Part shown: in pieces, positions 1 through 64,000 of the stretch
Layout: every line of letters starts with the position of its first letter
Position numbering within the stretch: position 1 is the first letter of the stretch
Origin: Pelomonas cellulosilytica
Lineage (GTDB): Bacteria > Pseudomonadota > Gammaproteobacteria > Burkholderiales > Burkholderiaceae_C
DNA length: 64,000 nt
Reading direction: 5' to 3'
Assembly: GCF_021353265.1 (NCBI RefSeq)
Contig: NZ_JAJTWU010000001.1
Span: 186,001-250,000 of the forward strand
Position numbers and translations under genes: made by a program
The notes under the pieces: model-generated
What the model saw: the letters and a program-made list of their open reading frames with translations, nothing else
What the model was told of the DNA's origin: nothing
The model's database searches: none

Positions 1-210
1 CGGGTTCAGCGAGCCGACAACCTCCTGGCCCAGCGCCTTCTCCTTCACGCGGGCGATGAAGTCGCGCACCACGGGCAGCGCCACGTCGGCCTCCAGCAGC
101 GCCATGCGCACTTCGCGCAACATGTCCTGGACGTTGGTCTCGGTGATGCGGGCCTGGCCGCGCATCGTCTTGACAAGGCGACTCAGGCGGTCGGTGAGGG
201 TGGATGCCAT
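1..210 (-). CDS. ffh: Signal recognition particle protein Ffh, N-terminal part
   Basis: The gene runs off the left edge; the first 70 codons are visible, starting MASTLTDRLSRLVKTMRG and continuing through a helical NVQDMLREVRMALLEADVAL segment. This is the N-terminal four-helix (N) domain of the SRP54/Ffh GTPase, which binds 4.5S RNA and signal sequences of nascent membrane proteins and hands ribosomes to FtsY at the inner membrane. The G and M domains lie outside the window. The start ATG (complement of 208-210) faces the ccsA-like gene, 58 bp away, so the two share a divergent promoter region. This ffh/ccsA arrangement is common in Burkholderiales. The identification rests on the strongly conserved N-domain sequence. 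Confidence 0.93.
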   Translation of the reverse strand, partial: MASTLTDRLSRLVKTMRGQARITETNVQDMLREVRMALLEADVALPVVRDFIARVKEKALGQEVVGSLNP

Positions 211-268
211 GGTGGGGAGGGGTCTGGCGTCGGCAGAACGGCGACGGGCCAAAAGTACACTGCGACCC

Positions 269-1129
269 ATGAGTTTATCGCCCGCCCTCCTGGGGGAAGC
301 CGCCCCGGCCCAGGCCTTCGGGCCCACCATCGCGCTGGCCATCGCCAGCGGCCTGGCCCTGCTGGGCTATGTCTGGGTCGGCCTGCTGCGGGCCGGCAAT
401 GCCGATCTGGCCTCGCGCCCGCCTTTGCGTTCGGTGCCGCCGATGGCGCTGGCCTGGACGGCGCAGTTCGTCGCGCTGTTCATCGACATCTCGGGCTACG
501 GCCTGGCCACGCCCGGTGCGCGCTTCGGTTTCGCGCCTGCGCTGTCGATGACGACCTGGCTGGTGCTGACGGTCTATCTGGTCGAAAGCCGCTTCCTGCC
601 GCTACACAGCGTGCGCCGCGTGCTGGCCTGGCTGGCGGCGGTGGCCGTGCTGCTGGCCTGGAGCTTCCCGGGCGAGAGCCGTCCCACGGCGGCGTCGCCC
701 TGGGCGCCGCTGCACTGGGTGCTGGGCCTCGCGTCCTACGGGCTGTTTGGCGTGGCCGTGCTGCATGCGGCGCTGATGAACCGCGCCGAGGCGCGGCTGC
801 GCCACAAGCAGCCGGGGGCCGGGGGCATGCCGCTGCTGCAGCTTGAGCGGTTGACGTTCCAGTTTGTCGCAGCCGGCGTGGGCGTGCTGTCGCTCGCGAT
901 CCTTCTGGGCTGGTGGTTCACGCCTAGCTGGAAGTGGGATCACAAGAACCTGCTGGCCGTGCTCGGCTGGCTCGTGCTGACCGGACTGCTTGTGGGGCGG
1001 CGCATCTACGGCTGGCGCGGCCGGCGGGCGACGCGCTGGCTGTACGCCGGAGCCGGTCTGCTGTTGCTGTCGTATGCCGGCTCGCGTTTCGTGCTGGAAG
1101 TCATCCTGCAGCGGGGAGCCGGCGCATGA
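269..1129 (+). CDS. CcsA/YpjD-like cytochrome c assembly membrane protein
   Basis: A 286-residue protein starting at MSLSPALLGEAAPAQ, with about eight hydrophobic segments, so an integral inner-membrane protein. The C-terminal half carries a WWFTPSWKWDHKN stretch followed by more helices, the aromatic region typical of the CcsA/CcmC/YpjD haem-handling family. Family members take part in cytochrome c maturation or other haem handling; the exact role of this YpjD-like branch is not settled. An upstream in-frame extension to position 56 reads antisense through ffh and is rejected; the chosen ATG begins in the divergent spacer. The stop overlaps the next start by ATGA, suggesting co-translation with the small downstream protein. 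Confidence 0.85.
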   Translation: MSLSPALLGEAAPAQAFGPTIALAIASGLALLGYVWVGLLRAGNADLASRPPLRSVPPMALAWTAQFVALFIDISGYGLATPGARFGFAPALSMTTWLVLTVYLVESRFLPLHSVRRVLAWLAAVAVLLAWSFPGESRPTAASPWAPLHWVLGLASYGLFGVAVLHAALMNRAEARLRHKQPGAGGMPLLQLERLTFQFVAAGVGVLSLAILLGWWFTPSWKWDHKNLLAVLGWLVLTGLLVGRRIYGWRGRRATRWLYAGAGLLLLSYAGSRFVLEVILQRGAGA

Positions 1130-1368
1130 AGTATTTGTTGTTGCTGGGTTTGCTGGCGTTGCTGTTCTTCATGCTCGGCGCCAGGCGCGGCCGGCCGCAT
1201 GAACCTGAGGCCCGCACGCCGGCGCCGCCACCTTCACCCAAGGCGATGCTGCGCTGTGCCGAGTGCGGCATGCACCTACCGGCCGACGAGGCGCTGCCGG
1301 GCCGGGGTGGCGCCTTCTGCAGCGCGGCGCACCGGGCCAGCTTCGAGGCCCGGCAGGGCTCGGCTTGA
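1126..1368 (+). CDS. Small PP0621-type protein with membrane anchor and cysteine ribbon
   Basis: An 80-residue protein: one N-terminal hydrophobic segment (MKYLLLLGLLALLFFMLGA), a proline-rich linker, then a short cysteine motif CAECGMHLPADEA...FCSAAH that looks like a treble-clef or ribbon metal site. It belongs to a family of small proteins found beside the ccsA-like gene and pilS in betaproteobacteria; no function is established that I know of. It overlaps the upstream gene by ATGA, and its stop overlaps the TTG proposed as the pilS start, so the three genes look like one translationally coupled unit. Metal binding is inferred from the cysteines and histidines only. Confidence 0.75.
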   Translation: MKYLLLLGLLALLFFMLGARRGRPHEPEARTPAPPPSPKAMLRCAECGMHLPADEALPGRGGAFCSAAHRASFEARQGSA

Positions 1369-3076
1369 ACGCGGCGAGGCTGTCCCAGGCCGCGCCTCGC
1401 GCGTCCGGCGGACGGGCCGGGTCGAGCTGGTTCGTCGAGTCCCCGCCGGCGGAGCCCGCAGAGGGCAGCGCCGCGTTTTCACGCCTGTACCGGGCCTTTC
1501 TGGCCGCCCGCGCCGCGCTGGGCCTGGCGCTGATCGCCGCGCAGCTCATCGTCGCGCTGCTGTCCACGCCGCCAGCGGGCTCGACGCAGGCGTTGAGCGC
1601 GTCCTACGCGGCTGCGGCGGTGCTGCTGTGGCTGTTCCCGCAGCTGCGCCGTGGCGTCACGCCGCGCAGCCTGGCAAGCATCCGGAGCCTGCACTGGTGG
1701 ACGGCCATCGGCATCGACCTGGTGCTGTTCGGCGTGCTGCATGCGCTGGACCGCAGCGGCGTGAACTACGGGGCGCTCTTCGTCATGCCGGTGCTGATGG
1801 CCGCTGTGCTGAGCCCGCGGCTGCTTGCGCTGGCCACCGCCGCGATGGCGACGCTGGCGCTGCTGGGCGCGGCCGGGTGGGCGCTGCTTAGCGGCGAGGA
1901 TGTGGGCCTGAAGACGACGCAGGCCGGGCTCGTCGGCAGCGGCCTCTTCGCGGTCAGCCTGCTGGCCGGCGAGCTGAGCGCGCGGCTGGCCCGGGAGGAA
2001 CGGGCGGCCCGTGGCAGCCTGGCGCTGGCCCGGCAGCAGGAGCTGTTGAACCGCCTCGTCATCGACGAGATGCAGGAGGGCGTGCTCGTCGTCGATCGGC
2101 GTGGCCGCATCCGCGCGATGAACCCGGCGGCGCGCGTGCTGCTGGGGGCTGCCAGCGGCGAGCTCAGCTGGCAGCTTCGCGGTCGTGCCGACTGGCAGCC
2201 CATCGTGCAGGCGCTGGAGCGCACGTACGCGGGCGGGGTGGGTGGCGCGGGCGCCGAGCTGGATGTGGACCTGCCGCTGGACAGCGGGCCGAGCCGCAGC
2301 CTGCGGCTGCGTCTGCGCTTCACGCGCCAGCGCGAGGGCAGCGAGGAGCTGTGCGTGATGTTCGTGGAGGACAACCGCGAGCTGCTGGCGCGCACGCGGC
2401 AGGAGAAGCTGGCCGCGATGGGCCGGGTGTCCGCCGGCATCGCGCACGAGATCCGCAACCCGCTGGCGGCCATCGCACAGGCCAATGCGCTCATCGCGGA
2501 GGACGTGGCCGGCATGCGGGCCGAGGACCTGACGCGTATGGTGGCATCCAACGTGCAGCGGCTCAAGCGGCTGGTCGACGATGTGACCGAGGTGGCACCC
2601 GGCGTGCAGCCGGACACGCAGGTGCTGGACGTCAGCGAGCTGGTGCACGAGACCTGCGTCGACTGGATCGTCGTCAACGGCGTCGAGTCCGGCGCGCAGG
2701 GCCGCTTCCAGCTGAAGGTGGCCGAGGAGGGCCTGCATGCGCTGTTCGACCCCGAGCACCTGCGCCGCGTGCTCGTCAACCTCCTGGACAACGCGCTGCG
2801 CCACGCCGTGGACGGCGAAGGCACGATCCGCGTGACGTTGGCGCGCGAAGGCGAGACGGTGAGCCTGGTCGTGCGTAGCGCCGGCCCGCCGGTGGCGCCG
2901 GAGGTGGAGCGCCTGCTGTTCGAGCCCTTCTTCTCAACGCGCAGCCGCGGTTCGGGGCTGGGCCTCTATATTTGCCGTGAGCTTTGCGAGCGCCATGGCG
3001 CTCGCATCGATTTCCGCCGCGCGTCCGATGGCGCGGCCAACGAGTTCTGCGTGCGACTGAGCACCCCCCCTGACGC

Positions 3077-3080
<4 letters not shown>
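1365..3080 (+). CDS. pilS: Sensor histidine kinase PilS
   Basis: A 571-residue membrane kinase. Residues about 35-205 hold several transmembrane helices, followed by a PAS-like region, a HisKA domain with the H-box IAHEIRNPLAAI (phospho-acceptor His near residue 361) and a HATPase domain with NLLDNALRH and GSGLGLYICREL. It is the PilS-type partner of the sigma-54 activator PilR; in Pseudomonas PilS senses pilin in the membrane and controls pilA transcription. The reading frame extends further upstream, but no ATG/GTG is well placed, and a TTG at 1365 overlaps the preceding stop (TTGA), so I take that as the start. The 3' end overlaps pilR by ATGA, indicating coupled expression. Confidence 0.9.
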
Positions 3081-4531
<1,451 letters not shown>

Positions 4532-4755
4532 CCTGCGGTTAGGGATCTCGCTCGGGATTTGCCCTGCTTGAATCTGCGCGCGGGCGTTTTTCAACGCCGG
4601 CCGGTGATGGCGCAAACCCAGCAACGATGCGGCTTGCGGGCCGGAATCGTGGCGCCTGATCAATGACCATGCGGGTTGTGGCCGGCAAGCCCTTTATCCA
4701 TCGGGGTGTGCGCCGCGAGGGGCGCTTGCGGTGCGCCGCGAAGCCCCTGGGTTTC

Positions 4756-4802
4756 ACACTATCCGTAGTGCTTGAGGGTGCTGAGTGCCACATATATAGT
4801 GT
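4756..4802 (+). promoter_or_regulatory. Tandem NrdR boxes overlapping the nrdA promoter
   Basis: Two 16-bp elements resemble the NrdR consensus ACACWATATATWGTGT: ACACTATCCGTAGTGC at 4756-4771 and GCCACATATATAGTGT at 4787-4802. Each matches at 12 of 16 positions, and they are 15 bp apart (31 bp start to start), the same-face spacing known for NrdR sites. A sigma-70-like promoter fits between and under them: TTGAGG at 4772-4777, a 17-bp spacer, and TATAGT at 4795-4800 inside the second box. NrdR with bound (d)ATP would block RNA polymerase here, tying nrdAB expression to the nucleotide pool. The nrdR gene itself is not in the window. Confidence 0.85.
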
Positions 4803-4836
4803 TCCCTCGTGCTATCCTGCTAACCCAGTCGCCCCC

Positions 4837-5022
4837 ATGATCATCTTTCTGGACGTGCTGTTCGCCGAGGTTTTCTGCCAGGCATCACGCACCCGGAAAG
4901 CGCGCCGCGAAGCCGGCCGAGTCATGGAGCGGCGGGGATTCACCACCCGTTTCCAAGCCCCCCTCGATGCGAAGGCCCGCCCCCGGGTTGCGGCCGCGCA
5001 TCGCCTTGCAGTTTCTCGATAA
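4837..5022 (+). CDS. Possible leader ORF in the nrdA 5' region
   Basis: An ATG at 4837, about 30 nt downstream of the predicted nrdA transcription start, opens a 61-codon frame beginning MIIFLDVLFAEVFCQ that ends with TAA 11 nt before the nrdA start. The product is hydrophobic at first and arginine-rich later. I recognise no family, and no good ribosome-binding site precedes it. It may be chance in a GC-rich leader, or a leader peptide affecting nrdA translation. Listed because its position is suggestive; support is weak. Confidence 0.2.
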   Translation: MIIFLDVLFAEVFCQASRTRKARREAGRVMERRGFTTRFQAPLDAKARPRVAAAHRLAVSR

Positions 5023-5033
5023 AGGATTCCCTC

Positions 5034-7934
<2,901 letters not shown>

Positions 7935-7940
7935 GTCGGA

Positions 7941-7984
7941 GCACGCGCTCCAGCTTGTATAGACAAGCTGGAGCGTGCAGTTTT
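7941..7984 (+). terminator. Strong hairpin between nrdA and nrdB (terminator or attenuator)
   Basis: Seven bases after the nrdA stop, a perfect 12-bp stem (GCTCCAGCTTGT at 7947-7958 with its complement at 7963-7974) closes an ATAG loop. Four more pairs (GCAC 7941-7944 with GTGC 7975-7978) extend it past a 2-nt bulge, and TTTT follows at 7981-7984. It looks like an intrinsic terminator, although the U-run is short. Partial termination would lower nrdB relative to nrdA unless nrdB has its own promoter. The hairpin could also stabilise the nrdA mRNA 3' end. Its centre matches the hut operator-like dyad (see findings). Confidence 0.7.
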
Positions 7985-7994
7985 CGATGCCCTC

Positions 7995-8056
7995 GCGCAA
8001 CAAAGCACGATCGATAGGCGCAAATTCGCGCAACGAGTTCTTGTTCATTTGCGCAA
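7995..8056. repeat. Four spaced GCGCAA hexamers upstream of nrdB
   Basis: The hexamer GCGCAA occurs four times on the plus strand in the nrdA-nrdB spacer, starting at 7995, 8018, 8028 and 8051, with symmetric steps of 23, 10 and 23 bp. Two copies share the longer TCGCGCAAC (7993-8001, 8026-8034). Clustering and regular spacing suggest sites for a DNA-binding protein ahead of nrdB, but I know no regulator with this exact motif. A possible promoter TTGTTC (8041-8046), 18-bp spacer, GATAAT (8065-8070) lies at the end of the array. Confidence 0.4.
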
Positions 8057-8092
8057 GGCCTGCCGATAATCCGAAGTTATAGGAAGCACACC

Positions 8093-9271
8093 ATGCTGGT
8101 TTGGGACGAAGACATCCAGTCCACCGACAACACGGCCGCAGCCAAGCTTGCGGCACAGCCCTCGGCACCGCTGATGCCGGCTGATATCGCCGCCACTGCC
8201 GCGGCCACCGCTTCCACCGCCGCACCCTCGTTGTCCGGCGAACTGTCCACTGCGCGCCGCGTGAAAGCGGCCGACAAGCGCATCATCAACGGCCAGACCG
8301 ACGTCAACCAGCTGGTGCCGTTCAAGTACAAGTGGGCCTGGGAGAAGTACCTCGCCACCTGCGCCAATCACTGGATGCCGCAGGAAGTGAACATGAGCCG
8401 CGACATCGCGCTCTGGAAGGATCCCAACGGTCTGACCGAAGACGAGCGCCGCATCATCAAGCGCAACCTCGGCTTCTTTGTCACGGCCGACTCGCTGGCC
8501 GCCAACAACATCGTGCTTGGCACCTACCGCCACATCACGGCGCCGGAGTGCCGCCAGTTCCTGCTGCGCCAGGCCTTCGAAGAGGCGATCCACACGCACG
8601 CCTACCAGTACATCGTCGAGAGCCTGGGCCTGGACGAGAGCGAGATCTTCAACGCCTACAACGAAGTCCAGTCCATCCGCGACAAGGACGAGTTCCTGAT
8701 CCCGTTCATCGACGCGATCATGGACAAGAATTTTCAGACTGGCACGCCCGAGACGGACCAGACGCTGCTGAAGTCGCTGATCGTCTTCGCTTGCCTGATG
8801 GAAGGTCTGTTCTTCTACGTCGGCTTCACGCAGATCCTCGCGATGGGCCGCCAGAACAAGATGACGGGCGCCGCCGAGCAGTACCAGTACATCCTGCGTG
8901 ACGAGTCGATGCACTGCAATTTCGGCATCGACCTGATCAACCAGATCAAGCTCGAGAACCCGCACCTGTGGACGGCCGAGTTCAAGGCCGAGATCAAGGC
9001 GCTGTTCGTCAAGGCTGTCGAGCTGGAATACCGTTACGCCGAGGACACCATGCCCCGCGGCGTGCTGGGCCTCAACGCCTCGATGTTCAAGGGCTATCTG
9101 CGCTTCATCGCCAACCGGCGTGCGGTGCAGATCGGCCTCGATGCGTTGTTCCCGAACGAAGAAAACCCCTTCCCGTGGATGTCCGAAATGATCGACTTGA
9201 AGAAGGAACGCAACTTCTTCGAGACCCGCGTCATCGAGTACCAGTCGGGCGGGGCATTGAGCTGGGACTGA
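8093..9271 (+). CDS. nrdB: Class Ia ribonucleoside-diphosphate reductase, beta subunit
   Basis: The radical-generating subunit (392 residues) that houses the diferric-tyrosyl cofactor and passes the radical to NrdA. Di-iron ligands and the radical tyrosine fit the class Ia pattern: D133 in TADSLAANN, and E164, H167, Y171 in EEAIHTHAY; a second ligand set lies around [11 protein letters not shown]. The first 60 residues are low-complexity, alanine-rich and not part of the core. The conserved C-terminal tail ends GGALSWD and contains the NrdA-docking region. A site AGGAAG lies 7 bp before the ATG. It is separated from nrdA by 158 bp with a strong hairpin, so it may be partly independently expressed. 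Confidence 0.96.
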
Positions 9272-9424
9272 GTCCCGGCCGCAACAAGATCAAGACCTGG
9301 CCAATGCAGTCACCGAGCGAAACCCGCATCAGCACGCAAGACGTGGCGGGGCTGCATGGCGATCCCATTCACCGTACCGAGGCGTTCCTCCTGAGCGACT
9401 CTCGGACGGTGAATAGCCGTATCT

Positions 9425-9442
9425 GCACGGACCGGTCCGTGC
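9425..9442. promoter_or_regulatory. Perfect 18-bp palindrome between nrdB and the histone-like gene
   Basis: GCACGGACCGGTCCGTGC at 9425-9442 is its own reverse complement. A second small inverted repeat (GGGAC...GTCCC, 9443-9461) with an internal T5 run follows, 20 bp before the histone-like gene's ribosome site. It could be a terminator for nrdAB, an operator for the histone gene, or a 5' UTR hairpin. The perfect two-fold symmetry without a loop favours a dimeric protein site; this is inference. Confidence 0.5.
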
Positions 9443-9479
9443 GGGACGGTGTTTTTGTCCCTTGATCAAGGAGAAAACC

Positions 9480-10088
9480 ATGGCAACTGCGAAGAAAGCT
9501 CCGGCCAAGAAGGCTGCTGCAACCCCGGTGAAGAAGGCTGCCGCCAAGAAGGCTGCTGCGACTCCGGTGAAGAAAGCTGCCGCCAAGAAGGCCGCTGCAA
9601 CCCCGGTGAAGAAGGCTGCCGCCAAGAAGGCAGCCCCGGCCAAGAAGGCCGCGCCCGCGAAGAAGGCCGCTCCGGCCAAGAAGGCCGCTGCGCCCGCGAA
9701 GAAGGCTGCTCCGGCCAAGAAGGCTGCTGCGCCCGCGAAGAAGGCCGCTCCGGCCAAGAAGGCTGCTGCGCCCGCGAAGAAGGCCGCTCCGGCCAAGAAG
9801 GCTGCTGCGCCCGCGAAGAAGGCCGCTCCGGCCAAGAAGGCTGCTGCGCCCGCGAAGAAGGCTGCTGCACCCGCCGCCAAGAAGGCTGCTCCGGCCAAGA
9901 AGGCTGCTGCCAAGCCGGCCGCCAAGCCTGCTGCGAAGCCCGCTGCCAAGAAGGCCGCGGCTCCGAAGAAGGCTGCCGCCAAGCCTGCCCCTGCGGCCAA
10001 GCCTGCCGCTGCTGCGCCAGCTCCCGCGGCCAAGACCGCGCTGAGCCCGCAAGCCGCGTGGCCCTTCCCCACGGGCAACAAGCCCTAA
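9480..10088 (+). CDS. Histone H1-like alanine/lysine-rich DNA-binding protein
   Basis: A 202-residue, very basic protein of almost only A, K and P, like the C-terminal tail of eukaryotic histone H1 and the H1-like nucleoid proteins of Bordetella (BpH1) and relatives. It probably coats and condenses DNA. The start chosen is ATG 9480, 7 bp after AAGGAG; an upstream in-frame ATG at 9462 lacks a ribosome site. Two arrays share a 13-residue period: KKAAATPVKKAAA three times (residues 10-48) and AAAPAKKAAPAKK four times (69-120). The last residues, AAWPFPTGNKP, break the pattern. Such repeats expand and contract by slippage, so length is likely strain-variable. Confidence 0.88.
   Translation: MATAKKAPAKKAAATPVKKAAAKKAAATPVKKAAAKKAAATPVKKAAAKKAAPAKKAAPAKKAAPAKKAAAPAKKAAPAKKAAAPAKKAAPAKKAAAPAKKAAPAKKAAAPAKKAAPAKKAAAPAKKAAAPAAKKAAPAKKAAAKPAAKPAAKPAAKKAAAPKKAAAKPAPAAKPAAAAPAPAAKTALSPQAAWPFPTGNKP
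9684..9839 (+). repeat. 39-bp tandem repeat inside the histone-like gene
   Basis: Four consecutive 39-bp units, each encoding AAAPAKKAAPAKK, differ only at a few synonymous third positions. A related array (9507-9623) with the same 39-bp period encodes KKAAATPVKKAAA three times. Near-identical codon use between units points to recent duplication by replication slippage or recombination. Confidence 0.85.
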
Positions 10089-10137
10089 GCGCCTGTCCGA
10101 GCGGGCGGTTCCGACCGCCCCTCGCGATTGCTGCGGA

Positions 10138-10169
10138 AACCCGGCCCGTCCTGCGGCGCCGGGTTTTTT
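10138..10169 (+). terminator. Rho-independent terminator of the histone-like gene
   Basis: AACCCGGC (10138-10145) pairs with GCCGGGTT (10158-10165) around a 12-nt loop and runs into six T residues (10164-10169), starting 50 bp after the stop codon. A smaller GC hairpin (GGGCGGT/ACCGCCC, about 10103-10120) precedes it. This is the clearest plus-strand intrinsic terminator in the window. Confidence 0.9.
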
Positions 10170-10174
10170 CTTGG

Positions 10175-10244
10175 GTGCGCCCGGCAGGGCGCACCTACCC
10201 GGTGGTGAAAGTCCTCTATCAGCCCGGCAAGGGGAATGGTTAGC
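10175..10244 (+). mobile_element. Probable 5' remnant of a group II intron
   Basis: Five bases after the terminator T-run the sequence starts GTGCGCCCGGCAGGGCGCA and continues through GGTGGTGAAAGTCC and AGCCCGGCAAGGGGAA. The GTGCG start, an immediate hairpin and the GTGAAAGTCC segment resemble the start of domain I of bacterial group II introns. It stops after about 70 bp, where transposase-like sequence begins. No intron-encoded reverse transcriptase, domain V or 3' end is present. Placement directly behind a terminator is the known habit of class C introns. The call rests on remembered sequence similarity and should be checked. Confidence 0.45.
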
Positions 10245-10660
10245 GGTGCCAAGCGGGGCCTGTCAGATGAACAGGAGCCTGTGTTGGTGGCGCGCGACCG
10301 TTCGGGCGCAACGGTTGACTTCATCCTGGCGCGAGCAGGCAAGGCAGCGACCGTCGCAGCGCTGGTTCCGGTGTTTGGCCTCGGACGTAGGGCTTTGTAC
10401 GGACTGCAGCGTCTCCCTGGGTGCGGCGGTCCGGCATCTGGGCGTCGAGCACCATGCGCTGAACCTCTCCAAGGGGCAGCGCGTGCAGGGCGCGTGGCAC
10501 ATCCAGAACGCCAACGCGTATCACGCCAGGCTCAAGAACTGGATGCGCGGCTTCAACGGCGTGGCCAGTTCGTACCTGGCCAGCTGCCTAGGCTGGTTTC
10601 GAGCCCCGCACCGGTCAGCCCAATCTCTTCGCCAACCCTTGCCAACCCTCGCCATTCCTG
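10245..10660 (+). pseudogene. Frameshifted IS1595-family transposase fragment
   Basis: The frame from about 10245 encodes GAKRGLSDEQEPVLVARDRSGA, then near 10375-10390 the similarity jumps to another plus frame: LCTDCSVSLGAAVRHLG, HALNLSKGQRVQGAWH, IQNANAYHARLKNWMRGF and YLASCLGWFRAPHRS. These are the catalytic-core segments of IS1595 (DDE, ISXO2-like) transposases, with the H-x-N-NAYH-RLK signature. The N-terminal zinc-binding region is missing, a frameshift splits the rest, and no terminal inverted repeats are evident. It is a dead fragment fused to the intron-like remnant. Confidence 0.75.
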
Positions 10661-10784
10661 GCTTTGGCCATTGGTGTTTGAGCTCGTCACTAACCAATGC
10701 GCAAAGAGCCTTTTTCATTCCTGTCTGGAACGCCTGCCGTGCCGCGGCGTCAGCGCCCATGCAGGCGGCCCGAGTCGCCCGTGA

Positions 10785-11750
10785 TCAGGGGTAGAAGATG
10801 TTGACGCTGTAGCCGCTGACGTGCTGGCCGTTGGTGCTGAAGCTGAACGACAGCGGCTGCTCGGACTCGGGCCCGACGACCCGCATCGCCGGCGTCAGCG
10901 CTTCCGGTCCGATCACGCGGCGAGCGAAGGGGGCTCCGCTGGCGTCCGTCAGGCTCAGTTCGATCGACGGCGCGGCCACCTCCACGGCAGACTTGTTGCG
11001 CAGCAGCAGGTTGAGCTTGTAGGCAGTGGTGCCGACGGGATTCAACGACGTGGATTCGATGCTCAGCGCCTCGATATGCCGCCAGGGCCGCACCTCGCAG
11101 CTGAACGTGCCGCAAAGAACCTGCAGTGCCCCGCGCAGCGGCGGATGCTGTGCGGCAATGGCGTCGCGGAACTGCAGTGCCATCTGCAGCCCCAGCACGA
11201 GAATGAGCAGCAACGACAGTCCCGCCAGCGCGATCCTGACGCTCGGTCGTTTCCATTTCGCTGTGGTCTGGGCATGGCGCATGAATTCCGGCACCACGGC
11301 CGCCGAGGATGGCTCGGCGACAACTGGTGATGGCTCCGGCGCGTTGGCTGGTGCCCGTGGCGCAGGGGCCGTTGCGGTGGCGTCGGGCACGTCAACCCAA
11401 CGCGGCTCCTGGCGAGTGTTTCCATCCGGCCAGCCGGTGGGTAGCGCATCGGCTTGCGGCTCTGGTTCGGGCGGTGGCATCCACACCGGCTCGGCCGGTG
11501 CTGGCGGAGGGGGCGGGGGAGGCGGGGGTGGCGGCAGAGGCGCCGGTGGAGGAGGCTCCACGACAGCGGCCGGCGTAAAGGCGGGCGGCCAGGGCGGCGG
11601 GGCTTCCCGTTCGATGTCGAACAGCAGCTCGCGCGCATCGAAGATCTCGGCGCAGCGCCCACATCGCACCCAGCCATCTGAAACGCGCAGCTGGTCTTCG
11701 ACGATCCTGAAGACCGTGCCGCAGGCGGTGCAGCGCGTCGCGAAGCTCAT
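10785..11750 (-). CDS. DUF3426 zinc-ribbon membrane protein
   Basis: A 321-residue protein with an N-terminal MJ0042-type zinc ribbon (CTAC at C7/C10, CGRC at C30/C33), a long proline/alanine-rich linker (about 50-165), one transmembrane helix (about 173-192, IALAGLSLLLILVLGLQ) and a C-terminal DUF3426 domain predicted to be periplasmic. The function of the family is unknown; it almost always follows prmA in betaproteobacteria, as here, where its start overlaps the prmA stop by 4 bp. The polyproline run (about 72-88) is long and may vary. A cytoplasmic metal ribbon joined to an extracytoplasmic domain suggests sensing or assembly at the inner membrane, but this is inference. Confidence 0.85.
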   Translation of the reverse strand: MSFATRCTACGTVFRIVEDQLRVSDGWVRCGRCAEIFDARELLFDIEREAPPPWPPAFTPAAVVEPPPPAPLPPPPPPPPPPPAPAEPVWMPPPEPEPQADALPTGWPDGNTRQEPRWVDVPDATATAPAPRAPANAPEPSPVVAEPSSAAVVPEFMRHAQTTAKWKRPSVRIALAGLSLLLILVLGLQMALQFRDAIAAQHPPLRGALQVLCGTFSCEVRPWRHIEALSIESTSLNPVGTTAYKLNLLLRNKSAVEVAAPSIELSLTDASGAPFARRVIGPEALTPAMRVVGPESEQPLSFSFSTNGQHVSGYSVNIFYP

Positions 11751-12721
11751 GCGGGCCGTTGTGCCGTCATCAGGATCCAGCCGTCCTCGAGGTCGCTGAC
11801 GTCGAGCGTCAGCCAGGGCGCATAGGCGGCCTTGAGCTCATCGGCCTGCCGTTGGAGGATGCCGGCGAGAATCAGATGGCCGCCGGGCGCGACATGGGCG
11901 CACAGCAGCGGCGCGAGCAGCTTCAGCGGTGAGGCGAGGATGTTGGCGATGACCAGCGGGTACTCGCCGCGGGCCAGTTCGGGCAGGCCGACGTTCAGCG
12001 TCACGCCATTGGCGGCGGCGTTGTCGCGCGATGACGTGATGGCGGCCGGGTCGATGTCCACGGCGTCGATGGACTTTGCGTCGTGCAAGGCAGCGCCGAT
12101 GCCCAGGATGCCCGACCCGCAACCGTAGTCCAACACACGCGGCCACGAGACATTGGAGCCCCCATGGCCGTTCGACGAACCGCCCGCCGAGGTGGGTGAG
12201 GCGCCTTGTGAGCGGCTCTTCGCCGCCTCGGCGTGCGTGGCAATCCAGCGCAGGCACATCCGCGTCGTCGGATGCGTGCCTGTTCCAAAGGCCAGGCCAG
12301 GATCCAGCCGCATGACGCACCGCGCCTGCGGCGGCGCCTCGTGCCAGCTCGGCACGATCCAGAACGCCGGCGTGATCTCCACCGGCGCGAACTGGCTTTG
12401 CGTCAGCCGCACCCAGTCCTGCTCGGGCACCGCCTGGATGGCCTGCACATGCACGTCCGCCGCCCAGTCCTGCGCCAGGATCAGCGTGGCGGCCTCGGTG
12501 GCTTCGGGCTCGGCAGGGAACAGGGCCTTGACTACGGAGCGTTCCCAGCCGGCCTTGGGTGCCGGCATGCCCGGCTCGCCGAACAATGCCCGCTCTGCCT
12601 CGGTGTCGGCATCGGCGTCCTCGACGGACACGGCGAGCGCGTCGATCTCCATCAGCGCATCGCTGACGATCTCGACGTCTGCTTCGCGGCAGACTAGCGC
12701 CAGCTCAAAAAGGTTGCTCAT
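11747..12721 (-). CDS. prmA: Ribosomal protein L11 methyltransferase PrmA
   Basis: A 324-residue SAM-dependent enzyme that trimethylates ribosomal protein L11. The N-terminal substrate-recognition domain (about 1-125) is followed by the Rossmann methyltransferase domain with the PrmA signature FGTGTHPTT (about 145-153), SAM motif VLDYGCGSGILGIGA (about 196) and NILASPL. The start is MSNLFELALVC; the longer upstream frame overlaps accC. A serine/glycine-rich insert (about residues 165-191) sits between the GTGTHPTT helix and motif I and makes the protein longer than usual. It lies 4 bp downstream of accC and overlaps the DUF3426 gene, so it is mid-operon. Confidence 0.93.
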   Translation of the reverse strand: MSNLFELALVCREADVEIVSDALMEIDALAVSVEDADADTEAERALFGEPGMPAPKAGWERSVVKALFPAEPEATEAATLILAQDWAADVHVQAIQAVPEQDWVRLTQSQFAPVEITPAFWIVPSWHEAPPQARCVMRLDPGLAFGTGTHPTTRMCLRWIATHAEAAKSRSQGASPTSAGGSSNGHGGSNVSWPRVLDYGCGSGILGIGAALHDAKSIDAVDIDPAAITSSRDNAAANGVTLNVGLPELARGEYPLVIANILASPLKLLAPLLCAHVAPGGHLILAGILQRQADELKAAYAPWLTLDVSDLEDGWILMTAQRPA

Positions 12722-12725
12722 CGAG

Positions 12726-14075
12726 TCATCGCTTGCGGGCTGCCATCCAACCCTCGAGGTAGTGGATGCTGGTGCCACCCTCGATGAACTTGGCGTCGGC
12801 CATCAGCTCGCGGTGCAGCGGGATGTTGGTCTGGATGCCTTCCACGACGGTCTCGCTCAGCGCGATGCGCATGCGGGCCAGCGCCTGCTCGCGGGTGTCG
12901 CCGTGGACGATGATCTTGCCGATCATGCTGTCGTAGTTGGGCGGCACGAAGTAGTTCGTGTACGCATGCGAGTCGACGCGCACGCCGGGGCCGCCGGGCG
13001 CGTGCCACATCGTGATGCGACCAGGCGAGGGCGTGAACTTGTTAGGGTCTTCCGCGTTGATACGGCATTCGATGGCGTGGCCCTTGAGCTCGATCTGGCG
13101 CTGCGTGAACGGCAGCTTCTCGCCCGCTGCGATCTTGATCTGCTGCTGGACGATGTCGATGCCGGTGACCATCTCCGTCACCGGATGCTCGACTTGCACG
13201 CGCGTGTTCATCTCGATGAAGTAGAACTCGCCGTTCTCGTACAGGAACTCGAAGGTGCCGGCACCGCGGTAGCCCATCTTCTTGCAGGCGGCAGCACACC
13301 TGTCGCCCACGCGCTCGATCGTGCGGCGCGGGATACCGGGGGCGGGCGCCTCCTCGATGATCTTCTGGTGGCGGCGCTGCATGGAGCAATCGCGCTCACC
13401 CAGCCAGACGGCGTTCTTGAAGGTGTCGGCGAGCACCTGGATTTCCACATGGCGTGGGTTCTCCAGGAACTTCTCCATGTAGACCTCGGGGTTGCCGAAG
13501 GCGGCGCCGGCCTCGGCCCGTGTCGTCTGGACGGCGTGCACCAGGGCCGCCTCGGTGTGGACGACGCGCATGCCGCGCCCGCCGCCACCGCCGGCCGCCT
13601 TGATGATGACCGGGTAGCCCACCGAGCGGGCGATCTTGATGATCTCCTTCGGATCCTCGGGCAGCGCGCCTTCAGAACCCGGCACGCAGGGCACGCCGGC
13701 GCGGATCATGGCCTGCTTGGCCGAGACCTTGTCGCCCATCAGGCGGATCGATTCGGGTGTCGGGCCGATGAAGGTGAAGCCGCTGCGCTCGACGCGCTCG
13801 GCGAAGTCGGCGTTCTCGCTGAGGAAGCCATAGCCGGGGTGGATGGCCTCGGCGTCGGTCACTTCGGCCGTCGCGATGATGGCGGGCATGCTCAAGTAGC
13901 TCTGCGCCGACGGCGCGGGGCCGATGCAGACGGCCTCGTCGGCCAGGCGAACGTACTTGGCGTCTCGGTCAGCCTCGGAGTAGACGACGACGGACTTGAT
14001 GCCCAGTTCGCGGCACGCCCTCTGAATCCGGAGGGCAATTTCGCCTCGGTTGGCGATGAGAATCTTTTTGAACAT
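12726..14075 (-). CDS. accC: Acetyl-CoA carboxylase, biotin carboxylase subunit
   Basis: A 449-residue ATP-grasp enzyme that carboxylates the biotin on AccB, the first half-reaction of fatty-acid synthesis. It begins [20 protein letters not shown], with the ATP-binding glycine loop [11 protein letters not shown] (about 160-170), catalytic regions [14 protein letters not shown] (about 287-300) and [10 protein letters not shown]. Length matches the family. The usual position of the accC start, directly behind accB with the best ribosome site (AAGGA), is occupied by a second, truncated copy of the start (see next entry); the real gene starts 116 bp further on, behind a weaker GGAG. Expression may therefore depend on coupling to that leader ORF. 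Confidence 0.95.
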
Positions 14076-14077
14076 GG

Positions 14078-14191
14078 TCACGCGGCTCCATCGCCCAGGT
14101 TGGCTGTGCGAGCTGCGCCGTCTGCCGTGCCAGCGGCACGACCGCGCAGGGCGCGACCGCACCGGCTGGCGATCAGGATCTTCTTGAACAT
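14078..14191 (-). CDS. Leader ORF carrying a duplicated accC start
   Basis: A 37-codon ORF opens 9 bp after the accB stop behind TAAGGACTTCGG-ATG. Its first eight residues, MFKKILIA, are identical to AccC, but after SR the sequence becomes arginine/alanine/glycine-rich and unrelated, ending with TGA two bases before the true accC ATG. The eight shared codons differ at several third positions (AAG/AAA, ATC/ATT, CTG/CTC), so the copy is not fresh. It may be a relic of duplication or insertion at the accC start, now acting as a translationally coupled leader. I know of no named family. Confidence 0.5.
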
Positions 14192-14200
14192 CCGAAGTCC

Positions 14201-14662
14201 TTACTCAATGACGAACAGCGGCTGGCCGAATTCGATGGCCTGACCGTTCTCGGCCAGGATCTTCGTGATCGTGCCGCTCTTGTCGGCCTCGATCTCATTC
14301 ATGATCTTCATCGCCTCGATGATGCAGATGGCCTCGCCTTCCTTGACCTGCTGGCCCACGTCCGCGAAGGGCTTCGCCTGCGGGCTGGAGGCGCGATAGA
14401 ACGTGCCGACCATCGGCGACTTGACGATGTGGCCGGTTTCCACGGGTGCGGCGGCCGGCGCGGCGGCAGCGATCGGCGCGGCCGGGGCGGCGGCGGTGAC
14501 CGCAGGCGCGGCTGCCGGTGCATAGACCGGTTGCAGCGCCACTGCAGCAGCTGGGTCGGACTTGACGATGCGGACCTTGCCGTCGGCCTCGGTGATTTCC
14601 AGCTCGGAGATGTTCGATTCCGAGACCAGGTCGATCAGGGTTTTGAGCTTGCGCAGGTCCAT
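14201..14662 (-). CDS. accB: Acetyl-CoA carboxylase, biotin carboxyl carrier protein
   Basis: A 153-residue carrier. It starts [16 protein letters not shown], has an alanine/proline-rich flexible linker (about 38-75) and a C-terminal biotinyl domain ending VIE. The biotinylated lysine is K119 in [12 protein letters not shown]; the residue after K is I, where E. coli has M. GGAG lies 5 bp before the second of two adjacent ATGs, so I use 14662 rather than 14665. BirA biotinylates it, AccC carboxylates it and AccAD accept the carboxyl group. It lies between aroQ and accC in the usual betaproteobacterial order. Confidence 0.95.
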
Positions 14663-14713
14663 CATGGCTCCAGGCGATGTTTGTTGTTGTGGGAAGAGAC
14701 AGGAGGCCAGCGC

Positions 14714-15160
14714 TCAGGCGCTGGCGGCTCCCAACGATTCGAGGGCGTGGCGGACCGCCAGGCGGTAGCCACTGACACCCAGGCCGCAGATGACGCCGAC
14801 CGCCAGGTCGCTGAAGTAGCTGTGATGGCGGAAGGGTTCGCGGCGGTGGATGTTGGACAGATGAACTTCGATGAACGGCAGCGCCACGCCGGCGAGCGCG
14901 TCGCGCATGGCCACGCTGGTGTGCGTGTACGCAGCTGGGTTGATGACGATGAAACGCGTGCCGTCGGCGCGTGCGGCCTGGATGCGATCGACCAGCGCGC
15001 CTTCATGGTTGCTCTGGTAGCTGACCAGCGTCACGCCGGCATCTTGGGCTATCGCGCTCAGTTCGGCGTCGATCTGTGCGAGGGTCTGCGCGCCGTAGAC
15101 CTCGGGCTCGCGGGTGCCCAGCAGGTTGAGGTTGGGGCCATGCAGGACGAGAACTTGCAT
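14714..15160 (-). CDS. aroQ: Type II 3-dehydroquinate dehydratase
   Basis: A 148-residue dodecamer-forming enzyme of the shikimate pathway (3-dehydroquinate to 3-dehydroshikimate). It shows the family blocks [21 protein letters not shown] (catalytic Arg and Tyr), [17 protein letters not shown] and [17 protein letters not shown] (catalytic His). ATG 15160 is used; a TTG one codon upstream is also possible, and no good Shine-Dalgarno site is seen. It heads the accBC operon, 51 bp before accB. The upstream 117 bp toward the TlpA-like gene are the likely promoter region for aroQ-accBC-prmA. Confidence 0.95.
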
Positions 15161-15277
15161 CAAATGCGTGGCAACCCGGACAGCTGGAAGCCTAGAGGGT
15201 CGCCACTAAATTGAGGAAGGGCGAACTTTACGCGTTTTGCGGCTCGTTTCAGCGCGGGATAGGGGTTTTTCTGAGGC

Positions 15278-15799
15278 TTAGGCCGAAATCAGCGCGCGAA
15301 GGTCCGCCAGATGAGTGACGCCCAGCCGACGCCAGCTGATTTCGCCCGTTTCGTCGAAGACGACGGAGAACGGCAGGCCGCCTGACGGGTTGCCCAGCTC
15401 TCGCACGAGGGACAGGCCTTGCGCGCCGGCCAGCGCGATGGGGAAGTCCAACGGTGTCTTCTGCAGGAAGGCCTTGACCGGCCCCGCCTGGTCCACCGCG
15501 AGCCCCAGCGCCTGCCAGCCCTTGGCTCTGGCTTCGCCGTAGAACTGGTTGATCTCGGGTAGTTCCTTCACGCAGGGTGGGCACCACGTGGCCCAGAAGT
15601 TCACGAGCAGCGGCTTGCCGCGCCAGCGGGCCACGTCCAGCTCCGCGCCGTCCAGCCCGGGGAAGCGCCTGGCCCAGAACGCCTGTGCCAGCGGGGACGC
15701 GACCGGCGGGTTCAGCTTGCGCCAGGCCAGCGATGCGCCCAGCGCCGCCGCACCGACGCCGGCACCGGCCAGGATGAGCCGTCGGGTCATGGGGGTCAT
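15278..15799 (-). CDS. TlpA-like periplasmic thiol-disulfide protein
   Basis: A 173-residue thioredoxin-fold protein with an N-terminal membrane anchor/signal (RRLILAGAGVGAAALGASLAW) and a WCPPC active site (C73, C76). TlpA/ResA-type proteins reduce disulfides outside the cytoplasm, for example in apocytochrome c or CuA-site assembly. The N-terminus has an RR pair but no clear Tat motif. The start overlaps the stop of the upstream unknown gene by ATGA; a second Met three codons in (MTRR) is an alternative. The specific substrate cannot be told from the sequence. Confidence 0.85.
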   Translation of the reverse strand: MTPMTRRLILAGAGVGAAALGASLAWRKLNPPVASPLAQAFWARRFPGLDGAELDVARWRGKPLLVNFWATWCPPCVKELPEINQFYGEARAKGWQALGLAVDQAGPVKAFLQKTPLDFPIALAGAQGLSLVRELGNPSGGLPFSVVFDETGEISWRRLGVTHLADLRALISA

Positions 15800-16383
15800 G
15801 CGTCGTTGTCCAGCAGTTGTTGCAGTGCGGTAAGGTCGCCGCGTTCGGTCAATCCGCGCGCGTCCGGCTTCAACGCGCCGCGCAGGTCGTCAAAGTCCAG
15901 GATCGTCAGGCACAGGGTCACGCGCTCCTGCAGCGCCGGGCAGGGCACGTCCAGCAGCAGCATGTCTACGGAGCGGCCGCGGCCGGCCCTGGTCTCGGCG
16001 ATGTCGAAGCTCAGCCCGCGGTTCAGTAGGGCGATCTCGGCAGCCTTGCTGTCGTCGCAGTACAGCTGCAGGTGGATGTTGGACAGGCGAGTGGCCGTGC
16101 CCCGCCAGACGGCGCCGGTCAGGTGCGGGCGGAACTCGGCCAGCCGCGCCATCCACTGAGCGGCCAACTCGCGCAGCGCGCGCAGCTCGGCCGGCTGGGT
16201 GTCGGCGTGGAAGATGGCGATGTGTTCGCGGACGGCGTCCTCCACCTCGTCGTTGCCGGGCAGGGCGGCCGAGCGCGTCAGGCCCAGGTCGCGGACGGCG
16301 CGCTGCTTAGCAGCGCCCCAGTCCATGCCTTCATCGACGATGAGGCGGGCGGCAGCGGAGGCGATTTCCAGGGTGTCGGTCAC
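15796..16383 (-). CDS. Conserved betaproteobacterial protein of unknown function
   Basis: A 195-residue soluble protein, no signal peptide or membrane segment. The N-terminal part (DTLEIASAAARLIVDEGMDWGAAKQRA) looks helical; the C-terminal part contains RGRSVDMLLLDVPCPALQERV and LCLTILDFDDLRGALKPD. Homologues beside the tlpA-like gene are found across Burkholderiales and have sometimes been labelled UDP-N-acetylmuramate-alanine ligase, which I would not trust because no Mur-ligase ATP-binding motif is visible. It overlaps the TlpA-like gene by 4 bp and follows mtgA by 13 bp, so it is operonic. No function is proposed. Confidence 0.75.
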   Translation of the reverse strand: MTDTLEIASAAARLIVDEGMDWGAAKQRAVRDLGLTRSAALPGNDEVEDAVREHIAIFHADTQPAELRALRELAAQWMARLAEFRPHLTGAVWRGTATRLSNIHLQLYCDDSKAAEIALLNRGLSFDIAETRAGRGRSVDMLLLDVPCPALQERVTLCLTILDFDDLRGALKPDARGLTERGDLTALQQLLDNDA

Positions 16384-16396
16384 GTCTCGTCAGGCC

Positions 16397-17113
16397 TCAA
16401 GGCAGTTGGGCGCTGTTCATGCGGCTGGTGATGATGCCTGCACGGCCGATCACGTAGGCCGAGCCGGGTTGTCGCTCGAAGCGCTTCGGCGCCGGCAGCA
16501 TGACGGCCAGTCGGGCCGCCTCCATGGACCCCAGCCGGGCGGCATCCGTGCGGAAGTAGTGCCGCGCCGCGGCCTGCGCGCCGAACAGGCCCTCGCCCCA
16601 TTCGACGCTGTTCAGGTAGATCTCCAGGATGCGTCGCTTGTCGAGCAGCGCCTCCAGCATCAGCGTCAGCACCAGCTCCTGGCCCTTGCGCAGCAGCGTG
16701 CGCTCGCCGGACAGGAACAGGTTCTTGGCCAGCTGCTGCGTGATCGTTGACCCACCGATGACCTTGGCCGTCGCCTTGCCACGCGCCTCGGCACGGGCCT
16801 GGGCCCTCTCGTTCTTCTTCCAGGCGCCCTGCAGCGCATCCCAGTCCACACCGCCGTGCTGAGCGAAGGAGTCGTCCTCGCTGGCGATGACGGCGCGCTT
16901 GAGCGTCGTGGCGAGCTGTGCGTCGTCCACCCATTGCTGCGCCCACGGCACCTGCTGCTTCTCCTTCAGCAGCCGTAGCGCCTCGCTGCGTTGGAAACTG
17001 GTGGATTGCGGCGCCACCCAGCGCATGACGAGGATGCGCCCGGCAAACCACAGCTGCAGGCACAGCACGGCCAGCGCCAGCACGGCCAGCAATCGGCCGA
17101 TATGTCGCGTCAT
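16397..17113 (-). CDS. mtgA: Monofunctional peptidoglycan glycosyltransferase MtgA
   Basis: A 238-residue GT51 enzyme that polymerises lipid II into glycan strands. It has one N-terminal transmembrane helix (LLAVLALAVLCLQLWFAG) and then the GT51 motifs: ASEDDSFAQHGGVDW with the catalytic Glu, GGSTITQQLAKNLFL, RKGQELVLTLMLE and KRRILEIYLNSVEWG. There is no transpeptidase domain, which separates it from class A PBPs. It follows aroE by 10 bp. Length is normal for the family. Confidence 0.94.
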   Translation of the reverse strand: MTRHIGRLLAVLALAVLCLQLWFAGRILVMRWVAPQSTSFQRSEALRLLKEKQQVPWAQQWVDDAQLATTLKRAVIASEDDSFAQHGGVDWDALQGAWKKNERAQARAEARGKATAKVIGGSTITQQLAKNLFLSGERTLLRKGQELVLTLMLEALLDKRRILEIYLNSVEWGEGLFGAQAAARHYFRTDAARLGSMEAARLAVMLPAPKRFERQPGSAYVIGRAGIITSRMNSAQLP

Positions 17114-17123
17114 GGCCTGGCCC

Positions 17124-17954
17124 TCAAGGCGCCGTCCTCAACGCGCGGAGCACCGGCGCCGTGTCCGGCCGCACGCCGCGCCAGAAGAAGAAGGCCTCGG
17201 CGGCCTGTTCGACAAGCATGCCCAGGCCGTCGCGCGGCTTGGCGCCGTGGGAGGCGGCCCAGTCCAGGAAGCCCTGCGCCTTGGGGCCATACATCATGTC
17301 CAGCGCCAGCGTGCCGGGTTTCAGCACGCAGGCATCGACGGGCGACGCCGCGCCGGCGAGGCTGGTGCTCGTGGCGTTGACGACGATGTCCTGTGCCGCC
17401 GGCGCGTCGGCCAGCGTTGCGGCGGACAGGCCGACATTCAGGGTCTGGCCGAGGTGGGCGTGTGCCGCGACGACCGCCTGCGCCTTATCTACCGTGCGGT
17501 TCACGACGGTGATGTGCGCGGGCCGAGCGGCGATGAGGCTGCCCAGCACGCCGGCTGCCGCGCCGCCGGCGCCGACCAGCAGCACCTGCATACCGGCCAG
17601 CGGGCGGCCGGCGTTCTTCTGGATGTCGTTGACGAGGCCGGCGCCGTCGGTGTTGTCGCCCACCCAGCCGTCCGCGTCGAAGCGCAGCGTGTTGACGGCG
17701 CCGCCCAGCCGCGCGCGCTCGGTGCATGTTGCCGCCAGCGCGAACGCGTCGAACTTGAATGGCACGGTGATGTTGCAACCCTTCGCGCCGGCCGCCACGA
17801 ATGTGCGCAGCGCGGCCTCGAAGCCGTCCAGCGGCGCGAGCAGGCGTTCATAAGTCAGCGACTGGCTGGTCTGCTCGGCAAACATCGCGTGGATGGCCGG
17901 CGAGCGACTGTGTTCGACGGGGTTGCCGACGACGGCGTAGCGGTCGGGGGTCAT
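17124..17954 (-). CDS. aroE: Shikimate dehydrogenase
   Basis: A 276-residue NADPH enzyme converting 3-dehydroshikimate to shikimate. The substrate-binding N-terminal domain has NPVEHSRSP and NITVPFK (catalytic Lys), then DNTDGAG with the catalytic Asp; the Rossmann domain has GAGGAAAGV and the NADP-selective NRTVDK. Start [13 protein letters not shown] overlaps the TonB-like gene's stop by ATGA. Together with aroQ, about 2 kb away on the same strand, it gives two successive steps of aromatic amino acid synthesis. Confidence 0.95.
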
Positions 17955-18802
17955 GGTTGTGCGGTCAAGCTGGTTTCCAGGCCGTCGTCGCGCGTGAAGC
18001 GGAAGCGGGACGTGATCACGAGAACCTCGGCGCCCTTGAGCATCTCCTTCGTGAAGTTGCCGAAGGGTGACGCGGCTTGCACGATGGCGATGGCGCGCCG
18101 GTCCAGCGTCACGCTGCCACTGGTGGCGACGATTTCGGTCTCGATGACGCGGCCCTTGTGGTCGATGTGGATGTTCATCGTCAGCTCACCGTAGAGCTTG
18201 CGGCCACGGAAGGTCGGGAAGTCGCGCGTGCCGCGCTCCTCGATGCGGCGGCGCAGCGCGTCGTAGTACTGCGCGTAGACCGCCTCGCGTGTGGCCGGGC
18301 TGACGTAGCGCTTGCGCGGCCGCGCGCTCTCCTCGTTGACGCGCTTCTCTATCTCGGCGAGCAGGTCGACGAGCTGGCGGCGCTTCTCGGCCTGGGCGCG
18401 CTCGACGTCGTCCGTCTTCTCACGGCGCGGGTCGGGGGGCGGCAGCAGCGCCAGCTCGCGGCGCACCTGCGTTAGCAACTGCTGCTGCTGCTCTTGCAGC
18501 TGGGAGATCTGCGTGCGCTGCGCCTCGGCCGCGTCGCCCACCTCGTTCTGCCGTGCCGGTGGCAGCGGCGACGTGGCCCGGCCGGTCTCCATGTTGCCGC
18601 CGCCAGCCAGGTTGGCCTGGGCCAGCGCGGTGGCCTTCACGGGTGCCTCGTTGGAGCGCGTGTTGACGAGCACGACCTCCAGCGGCGTGTCCTGGAAGAT
18701 GCGGTTGAACGCCTCCGGCGCCGCGATGCGCAGGCTGAGCAGCACCGCGTGCACGCCCAGCGAGAACGCCAGCGCGATCTGCAGCGTGCTCGGCTTGCGC
18801 AT
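17951..18802 (-). CDS. TonB-family energy-transducing protein
   Basis: A 283-residue protein with a single N-terminal transmembrane helix ([17 protein letters not shown]), a glutamine/glutamate/arginine-rich, probably coiled-coil middle (about 90-165) and a C-terminal TonB-like domain (about 190-275: [37 protein letters not shown]). It is anchored in the inner membrane and spans the periplasm to contact outer-membrane receptors; a typical Pro-Lys spacer is absent. No exbB/exbD is nearby. It lies directly between the RNB-domain RNase and aroE with 4-bp and 1-bp overlaps, an arrangement seen in related Burkholderiales. Confidence 0.85.
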
Positions 18803-20835
18803 CAGCTTTGCGGGGCGGCCGAGGTGTCGGCCTCACTGCTGCTGTCGTTGAGGTCGATGGCCAGCGCGATGGGCGTGGCCGCGGCCTCCAGCTCGTCCTC
18901 GTCGCTTTCCGCTTCGGCTGCGACGGCCTCGTCCAGTCGCTCCACCAGCGTGGCGTGCACATCCAGCGTCATTTCGTCCAGGCCGGTGATGCGCACGCGC
19001 ACATGGCTGCCCCGGGCCAGCGGTTCGCAGCCCAGCGCCTTGAACACCAGCGGTAGGTCGTCGGCGCGCACCAGGCCTTCCTTCATGACCGAGGCGGTCA
19101 GCTCGGTTGTGCCGTTCTGCTGCAGCCAGCGCAGCGTCCAGAAGCGCTCGATGGCGTTCTGGAAGCCGTTGTAGGCCGCATAGGCCGACTCGAAGGCCGA
19201 GATGATGGAGAACAGCTGGGCGTCCCTGGGCTTGAACGGCGCCGCCAGCGCGGCCGTCTTGCCATGCCGGGCACAGGCAATGATCTGCCACTGGTTGACG
19301 AGGTCCACGTAGCGCCTGAGCGGCGACGTGGCCCAGGTGTACTGCGCGACGCCCATGCCGGCGTGCGGCAGTGCCTTCACACCCATGCGCACCTTGATGC
19401 CCGGGGCGAGGCTCGCCTGGCTGCGGTAGATGCCCGGCAGGCCCAGCTCGGCCAGCCAGCCGCCCCAGGCGGAGTTGGCCAGGATCATGGCCTCGGCCAC
19501 GATGAGGTCCAGCGAACTGCCGCGGGCGCGCACGGTGATTTCGACGGATTCCGTGCCGTTGGGCGGTTCCATCCGTTCACCGGCCAGGCGGAAGTTGTAG
19601 TCGGGCCGGTTAAACGTCTCGGGCTTGCCGCGCACGACCTCGCGCTGCGCCTTGAGGTGCCGGGCCAGCCGCCAGGCGAAGGCAAGCTCCTGCGCGAACG
19701 CGTAGTCGGCCGGCGCCTCGCCGGACAGCGTCGCGTCCGTGACGATGCCGTCCAGCTTGTCGTGTCGCAAGTTGGCGGCGATGTGGACGCGCTCCAGCTT
19801 CGTCTCGCGCGTGGTGATCTCCAGCGTCGCCTCGTCCATCGTGAAGTAGATGGACACCGCCGGGCAGTCGCGGCCCTCGATCAGCGTGTAGGCCTGCACG
19901 ACCTCGTCGGGCAGCATCGTCAGCTTCCAGCCCGGCATGTAGACGGTGGACAGCCGCTCGCGGGCCACCTTGTCGACAGCGGAATCCGGCGCGACGGCCA
20001 GCCCCGGCGCGGCGATGTGCACGCCGAACGTCACGGTGCCGCTGCCCAGGCCCTGCACCGACAGCGCGTCGTCGATCTCGGTGGTCTGCGAGTCGTCGAT
20101 GGAAAAGGCCCGCACGGAGCTCAGCGCCAGTTCGTCCTTGATTTCCGGCGCCGTCAGCTGCGGGAAGCCGACCCCCTTGGGGAAGTTCTCGAACAGGAAG
20201 CGCTTCCAGTGGAACTGGTAGGGGCTAGTGATGGCGCCAGCGGCCTGCAGCAGGTCCAGCGGCGCGCGCTGGCTGCGCTTGCTAGCCTCGACGACGGCCT
20301 TGTACTCCGGGCCGTTCTTGTCGGGCTTGAAGAGGATCTTGTAGATCTGGTCCTGCACGGGCTGCGGGCAGCGGCCCTGCGCGAGTTCGTCGGCCCAGGC
20401 CTCGATCTGCAGCGCTTGCTGGCGCTTGCGCTCGATGCCCAGCAGAGCCGCCTTGACGGTTTCCTCCGGCGCCTTCTTGAATTGACCCTTGCCGGCCCGA
20501 CGGAAGTAGTGCGGTGCCTCAAAGAGCCGCATCAGCGCGGCGACCTGCTGCACCACGCCGGCCTTGGCATCGAAGTAGTCTCGTGCGAGGTCGGCAAAGC
20601 CGAAGTCGCCCTCCGGAGCGAACTCCCACGCGAGATCCAGGTCGATGTCGTCGGCCAGCTTTCGGGCCTCGGCCAGCAGCATGGCAGGCGCCGGCTGCTC
20701 GAACTTGAGCAACACGTTGGCAGCCTTGACCTTGACCCGCTTGCCCGAGTCCAGCTCCACCTGCAGCGAGGCGTCGGCCTCGCTCATCACACGGCCGGCG
20801 AGGAATTTCCCGGCGTCGTCAAACAGCGCAAACAT
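18802..20835 (-). CDS. RNase II/R-family exoribonuclease (RNB domain)
   Basis: A 677-residue 3'-5' exoribonuclease. The central RNB domain shows FSIDDSQTTEIDDALSV (acidic Mg-binding residues, about 246-262) and an RGSSLDLIVAEAMILAN block. The N-terminal third (about 1-120) is not a standard double cold-shock module and resembles the shorter RNB proteins annotated as VacB/RNase II in betaproteobacteria; the last 40 residues are acidic and repetitive. It would degrade mRNA fragments in the cytosol. It starts 18 bp after the YqiA-like gene and overlaps the TonB-like gene by one base. Confidence 0.88.
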   Translation of the reverse strand: MFALFDDAGKFLAGRVMSEADASLQVELDSGKRVKVKAANVLLKFEQPAPAMLLAEARKLADDIDLDLAWEFAPEGDFGFADLARDYFDAKAGVVQQVAALMRLFEAPHYFRRAGKGQFKKAPEETVKAALLGIERKRQQALQIEAWADELAQGRCPQPVQDQIYKILFKPDKNGPEYKAVVEASKRSQRAPLDLLQAAGAITSPYQFHWKRFLFENFPKGVGFPQLTAPEIKDELALSSVRAFSIDDSQTTEIDDALSVQGLGSGTVTFGVHIAAPGLAVAPDSAVDKVARERLSTVYMPGWKLTMLPDEVVQAYTLIEGRDCPAVSIYFTMDEATLEITTRETKLERVHIAANLRHDKLDGIVTDATLSGEAPADYAFAQELAFAWRLARHLKAQREVVRGKPETFNRPDYNFRLAGERMEPPNGTESVEITVRARGSSLDLIVAEAMILANSAWGGWLAELGLPGIYRSQASLAPGIKVRMGVKALPHAGMGVAQYTWATSPLRRYVDLVNQWQIIACARHGKTAALAAPFKPRDAQLFSIISAFESAYAAYNGFQNAIERFWTLRWLQQNGTTELTASVMKEGLVRADDLPLVFKALGCEPLARGSHVRVRITGLDEMTLDVHATLVERLDEAVAAEAESDEDELEAAATPIALAIDLNDSSSEADTSAAPQS

Positions 20836-20853
20836 AAGTGGGCGATTGTCGCC

Positions 20854-21444
20854 TCAGCGGGTGAGGTGGCCGACGAGACCAGGCAGGTGCGCCTCAAAGT
20901 CGGTCAGCCCATGGTCGCTGCCGTCCAGCACCTCGCCGTCGCAGCCGGCGTAGCGGGCCAGCATCTCGCGCCAGTCCAGCAGCTCGTCGCCCTTGGCGAT
21001 CAGCGCGTAGTAGCGTGACGGAGTGGTCAGCCGTGGGGGCGGTGTCAGCGCGGCCAGTTCGGCCACGTGCTGGACCGTGAAATCGAACCTCAGCGCCGGG
21101 TCGTGCCAGGTTGTCAGCTCGCCGATGTGGCGGGCCAGGTCTCGTGCCGGGTTGACGGCCGGGTTCAGCACCGCCACGCGCCATCGGCGGTGAGCCGGCT
21201 GTTCGGCCAGCGCCGTCGCGTAGAAGCCGCCCAGCGAGCTGCCGATCACGGCGGCGCCATCAGAAGGCCACTGCGCCACCAGCGCCGTAGCGAGCGCCAT
21301 CGCGTCCAGCGGCGAAGGGGGCAGCTGCGGACAGACGAACACGAGCCCTGGCCGGGCGGCGGCCCAGGCCGCCATGCGCCGCGCCTTGGCGGAGGCCGGC
21401 GAGGAGCGGAAGCCGTGCAGGTAGAGCAGATGCGTGAGATCCAT
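20854..21444 (-). CDS. YqiA/YcfP-like alpha/beta-hydrolase (esterase)
   Basis: A 196-residue single-domain hydrolase. It has the oxyanion HGF motif (LLYLHGFRSSP, about 7-17), the nucleophile elbow IGSSLGGFYA (Ser about 71) and C-terminal SDHGLTDFE with the catalytic His. E. coli YqiA is an esterase acting on short acyl esters; the natural substrate is unknown. It is the first gene of the minus-strand run yqiA-like, RNB RNase, tonB-like, aroE, mtgA and diverges from the zinc metalloprotease gene across 111 bp. Confidence 0.87.
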   Translation of the reverse strand: MDLTHLLYLHGFRSSPASAKARRMAAWAAARPGLVFVCPQLPPSPLDAMALATALVAQWPSDGAAVIGSSLGGFYATALAEQPAHRRWRVAVLNPAVNPARDLARHIGELTTWHDPALRFDFTVQHVAELAALTPPPRLTTPSRYYALIAKGDELLDWREMLARYAGCDGEVLDGSDHGLTDFEAHLPGLVGHLTR

Positions 21445-21497
21445 GACGGAAGTTTTGATGTGAAGTTTTGTGCGGCCGCGACGGCGCCGGCACCCAA

Positions 21498-21526
21498 TTG
21501 ACGTCAGTGTCGCCCGCGGCCACAGT
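21498..21526 (+). promoter_or_regulatory. Possible promoter of the zinc metalloprotease gene
   Basis: TTGACG at 21498-21503 is followed after 17 bp by CACAGT at 21521-21526, 30 bp before the metalloprotease ATG. The -35 is good and the -10 poor (3 of 6). On the other side of the same divergent spacer, a 9-bp direct repeat GAAGTTTTG (21449-21457 and 21462-21470) lies just upstream of the YqiA-like start. Confidence 0.3.
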
Positions 21527-21555
21527 GTCAGGTTTCCCTCCTTCGGACGCTTCGC

Positions 21556-24243
21556 ATGATTCGGATGCCCCGCACTGCCCTAGCCTCGGCCGTGCTACTC
21601 GCGCTGGCCGCCATCGCCTCCACCCAGGCGCAGGCCCAGAACCCTCCCGCGCCCAGCGGCGCTGCGTCGGCCCCCGCCAGCGCGGCCTCGGCGCCTGCGG
21701 CCCGCCCACCCGCGGACCCGTCGGCCCCCAAGCCGTTTGCCGACGTCATCAAGGGTGCCAAGGAGCAGCCAGGCCTGTTCCCGATCTGGCGCAAGGACGA
21801 AAAGGTCTGGATCGAGATTCCCAAGGAGCAGTTCAACAAGCCGTTCCTGTTCAGCGTCAATGTTGCCAACTCCATCGGCGAGCGCGGTTTCTATGCCAGC
21901 CAGATGATCGGCGACGAACTGGCCGAATGGCGGCGCATTGGCAACCATGTGCAACTCGTCGCGCTGAACACGCGCTACCGCTCCGACAGCGACGACAGCA
22001 AGCTCGCGCTGGACCAGTCCTTCTCCCCCAGCCTCATCACGTCCGGCGGCGTGGCCAGTGCCGAGCATCCGGACCGCAAGTCGGTCCTCGTGGATGCGTC
22101 GGGGCTGCTGCTCGGTGACATCCCTGGTTACTCCACGCGCCTTGAGCAGGCGTTCCGCCTGCCCTACGGCCCCGACCGGCAGAACTCCTTCATCGAATCC
22201 ACGCGGGCTGATGCCCAGCTGTCGACGCTGACGGCGCGCGTGCACTTCGCGACGCCGCGCATCCCGGCGCCGCCGCTGGTGCCGATTCCCGTGCCGCTGC
22301 CACCGCCGCCGCAGGCCGTGCCGGATCCGCGCTCGATGTTCTTCAGCTTCGTTTACAACTTCCGCGCACTGCCCGAAACGCCGCTGGCCGCCCGCGCCGC
22401 GGACTTGCGCCTGGGTCACTTCACCGAGAGCTACAGCAACCTCGGCGCCGACGTGCGGGCCAACCCGCGTGTGCACATGGTGGCGCGCTGGCGGCTGGAA
22501 AAGAAGGACCCGGCCGCAGCGCTGTCGGAGCCCGTGCAGCCGATCACGTACTGGATGGACAAGGACATCCCGGCCAAGTACCGCGAATCCGTCAAGGCCG
22601 GCATCCTGGAGTGGAACAAGGCTTTCGAGAAGATCGGCTTCAAGGACGCCATCGTCGTCAAGCAGCAGCCCGACGACGCCGACTGGGACAACATGGACGC
22701 GACGCATGCCTCCATCCGCTGGTTCACCGGCGCTGACGTCGGCTTCGCCATCGGCCCGAGCAACCGCGATCCGCGTAGCGGCGAGATCCTCGACGCCGAC
22801 ATCGGTATGAGCGACGTGTTCGGCCGCGGCGCCCGGCGCCTGGCGACCGACGACGTGCCGCCCGGCCAGCAGAGCTTCAGCAGCTGGATGGGTGACCGCA
22901 GCCACCAGCTGGCCGAGGACCAGTGCCGCTACATGGCCGACCAGGCGCATGAACTCGGCTTTGCGCTGGACCTGCTGGCGCTGCGCGAAGGCTTCGACAT
23001 GACCGGCCCGGAGGCCGATGCGCTGGCCCAGGCCGTCGTTAAGGACGTCATCATGCATGAGGTGGGCCACACGCTTGGCCTTAAGCACAACTTCCGTTCG
23101 TCCACGACCGTCACGCAGGCGCAGCTGCGAGACAAGGCCTACACCGAGGCGCATGGCATCTCCAACTCGGTGATGGACTACAACGCCTTCAACCTGCCGC
23201 TGCGCGGCGAGCCGCGCGCGAGCCTGACCAACACGACGCTCGGCGCCTATGACTACTGGGCGATCGAGTACGCCTACAAGCAGATCCCGGCCGAACAGGA
23301 ATCCGCTGAGCTTGGCCGCATCGCGGCCCGTTCGACCGAGCCGCAACTGGCCTACGGCGACGACTTCGACCAGGGCGTCGGCGGCCCCTACGACGGCTTC
23401 GACCCGCGCAGCAACCAGCGTGACCTGGGCGACGACCCCCTGGCCTACGCGAAGAAGCGCCTGAAGCTCAGCCAGGAGCTGTGGGAGCGCGTGCAGGCCC
23501 GCAAGCCCGAGCCGGGCGAGGACCCGCTGCGCAACCGCCGTTCGGTGGCCGAATCCTTCCGCCAGCTGAGCATGACGGCGCACAACGTCAGCAAGTACGT
23601 CGGCGGCATCTACGCCGAACGCATCGTGCCGGGTGTAACGCCGGGCCAGGCCTTCAAGCCGGTGGACAGCGCGCAGCAGCGCGAGGCGCTGCGCTTCATC
23701 GCCACCGGCCTGCTGTCGAGCAACTCTTTCAAGTTCAGCCCCGAGTTCCTGGCCAGCCAGCCGCTGGATTACAACGAATGGGATCGCGGCCTGCCGCTGG
23801 CCATCCCCGACGCCGTCGCCGCGCTGCAGGCCCAGGTGCTTGACCGGCTGATGTCGCCCAACACGGCGCGCCGCCTCATCGAGCAGAGTGCCTATCTGCC
23901 CGAGGCGCAGCGCAAGGGGGCGGTGTCGCTCAGCGAGGTGTACGGCACGCTGCAGAGCGCGATCTTCAGCGAGGTGAAGACCGGCGGCGAGATCGACCGC
24001 ATGCGCCGCAGCCTGCAGCGCGAGTACCTGCGCCGCCTGCAGGGGCAGCTGAACCGGGCCACCAATGGCGCCGCTGTCTACGCGGACGCCTTCTCGATGG
24101 CGCGCTATCACGCGTCCCAGCTGGCGCGCGACCTGCGCGTGGCAGCGGCCCGCCCGGGGCTTTCGACGGAGACGCGGGCCCACCTGGCCGAGACGCTGGA
24201 CATGCTGGACAACATGCTCAAGGCGTCGCTCCAGCGCACCTGA
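21556..24243 (+). CDS. Secreted zinc-dependent metalloprotease (DUF5117/DUF4953 type)
   Basis: An 895-residue exported protein. A signal peptide (about 1-27, ending AQAQA) precedes an alanine/proline-rich stretch, an N-terminal DUF5117-like domain and a metzincin-type catalytic centre: HEVGHTLGLKH with zinc ligands H501, H505 and H511 and the base E502. A proline-rich loop (about 233-252) interrupts the N-terminal half. The C-terminal domain resembles DUF4953. Members are broad in Bacteroidetes and Proteobacteria; substrates are unknown. Monocistronic by position, with a possible hairpin terminator at 24268-24287. An ATG three codons downstream is a possible alternative start. Confidence 0.88.
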   Translation: MIRMPRTALASAVLLALAAIASTQAQAQNPPAPSGAASAPASAASAPAARPPADPSAPKPFADVIKGAKEQPGLFPIWRKDEKVWIEIPKEQFNKPFLFSVNVANSIGERGFYASQMIGDELAEWRRIGNHVQLVALNTRYRSDSDDSKLALDQSFSPSLITSGGVASAEHPDRKSVLVDASGLLLGDIPGYSTRLEQAFRLPYGPDRQNSFIESTRADAQLSTLTARVHFATPRIPAPPLVPIPVPLPPPPQAVPDPRSMFFSFVYNFRALPETPLAARAADLRLGHFTESYSNLGADVRANPRVHMVARWRLEKKDPAAALSEPVQPITYWMDKDIPAKYRESVKAGILEWNKAFEKIGFKDAIVVKQQPDDADWDNMDATHASIRWFTGADVGFAIGPSNRDPRSGEILDADIGMSDVFGRGARRLATDDVPPGQQSFSSWMGDRSHQLAEDQCRYMADQAHELGFALDLLALREGFDMTGPEADALAQAVVKDVIMHEVGHTLGLKHNFRSSTTVTQAQLRDKAYTEAHGISNSVMDYNAFNLPLRGEPRASLTNTTLGAYDYWAIEYAYKQIPAEQESAELGRIAARSTEPQLAYGDDFDQGVGGPYDGFDPRSNQRDLGDDPLAYAKKRLKLSQELWERVQARKPEPGEDPLRNRRSVAESFRQLSMTAHNVSKYVGGIYAERIVPGVTPGQAFKPVDSAQQREALRFIATGLLSSNSFKFSPEFLASQPLDYNEWDRGLPLAIPDAVAALQAQVLDRLMSPNTARRLIEQSAYLPEAQRKGAVSLSEVYGTLQSAIFSEVKTGGEIDRMRRSLQREYLRRLQGQLNRATNGAAVYADAFSMARYHASQLARDLRVAAARPGLSTETRAHLAETLDMLDNMLKASLQRT

Positions 24244-24267
24244 CGCATCCGTCTCGCGCGACTCGAG

Positions 24268-24287
24268 GGCCGGCCGATGAGCCGGCC
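24268..24287 (+). terminator. Hairpin after the metalloprotease gene
   Basis: GGCCGGC (24268-24274) pairs perfectly with GCCGGCC (24281-24287) around a 6-nt loop, 25 bp after the stop codon, followed only by TTC. The stem is strong but the T-run is poor, so termination may be weak or Rho-assisted. Confidence 0.4.
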
Positions 24288-24326
24288 TTCATCATGGGTC
24301 TAGCATCGCGGGCCAAGGAGAGTTAC

Positions 24327-24737
24327 ATGACCGATCCCGCCCGGTTCAACGATGTTGGCGCCCCCTATCTGCCGGGCCTGCTCGGCATTGACTTCACCCA
24401 CGTAGGTCCCGGTGAGGTCCGTGCCGAGCTGCGGGTGCGCCGCGAGCTGATGGCGCCGAACGGCTTTCTGCACGCGGGCAGCATCGTCACGCTGGCCGAT
24501 TCCTGCGCCGGCTTCGGCTGCATGGCCAGCCTGCCGGACGGCGCGACCGGGTTCACGACGATCGAGCTGAAGTCCAACCACCTCGGCACCGCGCGTGACG
24601 GCACCGTCGCCTGCGTGGCCACTGCCGTGCATCTGGGCCGGACGACGCAGGTCTGGGACGCCGTCGTCACACACTGCGTCACGGGCAAGACGCTCGCGCT
24701 GTTCCGCTGCACGCAGATGGTGTTGTACGGCCCGTGA
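24327..24737 (+). CDS. PaaI-family hotdog thioesterase
   Basis: A 136-residue hotdog-fold protein with the PaaI-type signature APNGFLHAGSIVTLADSCAGFG and ELKSNHLGTARDG. Such enzymes hydrolyse acyl- or aryl-CoA thioesters and often act as clean-up enzymes in aromatic catabolism; the substrate here is not known. AAGGAG at 24315-24320 sits 6 bp before the ATG, which settles the start. It is not clearly part of an operon: the next gene starts 113 bp downstream beyond a strong hairpin. Confidence 0.88.
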   Translation: MTDPARFNDVGAPYLPGLLGIDFTHVGPGEVRAELRVRRELMAPNGFLHAGSIVTLADSCAGFGCMASLPDGATGFTTIELKSNHLGTARDGTVACVATAVHLGRTTQVWDAVVTHCVTGKTLALFRCTQMVLYGP

Positions 24738-24743
24738 GCCGAG

Positions 24744-24769
24744 ACAGGCCCCGCACCCCGGGGGCCTGT
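24744..24769 (+). terminator. Strong GC hairpin after the thioesterase gene
   Basis: ACAGGCCCC (24744-24752) pairs perfectly with GGGGCCTGT (24761-24769) around an 8-nt loop, 7 bp after the stop. It is followed by C residues instead of T, so intrinsic termination is doubtful; it may protect the mRNA 3' end. Confidence 0.4.
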
Positions 24770-24849
24770 CCCCCGTCCCTGGGGCAAGCAAGGGCGGGGT
24801 TCGCGGCAGACTCGCGCATTCGTCCTCAAAGGTCCCAAGGTCCCGCTTC

Positions 24850-25659
24850 ATGAACGTCCGCTCCGCGCTGCCCACTGCACTCCTGCTGGCCATGCCCCTG
24901 CTCCTGGCAGGCTGCGGCAAGTCGTCCACGTCGCTCGGCGATGGCGGCTCGGTCATCAGTGGGTCCGCGGGCCCGGCCGGTGCCCACCATGCCAGCCGCG
25001 AGCTTGTGAAGTGCGATGCACCGGTGGCGACTCTGGCGCTGGTCGAGAACCCCAATGGCTACGCTTATTCCAGCAGCTACCAGCTGCCGTCCAGCCCCGT
25101 GCCGCTGGTGCGGCTGTTGGCGCAGCAAAGCGGCTGCTTTCGCGTGGTGGACCGCGCCTCGGGCCTGAAGGCCACGGTGCGCGAACAGGAGCTCAAAGAC
25201 GCCGGCATCCTGCGCCAGCAGGGCAACACGGTCGCCAAGGGCAAGGGCTACGAGGCGCAGTACAGCCTCACGCCCAGCCTCACCTTCAGCGAGCAGGACG
25301 CCGGCCGGCAGATCGGCGGTATCCTGGCGGCCATTCCCGTGCTCAACAAGCTGGTCGGTGCCGCCGAGCACGTCAAGCTCAAGCAGGCGCAGGCCGCGCT
25401 GCTGCTGACCGACAACGAGACCACCGAGCAGGTCGCCGCGTCCACCGGTTCGGTGGAAGTGACGGACCTCGGCGTCAGCGGCGCGATGCTGGGCAAGCTG
25501 GGCGGCGCGGCAGGTGCCGGCTGGAGCAACTCCAACGAGGGCAAGGTCATCGCCGCCGCCTTCCTGGACGCCCACAACCAGCTCGTCGCGCAGGTGCGCG
25601 AGCTGCAGGCGAAAGAGCTGCCGCCCGAAGTGGCCAAACGCAAGACCCACGGCGGCTGA
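24850..25659 (+). CDS. CsgG/HfaB-like outer-membrane lipoprotein
   Basis: A 269-residue lipoprotein with a signal peptide and lipobox LLLAGC (acylated Cys22). The mature part contains blocks typical of the CsgG/HfaB family (VRLLAQQSGCFRVVDRASGL, YSLTPSLTFSEQDAG). CsgG forms the curli secretion channel, but many isolated CsgG-like lipoproteins have no curli genes beside them, as here. The frame is open further upstream; the ATG at 24850 is chosen because it creates the signal peptide. The C-terminal part (about 205-255) is glycine/alanine-rich, then helical. It is followed by a hairpin-rich spacer. Confidence 0.8.
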   Translation: MNVRSALPTALLLAMPLLLAGCGKSSTSLGDGGSVISGSAGPAGAHHASRELVKCDAPVATLALVENPNGYAYSSSYQLPSSPVPLVRLLAQQSGCFRVVDRASGLKATVREQELKDAGILRQQGNTVAKGKGYEAQYSLTPSLTFSEQDAGRQIGGILAAIPVLNKLVGAAEHVKLKQAQAALLLTDNETTEQVAASTGSVEVTDLGVSGAMLGKLGGAAGAGWSNSNEGKVIAAAFLDAHNQLVAQVRELQAKELPPEVAKRKTHGG

Positions 25660-25803
25660 AGTCCTGGACGGGGCCCCTCGTCCAGCCCCGTACCCGCTGG
25701 ATGTGGGCCGGTCTGGCCGAGCCCCCGAGGGGAGGCGATGCTTGCAGCCGCAAGCACATCGCCCAGGCGGGCCGGCTTGCGGCGGCCCGGCGGTCGGCTG
25801 TGA
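25660..25803. other. Hairpin-rich spacer with repeat-like character
   Basis: This 144-bp spacer holds two hairpins. The first has CTGGACG (25664-25670) pairing with CGTCCAG (25679-25685) around GGGCCCCT, close behind the lipoprotein stop. The second, about 25733-25763, pairs GGCGATG-CTTGC with GCAAG-CA-CATCGCC around AGCC. Neither has a T-run. The second has the look of a small dispersed intergenic repeat, which one window cannot prove. No gene is visible. Confidence 0.45.
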
Positions 25804-25824
25804 ATGGCGGGCTATGCTGCCGCC

Positions 25825-26304
25825 ATGCAACCGGCGCCGTCGTTCAAGATCCCCGAATCCGTTCTCGTCGTCATCCACACGCCGGACCTGCGCGTGCTGC
25901 TCATCGAGCGGGCCGATCATCCGGGCTACTGGCAGAGCGTCACCGGTTCCAGGGACCATGTGGACGAGCCGCTGGCCGAGACGGCGCGGCGCGAGGTGCT
26001 GGAGGAAACCGGCTTCGACATCGCCGCGGCGGGGGGCGAGTTGCGCGACTGGCAACTGGCCAACGTCTACGAGATCTACCCGCACTGGCGCCACCGCTAT
26101 GCGCCTGGCGTGACGCGCAACACCGAACACGTCTTCGGCCTACAGCTGCCCGGCGTGCTCGCCCCGACACTGTCACCGCGGGAGCACCTGGCCTGGGTCT
26201 GGCTGCCCTGGCACGAAGCCGCCGACCGCTGCTTCTCCCCATCCAATGCCGAGGCCGTGTTGCAGCTGCCCCGCTTCAGCGCGGCCTCCTCCACCACGCC
26301 CTGA
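25825..26304 (+). CDS. nudB: Dihydroneopterin triphosphate diphosphatase (Nudix)
   Basis: A 159-residue Nudix hydrolase. The box is DEPLAETARREVLEETGF preceded by TGSRDHV, and the short N-terminus FKIPESVLVVIHT is characteristic of NudB, which removes pyrophosphate from dihydroneopterin triphosphate in folate synthesis. The spacing from the first Gly to the first Glu is one residue longer than the textbook GX5E pattern. The ATG at 25825 is preferred over an in-frame ATG seven codons upstream because homologues begin close to the FKIPESVLV block. The EEP gene starts 4 bp after the stop, so they are co-transcribed, as is usual in Burkholderiales. Confidence 0.88.
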   Translation: MQPAPSFKIPESVLVVIHTPDLRVLLIERADHPGYWQSVTGSRDHVDEPLAETARREVLEETGFDIAAAGGELRDWQLANVYEIYPHWRHRYAPGVTRNTEHVFGLQLPGVLAPTLSPREHLAWVWLPWHEAADRCFSPSNAEAVLQLPRFSAASSTTP

Positions 26305-26308
26305 CGCC

Positions 26309-27100
26309 ATGAGATCCGTTGCCCGACCCAGCCCCCACGCGCCCGGCGACGTGCTGCGCGTGGCCACCTACAACATCCACAAAGGCGTGCGTGGCCTGGG
26401 GCCGGCAAGGCGGCTTGAGATCCACAACCTGCAGATGGGCGTGCAGGCGCTGGACGCCGACGTGGTGTGCCTGCAGGAAGTGCGGCTGTTCCATCACCGT
26501 GAGGCTGCGTTCTTCGACCGCACCTGGTTCGGCTGGCCCGAGCAGGGCCAGGCCGAGTTCCTGGCGCCGGACGGCTACGAGGTGGCCTACCGCACCAACG
26601 CCAAGACCAAGGACGGCGAGCATGGCAATGCGCTGCTGTCGCGCTGGCCCATTGGCGACATCGGCCACCACGACGTCTCCGACCACGCCTTCGAGCAGCG
26701 CGGCCTGCTGCATGTGCCGGTGCGTTGGCAGGGCGTGGAGGTGCATGTGGTCGTCGCTCACTTGGGGCTGATCCATTCCAGCCGCGTGCGCCAGGTCGAG
26801 CGGCTGGCCGCCTTCGTGCGCGACCACGTGCCTTCCGATGCGCCCGTGCTGGTGGCCGGCGACTTCAACGACTGGGGGGAGCGACTCGACGTGCCCATGC
26901 GCGCGCATGGCCTGAAGCGAGCGGCGCCGTCGACGACGCGCGTGCGTGCGGCTACCTTCCCGTCGCGGCTGCCGGTGTTCACGCTGGACCGCGTCTACCT
27001 GCGCGGGCTGCGCTGCACGGGCGTGCAAGTGCCGCGTGGGCCGACCTGGGCGCGCATGTCCGACCATCTGCCGCTGGTCGTGGAGCTGGCGCTCGAATGA
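26309..27100 (+). CDS. Endonuclease/exonuclease/phosphatase-family hydrolase
   Basis: A 263-residue EEP-fold enzyme. Metal and catalytic motifs are visible: ATYNIHKGVRG (Asn), CLQEVRLFHHRE (Glu), a His near VVVAHLGLIHSS, GDFNDWGERLD (Asp/Asn) and the final SDHLPLVVEL (Asp-His). No signal peptide or transmembrane helix is seen. EEP proteins next to clsB are common in proteobacteria (E. coli YbhP beside clsB), suggesting a role in phospholipid metabolism, but the substrate is unproven. It lies 4 bp after nudB and 22 bp before clsB. Confidence 0.88.
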   Translation: MRSVARPSPHAPGDVLRVATYNIHKGVRGLGPARRLEIHNLQMGVQALDADVVCLQEVRLFHHREAAFFDRTWFGWPEQGQAEFLAPDGYEVAYRTNAKTKDGEHGNALLSRWPIGDIGHHDVSDHAFEQRGLLHVPVRWQGVEVHVVVAHLGLIHSSRVRQVERLAAFVRDHVPSDAPVLVAGDFNDWGERLDVPMRAHGLKRAAPSTTRVRAATFPSRLPVFTLDRVYLRGLRCTGVQVPRGPTWARMSDHLPLVVELALE

Positions 27101-27122
27101 GCCGTCGGTCCAGGAGCGCCTG

Positions 27123-28385
27123 ATGCGGCGGCTGGGCATGCGCCGGCGTTGGCGCCACCAGGCCACCGACACTGGTTTTGTCGGAGGCAACGAGGTTGAG
27201 CTGTTGCGCGGCGGTGACCAGCTGTTCCCGCGCATGCAGGCGGCCATCTGCTCGGCCAATCGCGAGGTCTGGCTGGCCACCTACATCTTCCATGACGACA
27301 TCACGTCGCTCGCGCTCGTCGAGACGCTGCTGGCCGCCGACCGGCGCGGCGTGCGCGTGCGCATCGTCGTTGACGGCTTCGGCAGCGGCCCCAGCATCGC
27401 GACGCTGCGCGAGCGGTTTGCAGGCAGCGGCGTCGCGTTCGCGGTATTCCGGCCGATGGACCGCTGGTGGCACTGGTTCAAGCGCGGCCAGCTGCGCCGC
27501 CTGCACCAGAAGCTCTGCGTCGTCGACGGTGAGGTGGCCTTCGTTGGCGGCATCAACGTCATCGACGACCGGCTGGATATCCATCACGGCGTGACCGAGT
27601 TGCCGCGGCTGGACTTCGCGGTGCAGCTGCGCGGCAGCATCGTGGATCTCGTGGGCCAGAGCTTGCGCGCGATCTGGTCGCGCGCCTGGCTGGGTCGCGA
27701 CTTCGACGACGCGCTGCTGGACTACGTGCCGCTGCGCCGCCGCTTCAGCCTGTGGCTCACGCAGCTGTGGCGCGGCCCGCAGCGGCTGACTGACGCGGAG
27801 CCCCAGCTGCCGCCCGTCTGCGCCGCCTTCGTGCTACGCGACAACCTGCGCCGGCGCCGGACCATCGAGCATGCCTACACCGACGCCATCAACACAGCGC
27901 GCCAGAGCGTCGACATCATCTGTCCCTACTTCTACCCCGGCCAGCGTATCCGCCTGGCGCTGCGTCATGCCGCGCGACGCGGCGTGCGGGTGCGTCTGCT
28001 GCTGCAGGGCAAGCTGGACTATCGGCTGGCCGGCTGGGCCGCCGAGGCGCTCTATGCCGACCTGCTGCGCCACGGCGTGGAGATCTACGAGTACACGCCC
28101 GCCTTCCTGCATGCCAAGGTGGCGGTCATCGACGACCATTGGGCAACGGTCGGCAGCTCCAACATCGACCCGCTGTCGCTGCTGGTGAACCTGGAGGCCA
28201 ACGTCGTCGTGCTAGACCGGCCCTTCGCGCTGCGGCTGCAGGGCGAGATCGAGACCGCCCTCGGCGTGTCGGAGCGCGTGGGCGAGAAGCGCGGCACCGG
28301 CCTGCGCGCCATCCTGCACCGCGCCGTGGTGGCATGGTTCGCCTACGTCTTCCTGCGCGTGGCGGGCGCAGCCGGGCGGTACTGA
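27123..28385 (+). CDS. clsB: Cardiolipin synthase B
   Basis: A 420-residue phospholipase D-superfamily enzyme with two HKD motifs: HQKLCVVDGEVAFVGG (His128) and HAKVAVIDDHWATVGSSN (His about 329). No N-terminal transmembrane pair is present, which separates ClsB from ClsA; the protein is probably peripheral on the inner membrane. ClsB makes cardiolipin from phosphatidylglycerol, or phosphatidylglycerol from PE and glycerol. The start MRRLGMRRRW lies 22 bp after the EEP gene, matching the ybhP-clsB pairing. A hydrophobic tail (VVAWFAYVFLRVAG) may aid membrane contact. Confidence 0.92.
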   Translation: MRRLGMRRRWRHQATDTGFVGGNEVELLRGGDQLFPRMQAAICSANREVWLATYIFHDDITSLALVETLLAADRRGVRVRIVVDGFGSGPSIATLRERFAGSGVAFAVFRPMDRWWHWFKRGQLRRLHQKLCVVDGEVAFVGGINVIDDRLDIHHGVTELPRLDFAVQLRGSIVDLVGQSLRAIWSRAWLGRDFDDALLDYVPLRRRFSLWLTQLWRGPQRLTDAEPQLPPVCAAFVLRDNLRRRRTIEHAYTDAINTARQSVDIICPYFYPGQRIRLALRHAARRGVRVRLLLQGKLDYRLAGWAAEALYADLLRHGVEIYEYTPAFLHAKVAVIDDHWATVGSSNIDPLSLLVNLEANVVVLDRPFALRLQGEIETALGVSERVGEKRGTGLRAILHRAVVAWFAYVFLRVAGAAGRY

Positions 28386-28389
28386 ATCC

Positions 28390-29112
28390 TCAGCAGCCGC
28401 GCGAGTAGAACCACAGCGTCGGCTGCCGCTGTGCATCATGGAAGGGTACCCAGACGGTCGCGCGCGGGCCGACCGTGGTGTCGGTGCAGTTCTCCGCGGC
28501 CCGCACCTCCAGTTGCAGCCAGGTCTCGCCCCGGATCTCGCGGGCCTGCCGCACGGAGGCCGATTTCGGCTCCCAGGCCAGATGCGCCTGGCGGGTGCCG
28601 GCGGCTGCCGTGCGGGCCAGCGGGCGCAGGTCGCGGGGCAGCTCCAGCAGCTTGTCCTTCAGCAACATGCCCGCGGGCATGTAACCGGCGAGGCCGGGCC
28701 GATGGATCCAGGCCGGTGCGCGATCGGTCGTGATCTGCAGCATGTCGCCACGCCGCCCCACGACGACGGCCGCGCGCTCCTCGTAGCCCGACTCCTGGAT
28801 CGGCCATTCCTCGCTAGTCTTGCCGTCGGACCAGCGCAGCTGCGCGACGCTGCTGTTGCAGGTGCCGGGCGCAATCAGCCCCATGGGCTGGACGACGGTG
28901 ATCACGCCGGCCGGCGCGCGCCCCGCCGCCCGGTCCTCGGCGGCGGCATACAGCGGAACATCCTGTGGCGCGTGCGGCTCGCAGCTCGGGCTGCTGAACA
29001 CCTCCGGCAGCGCGACGAGGCCCAGCACGCCGGCCGGCAGGTCCGCCGCCTGGGCGGAGATGGTCAGCAGTGCCAGCGCGGCGCTCAGCAAGGGACGGAC
29101 GGAACAGGGCAT
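28390..29112 (-). CDS. Exported protein of unknown function
   Basis: A 240-residue protein with a clear signal peptide (RPLLSAALALLTISAQAAD, cleavage near AQA). The mature part is mostly beta-like and has three or four cysteines (SCEPH near the start, NCTDT, and a C-terminal SRGC), perhaps forming disulfides. SESGY-type and WPIQESGYEERAAVVV segments hint at an SH3-like module, but I cannot assign a family. It stops 4 bp from the convergent clsB stop, without a terminator between them, and starts 72 bp beyond the end of hutH. No function is proposed. Confidence 0.7.
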   Translation of the reverse strand: MPCSVRPLLSAALALLTISAQAADLPAGVLGLVALPEVFSSPSCEPHAPQDVPLYAAAEDRAAGRAPAGVITVVQPMGLIAPGTCNSSVAQLRWSDGKTSEEWPIQESGYEERAAVVVGRRGDMLQITTDRAPAWIHRPGLAGYMPAGMLLKDKLLELPRDLRPLARTAAAGTRQAHLAWEPKSASVRQAREIRGETWLQLEVRAAENCTDTTVGPRATVWVPFHDAQRQPTLWFYSRGC

Positions 29113-29184
29113 GGGCGACTCCAGGACGGGCCGCCGAATGCTAGGCGCAGGCGATGCGTGGCCACGTCCCTTCGATCGGGCTCA

Positions 29185-30693
29185 TCAGTCGTGCCAGAAG
29201 CCCGGCGCATGCGGCGGCTTGAGCGCGCCCGCCTGCACCAGCGCGGCGGCGCGCTCGATGTCTGGCGCAAGGTAGTGGTCCGCCGGGCTGCTGGCGCAGT
29301 CGGCGCGCAGACGTGCGTGCAGCGCCTCGATGGGCGCCGAGCTGCGCAGCGGGCGCAGGAAGTCGATGCCCTGCGCGGCGGCTAGTAGCTCGATGGCGAC
29401 GATGTGGGCCGTATTGTCCAGCATCGCGTGCAGGCGGCGCGCGGCGAAGGTGGCCATGGACACGTGGTCTTCCTGGTTGGCGCTCGTCGGCAGGCTGTCG
29501 ACGCTGGCGGGGTGGGCCAGGCTCTTGTTTTCGCTGGCCAACGCGGCGGCCGTCACGTGGGCGATCATGAAGCCGCTGTGCAAGCCGGCGTCGGCAGTCA
29601 GGAAGGGCGGCAGGCGCGAAATGCCCGGGTCGATCAGCATCGCGATGCGGCGCTCGGCAATGGCGCCGACCTCGGCGATGGCCAGCGCGAGGTTGTCGGC
29701 CGCGAAGGCCACCGGCTCGGCGTGGAAGTTCCCTCCGCTGATCATGCAGTCGTCGAAGACCAGCGGGTTGTCCGTGACGGCGTTGGCCTCGCGAACGAGC
29801 ACGTCGGCCGCGTGGCGCGCCTGGTCCAGGCAGGCGCCCATGACCTGCGGCTGGCAGCGCAGGCAGTACGGGTCTTGCACGCGCTCGTCGCCTTCGCGGT
29901 GGCTTGCCCGGATGGCACTGCCGGTCAGCAGATCGCGGTAGAGGGCCGCGACCTCGATCTGCCCAGGCTGGCCGCGAACCTCGTGGATGCGCGCGTCGAA
30001 CGGGCCGTCGCTGCCGCGGGCGGCGTCCAGGGTCATCGCGCCGCTGGCTAGCGCCGTCGCGAACAGGCCTTCGAAGCGCAGCAGTGCGTGCAGCGCCAGC
30101 GCCGTGCTGGCCTGGGTGCCGTTGATGAGAGCCAGGCCTTCCTTGGCGGCCAGCGTCAGGGGTTGCAGCTCCAGCCGATGGAGTTCGTCGCGCGCCGATA
30201 CACGCTGGCCATTGACCAGCGCCTCGCCTTCGCCCATCAGAGCCAGCGTCAGGTGGGCCAGAGGCGCAAGGTCGCCGCTGGCGCCGACCGAGCCCTGCGT
30301 CGGCACATAGGGCACGAAGCCGGCATTCAGCGCGTCCAGCAGCGACTGCACGACGACGCGCCGCACGCCCGAGAAGCCGCGGGCCAGGCTGCCGGCCTTC
30401 GTCGCCAGCATCAGCCGCACGACCTCCGGCGACATCGGCGCGCCGACGCCCACCGCGTGGCTGCGGATGAGGTTCAGCTGCAGGGCGGCGAGCTGGTCCT
30501 TGGCGATGCGCGTGCTGGCCAGCTTGCCGAAGCCGGTATTGACGCCGTAGACCGGCGCATCGCCCGCCGCGGCGGCGGCCACCAGCGCAGCGCTCTTGTT
30601 GACGGCGTGCCAGTCGTCGAGCTGCAGCGCGGCGCGGCCGGCGGCGATGTCGGCGAGCTGGGCCAGCGTGAGTTGTCCGGGGATGAGGTTCAT
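29185..30693 (-). CDS. hutH: Histidine ammonia-lyase
   Basis: A 502-residue enzyme that deaminates L-histidine to urocanate, the first step of the hut pathway. The Ala-Ser-Gly triad that cyclises to the MIO cofactor is at 138-140 ([14 protein letters not shown]). Other blocks are [13 protein letters not shown], the NPL loop in [10 protein letters not shown], and [14 protein letters not shown]. The start ATG overlaps the hutU stop by ATGA. The same frame is open for another 1.3 kb upstream, but only as a shadow across hutU. hutHU are one transcript, presumably repressed by HutC. Confidence 0.96.
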
Positions 30694-32363
30694 AGCGAGG
30701 GTAGGTTCAGTTCGTTCTTCCTGGCGCAGGCGATGGCCGAGTCGTAGCCCGCGTCGGCGTGGCGCATGACGCCGGTTGCCGGGTCGTTCCACAGCACGCG
30801 CGAGAGGCGCTTCGCGGCGGTGTCCGTCCCGTCGGCCACGATGACGACGCCCGAGTGCTGGGAGTAGCCCATACCGACGCCGCCACCGTGGTGCAGGCTC
30901 ACCCACGTCGCACCGCCGGCGGTGTTCAGCAGCGCGTTCAGCAGCGGCCAGTCGGACACGGCGTCCGAGCCGTCCTTCATGCCCTCGGTTTCGCGGTTGG
31001 GGCTGGCCACCGACCCGCTGTCCAGGTGATCGCGACCGATGACGATGGGCGCCTTCAGCTCGCCGTTCTTCACCATCTCGTTGAACGCCAGGCCGGCGAG
31101 GTGGCGCTCGCCCAGGCCCAGCCAGCAGATGCGCGCCGGCAGGCCTTGGAAGGCGATGCGCTCGGCGGCCATGTCCAGCCAGCGGTGCAAGGCAGCATGC
31201 TTCGGGAACAGCACCTTCAGCTTGGCGTCGGTCTTGCGGATGTCCTCGGGGTCGCCCGACAGCGCCACCCATCGGAACGGCCCTTTGCCCTCGCAGAATA
31301 GCGGCCGCACATAGGCGGGCACGAAGCCGGGAAAGTCGAAGGCGTTGGACACGCCCTGGTCCTTGGCGACCTGACGGATGTTGTTGCCGTAGTCCACCGT
31401 CGGGATGCCCTGCGCCTTGAACGCCAGCATCGCCTTCACATGCGTCGCGCAGCCGGCCGCTGCGGCCGCCTTCAGCTCCGCGTGACGTGCCGGGGCGGCC
31501 GCGGCAGCCTTCCACTGCTCGACCGACCAGCCCGGCGGGCAATAGCCGTGGATGAGATCGTGGGCGCTGGTCTGGTCGGTGACCAGGTCGGGCTTCACTT
31601 CCCGCTTCACCAGCTCCGGCAGCACCTCGGCGGCGTTGCCCAGCAGCGCGATGGACCGGGCCTCGCCGGCCGTCGTGTACTTCGCGATGCGCGCCAGCGC
31701 GTCGTCCAGGTCGGCGGCCTGTTCGTCCACGTAGCGCGTCTTCAGCCGGAAGTCGATGCGGCTCTGCTGGCACTCGATGTTCAGTGAGCAGAAGCCCGCG
31801 AATGTGGCCGCCAGCGGTTGCGCACCGCCCATGCCGCCGAGGCCCGCTGTCAGGATCCAGCGGCCCGCGGCGACGCCGCCGTAGTGCTGCCGCGCGGCTT
31901 CTGCGAAGGTTTCGTAGGTACCTTGCACGATGCCCTGGCTGCCGATGTAGATCCAGCTGCCCGCCGTCATCTGGCCGTACATCATCAGTCCCCGGCGGTC
32001 CAGCTCGTGGAAGTGCTCCCACGAGGCCCACGCAGGCACGAGGTTGGAGTTGGCCAGCAGCACGCGCGGCGCGTCCGCATGCGTGTGGAACACGCCCACC
32101 GGCTTGCCGGACTGAACCAGCAGCGTCTCTTCGTCACTCAGCTCGCGCAGCGACTTGAGGATGGTGTCGAACGCGGCCCAGTTGCGGGCGGCCTTGCCGA
32201 TGCCGCCATAGACGACCAGCTCCGCCGGGTTTTCGGCCACGGCCGGGTCGAGGTTGTTCTGGATCATCCGGTAGGCGGCTTCGGTCAGCCAGCTCTTGCA
32301 GTGGAGCTGGGTGCCGGTTGGCGCGCGGACCACGCGGCCGGCGGAATGGGGCAGGTCGGGCAT
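30690..32363 (-). CDS. hutU: Urocanate hydratase
   Basis: A 557-residue NAD-dependent enzyme that hydrates urocanate to 4-imidazolone-5-propionate. It starts [15 protein letters not shown]. Visible blocks include [22 protein letters not shown] (NAD-binding glycines), [26 protein letters not shown] and [21 protein letters not shown] with the active-site Cys. Length is standard. The upstream in-frame Met (14 codons earlier) lies beyond the promoter and is rejected. It is the first gene of the hutUH transcript, with its promoter in the 65-bp spacer to hutC. Confidence 0.96.
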
Positions 32364-32386
32364 GGAAACTCCTGAAGCCGGTAGGC

Positions 32387-32415
32387 ACTCTAGTTGTCTA
32401 TACAAGCACAGTCAA
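32387..32415 (-). promoter_or_regulatory. hutU promoter with HutC operator-like dyad in its spacer
   Basis: Read on the minus strand, TTGACT (32410-32415) is followed by exactly 17 bp and TAGAGT (32387-32392), a good sigma-70 promoter for hutUH. Inside the spacer lies the dyad TTGTCTATACAA (32394-32405), which fits the TGT-N4-ACA pattern of GntR/HutC-type operators. HutC bound there would cover the promoter; urocanate would release it. On the plus strand the same dyad overlaps a TTGTCT element paired with TAGGAT (32417-32422), so it could also autoregulate hutC. Confidence 0.75.
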
Positions 32416-32428
32416 ATAGGATCTGCCC

Positions 32429-33145
32429 ATGTCCCGCGCCACCAGCTCCGAGCCCCAGTACCTCAAGGTCAAGAACCACCTGCGCGAAGGCATCGCCAGC
32501 GGCCACTGGGTGGCGGGCGACCTGCTGCCAAGCGAGGGTGCGCTGGTCGCTCAGTTCGAGGTGAGCCGCATGACGGTCAATCGCGCGCTGCGCGAGCTCG
32601 TGCAGGAGGGCCTCATCGACCGCGCGCAGGGCGTGGGCAGCTTCGTCGCGCAGCTGCACCGCATCTCGTCTACGTTGAACGTGCGTGACGTGCACGAGGA
32701 GATCGTCGAGCGCGGTGGCCAGCACGAGGCGCGCGTGCACGCGCTGACGCGCGGCAGGGCCACGCCGCAGCAGGCCGCCGAGCTGGGCATCAAGCGGGGC
32801 GCGCCGGTGTACCTGAGCCTGATCGTGCATCTGGAGAACGGTCAGGCCATCCAGTGCGAGGAGCGGGCCGTCAACCCCGCCTGCGCGCCGGACTACCTGC
32901 AGCAGGACTTCTCCCGCATCACGCCAACGCATTACCTGCTGGAGGTGGCACCGCTGTCGGAAGCGCGCTACATGATCGAGGCTGCGCTGCCGGGTGATGT
33001 GGAGGCCAAGCTGCTGGGCATCAACCGCCGCGACCCCTGCCTGGTCGTCAAGCGAATCACTTACAGCCGGGGCGTCGCCGTAACCAGCGTCAAATTGACG
33101 CATCCGGGTAGTCGTTACCAATTGCAAGGGAGCTTCTCGGCCTGA
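32429..33145 (+). CDS. hutC: Histidine utilisation repressor HutC (GntR family)
   Basis: A 238-residue repressor: an N-terminal winged helix (about 8-75, HLREGIASGHWVAGDLLPSE, SRMTVNRALRELVQEGL) and a C-terminal UTRA effector domain (about 95-235, RGAPVYLSLIVHLENGQAIQCEERAVNP). In characterised systems HutC represses hut genes and is released by urocanate. It starts 65 bp from the divergent hutU. A weak AGGA site lies 8 bp before the ATG. It heads the plus-strand half of the locus, hutCDIGF. Confidence 0.95.
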   Translation: MSRATSSEPQYLKVKNHLREGIASGHWVAGDLLPSEGALVAQFEVSRMTVNRALRELVQEGLIDRAQGVGSFVAQLHRISSTLNVRDVHEEIVERGGQHEARVHALTRGRATPQQAAELGIKRGAPVYLSLIVHLENGQAIQCEERAVNPACAPDYLQQDFSRITPTHYLLEVAPLSEARYMIEAALPGDVEAKLLGINRRDPCLVVKRITYSRGVAVTSVKLTHPGSRYQLQGSFSA

Positions 33146-33199
33146 AATCCGCCGGCCGGCGCTGCGGACAATGCGCAGCACGATGACAAGGACAACAAC

Positions 33200-33748
33200 A
33201 TGAGTTGGAGCAAGGTCAGTGCGGTCGACGTCCAGCCGCAGGCCTGGACGAACAACGGCGGCACCACGCGGGAGCTGCTGGCCTGGCCGCATGCGCATGA
33301 CTGGTCGTTGCGCGTCAGCGTGGCGCGTGTCGAGCGGGACGGCCCGTTCTCGCCCTTCCCCGGCGTGCACCGCTGGCTGGCGGTCATTGCCGGTGCCGGC
33401 CTGCGCCTGTTCGACTGGTCGCAGACGGCGGGCGATGAGCCGCTGCGTTTCGATGGCGGTCTGGCGCCCGAGGCCGAGCTGATCAAGGGGCCGACGGATG
33501 TCTTTAACGTCATGGAGCGCCGCGGCAACCTGGAGGTCGAGCCCGCCAGCCACGTGCTGCTGCCGCGCACGCCGTGGGTGGGGCTGTTCACGGTCGAGGG
33601 CGGCTTGCTGGAGCACGGCCATCGCGCGATGCCGCTGGCGCCGCGGACGCTGGCCTGGTGCGAGTCGCCCGCGCCTCAGAGTTGCGTGTTCACCGGCCCC
33701 GATGCGACGGGCAGCCACGCGTGGTGGCTGACCTGGAGCCCCGAGTGA
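33200..33748 (+). CDS. hutD: HutD family protein
   Basis: A 182-residue cupin-like protein of the HutD/Ves family, with the signature [16 protein letters not shown] and [23 protein letters not shown]. HutD is needed for full growth on histidine in Pseudomonas, where it has been proposed to govern an upper limit of hut expression, probably by binding urocanate or a derivative; it is not a pathway enzyme. The stop overlaps the proposed GTG start of hutI (GTGA). It begins 54 bp after hutC behind AAGGACAACAAC. Confidence 0.92.
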
Positions 33749-34947
33749 CCTTGTGGCGCGGCGGGCGCCTGGCGACGCTGGCCGGCGAGTCTGGCTGGGG
33801 GCTCGTCGACGACGGTGCGCTGCTGGTTGAAGATGGCTTGCTGCGCTGGGTCGGGCCGGCCGCCGAGCTGCCGCCCGAGGCGCTAGCGGCGCATGAGGTC
33901 ATCGAGCTGGGCGGTGCGCTCGTCACGCCGGGCCTGGTGGACTGCCACACGCACCTCGTCTACGCCGGCAACCGCGCGCATGAGTTCGAGCTGCGGCTGC
34001 AGGGGGCCGGATATGCGGAGATCGCCCGAGCCGGTGGCGGCATTCGCTCGACGGTCGCGGCGACGCGAGCCGCCAGCGAGACGGAGCTACTGGCTGGTGC
34101 AACCCGGCGCGCGCAGGCGCTGATGGGCGAGGGCGTCACGACGCTGGAAGTGAAATCCGGCTACGGGCTGGACGCCGCCACCGAGGCGCGCATGCTCCGC
34201 GTGGCCCGCCGGCTCGGCGAGCTGGGCGTTGACGTGCGCACCACCTACCTCGCGGCCCATGCGCTGCCGCCCGAATTCGACGATGCCGATGCCTACGTCG
34301 ACACGGTCTGCCGGTGGCTGCCGGCGCTGCACGTCGAAGGGCTAGTCGACGCGGTCGACGCCTTCTGCGAGCACATCGCGTTCAGCCCGGCCCAGGTCGC
34401 CCGCGTGTTCGACGCAGCTCGCCGGCTGGGTCTACCCGTCAAGCTGCACGCGGAGCAGTTGAGTGACCAGGGCGGTGCAGCAATGGCGGCGTCCTTTCAG
34501 GCGCTAAGCTGCGACCACCTGGAATACCTCGGCACTGACGGCATCCAGGCGATGGCCCGTGCGGGTACGGTCGCGGTGCTGCTGCCCGGTGCCTTCTACG
34601 CGCTGAGGGAAACCCGCCTGCCGCCCGTCGCTGCGTTGCGCGAGGCCGGCGTGCCGCTGGCGATCGCGACGGACCACAACCCGGGCAGCTCGCCGACGCT
34701 GTCGCCGCTGCTGATGATGAACATGGCTTGCGTGCTGTTCGGTCTGACGCCCGAAGAGGCGCTGCGCGGCATGACGGTCAACGGCGCCCGCGCGCTGGGC
34801 TTGGCCGACCGCGGGCGGCTCGTGGCCGGGCAGCGCGCCGACTTCTGTGTCTGGGATGGCGATCATCCGCGCGAGCTGGCAACATGTTTCGGACAGAACC
34901 CGCTGAAAGAACGGGTCAGGCTTGGGGCATCACAGGGAGAAGCATGA
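33745..34947 (+). CDS. hutI: Imidazolonepropionase
   Basis: A 400-residue amidohydrolase that opens the ring of 4-imidazolone-5-propionate to N-formimino-L-glutamate. Metal-site motifs: [12 protein letters not shown] (HxH), [12 protein letters not shown] and [10 protein letters not shown] with the catalytic Asp; [12 protein letters not shown] is also diagnostic. The frame is open far into hutD, but the GTG at 33745 (GTG ACC TTG TGG) overlapping the hutD stop is the natural start and gives the family's usual length. It overlaps hutG by ATGA downstream. Confidence 0.94.
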
Positions 34948-35744
34948 GCGTTTGTGAGCTTCGGCAGGGCCGCGTGCCACTGCTGATCAGCCTGCCCCAT
35001 GTCGGCACGGCGATCCCACCCGAGGTGGGCCGGCAGTTGGTGCCACGGGCGCTGGCCAGCGAGGACAGCGACTGGCACCTGGAGCAGCTCTACCGCCCCC
35101 TGGCCGAGCAGCTCGGCGCCAGCCTGCTGGTGCCGCGGTATAGCCGCTACGTCATCGACCTGAACCGACCGCCGGACGACCAGCCGCTGTACCCCGGCGC
35201 CTCCGGCGGCACGGGTCTCGTGCCCACGCGCTTCTTCACGAACGAGCCGCTCTACGCCGATGGCGCCGAGCCTGATGCCACGGCCATCACCGCGCGCATC
35301 GACGCCTATTGGCGCCCGTACCACGCCGCATTGGCGGGCGAACTCCAGCGCTTGCGTGTCGAGCACGGCCACGCGCTGCTGTTCGATGGTCACAGCATCC
35401 GCTCGGAGCTGCCGTGGCTGTTCGAGGGCCAGCTGCCGGCGCTCAACCTGGGCACGGCGGACGGCCGCGCCTGCGCGCCGGCGCTGCGCGACCGGCTGAG
35501 CGCCGTGCTGGCCCGCCAGACGGGCTTCGGCCATGTCGTCGACGGTCGCTTCAAGGGCGGCTACATCACCCGGCACTACGGCCATCCGGGGCAGGGCGTG
35601 CATGCTGTGCAGTTGGAGATGTGCCAGCGCTGCTACATGGACGAAGCCGTGACGCCTCGCGACGCCTTCGACGCCACGCGCGCGGCCACGGTCGCGCCGC
35701 TCATTGGCCAACTGCTGCAGGAGATGCTGGCATGGCGGCCTTGA
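34944..35744 (+). CDS. hutG: N-formylglutamate deformylase
   Basis: A 266-residue zinc hydrolase that releases formate from N-formyl-L-glutamate, the last step of the five-step hut route. Motifs include [50 protein letters not shown] and [12 protein letters not shown]. The ATG overlaps the hutI stop (ATGA) and follows GGGAGAAGC. The 3' end overlaps hutF by 13 bp. Its presence with hutF shows that formiminoglutamate is processed by deamination and deformylation and not by a formiminoglutamase. Confidence 0.95.
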
Positions 35745-37096
35745 AGACGCTGCATGCGCCGCTGGCCTGGCTGGGTGGGGGCTGGCAGCGCGACGTGCTG
35801 CTGAGCGTCGATGCCCGCGGCCACTGGGCCGACATTCGCGCCAACCAGCCGCCGCCGCCCGATGCGGAACTGTTGGCCGGCCCGTTGATCCCCAGCCTCG
35901 TCAATGCCCATAGCCATGCGTTCCAGCGTGCCTTCGTCGGCCTGGCCGAGCGGCGCGAGACAGGCCAGGACGACTTCTGGACCTGGCGCGACCGCATGTA
36001 CGCGCTGGCGCTGCGCATCTCGCCCGAGCAACTGCGCGCTGTGGCCGGCCAGCTCTATGCCGAGCTGCTGCGCGGCGGCTACACGCAGGTCTGCGAGTTC
36101 CACTACCTGCACCAGCCGGCGCAGGACAGCGAGCTGGAGGACGAGCTGGACATGGCCTGGGCGCTCGCGGCCGCGGCGGACGATGCGGGCATCGGCCTGA
36201 CGCTGCTGCCCGCCGTCTACACGCGCAGCGGCTTCATGGCCGAAGGGCTCCGGCCCGAGCAGCATCGCTTTTCCGGCAGCGCCGACTGGGCCTGGCATGT
36301 CTGCCAGCGGGTGTTGTCTGCCGGACTGCCGCGCGTGAGCGCCGGGCTAGCGCTGCATTCGCTTCGCGGCGCCTCGCCGGCAGACATCGCGCGGCTGCTC
36401 GAACGCGCCGCGGGCGCGGATCTGCCCATCCACATCCACGTGGCCGAGCAGATTGCCGAGGTCACGGACTGCTTGGCCGCCACTGGCAGGCGGCCGCTGC
36501 AATGGCTGGCCGAATCGGGTCATCTCGACACGCGCTGGCAGCTGGTGCACGCGACGCATGCCGAGCCCGACGAGATCGACGCCGTGGCGCGCAGCGGTGC
36601 GGGGCTGGTGCTGTGCCCCGGCACCGAGGCCAATCTGGGCGACGGGCTCGCCGATCTGCCGCGCTGGCTGGCCGCTGGCGTGCCATTGACGGTGGGCTCG
36701 GACAGCCAGGTCACGCGTGGCTGGGTGGAGGAATTGCGCTGGCTGGAGTACGGCCAGCGTCTGGTGCTGCGCCAGCGCAATGTCGCGGCTCTGCCGGGCG
36801 TGCAGCCGTCCAGCGCGGCGCGGCTCTTCGATGCAGCCGTGCATGGCGGCGCGCGCGCCGCCGGCTTTGCGGCCTGGGGCCTGACGCCCGGCGCGCGGGC
36901 CGACGGGCTGGTGCTCAACCGCGAGGCCGACGGTCTGCGCGGCCTGCCCGATGAGGCCCTGCTGGACGCCGTCGTCTTCGGCAGCAACGGCTCGCCATGG
37001 CAGTCCGTCTGGGTCGCCGGCCGGGCGCGGCCGTGGCGGGCGCCGCGGCGCGTGGGAGACGCCTTCGAGGCGGCGATGAGCGCGCTGTGGTCCTGA
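35732..37096 (+). CDS. hutF: Formimidoylglutamate deiminase
   Basis: A 454-residue amidohydrolase converting N-formimino-L-glutamate to N-formyl-L-glutamate and ammonia. Zinc-site blocks: NAHSHAFQRAFVG (HxH), HIHVAEQIAEV, VHATHAEPDEI and VGSDSQVTRGW. It starts at [11 protein letters not shown] inside the last codons of hutG (13-bp overlap), so the genes are translationally coupled. It completes hutCDIGF. No clear terminator follows; the next gene begins 152 bp downstream. Confidence 0.94.
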   Translation: MAALKTLHAPLAWLGGGWQRDVLLSVDARGHWADIRANQPPPPDAELLAGPLIPSLVNAHSHAFQRAFVGLAERRETGQDDFWTWRDRMYALALRISPEQLRAVAGQLYAELLRGGYTQVCEFHYLHQPAQDSELEDELDMAWALAAAADDAGIGLTLLPAVYTRSGFMAEGLRPEQHRFSGSADWAWHVCQRVLSAGLPRVSAGLALHSLRGASPADIARLLERAAGADLPIHIHVAEQIAEVTDCLAATGRRPLQWLAESGHLDTRWQLVHATHAEPDEIDAVARSGAGLVLCPGTEANLGDGLADLPRWLAAGVPLTVGSDSQVTRGWVEELRWLEYGQRLVLRQRNVAALPGVQPSSAARLFDAAVHGGARAAGFAAWGLTPGARADGLVLNREADGLRGLPDEALLDAVVFGSNGSPWQSVWVAGRARPWRAPRRVGDAFEAAMSALWS

Positions 37097-37248
37097 AGAT
37101 GGGCGACAGGGTGCCGCGTCGATGTAATCCGCCATGCGTGATGACAGCGCTCGACAACCCGACGCCGTCCCGTCGCGAGGGAAAACATCACGGGGATGGC
37201 ATGCCCGCGGAACGCGGTGGTGACGAAATCGCGTCGAACGCGTGAAAA

Positions 37249-39723
37249 ATGCGACGCTCTTTCTTCACGATCCCTGTATCCAAGGTGCTTTCGCCTCGTC
37301 CGCCGCACAGCGCCAGCGCCCACATCGAAGCCTTTCGCGCTGTCTGGTTGACGCGTTATGAGTCGCCTGGCGCGGCGGCAGCCATGGCCCATCGGCATAT
37401 CGAGTCCGCCGGGGGCGACGAGCGCCTGGTGCTGCGCATGCAGCTGGTGCTGCAGCGGCTGAAGCCGCAGTCCGCCGCGAGCCATGAGCACTACGAGGCC
37501 CTGGCCCAGCGCCTGGAGGAGCTGGGCGACCGGCCGGGCTCCCTGATCGCGACGAGCCTTGCGCTGGGCGTCGCGAACTTCGGTGGCGACGTGGAGGCGG
37601 CCGTGGCGGCGTACGAACGCCTGACCCCGGCCATCCATCACATCGCCGATCCATTGGAGCAGCACGTGGCCATGGCGCCTTCGCTGTTCCTCTACCACGC
37701 TGCCGGCAACGCGGCGGCCTATATGCACCAGGCCTGCCGGATGCTGCAGCTGGCCAACGAAGTCAGCAACGACGGCATGCGGTCTGCGTCGCTCAGCAAC
37801 GTCGGCATCGCGTTCTTCCTGTCGGGTGACGAGTTGCAGGCGCGCCACCATCTCGAGCAGTCGCTGGAGAGCACCGATGTCGGTGGGTGGACGCGCTTCG
37901 GCGCGGTGACCGTCCTCGCCGACCTCTACGCCTCTGCCGGTGAGATGGACAAGGTGCTGCCACTGCTGAAGGCTTGGTCGTTTCCGCGCAACCCCGAGGA
38001 GCTCGACATTTCGGCGATGGCCCATTTCCACGCACTGGGCGCCGAGGTCTGCGCTCGCCTGGGCGAGGAGAGCCGCGCGCGGGACTACCTCGAAGTCCTG
38101 GACGGTGTGCCGCAGGACCGTCTAAGTCACGGCCTGCGCTGCATGGCAGGGCTGTCTCGTGCGCTCCATCACCGCGCCGCCGGACGCCCGCTGGAAGCCC
38201 TCGAGGCACTGGACGGTGCTCTGGCGCTGGTGGAGCGGCTGCCCGGCAGCGACCGTGCGCTGCCCTCGCGGTTCTGGTGGCTGGCGGCCGAGCTGGCCGA
38301 GGTGCAGGGCGAATGGGAGCGTGCCTACCGGTTGCTGCAGCGCGCCCGCGGGCTGGAGCTCGGGAAGAAGCAGCAGATCGCCGCCGTTCGGCGCGTGGCC
38401 GCGCAGTTCCAGACGGACGCGAATGCCCGTGCCGTCGAGGCAGCCCAGCGCGACCCGCTGACGGGACTGGGCAACCGCGAGCGGTTGATTCACGTCGGCG
38501 ACGGCTGGATCTTGCGCAGGCTCACGCCGCTGGTGGCCAAGCTAAATGTGCGGCGGTTTAACGCCATCAATGAGGCGCTGGGGCGCGAGATCGGCGACGC
38601 TGTCCTGCAGGCGGTCGCGGACCGGCTGCGGCAGGCCTGCGCGCGGCTGGAGAACGCACTGGCCGGCCGCGTCTACGCGGACCAGTTCGCGCTGGTCGTT
38701 GCCGGCGAGCAGGCCGACGTCCACCTGCTGCGGCGCTTCGCCCTCGAGCTTTTCTCCACGCCGCTGGAGGTGGCCGGGCAGCAGGTCGACATCAGCGCGG
38801 CCTGGGGCATCGCGCATGGCCCGGTGCACGGAGCGTCCATGCAGCAGCTGATGAGCCATGCGGAGGTCGCGTTGCACGAGGACCGGCGCACACATGCCGG
38901 CTGGACGATCTACGAACCCGGCCTCGTGCGCGCGGACCCGCGCCAACTCTCGCTGATCTCCGAGCTCCGGCGCGCGGCGCAGGAGAACGAGTTCACGTTG
39001 CTGCTGCAGCCCAAGTTCAGCCTGTCCGACAACCGCGTGACCAGCTTCGAGTCGCTGATCCGCTGGCGGCACCCGAGCCGCGGACCGCTCGCCCCGGCCG
39101 CGTTCATCCCATTCGCCGAGAACACGGGCAGCATCCGCGGCGTCACCGAGTGGGTGTTGCGGCGGTCTATGCAGCTGTCCGTGCGGCTGCGTGGGGCGGG
39201 GCTGGTGAGCCGCATCGCCGTCAACGTGTCGGTGCACGACGTGGGCGGCAGCGACCTCTGCCGCCGGCTGCAAGGGCTGCTACTGGCCACCGGCGCGCGG
39301 GCCGAGGACATCCGGCTGGAGCTGACCGAGAGCGCCGTGATGAAGGACCCGGCGACGGTCATCGATCGCATGCGGGAGATCAACGCGCTGGGCTTCGAGT
39401 GGTCCGTCGACGACTTCGGCACCGGCCAGTCGTCGCTGGCCTATCTGCACATGCTGCCGGTCTCCGAGCTGAAGATCGACCGCAGTTTCGTTCGTGGCGC
39501 CGCGACATCGAGCACGTCGCTGACGCTGCTGAAGGCGGCCATCGACCTGGGGCGCAACCTGGGGCTGTCCACCGTGGGCGAGGGCGCCGAGACGGCCGAG
39601 GAATGGTCACTGTTGCGTGATCTGGGCTGCAGCGTCGCGCAAGGTTGGTTCGGCGCCAGCCCCATGCCGGAGCATGAGCTGATCGCCTGGCTGCAACAGC
39701 GCGCGGCCGCCGAAAGGCTCTGA
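37249..39723 (+). CDS. TPR-like / degenerate GGDEF / EAL c-di-GMP phosphodiesterase
   Basis: An 824-residue cytosolic protein. Residues about 20-395 are alpha-helical repeats of TPR style. A GGDEF-like domain follows (about 400-550) but the signature is replaced by VYADQF, so cyclase activity is unlikely; it may bind GTP as a regulator. The EAL domain (about 570-815) has ESLIRWRHP (EAL as ESL), NVSVHD, LELTES, VDDFGTGQSSL, ELKIDRSFV and GEGAET, so the main metal and catalytic residues look present and c-di-GMP hydrolysis is plausible. No ribosome site is obvious before the ATG. It probably tunes motility or biofilm state beside the chemoreceptor gene. Confidence 0.85.
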   Translation: MRRSFFTIPVSKVLSPRPPHSASAHIEAFRAVWLTRYESPGAAAAMAHRHIESAGGDERLVLRMQLVLQRLKPQSAASHEHYEALAQRLEELGDRPGSLIATSLALGVANFGGDVEAAVAAYERLTPAIHHIADPLEQHVAMAPSLFLYHAAGNAAAYMHQACRMLQLANEVSNDGMRSASLSNVGIAFFLSGDELQARHHLEQSLESTDVGGWTRFGAVTVLADLYASAGEMDKVLPLLKAWSFPRNPEELDISAMAHFHALGAEVCARLGEESRARDYLEVLDGVPQDRLSHGLRCMAGLSRALHHRAAGRPLEALEALDGALALVERLPGSDRALPSRFWWLAAELAEVQGEWERAYRLLQRARGLELGKKQQIAAVRRVAAQFQTDANARAVEAAQRDPLTGLGNRERLIHVGDGWILRRLTPLVAKLNVRRFNAINEALGREIGDAVLQAVADRLRQACARLENALAGRVYADQFALVVAGEQADVHLLRRFALELFSTPLEVAGQQVDISAAWGIAHGPVHGASMQQLMSHAEVALHEDRRTHAGWTIYEPGLVRADPRQLSLISELRRAAQENEFTLLLQPKFSLSDNRVTSFESLIRWRHPSRGPLAPAAFIPFAENTGSIRGVTEWVLRRSMQLSVRLRGAGLVSRIAVNVSVHDVGGSDLCRRLQGLLLATGARAEDIRLELTESAVMKDPATVIDRMREINALGFEWSVDDFGTGQSSLAYLHMLPVSELKIDRSFVRGAATSSTSLTLLKAAIDLGRNLGLSTVGEGAETAEEWSLLRDLGCSVAQGWFGASPMPEHELIAWLQQRAAAERL

Positions 39724-39793
39724 CGCCGCCATCGGCTTGGCGTTCGGCTGACAAACCGATAGGCTGTCCCCTCCAGACCAGGGAGGGATGGGA

Positions 39794-41347
39794 ATGAGGC
39801 TCAGCGACTACACGATCCGGGCTCGCCTGTTGGCCCTTGCCGCCTTGGCGGTGGCGGGCATGCTGCTGGTGGGACTGCAGGGCTTGGGCAGCCTGTCCCA
39901 GGCCCGAGCCGATTTTGTCGATTACGTCGACAACGACGTCGAGGCCCTGACGCTGCTGGCCGGCGTGCGGGCGGGCGTCGGCAACCTTCGCCGCTACGAG
40001 AAGGATCTGCTCATAAACCTGGCCGACGCCAAGGCGGTCGAGCGCTATCGCGGCGAGTGGATCGACACCTTCGACAAGGTTTCGACCAGCCTGGTTCGCA
40101 TCGGCCGGCTGGATCTGCCGACCGAGGTGAAGCGCATGCCCGGGGGCCTGCAGCAGGCGCTGCAGGACTATCGCGGCGGCTTCAGCGCCATCCTCGACCG
40201 CCTCGCCAAGGGCGAGTTCCCCGACACGGCGGCGGCCAACAAGGCGATGGAGCCGGTCAAGGGCTCGGTGCGCGCCGTCGACAAGTCGCTGGGCGACATG
40301 ACGGAGAAGATCAGTCAGCGCTCTGCCGAGCAGGTGGCCCGCGTCGACGCGAATGCCCGGGACATCCGGCGCCACCTGACGCTCGTCGTGGTGGCGGCCG
40401 TGCTGCTGCTGGCCGCCTACACGGCCGTCAACATTCGCTCCATCCTGGCGCCGCTGGCGCAGGCGGCGAAGGCGGCGGAACGCATTGCCGGCCATGACCT
40501 CAGCGAGCCGCTGCACCCACAGGGCCGGGATGAGACGGCGCTGCTGATGCGCGGCCTGCAAGGCATGCAGGACGCGCTGGCCGGTGTCGTCGCCGGCGTG
40601 CGCGAGGGGGCAGGCCATGTGGCCGACGCGTCGCGCGAGGTCGCCGTCGGCAGCATGGACCTCAGCCAGCGGACCGAACAGGCCGCCGCCAACCTGGAAG
40701 AAACCGCCTCCGCCATGGAGCAACTGACGGCCAGCGTCACGCACAACGCCGAGTCCGCCGCACGTGCCAGTGACCTGGCTGCTGAAGCCACCGACGTGGC
40801 GCGGCGGGGCGGTGCCGTCGTGGACGAAGTGGTGCGCACGATGTCGGAGATCAGCACGTCCTCGGCACGCATCGCCGACATCATCTCCGTCATCGACGGC
40901 ATCGCCTTCCAGACCAACATCCTGGCCTTGAACGCCGCGGTGGAGGCCGCGCGGGCCGGGGAGCAGGGCCGCGGCTTTGCCGTGGTAGCCGGCGAGGTGC
41001 GCCTGCTGGCCGGGCGCTCGGCCGAGGCGGCCAAGGAGATCAAGACACTCATCTCGCACAGCGGCGAGAGGGTCGACGTGGGCGTCGCGCTCGTGGGCCA
41101 GGCCGGCAAGACGATGCAGCAGGTCATCGAGGCAATTGCCCGCGTGGCCAGCATTGCGTCGGAAATCAGCCATGCCGCCCGCGAGCAGGGCAGCGGCATC
41201 GGCCAGATCGGGCAGGCCATCGCGAACATGGACCAGATGACGCAGCAGAACGCGGCGCTGGTCGAGGAGTCCGCAGCCGCCGCCGCCAGCCTGCAGCAGC
41301 AGGCCGACGCGCTGGCGAGCACGGTGTCCGTGTTCCGTCTCGGTTGA
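39794..41347 (+). CDS. Methyl-accepting chemotaxis protein
   Basis: A 517-residue transducer: a short cytoplasmic tip, TM1 ([20 protein letters not shown]), a periplasmic four-helix-bundle domain (about 30-190), TM2 ([17 protein letters not shown]), HAMP, and the signalling domain with the conserved hairpin tip [20 protein letters not shown] and [14 protein letters not shown]. It ends TVSVFRLG without the NWETF-type CheR tether. Two ATGs six bases apart are possible; the second (39794) has better spacing to GGGAGG. Its ligand is unknown. Its last 45 bp and the following 20 bp are echoed behind the cellulase gene. Confidence 0.94.
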
Positions 41348-41366
41348 GCGCGAAGGCCAGCCGCGG
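41303..41366. repeat. Left copy of a junction repeat flanking the cellulase gene
   Basis: This stretch covers the last codons of the chemoreceptor gene, its stop and about 20 bp beyond. It aligns by eye at about 80% with 43588-43650. The part after the stop (TGAGCGCGAAGGCC) corresponds to the end of the asparaginase gene in the right copy. The left copy is thus intact chemoreceptor end plus relic asparaginase end. Confidence 0.65.
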
Positions 41367-41758
41367 GACGCTGGCTGCGGCCCCGGCACCGGGCGATCGT
41401 GCGCGTGGCCAGCGTGGGCCTTGGCGTCCCGGCTTTTGCGTGTCTGAACGTGACGGGCTGAAGCACCGAGGCGGCCTGTCCTGGTTGCCTGATGAACGGG
41501 CGAGAGGGAGCTCTCCCCATGGTGCCCATGACTCCCCGGGGCGCTATCGGCAGATTGCATCCCTAACTTGCAGTTTGCCGACATGTTGCGAACTGTTGCC
41601 CCTGCATCAATCCAGGGCCAGGACGCGACGCAGACACTCCGCGCCGCGCCAGAGCCGCACGTGACGGCGACGCCGGTATGAGCGGCGGCAGGCACCGCGG
41701 GCGTGCAGATCGGTTCTGCGGCCCGAGCGACAGTCCATCTAGCCAGGAGAGACATTTC
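41367..41758. other. Non-coding spacer upstream of the cellulase gene
   Basis: About 390 bp with no credible gene. A short inverted repeat GGGAG-CT-CTCCC lies near 41508-41519. Around 41568-41610 several TTGC segments recur (CTTGCAGTTTGCC, GTTGCGAACTGTTGCC), which could be regulator sites for the cellulase gene. No promoter with good boxes at both -35 and -10 stands out, and there is no intrinsic terminator for the chemoreceptor gene. Confidence 0.5.
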
Positions 41759-43549
41759 ATGCAGATCATCTCAATGCAGGTCCGCCGTGCGGCGGCAGCC
41801 CTGTTTGGCGGCCTGTTGCTGGCGCATGCCGGCCAGGTCCTTGCCGACGTCAGCCCGCTTTCCGTCAGTGGCAACCGTGTGCTGGCGGGTGGGCAGCCCG
41901 CTAGCTTTGCCGGCAACAGCCTGTTCTGGAGCAACACCGGCTGGGGTGGTGAGAAGTTCTACAACGCCAGCGTCGTCGGCTGGCTCAAGAAGGACTGGGG
42001 CACGAAGGTCATCCGCGTGGCCATGGGCGTGGAAGAGAGTGGCGGCTATCTGCAGGACCCAGCCGGCAACAAAGCGCGGGTCAAGGCCGTCGTCGACGCC
42101 GCCATCGCCAACGATATGTACGTCATCATCGACTGGCACACCCACCACGCGGAGGACTACCGCACCCAGGCGGTGGCCTTCTTCCAGGAGATGGCGCGCA
42201 CCTACGGCAAGAGCAATCACGTCATCTACGAGGTTTACAACGAGCCGCTGGGCATCTCGTGGAGCGGCACGATCAAGCCCTACGCGCAGGCCGTCATCAA
42301 CGCCATCCGCGCGATCGACCCGGACAACCTCATCATCGTCGGCACGCCCAACTGGTCGCAGGACGTGGATGCCGCCTCGCGCGATCCGATCAGCGGCGCC
42401 AACGTGGCCTACACGCTGCACTTCTATGCCGGCAGCCACGGCCAGTGGCTGCGTGACAAGGCGCAGACCGCGCTGAACAACGGCGTCGCGCTGTTCGTGA
42501 CCGAGTGGGGCTCGGTGAACGCCAGCGGCGATGGTGGCGTGAACGAATCCGAGACCTGGGCCTGGGTCGACTTCATGAAGGCCAAGGGCATCAGCAATGC
42601 CAACTGGGCGCTGAACGACAAGGCGGAGGGCGCGTCCGCGCTGGTGGCCGGAGCCAGTGCGCAGGGCGGCTGGTCGGCCGGCCAGTTGACACGCTCGGGC
42701 GCGCTGGCCAGGCAGATCATCGGCGGTTGGCCGGGCGCACCGACGAACTCGGGCTGCACACGCATGGCTGTGCCGGCGCAGCTCCAGGCCGAGGCCTACT
42801 GCAACATGTCCGGCGTGCAGGTGGAGGGCACGACGGATACGGACGGTGGCAGCAATGTCGGCTACATCGACACGGGCGACTGGATGACGTACGACGTCAA
42901 CGTGCCGGCCGCCGGCAGCTATCTCGTCAAGTACCGCGTGGCCAGCCAGTCCGGTGGCGGCGTCATCCAGCTGGAACGTGGCGGCGGCGGTGCCACCTAC
43001 GGCACGATCAACGTGCCTTCCACCGGCGGCTGGCAGAACTGGACGACGGTCTCCCACACGGTCACGCTGGCTGCCGGTCAGCAGACTCTGGCCATCCTGG
43101 CCAAGTCGGGCGGATTCAACATCAACTGGCTGGACATCAGCCGCCCCACCGACCCTGTCGGCAGCGGCATCACCATCCAGGCCGAGAACTTCGACTCGCA
43201 GTCCGGCGTGCAGACTGAGGCCACGACCGACTCCGACGGAGGCCTGAACGTGGGCTACCTGGACGCCGGCGACTGGCTGTCCTACCCCAGCGTCAACCTG
43301 GCCACGGCCGGCGCCTACACGATCGAGTACCGCGTGGCCAGCCTCAACGGTGGCGGCACGCTGCAGCTTGAAGAGGCCGGCGGCAGCGTGGTCTACGGCG
43401 CGCTGAACGTCCCGGCTACGGGAGGCTGGCAGAACTGGGTCACCATCAAGCACACCGTGCAGCTGCCCGCGGGCCAGCGCAAGTTCGGCATTGCGGTGCG
43501 CAACGGCGGCTGGAACCTGAACTGGTTCAGGGTGTCCAAGGCGCCCTGA
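41759..43549 (+). CDS. Secreted GH5 cellulase with two CBM6 domains
   Basis: A 596-residue exported endo-beta-1,4-glucanase. Signal peptide about 1-29 (cleavage near VLA-D); GH5 domain about 30-340 with the acid/base E162 in YEVYNEPLG, nucleophile E249 in FVTEWGSV, and IIDWHTHHAEDYR. Two tandem CBM6 modules follow (about 355-470 and 485-596), each with QAE..., DGG-NVGY-D-GDW and INW or LNW blocks, suited to binding cellulose or xylan-type chains. AGGAG lies about 10 bp before the ATG, which excludes the longer frame. The gene sits alone between a chemoreceptor and an asparaginase gene, flanked by duplicated junction sequence that suggests insertion. Confidence 0.93.
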   Translation: MQIISMQVRRAAAALFGGLLLAHAGQVLADVSPLSVSGNRVLAGGQPASFAGNSLFWSNTGWGGEKFYNASVVGWLKKDWGTKVIRVAMGVEESGGYLQDPAGNKARVKAVVDAAIANDMYVIIDWHTHHAEDYRTQAVAFFQEMARTYGKSNHVIYEVYNEPLGISWSGTIKPYAQAVINAIRAIDPDNLIIVGTPNWSQDVDAASRDPISGANVAYTLHFYAGSHGQWLRDKAQTALNNGVALFVTEWGSVNASGDGGVNESETWAWVDFMKAKGISNANWALNDKAEGASALVAGASAQGGWSAGQLTRSGALARQIIGGWPGAPTNSGCTRMAVPAQLQAEAYCNMSGVQVEGTTDTDGGSNVGYIDTGDWMTYDVNVPAAGSYLVKYRVASQSGGGVIQLERGGGGATYGTINVPSTGGWQNWTTVSHTVTLAAGQQTLAILAKSGGFNINWLDISRPTDPVGSGITIQAENFDSQSGVQTEATTDSDGGLNVGYLDAGDWLSYPSVNLATAGAYTIEYRVASLNGGGTLQLEEAGGSVVYGALNVPATGGWQNWVTIKHTVQLPAGQRKFGIAVRNGGWNLNWFRVSKAP

Positions 43550-43587
43550 TGCGGTCGCCGACCGTCAGTCCACGTGCACCGGGTTGC

Positions 43588-43650
43588 GCCCGATGCGCTG
43601 GCGCGACCGTGTCGGTGTTCCACTTCAGCTGAGCGCGAAGGCCGGCCGCA
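43588..43650. repeat. Right copy of the junction repeat flanking the cellulase gene
   Basis: About 80% identical by hand alignment to 41303-41366. It contains a broken chemoreceptor tail (GATGCGCTGGCG, a frame-shifting indel, then codons for TVSVFHFS and a stop) joined to the intact 3' end of the asparaginase gene on the minus strand. There is no other chemoreceptor sequence in front of it, so the tail is a relic. Confidence 0.65.
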
Positions 43651-44641
43651 GCGCGCCTACGGTGAGGCCGCGCCGGTTTTTCAGCTCGAGGTGGCTGTAG
43701 TCGCGCAGCACTTCGTGGTCCGTGCGCAGCAGCGCCTGGGCCACGGCGGCCATGGCCGCTTCGGCGGCACGCGCGGCACCGTCGTCGATCTTCAGCGCCA
43801 CGCCCAGGCCCAGCTCTGGCAGTGCCGCGCAGAACACGCCTTCGGCTCCGATCTTGCAGTACAGCCGCTCACCGAAGACCGCCATGACGCGCGAGTCGAA
43901 CCGGTCGGTGCCGGCCACCATGAATGGCTCTGCAGCCACGGCCTGGCGCAGCCGGCGCGCCGCGCGTGCGTGCCCCTCGGGCAGGCCATGGCCGGTGCCG
44001 GCGCGGGCAAAAGCCCGGGCCAGCGCCCGCAGCGGGAGGGCGAAGGTCGGGATGGAGCAGCCATCGGTGCCGCGCGGTGCCTGCTCGACGTCCTGGCCGG
44101 TAGCTGCGGACAGCGCGGCGGATACCTCGCGCATGGCCGGGTGCTCGGCGTCGACGTAGCCGTGGGCGAACGTCGCCGGCTCGACGCCAAGGCGCTGCGC
44201 CATCAGGCAGGCCACGCACAGGAAGCCGCTGTGCTTGCCCGAGCAGTTGTTGTGCAGCGACGAGGCCAGTTCGCCGCGCGCCGCCATCGCGCGCAGCACG
44301 GGCTCGCGGCTGGGCCATTGCGGGCCGCATTCGAGAGCGTCGACACCAAGCCCCAGCTTGCCGAGCACGCCGGCGGCGGTTGCCACATGCTCGGGCTCGC
44401 CGTTGTGCGACGCGCACGCCAGCGCCAGCTCGGCATCGGTCAGGTGGACCGCGTTGGCGGCGCCGGTCGCCACCAGCGGGAGCGCCTGCAGCAGCTTGAC
44501 GGCGGAGCGTGGGAAGACGGGGCGGTCGATGTCGCCAAGCGCGGTGTGCACGGCGCCGCCGGTGTCGACGATGGCCAGCGCGCCGGTGTGGTGCGACTCC
44601 ACAGTGGCGCCGCGCAGGACTTCGATGAGGACGGGGTTCAT
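43625..44641 (-). CDS. Rhizobium etli-type L-asparaginase (Asparaginase_II family)
   Basis: A 338-residue cytosolic protein of the thermolabile/R. etli-type asparaginase family, not related to E. coli AnsA/AnsB. Blocks seen: EVLRGATVESHHTGALAIVD, FPRSAVKLLQALPL (SxxK), CASHNGEPEH, NNCSGKHSGFLCVA (second SxK) and GTDGCSIPTFALPL. It would hydrolyse L-asparagine to aspartate. The start MNPVLIEVLRG is chosen; the longer frame runs into the divergent promoter region. It converges on the cellulase gene, with stops 76 bp apart. Confidence 0.87.
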   Translation of the reverse strand: MNPVLIEVLRGATVESHHTGALAIVDTGGAVHTALGDIDRPVFPRSAVKLLQALPLVATGAANAVHLTDAELALACASHNGEPEHVATAAGVLGKLGLGVDALECGPQWPSREPVLRAMAARGELASSLHNNCSGKHSGFLCVACLMAQRLGVEPATFAHGYVDAEHPAMREVSAALSAATGQDVEQAPRGTDGCSIPTFALPLRALARAFARAGTGHGLPEGHARAARRLRQAVAAEPFMVAGTDRFDSRVMAVFGERLYCKIGAEGVFCAALPELGLGVALKIDDGAARAAEAAMAAVAQALLRTDHEVLRDYSHLELKNRRGLTVGALRPAFALS

Positions 44642-44826
44642 GGCGCAATTGTCGGCATGGCCGGGCAGCGTAAGCCTCACCGCGCCGCCACGTGGGACAA
44701 CACAGCACGGCAGATGGCTCCCCCGAGTCGGGGGTGAGAAGACCAGATCCCTATTTCTTGCGATGGTGCCGCCGACCTGTGTTGGCAAGACTGCCGCGTC
44801 ATTCCGCTGATGCTGCCAGGACCCTC

Positions 44827-45306
44827 ATGCGACCGATCGCGACCCGAACTGCTGCTGTCCTCTGCGCGGCGCTCTGTACCAGCGCTGCCCACGCGGGCCT
44901 GATCCGCATCGATGCGAAGTCGGCATCGCCAAGCGTCTTCAGCGATTTCAGCATCACGTACGACGACGGCATTGCGGGCGACGGCCGCTTCCAGTTCGCC
45001 GAACTGGTGTCCTTCACCTACTTGGCGGTGGCCCACGATGCCACCTACAGCGTGCTTCTGGTCAACCCGGATGTGCCGGACATCATGACCACCAATTACG
45101 TTAGTGGCATGGGTACCGGCCAGGACTGGGTGTTCGGCACGTCCGCTGGGACTTCGGGGCCGGTCTATGTGGTGGCCCAGAGCCGGTTCTTCTACACCGA
45201 GACCGCGCTGCCCGAACCCGTTCCAGTGCCCGAGCCTGCCACGCTCGCGCTGGTCGGCGCAGGGCTGGCCGTCGCGCTGCGGCGCCGACGACCCATCGCG
45301 GGCTGA
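44827..45306 (+). CDS. PEP-CTERM sorting-domain protein
   Basis: A 159-residue exported protein: signal peptide (about 1-23, ending AAHA), a small beta-rich domain, and the C-terminal PEP-CTERM signal VPEPATLALVGAGLAVALRRRR (motif, transmembrane stretch, basic tail). Exosortase (EpsH/XrtA-like) would cleave at PEP and process the protein to the cell surface or biofilm matrix; no exosortase gene is in the window. The body has no recognised domain. It lies between the divergent asparaginase gene and the sensor kinase. Confidence 0.85.
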   Translation: MRPIATRTAAVLCAALCTSAAHAGLIRIDAKSASPSVFSDFSITYDDGIAGDGRFQFAELVSFTYLAVAHDATYSVLLVNPDVPDIMTTNYVSGMGTGQDWVFGTSAGTSGPVYVVAQSRFFYTETALPEPVPVPEPATLALVGAGLAVALRRRRPIAG

Positions 45307-45445
45307 AGGCCCCGCCAGGTCGGCCCATCTGGGCCCCCACCACGGCCAGCAGATCTGGGTCGTGTGGCATCATCTTTTTCGTCATCACGGCAAGATGGTG
45401 CAACGCATGGCGGCGTCAGGGAGGCTGTCTCGGAAGGGCTGCGCA

Positions 45446-47248
45446 ATGAGGCGCGCGCCTCCGCGTGTGTGGGTGGTGTGGTGCACCGTGCTGATGGTGG
45501 CCTGGCTGTTCGCTTCACCTGCCGTGCATGCCGCGCCCCCGGCTGTTCAACGCTTGCTCAGCGGCGATATGGCCTATAGCGACGGCCCCGAGCCGCCCGT
45601 CACCGGCTGGGTGCCGATGCAGTTGCCCGAGGTGTTCCTGAAATCCTCCGTGCCGCTGGACCGCATCGGCTGGTACCGCTTCAGCTTCGAGCTCGACACG
45701 GTGCCGGACGAGCCGCTCGTGTTGCTCGTGCAGCGGGTCGTCACGACGGCGGAGTTCCGCGTCAACGGGTCATTGCTGAATGCCGGTGTGCACTTCTCGC
45801 AAGGGGCCGGCCGTGCGGGCACGCAGATGATGAACTGGCCGCACTGGTTCGTGCTGCCCGCTGGCGTGCTGCGTCCCGGCCGCAACGAGGTGATGGTGCG
45901 TCTGGCCGGCAGTGCGGTGTTGCGGCCGTGGATCTCGGGCATTTCGGTCGGGCCGCAGGAGGCGCTGCGCGGCGAGTTCCTGCTGCGGGATATCCCGCAG
46001 CGGCAGATTCCCGAGGCCTTGTTCGCGCTGATGCTCGTCTCGCTCGCGTTCGCGCTGCGCTTCTGGTGGCGCGAGGGTCTGCCGCTTCAGGCACGGCTGC
46101 TCGCGACGGTGGTGCTGTGGCTGGCGCAGATCGCGCTGTATTTCTTCCCCGACGTGCCGCTGGACAGCTTGTCGCTCACTGCCGGGATCCTCGTGCTGTT
46201 CGTCGTCTTCCACTGGGTGCTGCTGGACCTGCTATGGCGCCTGAGCGGCCGCGCTTGGGCCTGGTTCCCGAAGGCGCTTGAGGTGGGCTCCCTCGTACCG
46301 CTGACGCTGGCGATCGCGGTGTGCATCTTCGCGCCGGACATCCGCTGGCTGGCCGTGCTGATGCTGCCGATGACGGTGCTGCGCGCGCTGACCACCGCGA
46401 TGCTGCTGCAGTGGGCGTGGCAGCGGCGCACGTGGCAGTCGCTGCTGCTGACGTCGGCCGAACTGCTGTGGTTTGCCGGCCCGGTGCAGACGCTGCTGGT
46501 GGGTCTGGGCGTCGTCGACGCCGACCCGTTCATGTTGACGCCGGGCAATGCAATGCCGTTGTATGTCGCCTTGCTGATCATGGCCGCGCAGCGCCTCGTC
46601 GAGCAGCGCGAGGAGGCGGCCCGCCAGCGCGAGGCGGCCGTTGCGGCGGAGCGGCAACGCATGATGCATGACATGCACGACGGTCTGGGGGCGCATCTGG
46701 CCGCCGCCGTGCGCATGGCGCGACGCGAGGAGACACCTCGCCGCGAGGTCGAGCAAGTCGTGCAGGAGGCGTTGAACGACCTGCGGCTGATCATCGACTC
46801 GCTGGACCCCGAGGCCCAGTCGCTGCCGCAGCTGCTGGGCCAGTGGCGCCACCGCATCGAGCCGCGGCTGCGGGCGCTGGGCCAGCAACTGGCCTGGCAG
46901 GTCGAGCCGGCGGTGCTGCGGCCGCTGTCGCCGGCGCAGGCGCTGGACGTGCTGCGCTTCGTGCAGGAGGCCACCAACAATGCGTTGCGCCATGCCCGTG
47001 CGCAGACCATAGGCGTGGCGCTTTCCGAAGGCGATGCGGGCAGCGAGTTGCGGGTGTTCGACGATGGTGTCGGCTTCGACCCGAGCCAGCCGGCTGCGGA
47101 AGGCGGCGGTCGGGGCCTGGCCAGCCTGCGACGGCGGGCCGAGCGGCTGGGCGCGCGTTGCGAGGTGAGACCGGGCGAGGGCGGCGGCACCGTCGTCAGC
47201 CTGACGTGGCCCGCGCAGCCATTGGCCGCAGAATTCGTGCCGTCATGA
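45446..47248 (+). CDS. Membrane sensor histidine kinase (HisKA_3, LuxR-system type)
   Basis: A 600-residue kinase. Signal peptide (about 1-30, VWVVWCTVLMVAWLFASPAVHA), a periplasmic jelly-roll-like sensor (about 35-185), about seven transmembrane helices (190-375, like 7TM diverse-intracellular-signalling proteins), a short coiled coil rich in Q/E/R, HisKA_3 with MMHDMHDGLGAHL (phospho-acceptor His about 411) and a HATPase with EATNNALRHA and GGRGLASLRRRAERLG. GGAAGGG before ATG 45446 supports this start; the frame is open further upstream. It overlaps the regulator gene by ATGA and pairs with it. The ligand is unknown; a carbohydrate is possible from the sensor fold. Confidence 0.88.
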   Translation: MRRAPPRVWVVWCTVLMVAWLFASPAVHAAPPAVQRLLSGDMAYSDGPEPPVTGWVPMQLPEVFLKSSVPLDRIGWYRFSFELDTVPDEPLVLLVQRVVTTAEFRVNGSLLNAGVHFSQGAGRAGTQMMNWPHWFVLPAGVLRPGRNEVMVRLAGSAVLRPWISGISVGPQEALRGEFLLRDIPQRQIPEALFALMLVSLAFALRFWWREGLPLQARLLATVVLWLAQIALYFFPDVPLDSLSLTAGILVLFVVFHWVLLDLLWRLSGRAWAWFPKALEVGSLVPLTLAIAVCIFAPDIRWLAVLMLPMTVLRALTTAMLLQWAWQRRTWQSLLLTSAELLWFAGPVQTLLVGLGVVDADPFMLTPGNAMPLYVALLIMAAQRLVEQREEAARQREAAVAAERQRMMHDMHDGLGAHLAAAVRMARREETPRREVEQVVQEALNDLRLIIDSLDPEAQSLPQLLGQWRHRIEPRLRALGQQLAWQVEPAVLRPLSPAQALDVLRFVQEATNNALRHARAQTIGVALSEGDAGSELRVFDDGVGFDPSQPAAEGGGRGLASLRRRAERLGARCEVRPGEGGGTVVSLTWPAQPLAAEFVPS

Positions 47249-47913
47249 CTGCTTCCCACGCCACGCCCCCCTTGCCGGTGCTCATCGTCGAGGACGATCC
47301 CTGGCTGCTGCGCGATCTGGCGCGCATGGTGTCTGCCATGCCCTCCCTCAAGCTTGCGGGGGCCGTGGCCACGGCGCGGGAGGCGCGGCTGTTCATCCAG
47401 TCACGGCTGTCCATCGGCCTGATGCTGGTCGACCTCGGGCTGCCGGACGGCGACGGCATGGCGTTGATCCGGCTGCTGCGGGATACGTCGCCGCACGCGC
47501 GCGTGCTGGTGCTGACCGTGTTCGACGACGAGATGCACGTCGTTTCCGCTCTGGCCGCCGGTGCTCATGGCTATGTGCTGAAGGAGTCCGATGCCGCCAC
47601 GCTCGAACGCGCGTTGAAGGACGTTCTGGCCGGCGACGCGCCGCTGTCGCCGCGCATCGCGCGCTACCTGCTGCGCCGCTTCGAGCGCACGCCGCAGAGC
47701 GTCGTTGCGGGCGACGAGCGATTGAGTTCCCGAGAGGCGGAGGTGCTGACGCTGGTGGCCCATGGCTTCAGCGCCGGCGAGATCGCCAAGCGGCTGGGCC
47801 TGTCGCTGCACACGGTCAACACGCACCTGCGCAACACCTACGGCAAGCTGGCCGTGAACAACCGCGTGCAGGCCGTGAACCGGGCACGCGACAGCGGTCA
47901 GATCGACGCCTGA
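47245..47913 (+). CDS. LuxR/NarL-type response regulator
   Basis: A 222-residue regulator: receiver domain (about 10-130) with IVEDDPW, phospho-acceptor Asp63 in MLVDLGLPDGDG and the K in YVLKESD; C-terminal LuxR helix-turn-helix (about 160-215, LSSREAEVLTLVAHGFSAGEIAKRLGLSLHTVNTHLRNTYGKL). It overlaps the kinase gene by ATGA and is surely its partner. A plausible target is one or both flanking PEP-CTERM genes, but no binding site is seen. Confidence 0.92.
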   Translation: MTASHATPPLPVLIVEDDPWLLRDLARMVSAMPSLKLAGAVATAREARLFIQSRLSIGLMLVDLGLPDGDGMALIRLLRDTSPHARVLVLTVFDDEMHVVSALAAGAHGYVLKESDAATLERALKDVLAGDAPLSPRIARYLLRRFERTPQSVVAGDERLSSREAEVLTLVAHGFSAGEIAKRLGLSLHTVNTHLRNTYGKLAVNNRVQAVNRARDSGQIDA

Positions 47914-48079
47914 GTGCCGCGGCCACGGTTTGCCAGGAACCCCACCAGCTCAGGGGCCGCTACCGATTTCGTGCGATGGGCGGCGCGTGAGGAGATCGAG
48001 AGACTGGGTCATCCGTCGCAGTTGCCGGGCCATGCAGGTCGGTGGCGGCGGATCACTCAACTGGTCGGAGGAAGTTCTC

Positions 48080-48334
48080 ATGAGTCATCCCATTCGAATC
48101 GCTCTGTTTGCCCTTTGCCTGGGCGTGTCTGCCGGCGCCCATGCGGTGAAGGACAACCCCGACGGCCCCGGAGGCGGCGGTGGCGGCACTGGTGGCAGTA
48201 GTGGCGGCAGCGGTGCTGCGGCGGTGAACACAGTTCCTGAGCCGGGCTCGGTTGCACTCGTGGCGCTCGGTCTGGTGAGCGCTGCCGCGGCTGGCCGTGC
48301 GCGCCGTCGCCGCTCGCCGCCGAAGCAGGACTGA
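48080..48334 (+). CDS. Minimal PEP-CTERM protein (signal peptide, Gly linker, sorting tail)
   Basis: An 84-residue protein made almost only of sorting signals: signal peptide (about 1-22, GVSAGAHA), a Gly/Ser-rich linker of about 25 residues (DGPGGGGGGTGGSSGGSG) and a PEP-CTERM tail (VPEPGSVALVALGLVSAAAAGRARRRR). After cleavage at both ends only about 30 residues would remain. GGAGGAAG lies 5 bp before the ATG, so it is likely translated. It is downstream of the kinase/regulator pair and may be their target; no function is known. Confidence 0.75.
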   Translation: MSHPIRIALFALCLGVSAGAHAVKDNPDGPGGGGGGTGGSSGGSGAAAVNTVPEPGSVALVALGLVSAAAAGRARRRRSPPKQD

Positions 48335-48424
48335 CGAGCACCGGGCTGGCCACCGCGATGGTGGCCCGCCACCAAGGTCGCCGTGCCGGCCCGGTGGCCC
48401 GCGGCGCGGCCGAGAATGCCCGCC

Positions 48425-49237
48425 ATGCAAGGCCTCCGCGTTTTCGGCATCGACTTCACCAGCGCGCCCCGCCGCGCCAAACCCATCCGCATCGCCGCCG
48501 GTCACCGCCAGGGCCCGGTAGTGCGGCTGGACGGCCTCACCGCGCTGGACACGCTGGACGCCTTCTCCGCCTGGCTGCGCACGCCGGGGCCGTGGATCGG
48601 CGGCTTCGACCTGCCATTCGGTCTACCGCGCGAACTGGTGGTGCATCTCGGCTGGCCGACCGACTACGCAGCGCTGATGGCCCACTACGCCGCGCTCAGC
48701 CGCGAGTCCATCCGCGAGCGCTTTGCCGCCTTCTGCGACGCGCGGCCGGCGGGCGCGAAGTTCGCGCATCGCGCCTGCGACAAGCCGGCCGGCTCCAGCC
48801 CCAGCATGAAATGGGTCAACCCGCCCGTGGCCTGGATGCTGCACGCCGGCATGCCCCGCCTGATCGAAGGCGGCGTGCACCTGCCCGGCCATCTGGCCGG
48901 CGATGAAAGCCGCGTGGCGCTGGAGGCCTACCCCGGGCTGCTGGCGCGTGAACTGGTCGGCCGGCGCTCGTACAAGAGCGACACCAAGGCCGCGCAGACG
49001 CCGGAGCGGCTGATCGCCCGCAAGGACATCGTTGATAGCCTGGAGCAGGGCCGCACGCGGCTGGGTGTGCGGCTGAAGCTGAGCCACGCGCAGCGGGACG
49101 AACTGGTGGCCGACGCCAGCGGCGACAGCCTGGACGCCGTGCTGGCGATGCTGCAGGCCGCCTGGGCCGCGGAGCAGCCGCGCTACGGCTGGCCGGAGGA
49201 AGCGGACCCGCTGGAGGGCTGGATCGTGGGTGCCTGA
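48425..49237 (+). CDS. DUF429 family protein
   Basis: A 270-residue protein beginning VFGIDFTSAPRRAKP, the RNase H-like-fold opening of DUF429 proteins; further acidic blocks include GGFDLPFGLPREL, ALEAYPGLLARELVG and the C-terminal DSLDAVLAML, which fit a metal-dependent nuclease-like active site (GIDF, D-P-F, EAYP, D-x2-DA). The function is not established. Another ATG three codons earlier (48416) is possible; no good ribosome site helps. It stands alone, 90 bp after the small PEP-CTERM gene. Confidence 0.8.
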   Translation: MQGLRVFGIDFTSAPRRAKPIRIAAGHRQGPVVRLDGLTALDTLDAFSAWLRTPGPWIGGFDLPFGLPRELVVHLGWPTDYAALMAHYAALSRESIRERFAAFCDARPAGAKFAHRACDKPAGSSPSMKWVNPPVAWMLHAGMPRLIEGGVHLPGHLAGDESRVALEAYPGLLARELVGRRSYKSDTKAAQTPERLIARKDIVDSLEQGRTRLGVRLKLSHAQRDELVADASGDSLDAVLAMLQAAWAAEQPRYGWPEEADPLEGWIVGA

Positions 49238-49356
49238 GCGGCACGAGGCGACGCCGGGAGGCGCGCCGCGGCGCGCTTCTTGCTGGTGCGAAATGACGTG
49301 AGGTGACATGCTGCGCCTCCCGCTTTTCCTCAACCCGACCGAGAGGTGACCCCACC

Positions 49357-52035
49357 GTGAACCACCCCGCCCGCGTGCGCCTGACTCCCCTTTTCCTGGC
49401 CCTGCTGAGCAGCTTCGCACCTGCGCTGTGGGCCCAGACGGCGACGGGGGATGGCCCGGCGGGTGAGGAGGGCAAGGCGGCGCTGGCTCGCGTCGTCGTC
49501 ACCGGCTCCAATGTGCGCCGCACCGATGGCGAAACCCCCAGTCCGGTGCAGAAGCTGACCGCCGCCGACATCGCGCGCACCGGCTACAGCACGCTGGGCG
49601 AGGTGCTGCAGCACCTGTCGGCCAACAACATGGGCTCGCTGGGCCAGTCCACGCCGGGCGCGTTTGGGGCCGGTGGCAGCGGCATCTCGCTGCGCGGCCT
49701 CACCGTCGGCGCGACGCTGGTGCTCATCGATGGCCATCGCATGGCGTCGTACCCTCTGCCGGACGACGGCCAGCGCGACTTCGTCGACATCGCGTCCATC
49801 CCCGTCGAGGCGGTCGAGCGCGTGGAGGTGCTGAAGGACGGCGCGTCGGCCATCTACGGCTCCGACGCGATGGCCGGCGTGGTCAATGTCATCCTCAAGC
49901 GCAGCCACACGGGCACGACGCTGCAGGCCGAGGTCGGCAGCTCGTCTAGGAGCGACGGCCGCATGGCTAAGGTCTCCGGCATCCGCGGCTTCGGCGACCT
50001 GGACCGAGACGGCGTCGCGGGTTATCTCGCAGCTGGGTTCCGCCGCCAGGGCGCGGTGCTGCTCAGCGACCGGCCGGCGCTCGGTGGCTCCGACTGGACG
50101 CGCTACGGCGGCGAGGACCTGGGGCTGATTGCCAACCCCGAGCTGCAAGTGGCGCCCGAGACGCGCAACTACAGCCTTCTCGGCAAGGTGACGGCGCTGT
50201 TGCCGCAGGACTGGACGCTGTCGTTCGCGGCCTCGGTGCTGGGCAGCCGCGCGACGCAGGTGGGCCTGCTGAACTGGGTCTCACCGGACGGCGGCATCAC
50301 CACCTTCAACTTCGGCCCGGCGCACCCGCTGCCGCAGCCCACCGCGCTGAACGGCACCAACGTCATCGACCCCGCCACCGGCGCGCCGGTGGACTACGAG
50401 TTCGGCGACCTGCCGGCGCAGCGCTCGCGCACGTCCACGCAGTCGCGCCGCTTCGTCGTGGACCTGTCCGGCGGCTGGGCCGGCTGGGACCTGCAGGCCA
50501 CGCTCGGCATCACGCGTGTGGCCACGCAGCTGACGATGAAGAACTTCGTCAGCCTGCCGGCACTGCAGGCGGCGCTGGACAGCGGCAAATACGTCATCGG
50601 CGCCAGCAACCCGGCCGACGTGCTGGCCAGCCTCACGCCCGAGGGCCGCTCCACGTCCACCAACACGCTGAACTTCATCTCGCTGCGCGCCAACCGCGAC
50701 CTGATGAAGCTGGGAGGTGGCAACCTGGCGCTTGGCACGGGCCTGGAGTTCACGAAGCGCTCGCTAAACGAGCACTTCCCCGATGGCTTCGCCAGCGGCG
50801 CGCAGGCCAGCAACATCTACGCCTTCGGCGTCGGCAAGCAGACCATCACGGCCGCCTTCGTCGAGCTGGTGGCGCCGCTGACAAAACAGCTGGAGCTGGA
50901 CGCCGCCGCGCGCGTGGACCACTACGACACCTACGGCTCGTCCGTCACGCCCAAGTTGGGCGCCAAGTTCGTGGCCATGCGCGAGCTGACGCTGCGCGGC
51001 ACGTACGCTGGCGGCTTCCGCGCGCCGAACCCGGTCGAGATCGGCACCTCCGGCTCCAGCGCCGGTTACCTGCCGCCTCTCGTCGACACGGCGCTGTGCA
51101 ATCTCGTGAAGCCGGGCCAGCCCTGCGACATTGGCGTCGGCGGCACGCAGCTTCAGGTGCCCGGCAAGGACCTGAAGCCCGAGAAGTCGCGCTCGATGAC
51201 GGTGGGCTTCGTGTTCGAGCCGAGCCCGGTCGTGAACCTGTCGGTCGACTACTACGACATCAAGATCCGCAACCAGATCGTGTCGCCCGGCCTGTTCGGC
51301 CAGGGCCAGATCGACACGCCCGACGCCTACGGCACCAAGCTCTACCGCGTCAACAGCCCGACGACGCCGAACGCCACGCCGACGGGCGCGGACGACACCA
51401 TCCTCTACGGCACTTACCCGTTCATCAACCTCGGCAGCGCCCGCACCAGCGGCGTGGACGTGGACCTGCGCCTGAAGCTCGACGGTGGCGCGTGGGGGCA
51501 GTTCACGCCGCAGCTGCAGTGGTCGCACATGATTCGCTACACCATCGACCGCGGACCGGGCCAGGTCTACGAGATGGCCGGCACGCACGGCCCCAGCTTC
51601 GTGTCCACCAACACCGGCACACCGCGCGACCGGGCGGCGCTGAGCCTGGCCTGGTCCCGCGGGCCGGTGGAGCTGACCGGCACAGTCAACTACCTCAGCG
51701 GCATGAAGGTGGAGGACAGCAGCTACAACCTGCCGGACTGCGCGTCGGCACTGTCGACGGTCTACCCCAACGGCTTGCCGTCGGGTGGTTCACCGCTGTG
51801 CCGCGTGCCTTCGTTCACGACGGTCAACGTCAACGCCAGTTGGCAGGTTTCGCCCGGCCTGAGCCTGCGCGCCACGGTCACCAACCTGTTCAACCGCGCC
51901 GCGCCCATCGACGCGTTCGCGTCGGGCTCCACCGGCGGCGGCGTGTCGTCGGGCGGGGCGCACTACAACCCTTCGCTGCATCAGGAGGGCGCAGTGGGGC
52001 GCTACCTTACGCTCGGCGTGACGTACGCGTTCTGA
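49357..52035 (+). CDS. TonB-dependent outer-membrane receptor
   Basis: An 892-residue receptor. Signal peptide about 1-29 (LFLALLSSFAPALWA); a TonB-box-like RVVVTGSNV near residue 47; plug domain (about 55-185) with ISLRGLTVGATLVLIDGHR and VEVLKDGASAIYGSDAMAGVVNVILK; then a 22-strand barrel ending in the terminal aromatic YLTLGVTYAF. The start is taken as GTG 49357, after GAGAGGTGA, because no ATG gives a signal peptide with a good site. The substrate (siderophore, sugar oligomer or cobalamin) cannot be told; no regulator or transporter genes flank it. It may use the TonB-like protein at 18.8 kb. Confidence 0.9.
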   Translation: MNHPARVRLTPLFLALLSSFAPALWAQTATGDGPAGEEGKAALARVVVTGSNVRRTDGETPSPVQKLTAADIARTGYSTLGEVLQHLSANNMGSLGQSTPGAFGAGGSGISLRGLTVGATLVLIDGHRMASYPLPDDGQRDFVDIASIPVEAVERVEVLKDGASAIYGSDAMAGVVNVILKRSHTGTTLQAEVGSSSRSDGRMAKVSGIRGFGDLDRDGVAGYLAAGFRRQGAVLLSDRPALGGSDWTRYGGEDLGLIANPELQVAPETRNYSLLGKVTALLPQDWTLSFAASVLGSRATQVGLLNWVSPDGGITTFNFGPAHPLPQPTALNGTNVIDPATGAPVDYEFGDLPAQRSRTSTQSRRFVVDLSGGWAGWDLQATLGITRVATQLTMKNFVSLPALQAALDSGKYVIGASNPADVLASLTPEGRSTSTNTLNFISLRANRDLMKLGGGNLALGTGLEFTKRSLNEHFPDGFASGAQASNIYAFGVGKQTITAAFVELVAPLTKQLELDAAARVDHYDTYGSSVTPKLGAKFVAMRELTLRGTYAGGFRAPNPVEIGTSGSSAGYLPPLVDTALCNLVKPGQPCDIGVGGTQLQVPGKDLKPEKSRSMTVGFVFEPSPVVNLSVDYYDIKIRNQIVSPGLFGQGQIDTPDAYGTKLYRVNSPTTPNATPTGADDTILYGTYPFINLGSARTSGVDVDLRLKLDGGAWGQFTPQLQWSHMIRYTIDRGPGQVYEMAGTHGPSFVSTNTGTPRDRAALSLAWSRGPVELTGTVNYLSGMKVEDSSYNLPDCASALSTVYPNGLPSGGSPLCRVPSFTTVNVNASWQVSPGLSLRATVTNLFNRAAPIDAFASGSTGGGVSSGGAHYNPSLHQEGAVGRYLTLGVTYAF

Positions 52036-52199
52036 ACCCGCCCGCCTCGTTGTCGCCGCGCCACGAAGCCGCCATGCGCGGCTTGCGGCGTCGCGCCAAC
52101 CTCGCCATGATCCGCCCCCTTGCTGAAGGCGCCCACGACAGCGCCCGCATGACGGAGATCCCTGCTATGTCCTCCCTGTTCCTCTCGACGATCGACTGA

Positions 52200-52230
52200 A
52201 CACGGTTCCCGAGCCCCGGCTGAACCGTGT
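52200..52230 (+). terminator. Large hairpin downstream of the TonB-dependent receptor gene
   Basis: ACACGGTTC (52200-52208) pairs perfectly with GAACCGTGT (52222-52230); the 13-nt loop contains another small GC pairing. It lies 165 bp after the receptor stop and is followed by CTGTTCCC, so it is not a canonical terminator by itself. It may be an mRNA 3'-end structure. Confidence 0.4.
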
Positions 52231-52270
52231 CTGTTCCCAGATACGGCCTCAGACCGCGCGGCATGCAAAA

Positions 52271-52297
52271 CCCCGCCGCCCTTGAGCCGGGGCTTTT
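52271..52297 (+). terminator. Intrinsic terminator before the AAA+/M41 unit
   Basis: CCCCG (52271-52275), preceded by AAAA, pairs with CGGGG (52288-52292) and is followed by CTTTT and later another TTTT. The flanking A and T runs allow it to work on both strands. It ends only 18 bp before the small gene at 52315, so either the AAA+/M41 unit has its promoter inside this region or the hairpin acts as an attenuator. Confidence 0.6.
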
Positions 52298-52314
52298 GCT
52301 TTTCGGAAACCGAA

Positions 52315-52557
52315 ATGAGTGACCAACTCCGCTCCCGTGCCTTCCAGGAAGGTCGGGTCAAGGCCCTGCGCCGGATGAAGCAGCCGATGACGCTTGTCCT
52401 TGAGACGAGCCCCGGTGCGCGCGACCCTGTCGCCCGCGCGCTGGGCCAGCGCGGCTTGCGAGGCGCAGGCGCGCACATCCAAAGCCGCGGCGCCCAGCGT
52501 CGCGCCGACCGCGTGGCGCTGCAGGCGCTGCTGGGACGAAAGGACTGGGATGAATGA
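52315..52557 (+). CDS. Small basic protein overlapping the AAA+/M41 protease gene
   Basis: An 80-residue, arginine-rich protein (MSDQLRSRAFQEGRVKALRRMKQPM at the start, ending LLGRKDWDE). No signal peptide, membrane helix or cysteine. I recognise no family. Its last codons overlap the start of the AAA+/M41 gene by 8 bp, so the two are translationally coupled and probably work together, for example as adaptor, inhibitor or first substrate; this is inference. The glutamine/arginine pattern is helical in the first 30 residues. No strong ribosome site is seen. Confidence 0.6.
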   Translation: MSDQLRSRAFQEGRVKALRRMKQPMTLVLETSPGARDPVARALGQRGLRGAGAHIQSRGAQRRADRVALQALLGRKDWDE

Positions 52558-54445
52558 TTCCCTCGAACTGCGTGAGCAGCTGGCGCAGAAGAACCAGCAG
52601 CTGCAGGATATCGCCGCCCAGCTCAAGTCCGAGCTGTTCGGCATCGACACCCTCATCGACCGCATCATTGATGCGGTGCGCGCCTGGTACGTACTGCCCG
52701 GGCTCGTGACACGGCCCGTCATCGTCTGCCTGTGGGGGTTGACTGGCACCGGCAAGACGCAGCTAGTTCGGCGGCTCGCGCAGCTGATGGGTTTCTACGA
52801 CCGGTTCGTGGAAGTGCAGATGGATGGCTTCTCCAACGGTGCGGGTTGGCGCGGTGCGCAGAGCATCTCGGGCATGCTGTCGCAATCGGGCGTGCGCGAG
52901 GGCGAGCCCGGCATCCTTGCACTCGACGAGTTCCAGCGCTTTCGCACCATTGATGTGAAGCGCAGCGAGCTGCGCGTAGAGCGCTACCAGGACGTGTGGG
53001 CGCTGCTGTCCGACGGCCGCCTGCCGCCGGCGCTGTCGCTGCTGGCGGACATCGAGTCGTCACTGGCCGAGGCCGCGTTCGATGCCGAGCGGGCTGACGC
53101 CGCTGACGCCAAGCTGCGCTTCAAGCTGCGGCCGTGGGAAGCGCAGGAGCTGCAGCGCAACCTCAAGCTCGACGAGCCGCTGATGGAGATCATGGCCTGG
53201 ACGCCCGAGCAGATCCGCCAGCGCCTGCAGGACTTTCGCGAGGGTGGTCAGCAGCAGTGGGAGACCGACTACAGCCGGTTGCTCGTGTTCGTCTGCGGCA
53301 ACCTCGACGAGATGTACGAAGACCTCGCCACCAGCGTGGACGACTGCGACAGCGATGCCGACACTTTCCACGCGCTGACGGCGAGGCTGAGCGTCATCGA
53401 CGTCAAACAGGCGCTGAACAAGCGCTTCAAGCCCGAGCAAGTGGCGCGGCTGGGCAACGAGCATGTCATCTACCCGTCGTTGTCGCGCCGTGCGTACGAA
53501 CAGCTCATCGAGCAGGGCTGCGAGCGCTATGCCCGCGAAATCGGTGAGCGCTGCGGCCTCCGGTTCGAGCTGCAGGTCAGCGTGCGCGAGCAGATCTACG
53601 CGAACGGCGTGTTCCCCGCACAGGGCACGCGTCCGCTGTTCTCGTCGTTGCACGCCATCCTCGGCGCAGGACTGGCGAAGGCGGCGTTGTGGGCGCTGGA
53701 GCGCGGCGCCGACGCGGGCGATGCGGTGGGCATGACGGCGGACGGCCGCAGCCTCGTCGTGCACTGGCGCGGCCAGTCGCACAGCATTGCTGCGCCGTTC
53801 GACATCACGCGGCTGCGCCAGCGCAACAACGCCGACTTCCGAGCACTGCTGGCCGTGCATGAGGCCGGTCACGGGCTGGTTCACGCGCTGCTGTTCGGCC
53901 GCGCGCCGACGGAGATCAAGATCCACGTGGCGAGCTTCGAAGGTGGCTACAACGCCTACACGACGCGCAAGGTCTGGTCGCGCCAGAACCTGCTGGACTC
54001 CGTCTGCACCAGCCTCGCCGGCCGTGCCGCCGAGCTGCTGGTGTTCGGCGCCGACATGAGCTCCAGCGGTGCTGAGAGCGACCTGCGCAAGGCCACCGAG
54101 ACGGTCGCGCGCATGCTGCGCCACCTCGGTCACGGCGAGCGCATCGGCCGCAGCGACGTGTCTGCCGACAGCGACGACAACGTCTGCACCGACGTGGAGG
54201 CCAGCAACGCGCCGATCGAGGCGCTGCTGCAGGACGAGCACGCGCGTGCCTCGCGCCTGCTTCTGGCGCACCGGGAGGCGCTGCTTGCGCTGGTGGACGA
54301 GCTGATAGCGCAGGGCCAGGTCACGCCGACGCGCTTCGTCGCGGTGACGGGGCTGTCGCTGGGACGGCCCGAGGAGGCGCTGGACCCGTATGCGCAGCGG
54401 CTGGCTGAGTTCCGCGTCGAGCGCTGCGCCTTGCTGAGGGCTTAG
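52550..54445 (+). CDS. Soluble AAA+ ATPase fused to an M41 (FtsH-type) zinc peptidase
   Basis: A 631-residue protein without signal peptide or transmembrane helix. An N-terminal helix (1-30) leads to an AAA+ module: Walker A GLTGTGKT (63-70), Walker B ILALDEF (D126, E127), sensor-1 N251 in VFVCGNLD, an arginine-finger-like RFKPEQVARLGN (292-303) and sensor-2 GTRPLFSSL (359-367). The last three look like Clp/HslU-type (D2) modules, not FtsH. A long insert (about 135-240) separates Walker B and sensor-1. The C-terminal domain (430-631) is M41: HEAGH (H437, E438, H441), GRAAELLVFGAD, and the third ligand D511 in ESDLRKAT. It is expected to be an ATP-driven cytosolic protease. The substrate is unknown. 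Confidence 0.85.
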   Translation: MNDSLELREQLAQKNQQLQDIAAQLKSELFGIDTLIDRIIDAVRAWYVLPGLVTRPVIVCLWGLTGTGKTQLVRRLAQLMGFYDRFVEVQMDGFSNGAGWRGAQSISGMLSQSGVREGEPGILALDEFQRFRTIDVKRSELRVERYQDVWALLSDGRLPPALSLLADIESSLAEAAFDAERADAADAKLRFKLRPWEAQELQRNLKLDEPLMEIMAWTPEQIRQRLQDFREGGQQQWETDYSRLLVFVCGNLDEMYEDLATSVDDCDSDADTFHALTARLSVIDVKQALNKRFKPEQVARLGNEHVIYPSLSRRAYEQLIEQGCERYAREIGERCGLRFELQVSVREQIYANGVFPAQGTRPLFSSLHAILGAGLAKAALWALERGADAGDAVGMTADGRSLVVHWRGQSHSIAAPFDITRLRQRNNADFRALLAVHEAGHGLVHALLFGRAPTEIKIHVASFEGGYNAYTTRKVWSRQNLLDSVCTSLAGRAAELLVFGADMSSSGAESDLRKATETVARMLRHLGHGERIGRSDVSADSDDNVCTDVEASNAPIEALLQDEHARASRLLLAHREALLALVDELIAQGQVTPTRFVAVTGLSLGRPEEALDPYAQRLAEFRVERCALLRA

Positions 54446-55269
54446 CGCAGCGACGGGTGATGCCCGGCCTGCGCCAGATGGCTCACCAGCGGGAGCCCAG
54501 GCCCCCAGGCGTGGATGAGCCAGCCGGCCGGCTCCTGCGTGATCGCCAGCGGCGCATCGGTTCTCAGGTCCAGCGCGAGCTGGTGGGCCGTCGACGGTGC
54601 GGTGACGGCGGCGGCATGGGCGACTTGGCCCAACGTCAGCCGGTGCAGGTGGCCGCAGACGACGCGCTGCACCTGGCTGTGCCGGGCGATCAGCGCCTCG
54701 AAGCCGGCGAGGCCCCGCTGCAGCGACATCGTGTCCATGACCGCCAGACCGCTGGCGTGCGGCGGATGGTGCAGCGCCACCAGCGTGGGCACATCCGGCC
54801 GCTCGGACAGCAGCGCATCCGCCTGGGCCAGCCGGTCGTCGTCGAAGCCGCCTTCGGGCCGGCCGGTGACCAGGCTGTCCAGCGCGACCAGACGCAGAGG
54901 GCCGGGCAGGTCCAGCGCGTATTGGATCGCCTCGGTGCCCGGTTCGCCGCAGTGCACGTCGGGCAGGCCGGCAAACTTGGCCAGCAGCGGTTCGCGCGCA
55001 TCGTGGTTGCCGGGCAGCAGGGCCAGCGGCAGCTTGGCGTCCAGCAGCGGCGCCAGCAGTTCGCGCAGGTGGGCGTATTCCTCGGGATGGCCGCTGTCGA
55101 CGAGGTCGCCGCTGATGAGCACCGCGACGGGCCGGGGCTGGATCTGCAGCACGCGCTCAACGGCATGCCGCAGCGCTGCGGCCGTGTCGACGCAGCCGGA
55201 GATCAGCCGGCCCGGCCGCAGGATGTGCGTGTCGCTGAGCTGGACGAGCAGGTAGGGAGTGGCGTCCAC
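54442..55269 (-). CDS. CpdA-like cyclic nucleotide phosphodiesterase (metallophosphoesterase)
   Basis: A 275-residue class III cyclic-nucleotide phosphodiesterase-type metallophosphoesterase. Di-metal motifs: LVQLSDTHI (Asp, His), SGDLVDSG, LPGNHDAR, ALHHPPHASG and CGHLHR. CpdA enzymes hydrolyse 3',5'-cAMP, but related proteins act on other phosphodiesters, so the substrate is inferred. Its stop overlaps that of the convergent AAA+/M41 gene by 4 bp. It is followed upstream on the same strand by arginase, 7 bp away, so it ends the minus-strand operon. Confidence 0.87.
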   Translation of the reverse strand: MDATPYLLVQLSDTHILRPGRLISGCVDTAAALRHAVERVLQIQPRPVAVLISGDLVDSGHPEEYAHLRELLAPLLDAKLPLALLPGNHDAREPLLAKFAGLPDVHCGEPGTEAIQYALDLPGPLRLVALDSLVTGRPEGGFDDDRLAQADALLSERPDVPTLVALHHPPHASGLAVMDTMSLQRGLAGFEALIARHSQVQRVVCGHLHRLTLGQVAHAAAVTAPSTAHQLALDLRTDAPLAITQEPAGWLIHAWGPGLPLVSHLAQAGHHPSLR

Positions 55270-55276
55270 GGGCTTG

Positions 55277-56197
55277 TTACTTCCGCATCAGCGTCGACTT
55301 GCCGAACAGCGACTCGATGAGGTCCACCGCGACGAGAGCCGTCTGGTTGCGCACGTCCAGCGCCGGGTTCAGTTCCATGATGTCCAGCGACGCGAGCCGG
55401 CCGGTGTCGTGGATCATCTCCATGCACAAGTGAGCCTCGCGGTAGGTCGGGCCGCCGCCGACTGTCGTGCCCACGCCGGGCGCCATGACGGGGTCGAGGA
55501 AGTCGACGTCGAAGCTGACGTGCAGATGGGTGTTGTCGTCCAGCGTCGCGAGCGCCAGCTCCATCGTGTGGCGCATGCCCATCTCGTCGATGAAGCGCAT
55601 GTCGAACACTTCGAGGTCGTGCTGGTGCACGAAGGCGCGCTCGCCCTCGTCGACGCTGCGGATGCCGATCTGGCGCACCCACTTCGTCTGGATGGCCGGC
55701 ACGTGGCCGCCGATCTCGACGAGATCCTTCGGGCCGAAGCCGCACAGGCACGCGACGGGCATGCCGTGGATGTTGCCGCTGGGCGTGAGCTCACTGGTGT
55801 TGAAGTCGGTGTGCGCGTCCAGCCACAGCACGCGCAGCTTCTTGCCGACGTCGCGGCAGTGATGTGCCACGGCGGCGATGGAGCCCAGGCCCAGGCAATG
55901 ATCGCCGCCAAGCAGCATGGGCATGCGACCGGTCTTCAGCTCGGCGTAGACGGCGTCGTGCACGATGCGGTTCCAGGCCACCACCTCGTCGTAGTGGCGA
56001 TAGCCCTCGACGGGCGGCTTCCAGGGGTTGGCCGGGCCGACGAGGTTGCCGCGGTCGACGACATCGACGTCACGTCGGATCAGCGCCTCGGCCAGGCCCG
56101 CCACGCGCAGGGCCTCCGGGCCCATGCTGGCGCCGCGGGCGCCGGCGCCGACGTCGGTTGGCGCGCCGATCAGGGAGACGTTGCGGAGTTTCATCAT
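55277..56197 (-). CDS. rocF: Arginase
   Basis: A 306-residue ureohydrolase with the dimanganese motifs GGDHCLGLGS, DAHTDFNT and SFDVDFLDP, and an SGNIHGMP block typical of arginase, which splits L-arginine to ornithine and urea. Agmatinase or formimidoylglutamase are alternatives by family, but the PTDVGAGARGASMGP start and the overall layout favour arginase. The hut locus is already complete through HutF/HutG, so a formiminoglutamase is not needed. The start ATG (56197) overlaps the LOG gene stop by ATGA; a second ATG follows directly. Confidence 0.87.
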   Translation of the reverse strand: MMKLRNVSLIGAPTDVGAGARGASMGPEALRVAGLAEALIRRDVDVVDRGNLVGPANPWKPPVEGYRHYDEVVAWNRIVHDAVYAELKTGRMPMLLGGDHCLGLGSIAAVAHHCRDVGKKLRVLWLDAHTDFNTSELTPSGNIHGMPVACLCGFGPKDLVEIGGHVPAIQTKWVRQIGIRSVDEGERAFVHQHDLEVFDMRFIDEMGMRHTMELALATLDDNTHLHVSFDVDFLDPVMAPGVGTTVGGGPTYREAHLCMEMIHDTGRLASLDIMELNPALDVRNQTALVAVDLIESLFGKSTLMRK

Positions 56198-57138
56198 GGG
56201 GCTGCCACGCTGGAGAGTTCGGGTTCGGCTTCGAGCAGGGCCCAGGCTTCCTCGGCCGTCTCGACGTAGTGGAAGAGCTTCTCGTCGCCGGGGCTGATCA
56301 TGCCCGTTTCGAGCAGCAGTTCGATGTTGAGCAGCCTGCTCCAGAAGTCGCGTCCGAACAGCAGGATGGGGCGGCGGCGGCTCTTGCCGGTCTGGATCAG
56401 TGTCAGCGTCTCGAACAGTTCGTCCAACGTGCCGTAGCCGCCGGGGAAGCAGACGAGGGCCAGCGCGCGCATCAGGAAGTGCATCTTGCGCAGGCCGAAG
56501 TAGTGGAAGCGGAAGCACAGCTCCGGCGTGATGTAGGGGTTGGGGTACTGCTCGTGCGGCAGCACGATGTTCAGGCCCACGCTTTTGCCACCCACCTCGT
56601 AGGCGCCGCGGTTGCCGGCTTCCATGATGCCGGGGCCGCCGCCCGTGGCGATGACGACCGGCCGGCCGCGCTGCGCGCATTCACTCGTGGCGATCTGGGC
56701 GAAGCGGCGGGCCTCCTCGTAGTAGCGGCTCATGGCCAGCTTGCTGCGGGCGATGCGCAGTTGTGCCTCGTCGCCGCTGGCCTCGGCGGCGGCCACCAGC
56801 GCGTGGGCCGCGTCGGCCGACAGGATGCGCGCGCTGCCGAAGATGACGATGGTGGAGGTGACGCCCTGCTCGTTCTGCACGACCTCGGGCTTCAGTAGCT
56901 CCAGCTGCATGCGCACGGGGCGCATGTCCTGGCGCAGCAGGAAGCTTTCGTCCTTGAAGGCCAGTTCATAGGCGCTGCCCGGGCCGTCGTAGTCGGGATG
57001 GGGCTGGAGGGTGCGGCACTCCTCCTTGGCGGTCGGGAAGTTGCGCGTCGGGACGTCGGTCGGCTTCATCAGTTCAGCGGTCGTGGGCAGCAGAGCGGGG
57101 ATTTTGTTCGTCGAATCGGTGCGGGCAGCGGACGTCAT
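56194..57138 (-). CDS. LOG-family (TIGR00730-type) Rossmann protein
   Basis: A 314-residue lysine-decarboxylase-like/LOG family protein. The signature PGGYGTLDE lies around residue 240, with ATGGGPGIMEAGNRGA (about 165-180) forming the nucleotide site. LOG enzymes cleave the ribose 5-phosphate from cytokinin-type or purine nucleoside monophosphates. It has an N-terminal extension of about 80 residues before the Rossmann core, as in the long LOG-like (PpnN-related or TIGR00730) forms. It overlaps the MoeB/ThiF-like gene and arginase by 4 bp each. Biological role is not certain. Confidence 0.83.
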   Translation of the reverse strand: MTSAARTDSTNKIPALLPTTAELMKPTDVPTRNFPTAKEECRTLQPHPDYDGPGSAYELAFKDESFLLRQDMRPVRMQLELLKPEVVQNEQGVTSTIVIFGSARILSADAAHALVAAAEASGDEAQLRIARSKLAMSRYYEEARRFAQIATSECAQRGRPVVIATGGGPGIMEAGNRGAYEVGGKSVGLNIVLPHEQYPNPYITPELCFRFHYFGLRKMHFLMRALALVCFPGGYGTLDELFETLTLIQTGKSRRRPILLFGRDFWSRLLNIELLLETGMISPGDEKLFHYVETAEEAWALLEAEPELSSVAAP

Positions 57139-57881
57139 CCACCGCAGACTGTGCAATCGGGATCACGATGCACGGCGATCTCGCTCCATTGCATGCGCCG
57201 TCCGTCCAGCATCAGCAGCCGCCCGGCCAGCGGTTCGCCGATGCCGGCCAGCAGCTTCAGCGCCTCTGCCGCCTGCAGGCTGCCGACGATGCCCACCAGC
57301 GGCGCGAACACCCCCATCGTCGCGCAGGCCACGTCCTCGAAGCCGGAATCCGGCGGGAACAGGCAGGCGTAGCAGGGCTGCGTGCGCGCGCGGCTGTCGT
57401 AGAGGCTGATCTGCCCGTCGAAGCCGATGGCCGCGCCGGACACGAGCGGCTTGCCGTGGCGCACGCAGGCGGCGTTGACGAGGTGGCGGGTGGCGAAGTT
57501 GTCCGTGCAGTCGATGACGACGTCGGCGTGCGGCACCTCGGCTTCCAGCAACGGGGCGTCGGCCTTGCGGGCGAGCGCGCGGACCTGCACGCCCGGATTC
57601 AGCGCGGTCATGCGCGCCGCGGCAGACTCGACCTTGGGTCGCTCCAGGCTGTGCATGTCGTGCGCGATCTGGCGCTGCAGGTTGGTCAGCGATACGGTGT
57701 CGTGGTCCACCAGCGTGATGCGGCCGACGCCCGCCGAGGCGAGGTAGAGCGCCACGGGCGAGCCCAGGCCGCCGGCGCCGATGACGAGGGAACGGGCCTC
57801 GAGCAGCCGCTGCTGGCCCTCGATGCCGATCTCGTCGAGCAGCAGGTGGCGCGAATAGCGCAACAGGTCGTCGTCGGTCAT
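57135..57881 (-). CDS. MoeB/ThiF-like adenylyltransferase
   Basis: A 248-residue E1-like enzyme of the HesA/MoeB/ThiF family. ATP-binding GAGGLGSPVALYLASAGVG (about 35-53), Asp-rich VDHDTVSLTNLQRQ, a zinc site CYAC...CTVC, and the CATMGVFAPLVG segment. It would adenylate the C-terminal glycine of a ubiquitin-like sulfur carrier (ThiS or MoaD) for thiamin or molybdopterin synthesis; the genuine partner is not in the window. The ATG (57881) is chosen; the longer frame enters the ctpA terminator. It starts the minus-strand run LOG/arginase/cpdA. Confidence 0.88.
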   Translation of the reverse strand: MTDDDLLRYSRHLLLDEIGIEGQQRLLEARSLVIGAGGLGSPVALYLASAGVGRITLVDHDTVSLTNLQRQIAHDMHSLERPKVESAAARMTALNPGVQVRALARKADAPLLEAEVPHADVVIDCTDNFATRHLVNAACVRHGKPLVSGAAIGFDGQISLYDSRARTQPCYACLFPPDSGFEDVACATMGVFAPLVGIVGSLQAAEALKLLAGIGEPLAGRLLMLDGRRMQWSEIAVHRDPDCTVCGG

Positions 57882-57932
57882 GTCGGCAGGATAGCGCCGC
57901 AGCGCTAGGCACCCGTCACCAGCGCTCATCGC

Positions 57933-57959
57933 AAAAAAACGGGCCTCCGAAGAGGCCCG
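57933..57959 (-). terminator. Rho-independent terminator of the ctpA-like gene
   Basis: Read on the minus strand, CGGGCCTC-TTCG-GAGGCCCG (57959 down to 57940) is followed by seven T residues (57939-57933). A perfect 8-bp stem with a stable UUCG tetraloop and a long U-run, about 27 bp after the protease stop. The best minus-strand terminator in the window. Confidence 0.95.
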
Positions 57960-57985
57960 CGTGCAAGCTGGTGTGCTGTTTCGAT

Positions 57986-59440
57986 TTATTCAGTCGTCTT
58001 GGCTTCCGCCTTGCGTTCCACGGCCTTGGCAGCCACTACCGGCTGGCCCTTGAGCTTGTTCAGCGCCTGGATCAGCGGGAAGTCTTCGGCCGAGCCGAAC
58101 TCGGGCAGCGGCTTCACTTCCTCGGCGCGCTTAGCGGCCAGCGCAGCTTCGGCCTTGGCGCGGGCCTCGCGGGCCGCCGCACGGGCTTCTTCGCTCTCCT
58201 CGGGGCCGTTGGCCAGGTGCTTCTCCAGGTCGGCTTCGCGGGTGCGCAGCGCGGCGAAGACGCTGCCTTCGGGTGTCTCGTCCAGCGCGATGTCCGGCAC
58301 GATGCCCTTGGCCTGGATGGAGCGGCCGCTCGGCGTGTAGTAGCGCGCCGTTGTGATCTTCAGCGCAGCGGAGCCGGGGCAGCTTTCCAGCGGGTAGTGG
58401 CCCGCTAGGCATTCGATGGTCTGCACCGAACCCTTGCCGAAGGTCTGCGCGCCCATGATGGTGGCGCGCTTGTGATCCTGCAGCGCGCCGGCCACGATCT
58501 CACTGGCCGAGGCCGAACCCTCGTTGACGAGCACGACCAGCGGCACACTCTTCAGAGCGGCCCGCAGCTTCTGCAGTGCGGCGGTGCCGGGCGTCGGCCG
58601 GAACTCGCCGGCTCGGATGCTTCCGTTGGACTGCGGCAGCTGGCCCTTGGTCGAGACGACTTCAACATCGTCCGGCAAGAAGGCCGACGAGATGGCCACG
58701 GCGCCGTCCAGGTAGCCACCCGGGTCGTAGCGCAGGTCCAGCACGAGGCCCTTGAGGTTGGGCTCCTGCTTGTAGATCTCTTCCAGCTTCTTGGCGAAGT
58801 CGTCGACCGTGCGCTCCTGGAACTGGCTCACGCGCAGCCAGGCGTAGCCGGGCTCCATGACCTTCGCACGCACGCTCTGCGTCTTGATCTCCTCGCGGGT
58901 GATCGTGACGGGGAACGAGCGGTTCTCGGATTTGCGGTAGATCGTCAGACTGACCTTGGTGTTCGGCTCGCCGCGCATCTTCTTGACGGCCTGGTCGATG
59001 GCCAGACCGCGCACGGCGGCGTCGTCGATGCGGCTGATCAGGTCGCCGCTCTTCAGGCCGGCACGGAAGGCGGGGGAGCCTTCGATGGGCGAGACGATCT
59101 TGACTAGGCCGTCTTCCATGCCGATCTCGATGCCCACGCCGACGAACTTGCCGGACGTGTTCTCGCGGAATTCCTTGAAATTCTGGTTGATCAGGAACTG
59201 GGAATGCGGATCGAGCCCGGACACCATGCCGGAGATCGCGTCGGTGATGAGCTTCTTCTCATCGACCGGCTCCACATAGTTCGACTTGACCATGCTGAAC
59301 ACCGCGGCGAGCTGCTGCATCTGTTCAAGCGGCAAGGGCGACAGGCTGCTGCGGGCATTGGCCTGGAGTTGCATCGTCGTCAGGGCGCCTGCCACGGCCC
59401 CGAGGGCGACCCAACCGGCAACTTTCAATTTGGAGCTCAT
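57986..59440 (-). CDS. ctpA: S41-family C-terminal processing peptidase
   Basis: A 484-residue Ctp serine protease. Signal/anchor helix (about 8-25, WVALGAVAGALTTMQL), a leader helical region with SMVKSNYVEPVDEKKLI, PDZ domain (about 95-175, GVGIEIGMEDGLVKIVSPI), and the S41 catalytic domain with Ser in VNEGSASASEIVAG and Lys in FGKGSVQT. The C-terminus is a charged alanine/lysine/glutamate tail. It processes periplasmic proteins. ATG 59440 is preferred because AAGGA lies 9 bp upstream; an ATG nine codons earlier lacks a good site. An inverted repeat CCTGTC/GACAGG (59468-59489) lies upstream. Confidence 0.9.
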   Translation of the reverse strand: MSSKLKVAGWVALGAVAGALTTMQLQANARSSLSPLPLEQMQQLAAVFSMVKSNYVEPVDEKKLITDAISGMVSGLDPHSQFLINQNFKEFRENTSGKFVGVGIEIGMEDGLVKIVSPIEGSPAFRAGLKSGDLISRIDDAAVRGLAIDQAVKKMRGEPNTKVSLTIYRKSENRSFPVTITREEIKTQSVRAKVMEPGYAWLRVSQFQERTVDDFAKKLEEIYKQEPNLKGLVLDLRYDPGGYLDGAVAISSAFLPDDVEVVSTKGQLPQSNGSIRAGEFRPTPGTAALQKLRAALKSVPLVVLVNEGSASASEIVAGALQDHKRATIMGAQTFGKGSVQTIECLAGHYPLESCPGSAALKITTARYYTPSGRSIQAKGIVPDIALDETPEGSVFAALRTREADLEKHLANGPEESEEARAAAREARAKAEAALAAKRAEEVKPLPEFGSAEDFPLIQALNKLKGQPVVAAKAVERKAEAKTTE

Positions 59441-59619
59441 CAGCGCGAGTCCTTTGCTCAACGTCATCCTGTCGAAACCGCTTGACAGGTGCCGTCAGTG
59501 TAGCCGGGGGGGCTTGACCACATGCCCGATTTACCCGACGGAAACCCTTCAATTCCATGGGGCAGTGACGGATTGCGCGGGCGTTACTGCTGCGTGTCAG
59601 ACCCCTGGCTGTTGCGCCG

Positions 59620-60969
59620 TCAGCAGCGCAGCTTCTGACCCGTCAGCGAACAGCTGACCAGCGGCTGGCCGAGCGTGTCGAAGGCCTGCAGCTGCCAGCC
59701 CTGCGGCGTGGCCGTCAGCAGCGTCAGGCCGAATTCGGTACGGCTCTGGAAAGTCTCGACGCGCACGCCGGCCAGCGGCTCCGTGCGCAGCGCAGCAGCG
59801 GCATCCAGCCGGCCCGAGGCCGCGGAGCCGCCGTTGCCGAAGACTAGGCTCGCGGGCTGGTTGGTCGCAAAGCCCTGCAGCTGAAGGATGTGCAGATGCC
59901 CATGCAACGTGGCTTGCACGCCGGGCGGAAACAGGCGGCCGGGGAATGCGTCCTGCAGCAGCGGCGTGAGGCCCGAACGCAGCGTGCCGGGCTTGCCGGT
60001 CCCACTCGGGTTGAAGGCCAGGCTCGGGTGATGGCTGACGAACAGGCTCTGGGCGCGCTGGCCGGCCAGCGCCGCGACGCGGTCCAACTGGGCCCGCCAG
60101 CGCTGCCAGTCGGCGGAGCCGCGCTCGGGAGCGGCCGTGCCGAGCTGGGAGGAGTCGAAGACGATGAGCTGACTGCGTGGGGACAGCGGCACGGCAAACG
60201 GTTCGGTGAAGTCGCCGTCACTCGTACCGCCGGCGGCCGGGGGCGCGTCGCAATGGCGGGCCGGGCCCGGTTCCGCATCGAGGTAGCGCAACCACCCGTC
60301 GCCGGCGCGCGTGCAGGACTCGTGATTGCCGCGCACGAAGACCCAGGGGGCGGCGGCCAGCAGCGGCTGCGCGGGGCGGAAGAAGTCGGCCTGCCAGCCT
60401 TCGTCGCCGTAGCCCCAGGCGCTGCCGGCGCAGCTTGTCATGCCAGGCGGGCAGGGGCTTTCGCGGTAGTGGTAGTCACCCACGTGGACGACGAGGTCAG
60501 GATTGAGCGCCAGGGCGCGGGCCAGCACGCGAGCGAACGGCCAGCGTGCTGGGTCGTTGCAGCCCTGGAAGTCGCGGTCTGCCGCTTTCAGCCGGCAGCC
60601 GGTGTCACCGATAACGACGATGCGGCGCAACTCGATGGAGGGCGCTTGCAGCGTGATGGCGCCGACCTGCAGGCTCGTAGCACCCTGCGGCCAGGGTGCC
60701 TCGCAGACCCGCAACCTGAAGCCGCCCGGGCCTACAACGGCGTCGGGTGCGGCCCGCTCCTGCATTGCGGAGAGGTCGCCCCCCCAGCGCAGCGCTGGGC
60801 AGGCGTCGTCGGTCAACGCTCGCACGGCCCAGCCGCCCCCCGAGACGGCCTGCACCCAGGCTTGCCGGAGCCCGAGAGGTGCCGGCGGGGCTACGTGAGG
60901 CGGTGGGGTGGCACAACCTGCCAGGACCAGCAAGGCGGCAAGAGCCAGGAAACGCGCGCAACGGATCAT
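59620..60969 (-). CDS. Metallophosphoesterase lipoprotein
   Basis: A 449-residue lipoprotein: signal peptide with lipobox LVLAGC (Cys19) and a calcineurin-like phosphoesterase domain with VVIGDTGC, HVGDYHYR, FVRGNHESC, VSHHPSLAF and LHGHLHI. The N-terminal 120 residues form a separate beta-rich domain. It probably acts on phosphate esters in the periplasm, but the substrate is unknown. Cysteines around the active site (GDTGCRL, RESPCPPGMTSC) may form disulfides. It is alone between ctpA and the divergent pectate lyase; no clear terminator follows. Confidence 0.85.
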   Translation of the reverse strand: MIRCARFLALAALLVLAGCATPPPHVAPPAPLGLRQAWVQAVSGGGWAVRALTDDACPALRWGGDLSAMQERAAPDAVVGPGGFRLRVCEAPWPQGATSLQVGAITLQAPSIELRRIVVIGDTGCRLKAADRDFQGCNDPARWPFARVLARALALNPDLVVHVGDYHYRESPCPPGMTSCAGSAWGYGDEGWQADFFRPAQPLLAAAPWVFVRGNHESCTRAGDGWLRYLDAEPGPARHCDAPPAAGGTSDGDFTEPFAVPLSPRSQLIVFDSSQLGTAAPERGSADWQRWRAQLDRVAALAGQRAQSLFVSHHPSLAFNPSGTGKPGTLRSGLTPLLQDAFPGRLFPPGVQATLHGHLHILQLQGFATNQPASLVFGNGGSAASGRLDAAAALRTEPLAGVRVETFQSRTEFGLTLLTATPQGWQLQAFDTLGQPLVSCSLTGQKLRC

Positions 60970-61047
60970 GTGTCAATCAAGTGATGAGCGGCGAGAGGTT
61001 AGCGCCCTCGGAGACCGGTTGCGGCCGCTAGATTTGCTTCACTCGTC

Positions 61048-62364
61048 ATGCCATCACTTTGCCCCATTCTTGTATTTCACCGTGTCGCCCTGCTCACCCT
61101 GGTGCTGGCCGAACCGGTTCTTGCCGCTCAGATCGGCACCATCCCGCCCGCCGAATCGCTGACGGCCTCGCGCATCGCGGCGCTGCCTGCCGCCGATCGC
61201 GCGCCGTGGGCGGCGTATCTGGCGCGTTCCGAGGCCCAGTGGGCCGCGGACCGTGAGGCACTGGCGGCTGAACGCCAGGGTCTGTCCACGCTGCCGCCAG
61301 CGCGCGCTGGCGGCCACAGTGAGGGCAGCATGCCGCTGGACAAGCCGGCGAACTGGTACGCCAGCGAAGGGGCGCTGGTCGTCGCGCGCAACATCCTCAG
61401 CTTCCAGACGCCCGCGGGGGGCTGGGGCAAGAACCAGCCGCGCAACGCGCCGCCGCGCGAACGGGGCCAGGCCTATGTGGCCGAAAACAACCTGAAGAAG
61501 CCGTCGCCGAACGACTATGACCTCCCGCAGGACTCGCAGTGGAGCTATGTCGGCACCGTCGACAACGACGCGACCATCACCGAGATCCGTTTCCTGGCTC
61601 GCGTGGCCAAGCAGTTCCCGGGCGCCGCCGGCGAGCCCTACCGCCAGGCCGCACAGCGCGGCGTCGTCTACTTGCTGGCCGCTCAGTTCCCCAACGGCGG
61701 CTGGCCGCAGGTGTGGCCGCTGCAGGGCGGCTATCACGACGCGGTCACGCTGAACGACAACGCCCTCGTCGAGGTGGCCGAGCTGATGGGCATGGTGTCG
61801 CGCGGCGAGGCGGAGCTGGGCTTCATGCCGGCCAACATGAAGACGGCAGCTGCTGCCGCGCAGGCGCGCTCCGTGCAGTTGCTGCTGGCAGCGCAGATCC
61901 GCATCAACGGCAAGCTCACGATGTGGGCCCAGCAGCATGACCCGCTGACGCTCGCCCCGTCGTCGGCCCGCAACTACGAGCCGCCGGCGCTGTGCAGCGG
62001 CGAAAGCGCCAACGCGCTGCGCTTCCTGATGAGCCTGCCCAACCCGTCGCCGGCCATCATCGAGGCGGTGAAGGGCGGCGTCGCCATGCTGAAGTCGCTG
62101 GCCGTGCGCGACGTGGGCTTCGTGAAGGTGGACGACGCGCGCCGGCTGGTGGCTCAGCCCGGGGCCGGGCCGCTGTGGGCGCGCTACTACGACCCGGTCA
62201 CGCTCAGACCCGTTTTTGGCGATCGCGACAAGAGCCTGCACGACGACGTCAACGACCTCAGCGCCGAGCGCCGCAATGGCTACTCCTGGTGGGGCACCTG
62301 GCCGATGAAGACGGTGGCGGACTATGACGCCTGGGCGGCCCGCTGGGTCAAGCCTGCTTCCTGA
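61048..62364 (+). CDS. Pectate lyase, PL10 family (PelA-like)
   Basis: A 438-residue exported lyase. Signal peptide about 1-26 (VALLTLVLAEPVLA). The PL10 domain covers about 80-430, with FQTPAGGWGKNQPR, DNDATITEIRFLARV, YLLAAQFPNGGWPQVWP, HDAVTLNDNALVEV and the C-terminal GYSWWGTWP. It eliminates polygalacturonate with Ca2+. The last 17 bp overlap the convergent MFS gene. With the MFS sugar-acid permease and aldehyde dehydrogenase next to it, it points to use of pectin-derived sugar acids. Confidence 0.9.
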   Translation: MPSLCPILVFHRVALLTLVLAEPVLAAQIGTIPPAESLTASRIAALPAADRAPWAAYLARSEAQWAADREALAAERQGLSTLPPARAGGHSEGSMPLDKPANWYASEGALVVARNILSFQTPAGGWGKNQPRNAPPRERGQAYVAENNLKKPSPNDYDLPQDSQWSYVGTVDNDATITEIRFLARVAKQFPGAAGEPYRQAAQRGVVYLLAAQFPNGGWPQVWPLQGGYHDAVTLNDNALVEVAELMGMVSRGEAELGFMPANMKTAAAAAQARSVQLLLAAQIRINGKLTMWAQQHDPLTLAPSSARNYEPPALCSGESANALRFLMSLPNPSPAIIEAVKGGVAMLKSLAVRDVGFVKVDDARRLVAQPGAGPLWARYYDPVTLRPVFGDRDKSLHDDVNDLSAERRNGYSWWGTWPMKTVADYDAWAARWVKPAS

Positions 62365-63712
62365 GCTCGAAACGCTTGATGTCGCCGACGACGAACAGGT
62401 AGCAGCACACGGCCACCAGCGCGTTCGCGGCGACGAAGACGAGGGCCGCGTTGAAAGAACCCGTGCCCTTGATCAGGTAGCCGATAACGATGGGTGTCGT
62501 GATGCCGGCCGTGTTGCCGAAGGTATTGAACAGCGCGCCGGATAGCCCCGAGATCTCCCGCGGCGAGGTGTCGGACACGACCGCCCAGCCGAGCGCTCCC
62601 AGGCCCTTGCCGAAGAAGGCCAGCGACATGATGGCCACGACTACGGCAGCACTGTCGACGTAGTTGCACAGGATCATGCTCGTTGACAGCAGCATGCCGA
62701 TGACGATCGGCGTTTTGCGCGCGACGGTCAAGCTCCTGCCTCGGCGCAGCAGGCCGTCGGAGATCAGCCCGCCCAGTACGCCGCCCGCAAAGCCGCAGAT
62801 CGCCGGCAGCGCCGCGACGAAGCCGGCGTTCAGGATGCTCATGCCGCGCTCCTTGACGAGGTAGACGGGGAACCAAGTCAGGAAGAAATAGGTCAGCGTC
62901 GTGATGCAGTACTGGCCCACGTAGACGCCCATAAGCATGCGGTTCCCCAGCAGCTGCTTGATGTAGCCCAACTTCGGGCTGTTGGGCGCGAAGCTGCGGC
63001 TCTGCGTGCCGGGCTGGTCCATGTTGACGAGTGCGCCGCCGGCGGCGATGTAGTCCAGTTCGGCCTGGTTGACGCCCGGGTGGGTGCGCGGCGTGTAGAC
63101 CGCCTTGAGCCACACCGCGGCAAGCGCGACGCCGAGCACTCCCATGACGACGAAGACGGCTGGCCAGCCATAGCTGTGCGTGATCCAGCCCATCAGCGGC
63201 GCGAACAGTACCGTTGCGAAGTACTGTGCCGAGTTGAAGATGGCCGACGCCGTGCCGCGCTCGGCTGCAGGGAACCATGCCGCCACGATGCGACCGTTGG
63301 CGGGGAAGGACGGCGCCTCGGCCGCACCGACTAGGAAACGTAGCGCGAACAGCACAACGACTGCCGTGCCTGCGCTGGCCGTCAGGAACGTGATGCCACC
63401 CTGCAACAGCGTGAAGAGCGACCACAGCAGGATGCTACCCGCGTAGACGCTCTTGGAGCCGAAGCGGTCCAGCAGCCAGCCACCCGGCAGCTGCGCGATG
63501 ACGTAGGACCAGCCGAATGCCGAGAAGATGTAGCCCATCGTCACGGCGTCGATGCCCAGCTCCTTGGACAGCGCTGGGCCGGCGATGGACAGCGTCGCGC
63601 GGTCGGCGTAGTTGAGCGTCGTCACGATGAACAGCATCGCCAGGATGGCGAAGCGCTTCTTCGTGCGGGTGGCACTGGTCGTGGCAGCCAGCGGTGCAGC
63701 GGTGGTGGTCAT
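62348..63712 (-). CDS. MFS sugar-acid transporter (glucarate/galactonate-type)
   Basis: A 454-residue protein with 12 predicted transmembrane helices of the anion:cation symporter MFS subfamily (GudP/DgoT/ExuT-like), starting after KKRFAILAMLFIVTTLNYADRA, a typical opening for this subfamily. It includes RFLVGAAEAPSFPANGRIV, where RxxxGxxEAxxFP is diagnostic. Substrates in the family include D-glucarate, galactarate, galactonate and hexuronates; the neighbourhood of a pectate lyase and a dehydrogenase favours galacturonate or its oxidation product. The end overlaps the pectate lyase gene by 17 bp on the other strand. Confidence 0.87.
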   Translation of the reverse strand: MTTTAAPLAATTSATRTKKRFAILAMLFIVTTLNYADRATLSIAGPALSKELGIDAVTMGYIFSAFGWSYVIAQLPGGWLLDRFGSKSVYAGSILLWSLFTLLQGGITFLTASAGTAVVVLFALRFLVGAAEAPSFPANGRIVAAWFPAAERGTASAIFNSAQYFATVLFAPLMGWITHSYGWPAVFVVMGVLGVALAAVWLKAVYTPRTHPGVNQAELDYIAAGGALVNMDQPGTQSRSFAPNSPKLGYIKQLLGNRMLMGVYVGQYCITTLTYFFLTWFPVYLVKERGMSILNAGFVAALPAICGFAGGVLGGLISDGLLRRGRSLTVARKTPIVIGMLLSTSMILCNYVDSAAVVVAIMSLAFFGKGLGALGWAVVSDTSPREISGLSGALFNTFGNTAGITTPIVIGYLIKGTGSFNAALVFVAANALVAVCCYLFVVGDIKRFELRKQA

Positions 63713-63777
63713 CGGGCGTCTCCGGGCAATGCAGCGGCCCCACCTTCTGCCGGGTGGTTGTGCCGAAAGAGTGGGGA

Positions 63778-64000
63778 TCAGGCTTGGGTGTAGGCCGTCT
63801 TCACCGTCGTGTAGAACTCGGCGGCGTAGCGGCCCTGCTCGCGCGGGCCGTAGCTGGAACCCTTGCGGCCGCCGAACGGCACGTGATAGTCCACGCCCGC
63901 CGTCGGCAGGTTGACCATGACCATGCCGGCCTGCGAGTGACGCTTGAAGTGCGTGGCGTGCTTCAGCGACGTCGTCGCGATGCCGGCGGCCAGGCCGAAC
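63778..64000 (-). CDS. Aldehyde dehydrogenase, C-terminal part
   Basis: Only the last 73 codons are in the window, ending GRYAAEFYTTVKTAYTQA. The segment ATHFKRHSQAGMVMVNLPTAGVDYHVPFGGRKGSSYGPREQG is the typical C-terminal region of NAD(P)-dependent aldehyde dehydrogenases, with the PFGGRKGSSYG motif resembling the alpha-ketoglutaric (2,5-dioxovalerate) semialdehyde dehydrogenase type. This enzyme completes oxidative hexuronate/glucarate degradation to 2-oxoglutarate, which fits the neighbouring transporter. The active-site Cys is beyond the edge. It precedes the transporter gene by 65 bp on the same strand. Confidence 0.8.
   Translation of the reverse strand, partial: FGLAAGIATTSLKHATHFKRHSQAGMVMVNLPTAGVDYHVPFGGRKGSSYGPREQGRYAAEFYTTVKTAYTQA

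Follow-up and report, generated by a model that had tools for sequence, protein, structure and literature searches.

How could a cellulase gene come to lie between the convergent genes of a chemoreceptor (a methyl-accepting chemotaxis protein, MCP) and an L-asparaginase without damage to either neighbor? In the window, i.e., the whole 64-kb stretch of DNA that was analyzed, a piece of the MCP-asparaginase junction is found on both sides of the cellulase, and therefore both neighboring genes keep complete ends. The features of the locus are collected in Table 1.

Table 1. Features of the cellulase locus, in window positions, with the basis of each assignment.
Feature	Position	Strand	Basis
MCP (4HB-HAMP-MCPsignal), tail TVSVFRLG*	39788..41347	+	Pfam; frame reading
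Left junction copy, 61 bp	41304..41364	.	Local alignment and shuffles, blastn, window self-BLAST
Asparaginase-end relic in left copy, RLAFALN	41340..41364	-	Frame reading; exact post-stop match
Inserted segment, 2,225 bp	41365..43589	.	Limits are the repeat edges
15 nt (GTTGCGAACTGTTGC) identical to DNA upstream of the G283 cellulase	41585..41599	+	Comparison of upstream sequences
Predicted GH5 cellulase, two CBM6 domains, 596 aa	41759..43549	+	Pfam; PDB endoglucanase relatives; start as in G019 homologue
Right junction copy, 60 bp	43590..43649	.	Local alignment and shuffles, blastn, window self-BLAST
MCP-tail relic in right copy, 1-base deletion, then TVSVFHFS*	43590..43632	+	Alignment, frame reading
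L-asparaginase II family gene, end RPAFALS*	43625..44641	-	Pfam PF06089; homology; start codon picked by eye

The two junction copies form a direct repeat of 61 columns with 82% identity and one gap. An earlier reading made from the sequence alone (the sequence-only reading) had described it as about 64 bp at about 80%, with coordinates that proved right to about two bases. The repeat is far beyond chance: its local score of 65 was reached by none of 2000 dinucleotide shuffles (mean 20.6, sd 3.2, maximum 35), and blastn gave an E-value of 1.4e-9 (query 41303-43660, against six loci). When the plus strand of the window was compared with itself by BLAST, the repeat reached 58.1 bits (E 2.5e-8), exceeded only by an array at about 9489-10050 and the duplication of the CBM6 domain; beyond these three, the best match has 39.2 bits. 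The tail of the MCP alone is a dispersed family sequence, with at least 38 genome matches to a 185-nt query (both window copies counted; 40 of 415 candidates scored). The sequence-only reading had named a common dispersed repeat as evidence against insertion; within the window, both self-BLAST and pattern searches show that the full repeat is not of this kind. The sequence past the MCP stop, GCGCGAAGGCCRGCCGC, matches exactly at the two copies only, and at five places in the window if two mismatches are allowed; in 20 regions from relatives, searched on the oriented strand, it is matched exactly nowhere. Two patterns common to both copies, GCGCGAAGGCC[AG]GCCGC and AC[CG]GTGTC[CG]GTGTTCC, each occur twice at the locus in the window and are absent from the same 20 regions (oriented strand only), which places the origin of the duplication on this or a close lineage.

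The copies are in reciprocal states, and frame reading upheld the earlier description of intact and relic ends, including the TVSVFHFS-stop. In the left copy the MCP end is intact and is followed, past its stop, by an asparaginase-like stretch of 17 bases with one difference from the right copy. This relic has no stop: at the position of the right copy's stop codon (TCA on the plus strand), it has TCG and reads R. It was identified via the right copy; direct alignment to asparaginase ends from the five genomes with a single junction gave scores of just 16-25. In the right copy the asparaginase end is intact and the MCP tail is a relic that lost one base.

A single junction in relatives that lack the cellulase would support insertion, and such junctions exist. 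Four of 17 same-genus regions (G001, G003, G004, and G006) contain a single convergent MCP-asparaginase junction with a 14-bp gene overlap, as does one of 10 genomes outside the genus (G054). The single junction is thus a minority state, but the sequence-only reading had named its absence from cellulase-free relatives as evidence against insertion, and these junctions remove that objection. Among 89 loci of distant genomes, many of them incomplete (L009-L088, the best 80 of 585, and L109-L117), a receptor end adjoins the asparaginase only in L110 of G054. The cellulase is at this junction in none of the 17 same-genus regions. Two observations had not been foreseen: the overlap of the genes in the single-junction state, and the presence of other DNA between them in 11 of the 17 regions, from which we conclude that the spot is variable; the remaining two regions have no such receptor within the fetched stretch. 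The DNA between the genes in relatives encodes, according to Pfam, an AcrB-family protein (one of six similar blocks checked) as well as NfeD, SPFH, and 2TM proteins.

None of 12 other MCP-asparaginase gaps has a comparable repeat across its ends in a nucleotide comparison (for the best two, 19 and 30 of 500 shuffles score as high). Duplication is therefore not regular at this spot, and the window case looks isolated. Two candidate relics in relatives were rejected. Past the MCP stop of L131 (G016) lies an asparaginase-like stretch (score 35, one of 2000 simple shuffles as high) that found no support against the genome's own asparaginase or at the protein level. The one protein-level MCP-like match among 16 regions, in L133, was reached by none of 200 shuffles; its alignment is unconvincing and we read it as chance. 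The protein-level test has low power, since even the short relics of the window itself escape it (equaled or exceeded by 46 and 12 of 200 shuffles).

The enzyme itself is unremarkable. Positions 3-271 of the 272 of PF00150 (GH5) are covered (E 4.7e-67), and the strings NEP and TEWG, which we take to be the catalytic glutamate motifs of GH5, are both found. Its PDB relatives are the GH5 endoglucanases 8bqa, 4m1r, and 1egz and the CBM6 of cellulase B (1uxz); with a full GH5 domain and two CBM6 domains it resembles these known proteins, and only its genomic position is notable. Judged by eye, the cellulase is probably secreted. A foreign composition was considered and rejected: its GC content is 66.9% against 69.8% for the MCP, GC3 is 0.90 for both, and its codon distance of 0.21 compares with 0.15-0.68 in nine neighboring frames, two of which (34810-35741 and 35800-37093) are at or near the top of this range and may be misframed. 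Codon use, which had been proposed as a check on the insertion, gave no sign of foreign origin.

No recognizable machinery of mobility accompanies the gene. Two small open reading frames in or across the left part of the segment match no Pfam family at E 0.01, Phage_integrase (PF00589) has no match in the window (serine recombinases lie outside this search), and HTH_Tnp_1, the sole transposase family searched genome-wide, has none on the window's contig. An inverted repeat between the flanks was not found (alignment of 41201-41700 with 43550-44049 in reverse complement scores 25; shuffles mean 23.9, maximum 35). The earlier statement that neither transposase nor inverted repeats are visible therefore stands. 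Folding of the left edge is no better than that of shuffles. The 384-bp stretch that adjoins the cellulase on the left has, besides itself, short matches only (best E 4.1e-4), and the four inspected look compositional. The exact match to the region upstream of the cellulase of G283, a member of another genus, was reached by one of 300 shuffles in one of seven upstream comparisons, and GTTGCGAACTGTTGC may possibly be a regulatory site common to both cellulases.

The distribution of the cellulase in the genus is patchy (3/20 genomes). In G019 and G005 it sits at other places than the MCP-asparaginase junction, and DNA homology to these sites is limited to about the gene (41749-43549). Neither the G019 copy nor the two G005 copies have a flanking direct repeat beyond shuffles (five left-right pairings). 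Eight open reading frames beside them were scanned; the four with Pfam matches (TetR, beta-lactamase-like, DUF1428, and ABC transporter) include no mobility gene. Phage_integrase was absent from the sampled contig or up to 170 kb from the cellulase in six other carriers, the G005 and G019 contigs being short. No occurrence in viral contigs was confirmed, and the best plasmid match has 64.9%. The gene appears to have come from elsewhere to its present position. Synonymous distances between the window and G019 are 0.50 for the cellulase, 0.58 for the asparaginase, 0.72 for HutI, and 0.75 for the MCP; given this similarity, the cellulase may be old in the genus, with losses and relocation, instead of having arrived from outside.

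We consider it rather probable that the cellulase segment was captured at the overlapping junction, the overlap being duplicated in the same event and both genes spared. The ancestor would have had convergent MCP and asparaginase genes with overlapping 3′ ends, as in the single-junction relatives. At this overlap, 2.2 kb of DNA with one cellulase gene and no recognized integrase or transposase would have been captured, e.g., by joining of a fragment into a break that was staggered or over-copied, leaving about 61 bp across the overlap on either side. The MCP would then use the left copy and the asparaginase the right copy, each with a complete 3′ end, while the unused half of each copy decayed afterwards. 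Survival of such a product may be due to the overlap: without duplication, an insertion there would alter the end of one protein or of both. The same insertion is found in no relative, so there is no intermediate.

The sequence-only reading held that the segment entered a junction already duplicated. Its insertion between two junction copies stands; as to the order, a duplication made by the insertion explains the data equally well. A prior tandem duplication (of about 61 bp, or larger with later trimming) would give the identical final anatomy, and copies that differ at about 18% of columns allow time for two steps. We nevertheless regard this course as unlikely: it requires two rare events to have occurred independently at the same site, and an insert-free duplicated junction occurs in none of the five single-junction and 12 gapped genomes. 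Simultaneous duplication and insertion is most likely. A Campbell-type single crossover with a circle carrying the cellulase and a homologous junction stretch also predicts a direct repeat on both sides, possibly diverged from the outset. It seems improbable, as the donor circle must already have had the junction of this lineage, whose shared states were found in 0/20 relative regions, and as a 61-bp stretch with 82% identity would be a poor substrate for RecA.

The length of the repeat, its gene-end position, and the restored ends would all fit the remnant of an integrase-borne island that had its att sites where the gene ends overlap and that later lost the integrase and retained only cargo. 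The absence of PF00589 from the window and from the sampled surroundings in the six other carriers, the 12 gaps whose DNA lacks flanking repeats, and the position of the other carriers' cellulases away from the junction make this very improbable. Hardly credible is a history without insertion, in which the right tail remains from a second chemoreceptor once present between cellulase and asparaginase. The genome has many paralogues (40 matches at E 1e-40), but this history leaves the 17-base stretch past the left MCP stop unexplained, and among the fetched relative regions two receptors occur near the junction only in G010, where the second is distant and beyond the asparaginase.

How a single gene entered a bacterial genome can in many cases not be read from the DNA. 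With capture at the overlap, both breakpoints would be legible here because two gene ends overlapped in the target and each copy decayed on its unused side. The locus would then show the entry of a gene into a tight convergent junction with neither neighbor harmed, and duplicated gene ends offer a signature that is searchable across genomes. Overlapping convergent ends might even be a class of landing sites where insertion is tolerated only with a duplicated overlap, long end duplications being the footprint of transposase-free single-gene capture; we hold this generalization to be doubtful. If it were true, the locus would be its first clean example, as far as titles and abstract openings in the literature searched show.

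Target-site duplications made by transposition measure from a few bp to about a dozen. The locus is alike in that target sequence is directly repeated at both sides, but the repeat is about 61 bp long and the insert has neither terminal inverted repeats between its flanks nor a recognized transposase gene (small open reading frames by Pfam; HTH_Tnp_1 on the contig). In integrase islands, direct repeats (attL/attR) at gene 3′ ends restore the target gene. Like the cellulase segment, these islands sit at gene ends, are bordered by direct repeats tens of bases long, and leave the target ends complete, whereas here two convergent genes are both restored, the cargo is a single gene, and the PF00589 search of the window found no integrase. 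Titles and abstract openings in the literature searched contain no description of overlapping convergent ends duplicated by insertion. The locus plainly preserves the trace of a gene insertion for which no transposase is visible, although the kind of system is not new. In Escherichia coli, acquisition hotspots have been described between fixed core genes, and many are integrase-free (PMC2617782). As there, different DNA is found between the same two neighbors across genomes (17 same-genus regions), with no integrase in or beside the cellulase insert (PF00589, window). In contrast, the neighbors here overlap when singly joined, and one insertion is bounded by the duplicated overlap.

The cellulase gene of P. 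cellulosilytica (a genome of 6.35 Mb in 29 contigs) lies in a 2,225-bp insert between a chemoreceptor (MCP) gene and an asparaginase II gene. As the sequence-only reading had claimed, this insert is surrounded by a direct repeat: the left copy (41304-41364) and the right copy (43590-43649) align over 61 columns with 82% identity and one gap, scoring 65 against a maximum of 35 among 2000 dinucleotide shuffles. When the window is compared with itself, the flanking repeat reaches 58.1 bits and is outranked only by the CBM6 duplication and by alignments of an array of diverged repeats at 9489-10050, which is the window's strongest self-similarity; the next unrelated match has 39.2 bits. The chemoreceptor tail is a family sequence with 38 query matches in the genome, both window copies counted (40 of 415 candidates scored). 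Past the chemoreceptor stop, the sequence, which in the right copy belongs to the asparaginase gene, has exact matches within the window only at the two junction copies.

Genes at the cellulase locus (window coordinates)
Gene	Position	Strand or placement	Basis
Chemoreceptor	39788-41347	+	Pfam
GH5 cellulase, two CBM6 domains	41759-43549	between chemoreceptor and asparaginase II	Pfam
Asparaginase II	43625-44641	strand opposite to chemoreceptor	Pfam

Reading the frames of both copies confirmed the reciprocal pattern proposed earlier, with the chemoreceptor end intact on the left and the asparaginase end intact on the right. The left copy holds the full chemoreceptor tail, ending in TVSVFRLG and a stop; its asparaginase frame reads RLAFALN and then runs on into R, since TCG stands in place of the right copy's stop, TCA (plus strand). 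The right copy holds the full asparaginase end (RPAFALS, then stop) and a chemoreceptor tail with a one-base deletion, as judged from the alignment of the copies, terminating in TVSVFHFS and a stop. In 16 of 20 relatives the asparaginase end is LRPA, so the P-to-L change of the left copy is a loss in the half that this copy does not use; the same holds for the H-F of the right copy, since chemoreceptor tails are VFRL or VFKL in the 17 relatives aligned to the end. The left asparaginase relic is recognisable via the right copy and scores only 16-25 when compared directly with the asparaginase ends of five genomes in which both genes meet without an insert.

Of the 19 same-genus relatives searched, 18 have the asparaginase gene, as do 10 genomes from outside the genus; we fetched the regions of 17 of the 18 and of three of the 10 (20 regions in all). 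The 7-kb contig of the eighteenth same-genus carrier (G011) lacks a receptor, and no receptor adjoins the asparaginase gene within 1.5-kb flanks in the remaining outside-genus genomes. A single convergent junction, which was to be sought in relatives without the cellulase, indeed occurs, with a 14-bp gene overlap, in four of the 17 same-genus regions (G001, G003, G004, and G006) and in one of the 10 outside genomes (G054). In 11 of the 17, chemoreceptor and asparaginase are separated by 0.4 to 7.2 kb, and two have no such receptor within the fetched stretch. The intervening DNA varies within the genus. Six genomes share, by DNA similarity, a block at the place of the cellulase (L120, L122, L124, L127, L129, and L133); in L133, the one checked, Pfam confirms an AcrB-family efflux gene in it. 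Three relatives share a small gene (2TM by Pfam in L130), two of them also having the shared block; one relative has NfeD and SPFH genes, and the remaining three have other DNA. None of the 20 regions has a cellulase between the two genes; in two, sequence on the far side of the asparaginase weakly matches the CBM6 part.

Trees, in which some receptor rows are partial, have little resolution within the genus and place single-junction genomes in both receptor clades; one single-junction genome lies outside the genus. The chemoreceptors found at this one genomic position fall into two separate clades (loci L118, L122, L128, and L132 vs the rest), which suggests receptor replacement at this locus. 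Directly upstream of the chemoreceptor in the window lies a TPR-GGDEF-EAL gene (37249-39720). It has no tblastn match in the 20 relative regions, some of which stop short of the receptor's upstream side, and thus a second lineage-specific gene may adjoin the same receptor.

Mainly because each of the two copies contains both gene ends, we infer that this lineage formerly had a single junction. Both copies share exact patterns that the 20 relative regions lack on their oriented strand, which places the duplication on the lineage leading to P. cellulosilytica or a close one. The data show that the overlap was duplicated, that a segment lies between the copies and that these have decayed reciprocally; several routes fit. 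We favor a single event that would have inserted the segment and duplicated the overlap together: one rare accident suffices, and duplication of the overlap is the outcome that leaves the ends of both proteins complete. The earlier reading stands in that a cellulase segment was inserted at the junction, while its order of events, duplication and then insertion, remains a rival that the data also fit. Campbell-type integration and the relic of an integrase island are rivals as well. Our mobility search covered two families, Phage_integrase and HTH_Tnp_1. Phage_integrase has no match in the 64-kb window and a sole, weak one on its contig, about 687 kb away; none is found on the cellulase-bearing contigs of G019 and G005 (both short), G346 and G185, and the nearest is at least 170 kb from the cellulase in G283 and G162. 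HTH_Tnp_1 has no match on the window's contig, and comparison of the two flanks revealed no inverted repeat.

The cellulase has solved relatives among endoglucanases and contains NEP and TEWG, which we take to be the catalytic motifs. Against the G019 homologue, dN is 0.128 and dS 0.50, values to be expected under purifying selection. At E 1e-60, three of the 20 genomes of the genus have the cellulase (P. cellulosilytica, G019, and G005, the latter two with contamination ratings of 6% and 4%) and, at E 1e-80, so do five of 299 sampled family genomes, P. cellulosilytica included. G005 has four pieces (L164-L167), two of the 5' part and two of the 3' part; all are cut off where their contigs end, an indication that two or more similar copies broke the assembly. 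L164 starts with an apparent nifH gene (by eye). Protein identity to the P. cellulosilytica cellulase is 84.7% in G283, from another genus, 80.7% in G019 and 82% in G005; for HutI it is 73% in G283 and 80-83% in seven same-genus genomes. Synonymous distances speak less clearly: to G019 they are 0.50 for the cellulase and 0.72 for HutI, to G283 0.82 and 1.06. Transfer of the cellulase is likely. DNA homology with other cellulase loci is essentially restricted to the gene; a 15-nt exact upstream match with G283 (41585-41599; 1/300 shuffles as high, in one of seven comparisons) is a possible candidate for a shared regulatory site.

Around the cellulase copies of G019 and G005, no direct repeat stands out from shuffled sequence, and self-comparison, the only test covering the four other carriers, shows none at their cellulase edges. 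Since 12 other MCP-asparaginase gaps (11 in the genus, one outside) have no end-to-end repeat beyond shuffles, the duplicated junction appears isolated on present evidence. When 53 fetched loci (717 kb) were compared with themselves, 14 direct-repeat alignments were shorter than 200 columns with copies over 300 bp apart. Direct repeats of 51-54 bp (82-85%) in two genomes of one genus (L184, 11745-11795 and 13401-13451; L185, 10962-11015 and 12614-12666), about 1.65 kb apart around a LysR-type-looking gene (by eye), may be duplicated promoter regions. A 41-bp direct repeat (85%) in L185 (3619-3659 and 10752-10792), on both sides of the cellulase, 2-3 kb off and inside other genes, is probably unrelated. 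An asparaginase-like stretch directly after the chemoreceptor stop of L131, from G016 (7158-7197; score 35, 1/2000 shuffles as high), was considered as a similar relic and gained no confirmation from protein-level comparison.

The observation is real, of moderate interest, and well explained as an insertion fossil; the locus is not a new kind of element.
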